Positions 1 to 12,878 of a stretch of DNA of 12,878 nt are shown here, in pieces. Within the stretch, counting starts at the first letter, position 1, and the number at the start of each line of letters is the position of its first letter. The position numbers were made by a program, and so were the translations under genes. Under the pieces are notes generated by a model. It made no database searches. It saw only the letters and a list, made by a program, of their open reading frames with translations, and was not told the DNA's origin. The stretch is from JBDREC01 sp043820105 [NCBI: Pseudomonadota bacterium] (GTDB lineage: Bacteria; Bdellovibrionota_F; JAHFAK01): positions 1 to 12,878 of the forward strand of contig JBDREC010000002.1 of NCBI GenBank assembly GCA_043820105.1, written 5' to 3'.

Positions 1-155
1 TTTTCTGACAGAATTTCTTTCTTTACCATTAGCTTTATTAGTGTTTCTCTGAACAACTGTGTGATCTTGCCAATATTCCAATTATTGCAAGGATGAAATG
101 TAATATTGTCTTTATCTCTATAATCAAACAGACCATCAGAAAAAGAGAAGAAGGG
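1..155 (-). pseudogene. IS91-like (Y2) transposase, internal fragment
   Basis: Read on the minus strand, this stretch is open to the left edge and encodes a peptide containing SDGLF, then ITFHPCNNW and TQLFRETLIKLM. From memory this matches the part of IS91-family HUH transposases where a T/S-D-G-x-F motif is followed some 20 residues later by a xQLFR helix. There is no start codon. An in-frame TGA lies inside the REP-like motif at 153-175, so the 5' part of the gene is gone and the repeat forms the break. The 3' continuation lies outside the window. The family call rests on a short alignment made by eye. Confidence 0.55.
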
Positions 156-175
156 TCAGGCCTTGACAATCTACA
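153..175 (+). repeat. REP-like motif, copy 1
   Basis: Core GGGTCAGGCCTTGACA followed by ATCTACA. The same 23 bases occur at 9928-9950, and close variants form both arms of the element at 4468-4616. The core contains the near-palindrome GTC-AGGCCT-TGAC. It starts 43 bases before the stop codon of the dead DUF2958 copy, exactly as at 9928. Its form resembles REP sequences mobilised by RAYT transposases; no RAYT gene is in the window. Confidence 0.75.
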
Positions 176-195
176 AAAAACACAATTCTCATAAC

Positions 196-415
196 TCAAT
201 AATAAATTAAGTCCCTCTCAACCCCCAATCCTCCAGGTCCCTTCAAAGCCACAAGCTCAACAAGATAAAAATATCCCCATTTTTTTTCAAAGCCGTCAAC
301 TAAGCCAAAGAAGATTCTGGTTTCAGGATTGAACTCATTTGCGTATCAGGTCCAACTTGATAGAGGAGAGATGATTTTACAGACAATTATGGTGTTTTGG
401 ATTGCTTGCTAGTAA
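196..415 (-). pseudogene. DUF2958 pseudogene
   Basis: A decayed fourth copy of the DUF2958 gene. The C-terminal half is well kept: YANEFNPETRIFFGLVDGF, then a KWGYF segment, then GPGGLGVERDLIYY and a TGA at 196-198. The conserved WTWY motif has become WT-stop-Y (TGG to TGA, around 355). Upstream of it the frame still aligns without gaps as IIVCKIISPLSSWT, but the NNPNP region is frameshifted and the first ~20 codons (MKLLTKELIKKF...) cannot be found. It is therefore dead by nonsense, frameshift and loss of its 5' end. The 3' flank is nearly identical to that of the copy at 9971-10237, including the REP-like motif. Confidence 0.85.
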
Positions 416-429
416 GTATCTTCCATAGC

Positions 430-888
430 TCAATCATCATCATCTTCCTCTTGGAATAAGCTGAGTGAACACCCACAATCATCACTTGTTTTAACAATGA
501 CTTCTTTAGAGGCAATATATACATCTTCATATTCAAAACCCATGTCAAACTCATGCATTAAATAGGGTTCATTTTCTTCAAACCATTTGAATAATATATC
601 ATTATCTCTAAGTCCATCTTCTGGCCATAGCCAGAAAAGCAAACTTGTTAGTAAGTAATAACATTCCTCTTTAAATGCCTCATATTCTTCATCATAATCA
701 CCTTCTTCTTTATCGTAATATTCAAAGGCTTTTTGTGCAAAGGGATAAAGTGTTCTTGCCAGATCTTTGGAATCAGATTTTATACTTCCACATTTTAAGC
801 ATTGGAAATAATTGTTACATTTATGGTAAGATAAAATTTTATCAATTGTTTTTCTGTTGGTTATAGTTGTGATACAATCTTTTATCAT
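430..888 (-). CDS. acidic protein of unknown function
   Basis: A 152-residue protein I do not recognise. It is strongly acidic, with many DEE/EED runs and a C-terminus ending EEDDDD. The first 35 residues are the only basic part and contain C24, then C30-x-x-C33 (CLKC), which could be half of a zinc knuckle; a DCGC motif lies near the C-terminus. No signal peptide or transmembrane segment is evident, so it is probably cytoplasmic. No clear Shine-Dalgarno precedes the ATG at 888, so the start is uncertain. The reading frame ends just right of where homology to the dead DUF2958 copy fades. An acidic DNA-mimic role can be imagined, but nothing in the sequence proves it. Confidence 0.6.
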   Translation of the reverse strand: MIKDCITTITNRKTIDKILSYHKCNNYFQCLKCGSIKSDSKDLARTLYPFAQKAFEYYDKEEGDYDEEYEAFKEECYYLLTSLLFWLWPEDGLRDNDILFKWFEENEPYLMHEFDMGFEYEDVYIASKEVIVKTSDDCGCSLSLFQEEDDDD

Positions 889-1051
889 TGTTCTTAATTA
901 TTGAGCAGTTTTTATGTTTTTTTATACATAGAATTTTATAAAATGACAATCTATAATTAAAAAGTAGAAGCATAATTAATTCTAAATCAATATATCTTTG
1001 GAGTGTATGATTTTAAAGTAATCTAATGTTTTTTTTAACATGTGCAAATGT

Positions 1052-1315
1052 TTAGTAATACAAATCCCGCTCAACTCCCAACCCCATCGGCCCTTTGAGA
1101 GTCTCAAGCTCATTAAGACTAAAATACCCCCATTCTTTTTCATAACCATGAACTAGGCCATAAAAGATTCTGATTTCTGGATCATACTCTGTTGCATACC
1201 AGGTCCAGTTCAACCAGGGAGTGAAGAATTTGCAGATGATTTTGGGGTTTGGATTGTTTTCTTGTGAGCCTGTTTCTTTGAATTTTTTGATTAATTCTTT
1301 TGTTAGTAGTTTCAT
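1052..1315 (-). CDS. DUF2958 domain protein, copy A
   Basis: An 87-residue protein spanning the complete DUF2958 domain. Recognisable elements are the start MKLLTKELIKKF, ENNPNPKIICKFF, the aromatic NWTWYATEYDP, RIFYGLVHG, EWGYFSLNELE and the closing GLGVERDLYY. DUF2958 proteins are typically carried by plasmids, ICEs and phage-like islands, often near antirestriction genes; their biochemical role is not known to me. The start is set by AGGAG (complement of 1322-1326) six bases before the ATG. By eye it differs from the copies at 7286 and 9971 at about 12-15 of 87 positions. The leader holds a hairpin (1350-1368) shared with the other copies. It is transcribed divergently from the amidohydrolase operon. 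Confidence 0.9.
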   Translation of the reverse strand: MKLLTKELIKKFKETGSQENNPNPKIICKFFTPWLNWTWYATEYDPEIRIFYGLVHGYEKEWGYFSLNELETLKGPMGLGVERDLYY

Positions 1316-1349
1316 GGTTAGCTCCTGTTTTAGTTAAATTATTAAAGGG

Positions 1350-1368
1350 TGAAGGGAGGATCCCTTCA
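1350..1368 (-). promoter_or_regulatory. conserved leader hairpin of DUF2958 copy A
   Basis: A perfect 8-bp inverted repeat, TGAAGGGA-GGA-TCCCTTCA on the plus strand, with a 3-base loop, lying about 35 bases upstream of the start of copy A. The same stem recurs at 7584-7602 before copy B and in degraded form before copy C. On the coding strand it is followed by ACCCTTTAATAA and then the Shine-Dalgarno. No T-run follows it, so it does not look like a simple intrinsic terminator. An mRNA element or a protein operator are both possible. Confidence 0.6.
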
Positions 1369-1446
1369 AGTTTGAAAAAGAGGATCTGAAATTTAATTTT
1401 AAGAAGCTGAAAGTATTGATATATATACAAAAGTAACATTTTACAT

Positions 1447-1475
1447 TTGATATCGCAGAAAAGATCTTGTAAAAA
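1447..1475 (+). promoter_or_regulatory. possible sigma70-type promoter of the amidohydrolase operon
   Basis: TTGATA at 1447-1452 (five of six to TTGACA) is followed after 17 bases by TAAAAA at 1470-1475 (four of six to TATAAT), about 45 bases before the ATG at 1519. In such AT-rich sequence this match could be chance. Confidence 0.3.
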
Positions 1476-1518
1476 TTAATATATTAGAATTGTTTTGCTT
1501 AGTAAATGGAAGGAAATA

Positions 1519-2796
1519 ATGAAGATATTACTTAAAGATACTTTATATTTAAATGAAAATCTGGAATTTATAAATAGTGATATTTTGATTGAAAATAATA
1601 AAATCAATCTTGATTTGAGTGCAAATAACATAGATGATGCTGAAATATTCGATTGCAAAGATTTAATTATTCTTCCTGGCTTGATTAATGCCCACAACCA
1701 TAATCCTTCAATTTCTATACGAGGTTTAACAAAAGAAGTTTCTCTTCATGATTGGTTTGATAATCCTGAAAAAGCTAAAACTTTTCAAACATATTTTGAT
1801 TATATTGAAAATAAATTATCAGAAGATGAATTTCAGGCCTTGTGCTTAAAAGGCTATATGGATCTTATTAAAAATGGAATCACTTTTACTGATAACTCTG
1901 GTTTTACATTTCGAAATTTAAGGCAGCATCAATGTGCTTTAGAAAAAATTGGTTTAAAGGGGATAATTGATGCATATGAAGAATACCCCGATTATATGGG
2001 CTTTAATAGTGACAACGTTATTTATGGCTCTGACTTGTTAGCTGAAGAAGTATTTACTGATGAAGAATTAAAATTAAGAGTTAAGATTAAGAAAGAATTT
2101 AATCCGATTTTTATGGGGCATTGTTTAGAGACAAAATATCGCAAAGAGTTTGTTTATGAAAAATTTGGCAAATCTTCAATTGAACTATTTAAGGAATATG
2201 GACTGCTTGATGAAAAGACTATTCTTTTTCATGGTGTTCATTTAAATGAAAATGATATAAATTTAATAAAAGAAGCAGGCGCTACTGTGGTTCATTGTCC
2301 ATTTGTTAACCTTGAATCAGGTGCTGGCCTTGCGGATATTTCTAGTTGGATGCGAGCTGGTATTAATGTTTGCCTTGGTACAGACTGGGGAAATATCAAT
2401 TTTTGGGAAAACATGAGAATGGCATATTGCTTTTTAAAATTAAACTCAAAGTTGGATGAGTTTAAAGCACAAGATGTTTTTAAAATGGTAACTCAAAATG
2501 GTGCTAGGGCTTATGGGTTTCAAAATAAAATTGGAAAAATAAAAGATGGTTTTTTAGCTGACCTGACATTTATCAATAAAAATGATTTAGATTTTGAACC
2601 AATAATCAATACAAAATCCTTTTCAAATCTGCTTCATAATATATTAATAAATTGTAATCGCGAAAAAATTGAGCATGTGATGATTAATGGTGAGTTTGTT
2701 TTAAAGGATAAGAAATTTCTTTCTGTTTGTGAAGATGATATTAATGATAGAGTTTCATTTATTCATAAAACTATTAAAAAAGAGTGTTTTAATTGA
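1519..2796 (+). CDS. amidohydrolase, ATZ/TRZ-type deaminase/chlorohydrolase family
   Basis: A 425-residue metal-dependent hydrolase of the amidohydrolase superfamily, full length for the ATZ/TRZ/guanine deaminase group. The metal and catalytic set is complete: H59-x-H61 after the LPGLINAHNH strand, H201 with E204 (HCLE, the HxxE motif), H238 in FHGVHL, a following VVHCPF segment, and D289 in LGTDWG. Enzymes of this group hydrolyse C-N or C-Cl bonds on ring or amidine compounds, for example deaminating nucleobase-like substrates; the actual substrate cannot be read from the sequence. The protein should be cytoplasmic. ATG 1519 is preferred over an upstream TTG at 1495 because GGAAGGA lies just before it. 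The stop overlaps the start of the downstream permease, so substrate import or product export is probably linked to this enzyme. Confidence 0.88.
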   Translation: MKILLKDTLYLNENLEFINSDILIENNKINLDLSANNIDDAEIFDCKDLIILPGLINAHNHNPSISIRGLTKEVSLHDWFDNPEKAKTFQTYFDYIENKLSEDEFQALCLKGYMDLIKNGITFTDNSGFTFRNLRQHQCALEKIGLKGIIDAYEEYPDYMGFNSDNVIYGSDLLAEEVFTDEELKLRVKIKKEFNPIFMGHCLETKYRKEFVYEKFGKSSIELFKEYGLLDEKTILFHGVHLNENDINLIKEAGATVVHCPFVNLESGAGLADISSWMRAGINVCLGTDWGNINFWENMRMAYCFLKLNSKLDEFKAQDVFKMVTQNGARAYGFQNKIGKIKDGFLADLTFINKNDLDFEPIINTKSFSNLLHNILINCNREKIEHVMINGEFVLKDKKFLSVCEDDINDRVSFIHKTIKKECFN

Positions 2797-3974
2797 AAGA
2801 AATATATAATATTATATTAAAAAAAGAATATTTCCTTATTTTTACAGTATTCTTTTTATTCTTTTTCTGTGAGGCTCCTTTTTCAGTCGGGAGTTCAATC
2901 TATTTAAAAAATCAAAATATTGAAGAACTCTGGGCTTATATTCTAACTGCATCTAACATTTCAATCCTTATAATGCCATTGATTATATCGAGATTTTCTC
3001 AGAAATTTGGAAATATAAATGTTTTAACATTTTCATTAGTAATAGTTATTGCAATGTTTTCGCTGGTTTTATTTAAATTTAATTATGTCTATCTGGCGTT
3101 TTTTAGCTTTCCATTCTTTATAAGAGTTTTTAATAATACGCTTACGCCATATATCGCTAAAATTGAAGATGATCATGAAAAGTCTTTGGTTTTTTCTATA
3201 AGAGATATATTTTTATCACTAGGAATCGCATGCGGGTTTTTGTTTTCAAGTTATTTAGCTAAAGACAGCTTTAATTTTAAATCTAATGTGTTTATAGTGA
3301 CTATTATTCTCATTTTAATTTTTATAGTTATTAAAGTTTTTAAAACTAATGATACAAAAATAAGTGCTAACAAAAAGCTTAAGTTATTTCAGCTTCCTTT
3401 TAAAGAAGTTAAGAACAAGAAAAGTTTAGCAGCATTTATTATAATTTCATCAGGCTTATCATGGGTATTAATTACTGTTTCATTTTTGCCTATCTATCTA
3501 ACAAGTTTGGGGTTTGAATCAAAATTTATTTTTGATTATTACTCATTAGCATATTTTATTGTACCTTTTTTGGGTTTAATTGCTGCAATGAAATTGAAAA
3601 ATATTAATAAGAAATATATTTATATTTTTGATATAAGTTTTGATATTTTACCTTTAGCATTAATATGCATTTCTCAGAGTGTTTTGGGTATTATTCTTTC
3701 AATAGTCTTATTTCAAGCTCGTGATTTTGTAAAACCAATTAGCTTAGCCTATTTCTTTGAGTCATTTGAAAATAATGAAATCGAAGCTGCTTGGAGTTTA
3801 AATGCTTCAATAAGTGGTGCTATATCTATTTTATCACCAATAATTATTATGTATTTTTACCAAATATCACCTCTTAGTATATTTTTAATTTCGATTCTAA
3901 TCGTGTTATTGATAACTGTTATTGGAATAAAATATTTACCCAATAATATTAAAGAAAAAAAACAAGCATCGTAA
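2793..3974 (+). CDS. MFS transporter
   Basis: A 393-residue very hydrophobic protein with about 12 membrane-spanning segments, the length and layout of a major facilitator permease in the inner membrane. The first helix covers roughly residues 14-30. A basic cytoplasmic loop (around 186-207, KTNDTKISANKKLK) sits between the two six-helix halves. The predicted start is TTG at 2793, overlapping the TGA of the amidohydrolase gene in TTGA; an AAAGAG 8-9 bases upstream could serve as Shine-Dalgarno, and no good ATG lies before the first helix. This tight coupling suggests both proteins act on the same small molecule. Whether it imports the substrate or exports a toxic compound is not visible. Confidence 0.85.
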   Translation: MKEIYNIILKKEYFLIFTVFFLFFFCEAPFSVGSSIYLKNQNIEELWAYILTASNISILIMPLIISRFSQKFGNINVLTFSLVIVIAMFSLVLFKFNYVYLAFFSFPFFIRVFNNTLTPYIAKIEDDHEKSLVFSIRDIFLSLGIACGFLFSSYLAKDSFNFKSNVFIVTIILILIFIVIKVFKTNDTKISANKKLKLFQLPFKEVKNKKSLAAFIIISSGLSWVLITVSFLPIYLTSLGFESKFIFDYYSLAYFIVPFLGLIAAMKLKNINKKYIYIFDISFDILPLALICISQSVLGIILSIVLFQARDFVKPISLAYFFESFENNEIEAAWSLNASISGAISILSPIIIMYFYQISPLSIFLISILIVLLITVIGIKYLPNNIKEKKQAS

Positions 3975-3991
3975 ATTACAAAGGAATGAAA

Positions 3992-4276
3992 ATGAGACTA
4001 ATTACTTTATGCTGCCTTATTTCAATAAGGTGATTGTACGGAGGTATTGCAGATATTAAAACCATCACCTCCGTATATGGTTTTTTTCTCTATGTAGGTA
4101 ATAGTCGGGGTGGTTTTGAATATAGAAATAGTGAATTCGGGGACCTTTTTGAAATATTTTTTGAAAATAATTCTGAAGATGAGTTGATTGGACTTGATAT
4201 CGAAGAAGCTGTGCATTTTTCTTTATGGGAATCAAATGAATCAACTGAATGTAAGTTCGTGGCCTTTAAGAGGTGA
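3992..4276 (+). pseudogene. short hypothetical gene interrupted by an in-frame TGA
   Basis: An ATG at 3992, preceded by AAGGA at 3981-3985 and only 17 bases after the permease stop, opens MRLITLCCLISIR, which looks like the start of a secretion signal. TGA at 4031-4033 interrupts it. The same frame then stays open for 80 more codons: LYGGIADIKT, a YGFFLYVGN segment, DLFEIFFENN, and a C-terminus of SLWESNESTECKF. I read this as one roughly 95-residue gene with a nonsense mutation. The alternative start, TTG at 4034 directly after the stop, has no properly spaced ribosome site. Other genes here end in TGA, so recoding is unlikely. No family was recognised. Confidence 0.45.
4037..4087 (+). promoter_or_regulatory. 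two overlapping, mutually exclusive hairpins
   Basis: TACGGAGGT at 4037-4045 is exactly complementary to ACCTCCGTA at 4067-4075. Overlapping it, AAAACCAT at 4058-4065 pairs exactly with ATGGTTTT at 4077-4084, which continues into a T-run. The first hairpin would occlude the purine-rich GGAGGT. The second looks like a weak intrinsic terminator. The two cannot form together, the arrangement used by attenuators. They lie inside the broken reading frame 3992-4276, so a coincidence with coding sequence cannot be excluded. Confidence 0.4.
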
Positions 4277-4285
4277 ATTGAAGTT

Positions 4286-4467
4286 TTAGATTCTTATTAA
4301 TTCAAAAGCTAGTTTTGTTGCTCTTGCTTCTGATATTTTTTTCAATGCTTTTCCCTTCTGATGCTTATTAAAGAGCATTTTCGCTTTTCTTCTTTTCCCA
4401 CATGCACACTGCCTTATGAAAAGATAGGCTAGGTGATCCATTAGGAATTTGTTATTTCCAACAAGTG
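4286..4467 (-). pseudogene. 3' fragment of a second copy of the small cationic protein gene
   Basis: The minus strand encodes the C-terminal 57 residues of a protein homologous to the one at 12562-12858. It begins GNNKFLMDHLAYLFIR, continues through CGKRRKAK and ends SEARATKL...LIRI with a TAA at 4286-4288. By hand count 34 of 57 residues are identical to the intact copy. The homology stops abruptly at the left arm of the inverted-repeat element at 4468, and the first ~40 codons are missing. The retained part has no internal stop, so the truncation may be recent or the divergence older than the break. Confidence 0.8.
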
Positions 4468-4616
4468 GGGCCAGGCCTTGACATTCTACAGCAAAGCTAA
4501 CAAATTAAATGGCGAATACAATAACAGACTGAAATCATTGGAACATTGGGCAACGGTAGAATTGTCTTATTTTCAGGGCACTTATTCAATTGCTGTCGAA
4601 TGTCAAGGCCTGGCCC
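4468..4616. mobile_element. MITE-like element with 27-bp REP-type inverted repeats
   Basis: The left arm (4468-4494) begins GGGCCAGGCCTTGACATTC. The right arm (4590-4616) is its reverse complement with one mismatch in 27 bases. The arms are variants of the REP-like motif at 153 and 9928. The 95-base interior has no recognised gene, although one plus-strand frame is open through it (with GEYNNRL and LEHWATVELSYF). No target-site duplication is evident. The left arm abuts the truncated cationic gene, so the element or its insertion probably caused that break. Such bipartite REP structures are typically moved by a RAYT transposase acting in trans; that is an inference. Confidence 0.75.
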
Positions 4617-4759
4617 TTTATTTTTAAAGTATTATGGGGATCAGACACAATATTAGTTAATAGCTATGTTATGGATTCATTTTTTTTGAGTGGAGATAAC
4701 TCCAATGGGACAACTGTTGAATATATCATTTTAGAAATGTATTAATAGGACAAAATATT

Positions 4760-4909
4760 ATGAATAAACTTTCAATAATGATTATCATTTTATCAATTTC
4801 ACTTAATATGTTTGCTTCTTCCAAATACTCAGTTACCAAAGTCATCGATGGTGACACAATCGAATGCACAGATGGCAATATCAACTTTCGAGTCCGCTTG
4901 GCTGGCTAA
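4760..4909 (+). pseudogene. truncated secreted thermonuclease (SNase-like)
   Basis: A 49-codon frame starts at ATG 4760 with AGGA nine bases upstream. It encodes a signal peptide (MNKLSIMIIILSISLNMFAS) and then KVIDGDTIECTDG...FRVRLAG, the exact opening of the staphylococcal nuclease fold: VIDGDT carries a calcium-binding aspartate and RVRLAG the first active-site arginine. In intact homologues the next residues are I/V-D-(A/C/T)-PE, but here TAA follows LAG directly. The other catalytic residues (a Glu and a second Arg) and the OB-fold core are missing, and no remainder was found downstream. The break coincides with the palindrome at 4908-4926. The product would be inactive. Confidence 0.8.
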
Positions 4910-4926
4910 GGACTATATTAGTCCTT
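4908..4926. repeat. perfect 8-bp inverted repeat at the break in the nuclease gene
   Basis: AAGGACTA-TAT-TAGTCCTT starts within the TAA stop of the truncated nuclease. No long T-run follows, so it is a poor terminator. It may be a deletion scar or a small insertion footprint. Confidence 0.55.
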
Positions 4927-4953
4927 GTAAGTATAGGAAGATGAAGAAATAAC

Positions 4954-4973
4954 TTTTTCAAACGTTTGAAAAA
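4954..4973. promoter_or_regulatory. perfect 20-bp palindrome upstream of the RhuM gene
   Basis: TTTTTCAAACGTTTGAAAAA is a perfect palindrome with a central CG, ending 84 bases before the RhuM start. The A-run on the right and T-run on the left could make it a weak bidirectional terminator. The CAAACGTTTG core also has the form of a dimeric repressor operator of the LacI/GalR type. Neither reading can be settled here. Confidence 0.5.
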
Positions 4974-5057
4974 AACATTTCATTTGATCTTGCAAAATAG
5001 GTAAATTTCTAAAATAATATTTTTATTAAATTAAAAATAGATAGATTGAGATTTGAA

Positions 5058-6104
5058 ATGAAAAAGAATCAAATTGTTCCCAACAACACTTTTACTGAAT
5101 TTCTTCTTTATAAATCACCTAATGGCAATGTAAAAGTTGAAATATTTTTAAAGGATGAAAATGTTTGGTTAACTCAGGATAAAATTGCTCAGCTTTTTGG
5201 TGTACAAAGACCAGCTATTACCAAGCATCTTAAAAACATATTTGAAAGTGGTGAATTGCATGAAAAAATGGTTAGTTCCATTTTGGAACTTACCACAAAG
5301 CATGGTGCTATTAAAGGAAAAACTCAAAAAAAGCCAGTTAAGTTTTACAACCTAGATGCAATCCTATCTGTTGGTTATCGTGTTAATTCCAAGCAAGCAA
5401 CTATGTTTCGAATATGGGCAACAGAGCGTTTAAAAGAATACATTATCAAAGGCTTTACTATGGATGATGAGCGCTTAAAAAATCCTAATAATATTTTTGG
5501 TAAAGATTATTTTGAAGAGCAGCTGGAAAGAATTAGAGACATCAGGTCTAGTGAAAGAAGGTTTTATCAAAAAATTACTGATATTTATTCTCAGTGCAGT
5601 AGTGATTATTCCAAAGACAGCGAAGAGACAAAGAAGTTTTTTGCAACTGTGCAAAATAAATTACATTGGGCAATCAGCGGTCAAACGGCTGCTGAAATTA
5701 TAGCAGATAGAGCCAGTAGTAAAAAGCAGAATATGGGACTTACTTCTTGGAAAAATGCTCCTTCAGGAAATATTAGAAAATCAGATGTAGCTATTGCTAA
5801 AAATTATTTAGATGAAAATGAATTAGAAAGTCTTAATCTCATTGTTACAATGTATCTTGATTATGCTGAATTGCAGGCAAAAAAGCGAATTGTAATGACA
5901 ATGAAGGATTGGGTCTCTAAACTTGATGCATTCTTAAGATTTAATGAACAAGATATTTTAAAAAATCTGGGAAAAGTAAATAGCGAAATAGCTAAAAAGT
6001 TTGCTGAAGAAGAGTATGAAAGATATAGAGTGATTTCTGACAAACTCTATGAAAGCGATTTTGATAAAGAAATTAAGAAAATTACAAAGAAAGAGAAGAA
6101 ATAA
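5058..6104 (+). CDS. rhuM: RhuM family protein
   Basis: A 348-residue full-length RhuM protein. The N-terminal third carries a winged-helix/HTH-like segment (LTQDKIAQLFGVQRPAITKH, about residues 38-57) and the family signature FYNLDAILSVGYRVNS, then FRIWATERLKEYIIKGF, then MDDERLKN. The C-terminal half has the second conserved block: LHWAISGQTAAEI, NMGLTSWK, IRKSDVAIAKNYL, LIVTMYLDYAE and WVSKLDAFLRFNE. The name comes from an ORF of Salmonella pathogenicity island 3. Members are scattered on islands and prophages, and their biochemical role is not established to my knowledge. ATG 5058 is chosen over TTG 5046: a GAG eight bases upstream is the best ribosome site. The gene stands alone, between transposon debris and the DnaA-like gene. 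Confidence 0.9.
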   Translation: MKKNQIVPNNTFTEFLLYKSPNGNVKVEIFLKDENVWLTQDKIAQLFGVQRPAITKHLKNIFESGELHEKMVSSILELTTKHGAIKGKTQKKPVKFYNLDAILSVGYRVNSKQATMFRIWATERLKEYIIKGFTMDDERLKNPNNIFGKDYFEEQLERIRDIRSSERRFYQKITDIYSQCSSDYSKDSEETKKFFATVQNKLHWAISGQTAAEIIADRASSKKQNMGLTSWKNAPSGNIRKSDVAIAKNYLDENELESLNLIVTMYLDYAELQAKKRIVMTMKDWVSKLDAFLRFNEQDILKNLGKVNSEIAKKFAEEEYERYRVISDKLYESDFDKEIKKITKKEKK

Positions 6105-6165
6105 GTTAATTTATTCTTAAATTGATGCGGTACTTTAGTTGGCTTTTAATATGACAGGATATATT

Positions 6166-6264
6166 TTGTCCATAAATTTATGCTTTAAAAAGTTAATATC
6201 TACTGAAGACGATTACTTTCATATAAATTAATATATTTTATTTTCAAGTCAAAAACTGTCCACA
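6166..6264 (+). promoter_or_regulatory. two weak DnaA-box-like sites upstream of the DnaA paralogue
   Basis: TTGTCCATA (6166-6174) and CTGTCCACA (6256-6264) each match TTATCCACA at seven of nine positions. An A+T-only run lies between them (around 6223-6244). The sites precede the DnaA-like gene by about 45 and 135 bases. With only two mismatched sites this is suggestive of DnaA control at most and does not make an origin. Confidence 0.25.
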
Positions 6265-6309
6265 GCATAATATATATTGCCCCATTGTTCATAATTACTG
6301 GAGACAAAG

Positions 6310-7275
6310 ATGGGACTTTGGGAAAAGATGCAAGGTAGTCTTAAGCAAGAGATTGGGGCTGTATATTATGATCAGTGGGTGAGGCCACTTGAACTAATAA
6401 AAGAGGGTGATGGTGAGATTGAGCTGGGTACTTTTAATATTAATATTAGCAAGTTTATTAGTGAGCATTATGTTCCTTTATTTAAAGCAGTTGCAAAAAA
6501 AGAATATAAGAAGATAATTAATTTCAGGATTAATGCTGAAAGCAAAGATATGTATGGAGATGTTTTTGTAAAGACAGGGCAAGAAGATATTGATATTAGC
6601 ATATGTCCTAATTTTAATTTTGATAATTTTATTGTAGCACACAAAAACCAGAAGTTTATAAGTTGTCTTAAGAAGGTTTGTTTAGTAAAAGAGGTTGTTT
6701 GTGTACCTATTATTATTGCAGCAAAAAGCGGGCTTGGAAAGACTCATTTGCTTCATGCTATTGCTAATGAGATTAAGGCTAACATGCCTAGGGCCAATAT
6801 TACTTTTTTATCTTTTGAGACTTATATAGATAATTTTGATAATTTAAATATGCCTGTTGATAAGAAGGGTAGGAATATTTTATTGCTAGATAATATGGAT
6901 AATTTTTGCAGGATGCATTTGTTTGAAAAGGATAATTTAGCTGAGCATAAGAAGTTTTTTGCTACATTTGATAGGGTATTTATTGCAAGTACTGCCTCAA
7001 AGGATAACCTAGCTGATCAACTCAATAAACATTTTCATGATTTTAAGCTTTATGAAATATTCAAGCTTGATTTTAATTCCAGGCTCAAATTTTTAAGGCA
7101 GCGTTTTGATAGGCATGGTCTTTTAGTAAAGGATAGTGATGTCGAGTTTTTGGCAAGGATGCTTGATAAGGATTTGAGTTATCTTGAGTCTACAGTATTA
7201 AGGCTAAAGGCAATTAGCAGTTTAAGTAAAAAAGCAGTTGATAAGGATTTGATAAGACGAGTTGTGCGGTTTTAG
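6310..7275 (+). CDS. DnaA paralogue lacking DNA-binding domain IV
   Basis: A 321-residue protein. Residues 1-66 resemble DnaA domain I (LWEKMQGSL...YYDQWVRPLELI...FISEHYVPLF), which binds helicase and partners. A short linker leads to the AAA+ domain at about 103-321: FDNFIVAHKN, Walker A AKSGLGKTHLL (K144, T145; the usual first Gly is A138), Walker B LLLDN (D194; the second acid is N195) and sensor I FIAST. The box VII arginine finger position, SRF in DnaA, reads KHF (H241). The sensor 2 arginine of VRELE is replaced in LSYLE (S290). The protein ends there, without the domain IV helix-turn-helix that reads DnaA boxes. It is longer than Hda, which has only the AAA+ part. ATP may bind, but hydrolysis and oligomer sensing look impaired. 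A regulator of DnaA or of a helicase loader is plausible. GGAG at 6300-6303 sets the start. Confidence 0.85.
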   Translation: MGLWEKMQGSLKQEIGAVYYDQWVRPLELIKEGDGEIELGTFNINISKFISEHYVPLFKAVAKKEYKKIINFRINAESKDMYGDVFVKTGQEDIDISICPNFNFDNFIVAHKNQKFISCLKKVCLVKEVVCVPIIIAAKSGLGKTHLLHAIANEIKANMPRANITFLSFETYIDNFDNLNMPVDKKGRNILLLDNMDNFCRMHLFEKDNLAEHKKFFATFDRVFIASTASKDNLADQLNKHFHDFKLYEIFKLDFNSRLKFLRQRFDRHGLLVKDSDVEFLARMLDKDLSYLESTVLRLKAISSLSKKAVDKDLIRRVVRF

Positions 7276-7285
7276 CCTAAATGGA

Positions 7286-7552
7286 TCAATTAAAATTCAA
7301 ATCCCTTTCAACTCCCAAACCACCAGGCCCTTTCAAAGCCTCAAGTTCATCTAGTGAAAAATATCCCCATTCATTTTCAAAGCCATGGACTAGGCCATAA
7401 AAGATTCTGGTTTCTGGATCATATTCTGTTGCGTACCAGGTCCAATTAGCCCAGGTAGTGAAGAATTTGCAGATGATTGAGGGATTGGGATTGTTTTCTT
7501 GTGAGCCGGTTTCTTGGAATTTTTTGATTAGGTCTTTTGTTAGTAGTTTCAT
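7286..7552 (-). CDS. DUF2958 domain protein, copy B
   Basis: An 88-residue intact DUF2958 protein convergent with the DnaA-like gene, with only 10 bases between the two stops. Compared with copy A it has D7 for E, Q13 for K, S25 for K, TTWANW for TPWLNW, and a changed C-terminus (RDLNFN). The core NWTWYATEYDP, RIFYGLVHG and EWGYFSL segments are unchanged. The Shine-Dalgarno AGGAG (complement of 7559-7563) lies six bases before the ATG and matches the other copies in place and sequence. The substitutions are scattered and the frame intact, which argues that each copy has stayed functional since duplication. Confidence 0.9.
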   Translation of the reverse strand: MKLLTKDLIKKFQETGSQENNPNPSIICKFFTTWANWTWYATEYDPETRIFYGLVHGFENEWGYFSLDELEALKGPGGLGVERDLNFN

Positions 7553-7583
7553 TTTGTGCTCCTTTGGGTTTTGTTAATAAGGG

Positions 7584-7602
7584 TGAAGGGAGAATCCCTT
7601 CA
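7584..7602 (-). promoter_or_regulatory. conserved leader hairpin of DUF2958 copy B
   Basis: TGAAGGGA-GAA-TCCCTTCA: the same 8-bp stem as at 1350-1368 with a changed loop (GAA for GGA), at nearly the same distance from the start codon. Stem conservation with loop change, in a leader whose other bases have drifted, suggests selection on the stem. Confidence 0.6.
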
Positions 7603-7737
7603 TTTTAAAAGTTGATCTTAATTTTATTGTTCGAGGTGCATGGAACTATCAGTGGGTATTGTTTGTGCTTGAGAATTATATTTTGAGAGGATAGATTATT
7701 TGTATAATTACTGATTTTATTTTGGGAAGATCTAGTA

Positions 7738-8724
7738 ATGAATAAAGTTAAATGCACTTATTTTCTGATATTAATTATGCTTACTTCCTGTCAGGCTTTC
7801 AAGCATACTCCTAAACCATCAAACAATGAAGAATGGCCCAGGATAATAAGCATGGGTGCAGAATTTGAGGAATTTATTAAACTATCTAGAGGTTTGGAGC
7901 CTGAATCTAAAGTGAGATTGTTTAGATCAATGTTTACTGATAAATATCCAGATGTTTATGACAGCTTGGTTTTTGAAAGATATCTTGTTAAGGATTATGC
8001 TAAGGAAAAGCAGGAAAGGCTTGATAGGTATGTTCCCAGGCTTGACCGAATTTCGACGAGGATGGAACCAATATTCAAAGAACTTGCTGTGATCTTGCCG
8101 GAAAATATGCAGGAGTTTAAAAAGCTATTTCCAAGCGCTGATTTTAGGTATTATATTTATGTTATGCCATCTTTAAAGTTTAACGGCAAGGTTGGTTTTT
8201 TAAAGGACGGATCAACTGTCATTGCTTTTGGGGTGGATAGGCTGCTAAGTAAAGCAGATCTTAATGTGCTTGTAAGTCATGAACTCTTTCATGCTTTTCA
8301 TATTCAAAATGCTCAGATTATGGATGAGTGGATAAAGGGTGATTTTACTTATGCACATTATATGTGGCTTGAGGGGATGGCAGTTTATGCAAGTGGCTTA
8401 TTGAATCCAAAAAAGAATGATGATGTTTTATTAGATAGTAAGGAGTTGTCTTTAAATTGTCAGAAGCATGCCAGGGAATATATTATAAAATTTAGAGAAG
8501 TATCAGCTAAAAGTTTTTCTGATCCTGAGTATTTGGATGTTTTTTCCATGTGGTTTGGAGGCAAAGAAACTAATTCCGATATGCCAGCAAGAGCTGCCTA
8601 TTGTGTGGGCTTAAATATTGTAAGAGATATTGCAAAGGAGCATGATTTTAATGACATGCTAAAATGGAAGTTTGATTATGTCACAGGGATTGTTGAGAAG
8701 AAAATGAATGAGGCTAGTCAATAG
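7738..8724 (+). CDS. lipoprotein, putative zinc metallopeptidase
   Basis: A 328-residue predicted lipoprotein. A 17-residue hydrophobic signal ends in the lipobox LTSC with C18 as the lipidated residue, so the mature protein should be anchored to a membrane facing the periplasm or outside. Residues 181-185 are HELFH, the HExxH zinc site, in a helix continuing AFHIQ. About 27 residues later WLEGMAVYA supplies E212, the spacing and context of the third zinc ligand in gluzincin-type peptidases. The N-terminal 100 residues are charged and helical without a known domain. It is therefore probably an active peptidase of unknown substrate, similar in motif to DUF2268-like putative Zn proteases. The ATG at 7738 follows GGGAAGA by seven bases. 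Confidence 0.8.
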   Translation: MNKVKCTYFLILIMLTSCQAFKHTPKPSNNEEWPRIISMGAEFEEFIKLSRGLEPESKVRLFRSMFTDKYPDVYDSLVFERYLVKDYAKEKQERLDRYVPRLDRISTRMEPIFKELAVILPENMQEFKKLFPSADFRYYIYVMPSLKFNGKVGFLKDGSTVIAFGVDRLLSKADLNVLVSHELFHAFHIQNAQIMDEWIKGDFTYAHYMWLEGMAVYASGLLNPKKNDDVLLDSKELSLNCQKHAREYIIKFREVSAKSFSDPEYLDVFSMWFGGKETNSDMPARAAYCVGLNIVRDIAKEHDFNDMLKWKFDYVTGIVEKKMNEASQ

Positions 8725-8858
8725 ATTATAAGTGTTAAAAAAAAACCCTTGCATTCGTAGAATACAAATTTATAGCCATCAAGAGGGAAAAATGTTGCAA
8801 TGTGTTGAGTATTGTAATATGAAATGGAATTACTGAATAAATAATACTGAGGTTACCT

Positions 8859-9557
8859 ATGAAAATAAATACAATATTTTTCCTAATATTTTCATTAATT
8901 CTTGTTTTTTCAATTAGCTTTAGCTTGGAATTTGGTAATGATTGCATTGATGATCTTGGAAAAAGAATAGGCAGAAATAAAATTACTGCAAGTTTTGAAA
9001 AAATTATAACATATTCAGATTCAACAAGATACAATTCAGGTGAAGACTTTTTGGATCTTAAAGGGCTAAGTTTAAGCTCTCCAATGGAACTAACTCTTTC
9101 AAATGATTATAATACTGTATCAGTAAAATTTGATTTTCAGTATAATTCAGATTTAGTTCTAAGTTATCATCTCTTAACTAGTTATTCACCTTTTCAGAGT
9201 AATTATCTTTGTGAAAATAATGGAATTTCAGTTAAAGCATCAAGCTTAGCTCAAAAAGTTAGCTTTCAAGAACCAGCTATTGTAGGGCAGTCATCTGAGT
9301 TAAAAAGCATCTTAAATAGAGTGTATACTAAATATATTAAGAATCTAAGTGGATCTAATGTGATGCCATTTGAAATTGAAGCAAATGAAGATGATTTTTA
9401 TAGTAGTGGTTATGAAATGCCTGCTATGCCGGATCCATTTCAATCAAAAAATGTTTTTATTTCCTTTTCATCTGTTGATGATGGATATCTCATTATTGAT
9501 GATGGAAGTGAATTAAAATACTTATATAAGATTGATCCTTATGAATTGGAGAGGTAA
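8859..9557 (+). CDS. secreted protein of unknown function
   Basis: A 232-residue protein with a clear Sec signal peptide (hydrophobic residues 5-20, likely cleavage after S22 before LEFGND). The mature part has two cysteines, C29 and C118, that could form a disulphide. It is rich in Ser, Asn and acidic residues and looks mostly beta-stranded (alternating segments such as VSVKFDF and KNVFISF). A Met/Pro-rich acidic stretch (EMPAMPDPF) precedes the last strands. I recognise no domain. The start is set by GAGG at 8849-8852, six bases before the ATG. It lies 134 bases behind the metallopeptidase lipoprotein on the same strand. Co-transcription is possible but no overlap or coupling proves it. Confidence 0.75.
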   Translation: MKINTIFFLIFSLILVFSISFSLEFGNDCIDDLGKRIGRNKITASFEKIITYSDSTRYNSGEDFLDLKGLSLSSPMELTLSNDYNTVSVKFDFQYNSDLVLSYHLLTSYSPFQSNYLCENNGISVKASSLAQKVSFQEPAIVGQSSELKSILNRVYTKYIKNLSGSNVMPFEIEANEDDFYSSGYEMPAMPDPFQSKNVFISFSSVDDGYLIIDDGSELKYLYKIDPYELER

Positions 9558-9690
9558 AAGGATTCCATAGCTTTTTTAAGTGACTTAAACCTTCCTATTA
9601 AGAGTGACTGTTATAACTAATTAGTTCCCATCCCGAAATTCTAAATCGCAGAATTATCAAGGATAAGAGACAATATTCTTGAAAAATAAT

Positions 9691-9774
9691 CAGGGCTTTT
9701 GTATCCTCCAAATATAAATTAAAAAATCAAACAATATTGCGGAACCCCGCAATATCCAAGGAGGAAAAGCCCTG
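9691..9774 (+). mobile_element. inverted-repeat structure, probable left end of an insertion sequence
   Basis: CAGGGCTTTT at 9691-9700 pairs with AAAAGCCCTG at 9765-9774, and CCTCC at 9705-9709 with GGAGG at 9760-9764. Between them sits a second perfect hairpin, ATATTGCGG-AACC-CCGCAATAT (9734-9755). The outer pairing would bury the Shine-Dalgarno of the transposase-like frame that follows, a common way to restrain IS expression. The 133 bases before it, back to the secreted protein gene, hold no gene that I can see; they contain only a 15-base palindrome centred on 9582. Confidence 0.5.
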
Positions 9775-9912
9775 AGGAGAGAAATTATAAAAGATCAACA
9801 AGCACTTGTCGAGACAAATTTTGAGCATCAACATGCAAAAGAATTGGAAAAAATATCAGAACTATTAGACGAATCAAAAAAGATCATGGAACTTGTCCAG
9901 AAATTATACACC
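9772..9912 (+). pseudogene. N-terminal fragment of a transposase (ISNCY-like)
   Basis: AAGGAGG at 9758-9764 is followed after seven bases by a frame opening at CTG (LRREIIKDQQ), running through KELEKISELLDESKKIMEL and then into the REP-like motifs at 9913. The frame stays open to TAA at 9967-9969. The LDE-x(4)-IMELV segment recalls the N-terminus of a DDE transposase group I know as ISNCY-type, where a similar ILDENPxIxxLV stretch precedes the conserved AEQVLR helix; that helix and all catalytic parts are absent. The likely original ATG is now CTG. It is therefore a 5' stub left when the REP-DUF2958 unit arrived or when the middle was deleted. Confidence 0.5.
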
Positions 9913-9950
9913 GGGTCAGGCCTCACCGGGTCAGGCCTTGACAATCTACA
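9913..9950 (+). repeat. REP-like motif, copy 2 with a partial direct repeat
   Basis: A partial motif, GGGTCAGGCCT (9913-9923), is followed by the complete one at 9928-9950, both preceded by ACC. The complete motif is identical over 23 bases to the one at 153-175 and lies at the same distance (43 bases) from the DUF2958 stop codon. The tandem head points to local duplication or repeated insertion. Confidence 0.75.
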
Positions 9951-9970
9951 AAAAATACAATTCTTATAAC

Positions 9971-10237
9971 TCAATAATAAGTTAAGTCCCTCTCTACCAT
10001 CAATCCTCCCGGCCCTCTCAATGCCTCAAGTTCATCCAGACTAAAATACCCCCATTCTTTTTCATGGCCATGGACTAGGCCATAAAAGATTCTGGTTTCT
10101 GGATCATACTCTATTGCATACCAAATCCAGTTAGCCCAGGTAGTGAAGAATTTGCAGATGATTGAGGGATTGGGATTGTTTTCTTGTGAGCCGGTTTCTT
10201 TGAATTTTTGGATTAGTTCTTTTGTTAGTAGTTTCAT
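9971..10237 (-). CDS. DUF2958 domain protein, copy C
   Basis: An 88-residue intact DUF2958 protein. It shares SIICKFFTTWANW with copy B but has its own changes at conserved aromatic/polar sites: NWIWYAIEY where A and B have NWTWYATEY, plus VHGHEKEW and GGLMVERDLTYY. The 3' flank, down to the REP-like motif, is almost identical to that of the pseudogene at 196, so these two are the closest pair by flank. The Shine-Dalgarno AGGAG (complement of 10244-10248) precedes the ATG by six bases. Its leader hairpin is only partly kept (10271-10289). Confidence 0.9.
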   Translation of the reverse strand: MKLLTKELIQKFKETGSQENNPNPSIICKFFTTWANWIWYAIEYDPETRIFYGLVHGHEKEWGYFSLDELEALRGPGGLMVERDLTYY

Positions 10238-10270
10238 TATGTACTCCTTTTTTGTTTGTTAATAAAGGGT

Positions 10271-10289
10271 GAAGGGAGGGATTTCCTTC
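10271..10289 (-). promoter_or_regulatory. degraded leader hairpin of DUF2958 copy C
   Basis: GAAGGGAGGGATTTCCTTC aligns with the 8-bp hairpins before copies A and B but retains only a 5-bp stem (GAAGG/CCTTC) with a larger loop. The surrounding AATAAAGGGTGAAGGGAGG is still conserved. Confidence 0.4.
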
Positions 10290-10427
10290 TTATTTTAAAA
10301 AATGATCTGGAATTATTTGTTTCAAGATATCATTTCTATTATACAGTCTATATTTGTTCTTGAATAATAATTTATTAAAAACTAGGTTAATAATTAATTG
10401 TACCTTTTTCAAAAGGAGCTAAATTCT

Positions 10428-10769
10428 ATGAAAAATCTAATTATATTTGCTATAGCAGTATTATTAACATCCTGTTTTGCACACAAATATCAGCCAAAGC
10501 CAATTGAATACTCTGAAAATACTGAAGGTTACTATCAGGCTGAATCTTATAAGCTTGAATTTGTTACAAATGGCAAAATACTTGATTATGTTGTATATAT
10601 TGAAAAGGATAATGAAGTTGATCTGATTATTAATCTTGATTCATATGTTGGTGGAGCTGTTAATATTTCTAAGGAAATAAAAGTTAATAAGGATGATGTT
10701 GCTAAGGGGGATCCTTGTAAGGGAAGTTTAGAGTTTGAAGTAATGCCTGAGAAGATATTGTTTAGATGA
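10428..10769 (+). CDS. small lipoprotein of unknown function
   Basis: A 113-residue predicted lipoprotein: hydrophobic signal IIFAIAVLLTS, lipobox LTSC with C16 lipidated. The mature 97 residues look like a small beta-rich domain (LEFVTNGKILDYVVYIE) with one further Cys near the C-terminus (DPCKGSLEF). The first residues after the lipidated Cys, FAHKYQPKP, resemble those of the metallopeptidase lipoprotein at 7738 (QAFKHTPKP), perhaps a shared export or sorting segment or distant common origin. ATG 10428 is chosen over TTG 10398 because AAAGGAG lies nine bases before it and the signal peptide then starts correctly. No family recognised. Confidence 0.75.
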   Translation: MKNLIIFAIAVLLTSCFAHKYQPKPIEYSENTEGYYQAESYKLEFVTNGKILDYVVYIEKDNEVDLIINLDSYVGGAVNISKEIKVNKDDVAKGDPCKGSLEFEVMPEKILFR

Positions 10770-10840
10770 ACTTAATACAGGGATTTTAATATCAAGTCAA
10801 AGAAGAATAAAGGAATTTTTATTATATATAGATAATAAGC

Positions 10841-10876
10841 TTGCAATGTCACAAATAGTATACTAAAATTGTGACA
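10841..10876 (+). promoter_or_regulatory. promoter and operator-like inverted repeat of the abiE operon
   Basis: TTGCAA (10841-10846) and TAAAAT (10864-10869) are spaced by 17 bases, a good sigma70-type promoter. Overlapping it, TGTCACAA (10847-10854) and TTGTGACA (10869-10876) form a perfect 8-bp inverted repeat with a 14-base spacer. A protein bound to both arms would cover the spacer and the -10 box. AbiEi-type antitoxins are known to repress their own operon by binding inverted repeats in the promoter, so this is the probable operator. Confidence 0.65.
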
Positions 10877-10895
10877 ATATAACAAGGATGTTAGT

Positions 10896-11507
10896 ATGCA
10901 AGGTGCTGTAAATAAAATTATAAATAGAATATATGGTAATGGCAGGGGTTGGTGTTTTACTCCAGGGAATTTTAGTGATTTGGGTACTAGTGAAGTTGTT
11001 AGAAAAGCTTTATCTCGTTTAGAGAAACAAGGTTTAATTCGTAGGCTTGCGCATGGAATTTATGATTATCCTCAAAGGCATATAAAACTAGGTGTTTTGC
11101 CACCTGATATTCAAAAAGTTGCTAAAGCTATATCTGATAAATATAAAATACAAATTCAAGTTAGTGGCGCATATGCTGCTAATCTAATTGGAATTTCAAA
11201 ACATGTGCCAGGTAAAATTGTTTATCTTACAGATGGTAGATCAATGAAATATAAAATAGGAAATTTAGAGCTGATTTTTAAAAGGACTACTCCTAAAAAT
11301 ATGAAAAAAGCTGGTAGTATATCAGGAATTGTTATAGCTGCTTTGCGCTTTATTGGTAAGGATAATGTTAATGAACGGATAATAAATATACTTAAGAATA
11401 ATTTATCAGATGAAGATAAGAAAAGGTTGAAACTTGATGCTAGTTTGGCTCCTGTTTGGATATCAAAAATAATTAATGATAAGATTTATGGTGGTCTTCA
11501 TGAATAG
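10896..11507 (+). CDS. AbiEi-like antitoxin (DUF6088 family)
   Basis: A 203-residue protein, the antitoxin half of an AbiE-type (type IV) toxin-antitoxin pair. The N-terminal ~60 residues are a winged helix: GRGWCFTPGNFSDLG, the recognition part VVRKALSRLEKQG, and the wing LIRRLAHGIYDYP, a signature of this group. The C-terminal part (about 70-200) fits the antitoxin domain that counters toxicity and helps DNA binding, with SGAYAANLIGIS, KIVYLTDGRS and LKLDASLAPVWI. AAGGA at 10884-10888, seven bases upstream, sets the ATG. The gene overlaps the toxin start by eight bases in ATGAATAG. It probably represses the promoter at 10841-10876. Confidence 0.9.
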   Translation: MQGAVNKIINRIYGNGRGWCFTPGNFSDLGTSEVVRKALSRLEKQGLIRRLAHGIYDYPQRHIKLGVLPPDIQKVAKAISDKYKIQIQVSGAYAANLIGISKHVPGKIVYLTDGRSMKYKIGNLELIFKRTTPKNMKKAGSISGIVIAALRFIGKDNVNERIINILKNNLSDEDKKRLKLDASLAPVWISKIINDKIYGGLHE

Positions 11508-12531
11508 TTTTTTGAGTTATCCTGATAAAGAAAAGAGAACTTATTATAATCAAGTGTCGGCACTAAAAGGTTTTCCTGCTGTCATTATTGAAAAGGATTT
11601 TTGGGTTTGTTGGGTTCTTAATCAACTTTTTAGAATTGAAGGTTTAAATAATCATCTGCTTTTTAAGGGGGGTACATCTTTATCCAAGGTTTATAATATA
11701 ATCAAAAGATTTTCAGAGGATATTGATTTGACCCTGGATAAAGCCTATTTAGGTTTTGTTGGGGACAATGACCCCGTTAACATGGTGAGTAATAAAAAAG
11801 TTAACAAAAAGATAGAGGAGTTAGGGCTTGCTTGTAAAGATTTTGTAGAAAGCAAATTAATAATAATGCTCGATAATATATTCAAAAAGTCTATAGAAAG
11901 TCATAATTCATGGAAATTGGAAATAGACTCTACTGATCCTGACGGGCAAACAATTGTTTTTCATTATCCTAGTGTATTTGGAAAGCCTTTAAGTTATGTA
12001 AGACAGAGTATAAAGATTGAAGTTGGGGCTAGGGGAGATATTTGGCCATGCTCTATGCATATAATATCAACTTATTTAAAAGAAATGATTCCAGAGGGTT
12101 TTATAGATGATTCAGTTAAAATTAAAGTTTTAAATGTTGAAAGGACTTTTTGGGAAAAAGCCACTATACTGCATATGTTTGGAAATTATCCAAAAAGCAA
12201 AGGTTTTCCAAGCAGGCAATCAAGGCACTATTATGATTTTTATTGTTTATTAAAATCAGAGGCAAAAGCCAAAGCTTTTGAAAATATGGACTTGTTAAAA
12301 AGTGTTGCGAAGCATAAGTCTATTTATTATAGAGCAGCTTGGGCAAAATATCAAGATGCCAGCAATGGGAATTTAAAATTAATACCTGATGATATTATTT
12401 TGCAGGCAGTTGAGCATGATTATCAAAAAATGCAAGAAATGTTTTTTGAAGAACCTCCATCTTTTAATAGTATTTTAGAAAAATTAAGGGAAGCAGAAGA
12501 AGATCTTAACAGACAATCTTTATTCAAATGA
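11500..12531 (+). CDS. AbiEii-like nucleotidyltransferase toxin
   Basis: A 344-residue AbiEii-family nucleotidyltransferase. Visible motifs are EKDFWVCWVL near residue 31, the nucleotidyltransferase core LFKGGTSLSK (G57-G58-T59-S60) followed by the metal-binding SEDIDL (D74, D76), IKIEVGARGD (K172, E174), and ERTFWEKATILH (214-225), then RHYYDFY. Related toxins such as AbiEii and MenA/MenT transfer nucleotides; MenT toxins modify tRNA acceptor ends. The set is complete, so the enzyme should be active. I choose ATG 11500 over ATG 11476 because GGTGG lies six bases before it and it gives the usual short translational overlap with the antitoxin. In Lactococcus this pair aborts phage infection. 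A similar defence or element-stabilising role is inferred. Confidence 0.92.
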   Translation: MNSFLSYPDKEKRTYYNQVSALKGFPAVIIEKDFWVCWVLNQLFRIEGLNNHLLFKGGTSLSKVYNIIKRFSEDIDLTLDKAYLGFVGDNDPVNMVSNKKVNKKIEELGLACKDFVESKLIIMLDNIFKKSIESHNSWKLEIDSTDPDGQTIVFHYPSVFGKPLSYVRQSIKIEVGARGDIWPCSMHIISTYLKEMIPEGFIDDSVKIKVLNVERTFWEKATILHMFGNYPKSKGFPSRQSRHYYDFYCLLKSEAKAKAFENMDLLKSVAKHKSIYYRAAWAKYQDASNGNLKLIPDDIILQAVEHDYQKMQEMFFEEPPSFNSILEKLREAEEDLNRQSLFK

Positions 12532-12561
12532 TGTACTTTCAATATTTCAAAGTATCTGAGA

Positions 12562-12858
12562 TTATATCCTTAACATTTCACTCACCAATTTCATAGCCTT
12601 TGCCTCAGACAAGTTTTTCAATGGTCTTCCTTTACGATATTTGCAAAAGATTGATTTAACCTTTCTTCGTTTTCCACTGGCGATACTTCTCACATAAAGA
12701 TAAGCCAGGTGATTCATCAAAAATTCATTGTTGCCTGCTTTTTTGAAATGCAGCTTTAAATCAATGAATTTTCTTAGAAGTTTTCTTATAAAACATCTTA
12801 TATCAAGAAAGAATAGCTTAAAGCCTTCAATTTCATTTTTTATAAATTCTTTGATCAT
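12562..12858 (-). CDS. small cationic protein of unknown function
   Basis: A 98-residue, very basic protein (clusters FIRKLLRKF, GKRRKVK, KYRKGR) without a signal peptide. Residues 1-45 are amphipathic and aromatic-rich, and the C-terminal half is the part repeated at 4286-4467. ATG 12858 is preferred over ATG 12864 because GAGGAGG lies seven bases before the former and one base before the latter. The strong ribosome site suggests high expression. The charge suggests nucleic acid binding. I do not recognise the family. Its second, truncated copy in this window and its place among transposon relics suggest it belongs to a repeated mobile unit. It is convergent with the AbiEii gene. Confidence 0.7.
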   Translation of the reverse strand: MIKEFIKNEIEGFKLFFLDIRCFIRKLLRKFIDLKLHFKKAGNNEFLMNHLAYLYVRSIASGKRRKVKSIFCKYRKGRPLKNLSEAKAMKLVSEMLRI

Positions 12859-12878
12859 TAGCATACCTCCTCACAGGC

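Follow-up and report, generated by a model that had tools for sequence, protein, structure and literature searches.

The analysed DNA, hereafter the window, was a stretch of 12,878 nucleotides with a GC content of 31%. It contained a DnaA-like gene located between a RhuM-family gene and a convergent DUF2958 gene. The features of this gene and of its immediate surroundings are given below, with kept and replaced residues numbered as in the DnaA-like protein and the DnaA residues at replaced positions numbered as in E. coli DnaA.

5046..6104, + strand: RhuM-family gene, upstream neighbour of the DnaA-like gene (Pfam; match to PADLOC PDC-S05)
6105..6309, + strand: upstream intergenic region, 26% GC, with DnaA-box-like sites at chance level
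6310..7275, + strand: gene for a DnaA-family protein of 321 aa with domains I and III only (Pfam, NCBIfam, alignment)
6310..6537, + strand: domain I, residues 1–76, alpha-alpha-beta-beta-alpha-alpha-beta (Pfam DnaA_N, predicted fold)
6538..6594, + strand: short linker, residues 77–95, replacing domain II (low model confidence over most of it)
6595..7272, + strand: AAA+ domain III with lid, residues 96–321, reaching the final codon before the stop (fold match, alignment)
6721..6744, + strand: Walker A, residues 138–145, AKSGLGKT (K144/T145), kept (alignment)
6877..6894, + strand: Walker B, residues 190–195, ILLLDN, with D194 kept and N195 as the second acid (alignment)
7015..7035, + strand: box VII/arginine-finger segment, residues 236–242, with R281 replaced by Q237 and R285 by H241 (alignment)
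7177..7179, + strand: sensor 2 codon, with R334 replaced by S290 (alignment)
7286..7552, − strand: DUF2958 gene, downstream and convergent, one of three intact copies (Pfam, repeat comparison)

The DnaA-like frame opened with an ATG, with a GGAG located 6 nt ahead of it, and the chance of an open frame of 321 codons at the base composition of the window was ~4.5e-12. The Pfam family DnaA_N (PF11638) matched residues 3–62 (8.5e-7, 29.1 bits against a cut-off of 24.6) and Bac_DnaA (PF00308) matched residues 101–178 (7.5e-13, 49.4 bits against a cut-off of 23), while no Pfam match to the DnaA C-terminal family was found. The NCBIfam DnaA model, TIGR00362, was aligned to the protein over model positions 1–335 of 437 and at none beyond. 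In the alignment with DnaAs, the C-terminus was located past the lid helices, within a few residues of the end of E. coli Hda. Domain II was reduced to a linker of ~20 residues, most of which was modelled with low confidence. A PDB sequence search at E 0.001 gave DnaA sequences only, five distinct ones, the best at 9.5e-17. The first-pass annotation had described a DnaA domain I, a Walker A motif and an AAA+ layout ending after the lid, and Pfam, NCBIfam and the predicted folds agree with this description. By family profiles and models, the protein was confirmed as a DnaA homologue with domains I and III and without domain IV.

The AlphaFold model of the whole protein, based on an alignment of six sequences, had a mean pLDDT of 75.7 and a pTM of 0.60. 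Comparison of the predicted structure with DnaA and Hda agreed with the earlier description. The best fold match was DnaA domain III (8btg_B), with a Z-score of 19.4 and an r.m.s.d. of 2.6 Å over 215 residues, and T. maritima DnaA gave a Z-score of 19.1. Shewanella Hda (3bos) gave a Z-score of 16.1 with an r.m.s.d. of 5.5 Å, level with many other AAA+ proteins; the fold lists of the whole model were filled with AAA+ proteins of every kind, so that little can be read into ranks below the DnaA rows. When domain I was modelled separately (pLDDT 79.2), its best match was 4tps, the DnaA domain I with SirA, at 1.2 Å over 72 columns (TM 0.72/0.80). Two matches passed E 0.001, both of them chains of 4tps, and other DnaA N-terminal domains came next; the helicase loader DciA (8a3v, E 0.028) was among the weaker fold matches. 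The models thus support both the domain I and the AAA+ folds, and the alignments behind them include DnaA relatives, so that the DnaA-like fold depends partly on the sequence match.

Functional residues were compared across 15 DnaA rows and six Hda-type rows, using E. coli DnaA numbering. Four of the Hda-type rows were annotated as hda, and the Aeromonas and partial Azospirillum rows were chosen by similarity. Residues K178, T179 and D235 were kept, and so was W6 of domain I, which is W in 12 of the 15 DnaAs. Seven positions were invariant in the 15 DnaAs, and all seven were replaced in the DnaA-like protein: D236, the second Walker B acid, by N195; K243 by N209; D269 of sensor 1 by T228; R281 of box VII by Q237; R285, the arginine finger, by H241; L290 by K246; and R334 of sensor 2 by S290. 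The loss of the arginine finger, the sensor 2 arginine and the second Walker B acid, noticed at first from the sequence, was therefore borne out by the residue table. In addition, R227, present in 13/15 DnaAs, was replaced by K, and the single-strand DNA residues V211 and R245 were replaced by D and A, respectively, at positions that are both variable among DnaAs. In domain I, the E21 position, variable among the compared DnaAs, was Y, and the F46 position, hydrophobic in 14/15 DnaAs, was N. According to the accessible text of PMC5742627, R285 of E. coli DnaA contacts the ATP of the neighbouring DnaA; R281, K243, R227 and L290 form domain III contacts; R334 is involved in ATP hydrolysis; V211 and R245 bind the unwound strand; and E21 and F46 are involved in binding DiaA and DnaB.

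As the first-pass annotation had pointed out, the DnaA-like protein differs from Hda in keeping domain I (Pfam, fold match to 4tps). Its best-scoring NCBIfam family was TIGR00362 DnaA, with 110.1 bits against a curated cut-off of 343.9, whereas TIGR03420 Hda gave 57.1 bits against a curated cut-off of 194.8. In a domain III tree of 22 rows, the branch of the DnaA-like protein had a length of 3.24 changes per column, and the six Hda-type proteins formed a clade that excluded it with a support of 100/99. The protein was placed next to the Hda side with a support of 67/84, a position neither established nor rejected. On these alignments, it is best described as a DnaA-family paralogue that has diverged deeply and lies outside the sampled Hda clade.

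It is very improbable that the protein is an Hda equivalent, that is, a clamp-bound AAA+ protein making DnaA hydrolyse ATP (RIDA). The end past the lid and the shortened Walker A-to-B stretch are shared with Hda, the second Walker B acid is also absent in three of the six Hda-type rows, and the tree position next to the Hda side points the same way. However, the arginine finger R285, replaced by H241 here, was kept in 6/6 Hda-type rows, where most other positions were variable, and with this residue lost, Hda-type stimulation of the ATPase of DnaA is not expected. With what we take to be the clamp-motif pattern, no Hda-type N-terminal motif was found in the protein, only a loose QEDIDI at residues 91–96 in the linker. 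Hda itself has an N-terminal motif for binding the sliding clamp, as described in the accessible part of PMC5448010. The Hda clade that excludes the protein also stands against an equivalent, as does the score of domain III alone, which was 84.7 bits with TIGR00362 DnaA and 57.7 bits with the Hda model.

A profile of 19 DnaA rows was used to look for domain IV, and none was found in the six frames of the window, where the best score was 2.1 bits. The E. coli DnaA control scored 126.6 bits, though it is itself among the 19 rows of the profile. Among sequences outside the profile, five viral-contig DnaAs scored 22.8–110.7 bits, the lowest one being cut by the contig end, and six Planctomycetota frames scored 48.4–113.2 bits. 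Domain IV remnants, named earlier as a sign of a truncated pseudogene, were thus sought downstream and across the window, and none was found. Furthermore, identity to DnaAs was ~19–31% among the matches listed, whereas a truncated DnaA of a sampled lineage should stay alike over most of its length. A recent truncation of dnaA is therefore disfavoured by the lack of a domain IV remnant, the extreme divergence and the many functional residues replaced.

The DUF2958 gene bears on a possible loss of domain IV. Its intact copies were located at 1052–1315, 7286–7552 and 9971–10237, all on the − strand, with 85–86% protein identity to the first, and a broken copy was located at 153–416. The copies lie in repeated blocks, whose likeness stops at or close to the stop codon of the gene in the intact copies and continues ~45 bp further when the copies at 153 and 9928 are compared. 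The copies punctuate the accessory genes in a cassette-like manner. When the DUF2958 alignment was searched against the species genomes, 12 loci of mixed phyla were found, with a best identity of 52%. A truncated, signal-peptide-bearing frame at 4759–4908, which we take to belong to a nuclease-like family, stops by eye after ~50 codons.

Insertion of a DUF2958 block could have removed domain IV, which makes the strongest rival a decaying relic: a dnaA-like gene deprived of its 3' part by the arrival of this multi-copy unit next to it, with a frame that is open by chance. The stop of the DnaA-like frame and that of the DUF2958 gene at 7286–7552 are separated by 10 bp, decay is possible because broken genes lie nearby (the DUF2958 copy at 153–416 and the nuclease-like frame), and many functional residues have been replaced. 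We nevertheless regard a relic as unlikely. No domain IV was present beyond the DUF2958 unit or elsewhere in the window, and the protein stops at the domain III boundary, like Hda. The frame is fully open at 31% GC despite its long branch, both domains are still predicted as folded, and the residues were lost all along the AAA+ domain.

The upstream neighbour was indeed a RhuM gene, as first read: it lies directly upstream on the + strand by Pfam and PADLOC. Further downstream, an AbiEi (DUF6088)/AbiEii toxin-antitoxin pair was located at 10896–12531 (Pfam, PADLOC). AbiEii was ~41% identical to the best alphaproteobacterial plasmid copies among the matches listed, with one other record in the 60–80% band; for RhuM and the amidohydrolase, the best plasmid relatives among the matches listed were 53% and 29% identical, respectively. 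Judged by the RhuM and AbiE family matches, the neighbourhood is of the defence type. The gene at 7738–8724 encodes a lipoprotein-like putative zinc metalloprotease (DUF2268). The codon preference of the DnaA-like gene was 0.66 for AAG, 0.61 for GAG and 0.73 for AGG; the corresponding values of 0.50, 0.40 and 0.50 in the gene at 7738–8724 were nearest to it when compared with the RhuM, AbiE and transport genes. A repeated GGGTCAGGCCTTGACA-type element with variants was located at 148–180, 4463–4495, 4590–4616 and 9923–9955, and in one case two copies were inverted relative to each other, at a distance of 95 nt and with 96% complementarity. Judged from its sequence, it resembles a REP-type palindrome. 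The Pfam matches of 20 of the 22 listed frames included no replication initiator, integrase or plasmid family, the other two frames being DUF2958 copies, and the other frames of at least 60 aa in the window had no Pfam match of weight.

Two further explanations draw on this setting. The protein might be a replication accessory of a mobile element, using domain I and the AAA+ core to bring in or place the replicative helicase for an initiator that the element encodes, without itself binding DNA. The accessory genes around it would fit, as would the DciA fold match of domain I and weak PHROGs similarity to a phage clamp loader (E 0.0016) and two DnaC-like families (phrog_50, E 0.0027; phrog_3277, E 0.21). 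We consider this improbable, as the PHROGs matches are weak and confined to the P-loop region, the F46-type helicase contact is lost, and the listed frames contained no initiator, integrase or plasmid family. A role outside replication altogether, for example in a defence or stress module that uses the protein as a nucleotide-binding scaffold or as a co-factor, is equally doubtful. The loss of 7/7 tested DnaA-invariant replication residues speaks for such a role together with the defence-type neighbours; the protein itself had a sole, weak PADLOC match, to mad8 in the P-loop (E 0.0046). Against it, domain I was kept with a DnaA-type fold, and the roles known for this domain belong to replication.

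The 205 bp upstream of the gene contained two DnaA-box-like sites with one mismatch, a number reached by 83 of 1000 shuffles, and 26 such sites were present across the window where 21.0 were expected. The weak upstream sites, offered earlier as support for a role in replication, are therefore at chance level.

Close relatives were searched for in the species genomes with six peptide patterns, a scan that sees close relatives only; 68 stretches matched and none encoded a relative. The same kind of scan of IMG/VR viral contigs matched two stretches, again with no relative. By tblastn, 40 plasmid and 35 phage records were found, all below 60% identity, and identity was 20.1–26.0% among the matches listed (20 plasmid and 20 phage). 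These matches are read as ordinary DnaAs, and domain IV was confirmed by sequence in six that were aligned. A distant viral scan with a DnaA alignment gave 131 stretches and five loci, all five with a domain IV match, one of which was weak (22.8 bits) in a locus cut by the contig end. Three closely alike DnaA proteins with domain IV were located on IMG/VR contigs (L037–L039), and a further one (L040) had domain IV and no evident domain I.

A census of DnaA genes covered 418 genomes of six phyla, the phyla being named after the titles of the centre-locus records; Pseudomonadota, Bdellovibrionota and Chlamydiota were among the many phyla that lay outside it. A match was found in 61/61 genomes of Campylobacterota, 148/148 of Bacteroidota (frames checked among the matches listed), 53/59 of Planctomycetota, 46/50 of Acidobacteriota, 46/51 of Chloroflexota and 43/49 of Patescibacteria. 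Frames of at least 400 aa were counted as full length by length alone. Among shorter frames, the seven of Planctomycetota all had domain IV (one by eye, six by profile), as did the one of Chloroflexota, and the two of Patescibacteria ran into contig ends. In Campylobacterota, one short frame had domain IV, and the other, a weak 240-aa frame with stops beside a transposase, reads as an IS21-type helper ATPase. Whole DnaA frames without domain IV therefore numbered zero in these 418 genomes, among the matches listed. The search for orthologues with the same domain loss, suggested earlier, gave no close relative among species genomes, IMG/VR contigs, plasmids or phages, and the rarity of a domain I and III architecture has been tested in part, over the six phyla covered. 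The opposite loss did occur: three whole Planctomycetota frames (L047, L049 and L050) had domains III and IV with no domain I match to the query. Four further III and IV frames without such a match (L035, L048, L051 and L052) were cut by contig ends. The Planctomycetota III and IV frames were mostly second copies in their genomes, and those of L049 and L050 were very divergent.

Our preferred reading, held tentatively, is that an old DnaA-family paralogue turned into a pseudo-initiator, which modulates DnaA or the replication of an element by means of its domain I and of an AAA+ core that binds nucleotide but is inert. Alignments and models supply the domain I fold, the AAA+ core with its Walker A motif, the lack of a DNA-binding domain and the loss of residues for hydrolysis and contact. 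Such a protein would bind ATP or ADP without hydrolysing it, would be unable to bind DnaA boxes or melt DNA, and would act by protein contacts. Domain I, in which W6 is retained, could pair with DnaA or bind one of the partner proteins of domain I. The nucleotide-bearing face might also be offered to the arginine finger of DnaA, terminating a growing DnaA filament at that point. Entry as a poisoned subunit would have to use this ATP-bearing face, because the domain III contacts R281, R285, K243 and L290 are lost. Replication initiation in the host or in an incoming element would be lowered or retuned as a result, and the protein may be a brake or a decoy. YfdR, which is encoded by an E. coli prophage and acts on DnaA by way of F46 in its domain I according to the accessible text of PMC4776307, offers by analogy a precedent for an accessory protein acting on DnaA domain I.

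The replaced F46 and E21 positions count against a pseudo-initiator. Competition for the helicase is possible but weakened, since the F46 position is an asparagine where 14/15 DnaAs are hydrophobic. It is unlikely, to much the same degree as a role outside replication, that the protein represents a third architecture in the DnaA family, with domain I, a catalytically dead AAA+ core and no domain IV, which from a defence-type accessory region acts as a brake by capping or poisoning DnaA filaments, thereby blocking DnaA-dependent invaders or throttling the host chromosome. Of the arguments for the original idea of a replication-modulating accessory factor, those from domain architecture, replaced residues and the difference from Hda stand, and that from the DnaA boxes falls.

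To our knowledge, the control of DnaA is unexplained in most bacteria beyond the best-studied groups, and Hda is the only known DnaA relative without domain IV. A literature search, mostly without subscription journals, found among the matches listed no DnaA relative with domain I but without domain IV. By alignments and models, the protein is a variant of the DnaA/Hda kind with domain I, an apparently inert AAA+ core and no domain IV; that it modulates replication is a reasonable but unproven interpretation. If true, it would be a natural probe of how far domain I and filament ends carry the control of initiation, and would reveal a new route by which accessory DNA influences replication. As a single example, it is a lead and not a discovery.

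We know of no evidence that YfdR and SirA are DnaA homologues. The DnaA-like protein resembles them in possibly tuning initiation through DnaA domain I, YfdR coming from a prophage gene (accessible parts of PMC4776307 and PMC5448010), and differs in carrying a domain I of its own. The DnaC/IstB helicase loaders belong to the same AAA+ class and have weak P-loop similarity to it; however, they match far more weakly than DnaA (IstB, 14.9 bits), and the matches stop short of domain I. Hda and HdaA share the DnaA-type AAA+ domain ending past the lid and the shortened Walker A-to-B stretch, whereas the DnaA-like protein has domain I, no arginine finger and no N-terminal clamp motif. With DnaA it shares the domain I fold with its tryptophan and the AAA+ domain III with Walker A and lid, and it departs from DnaA in having no domain IV, hardly any domain II and replacements at the seven invariant residues.
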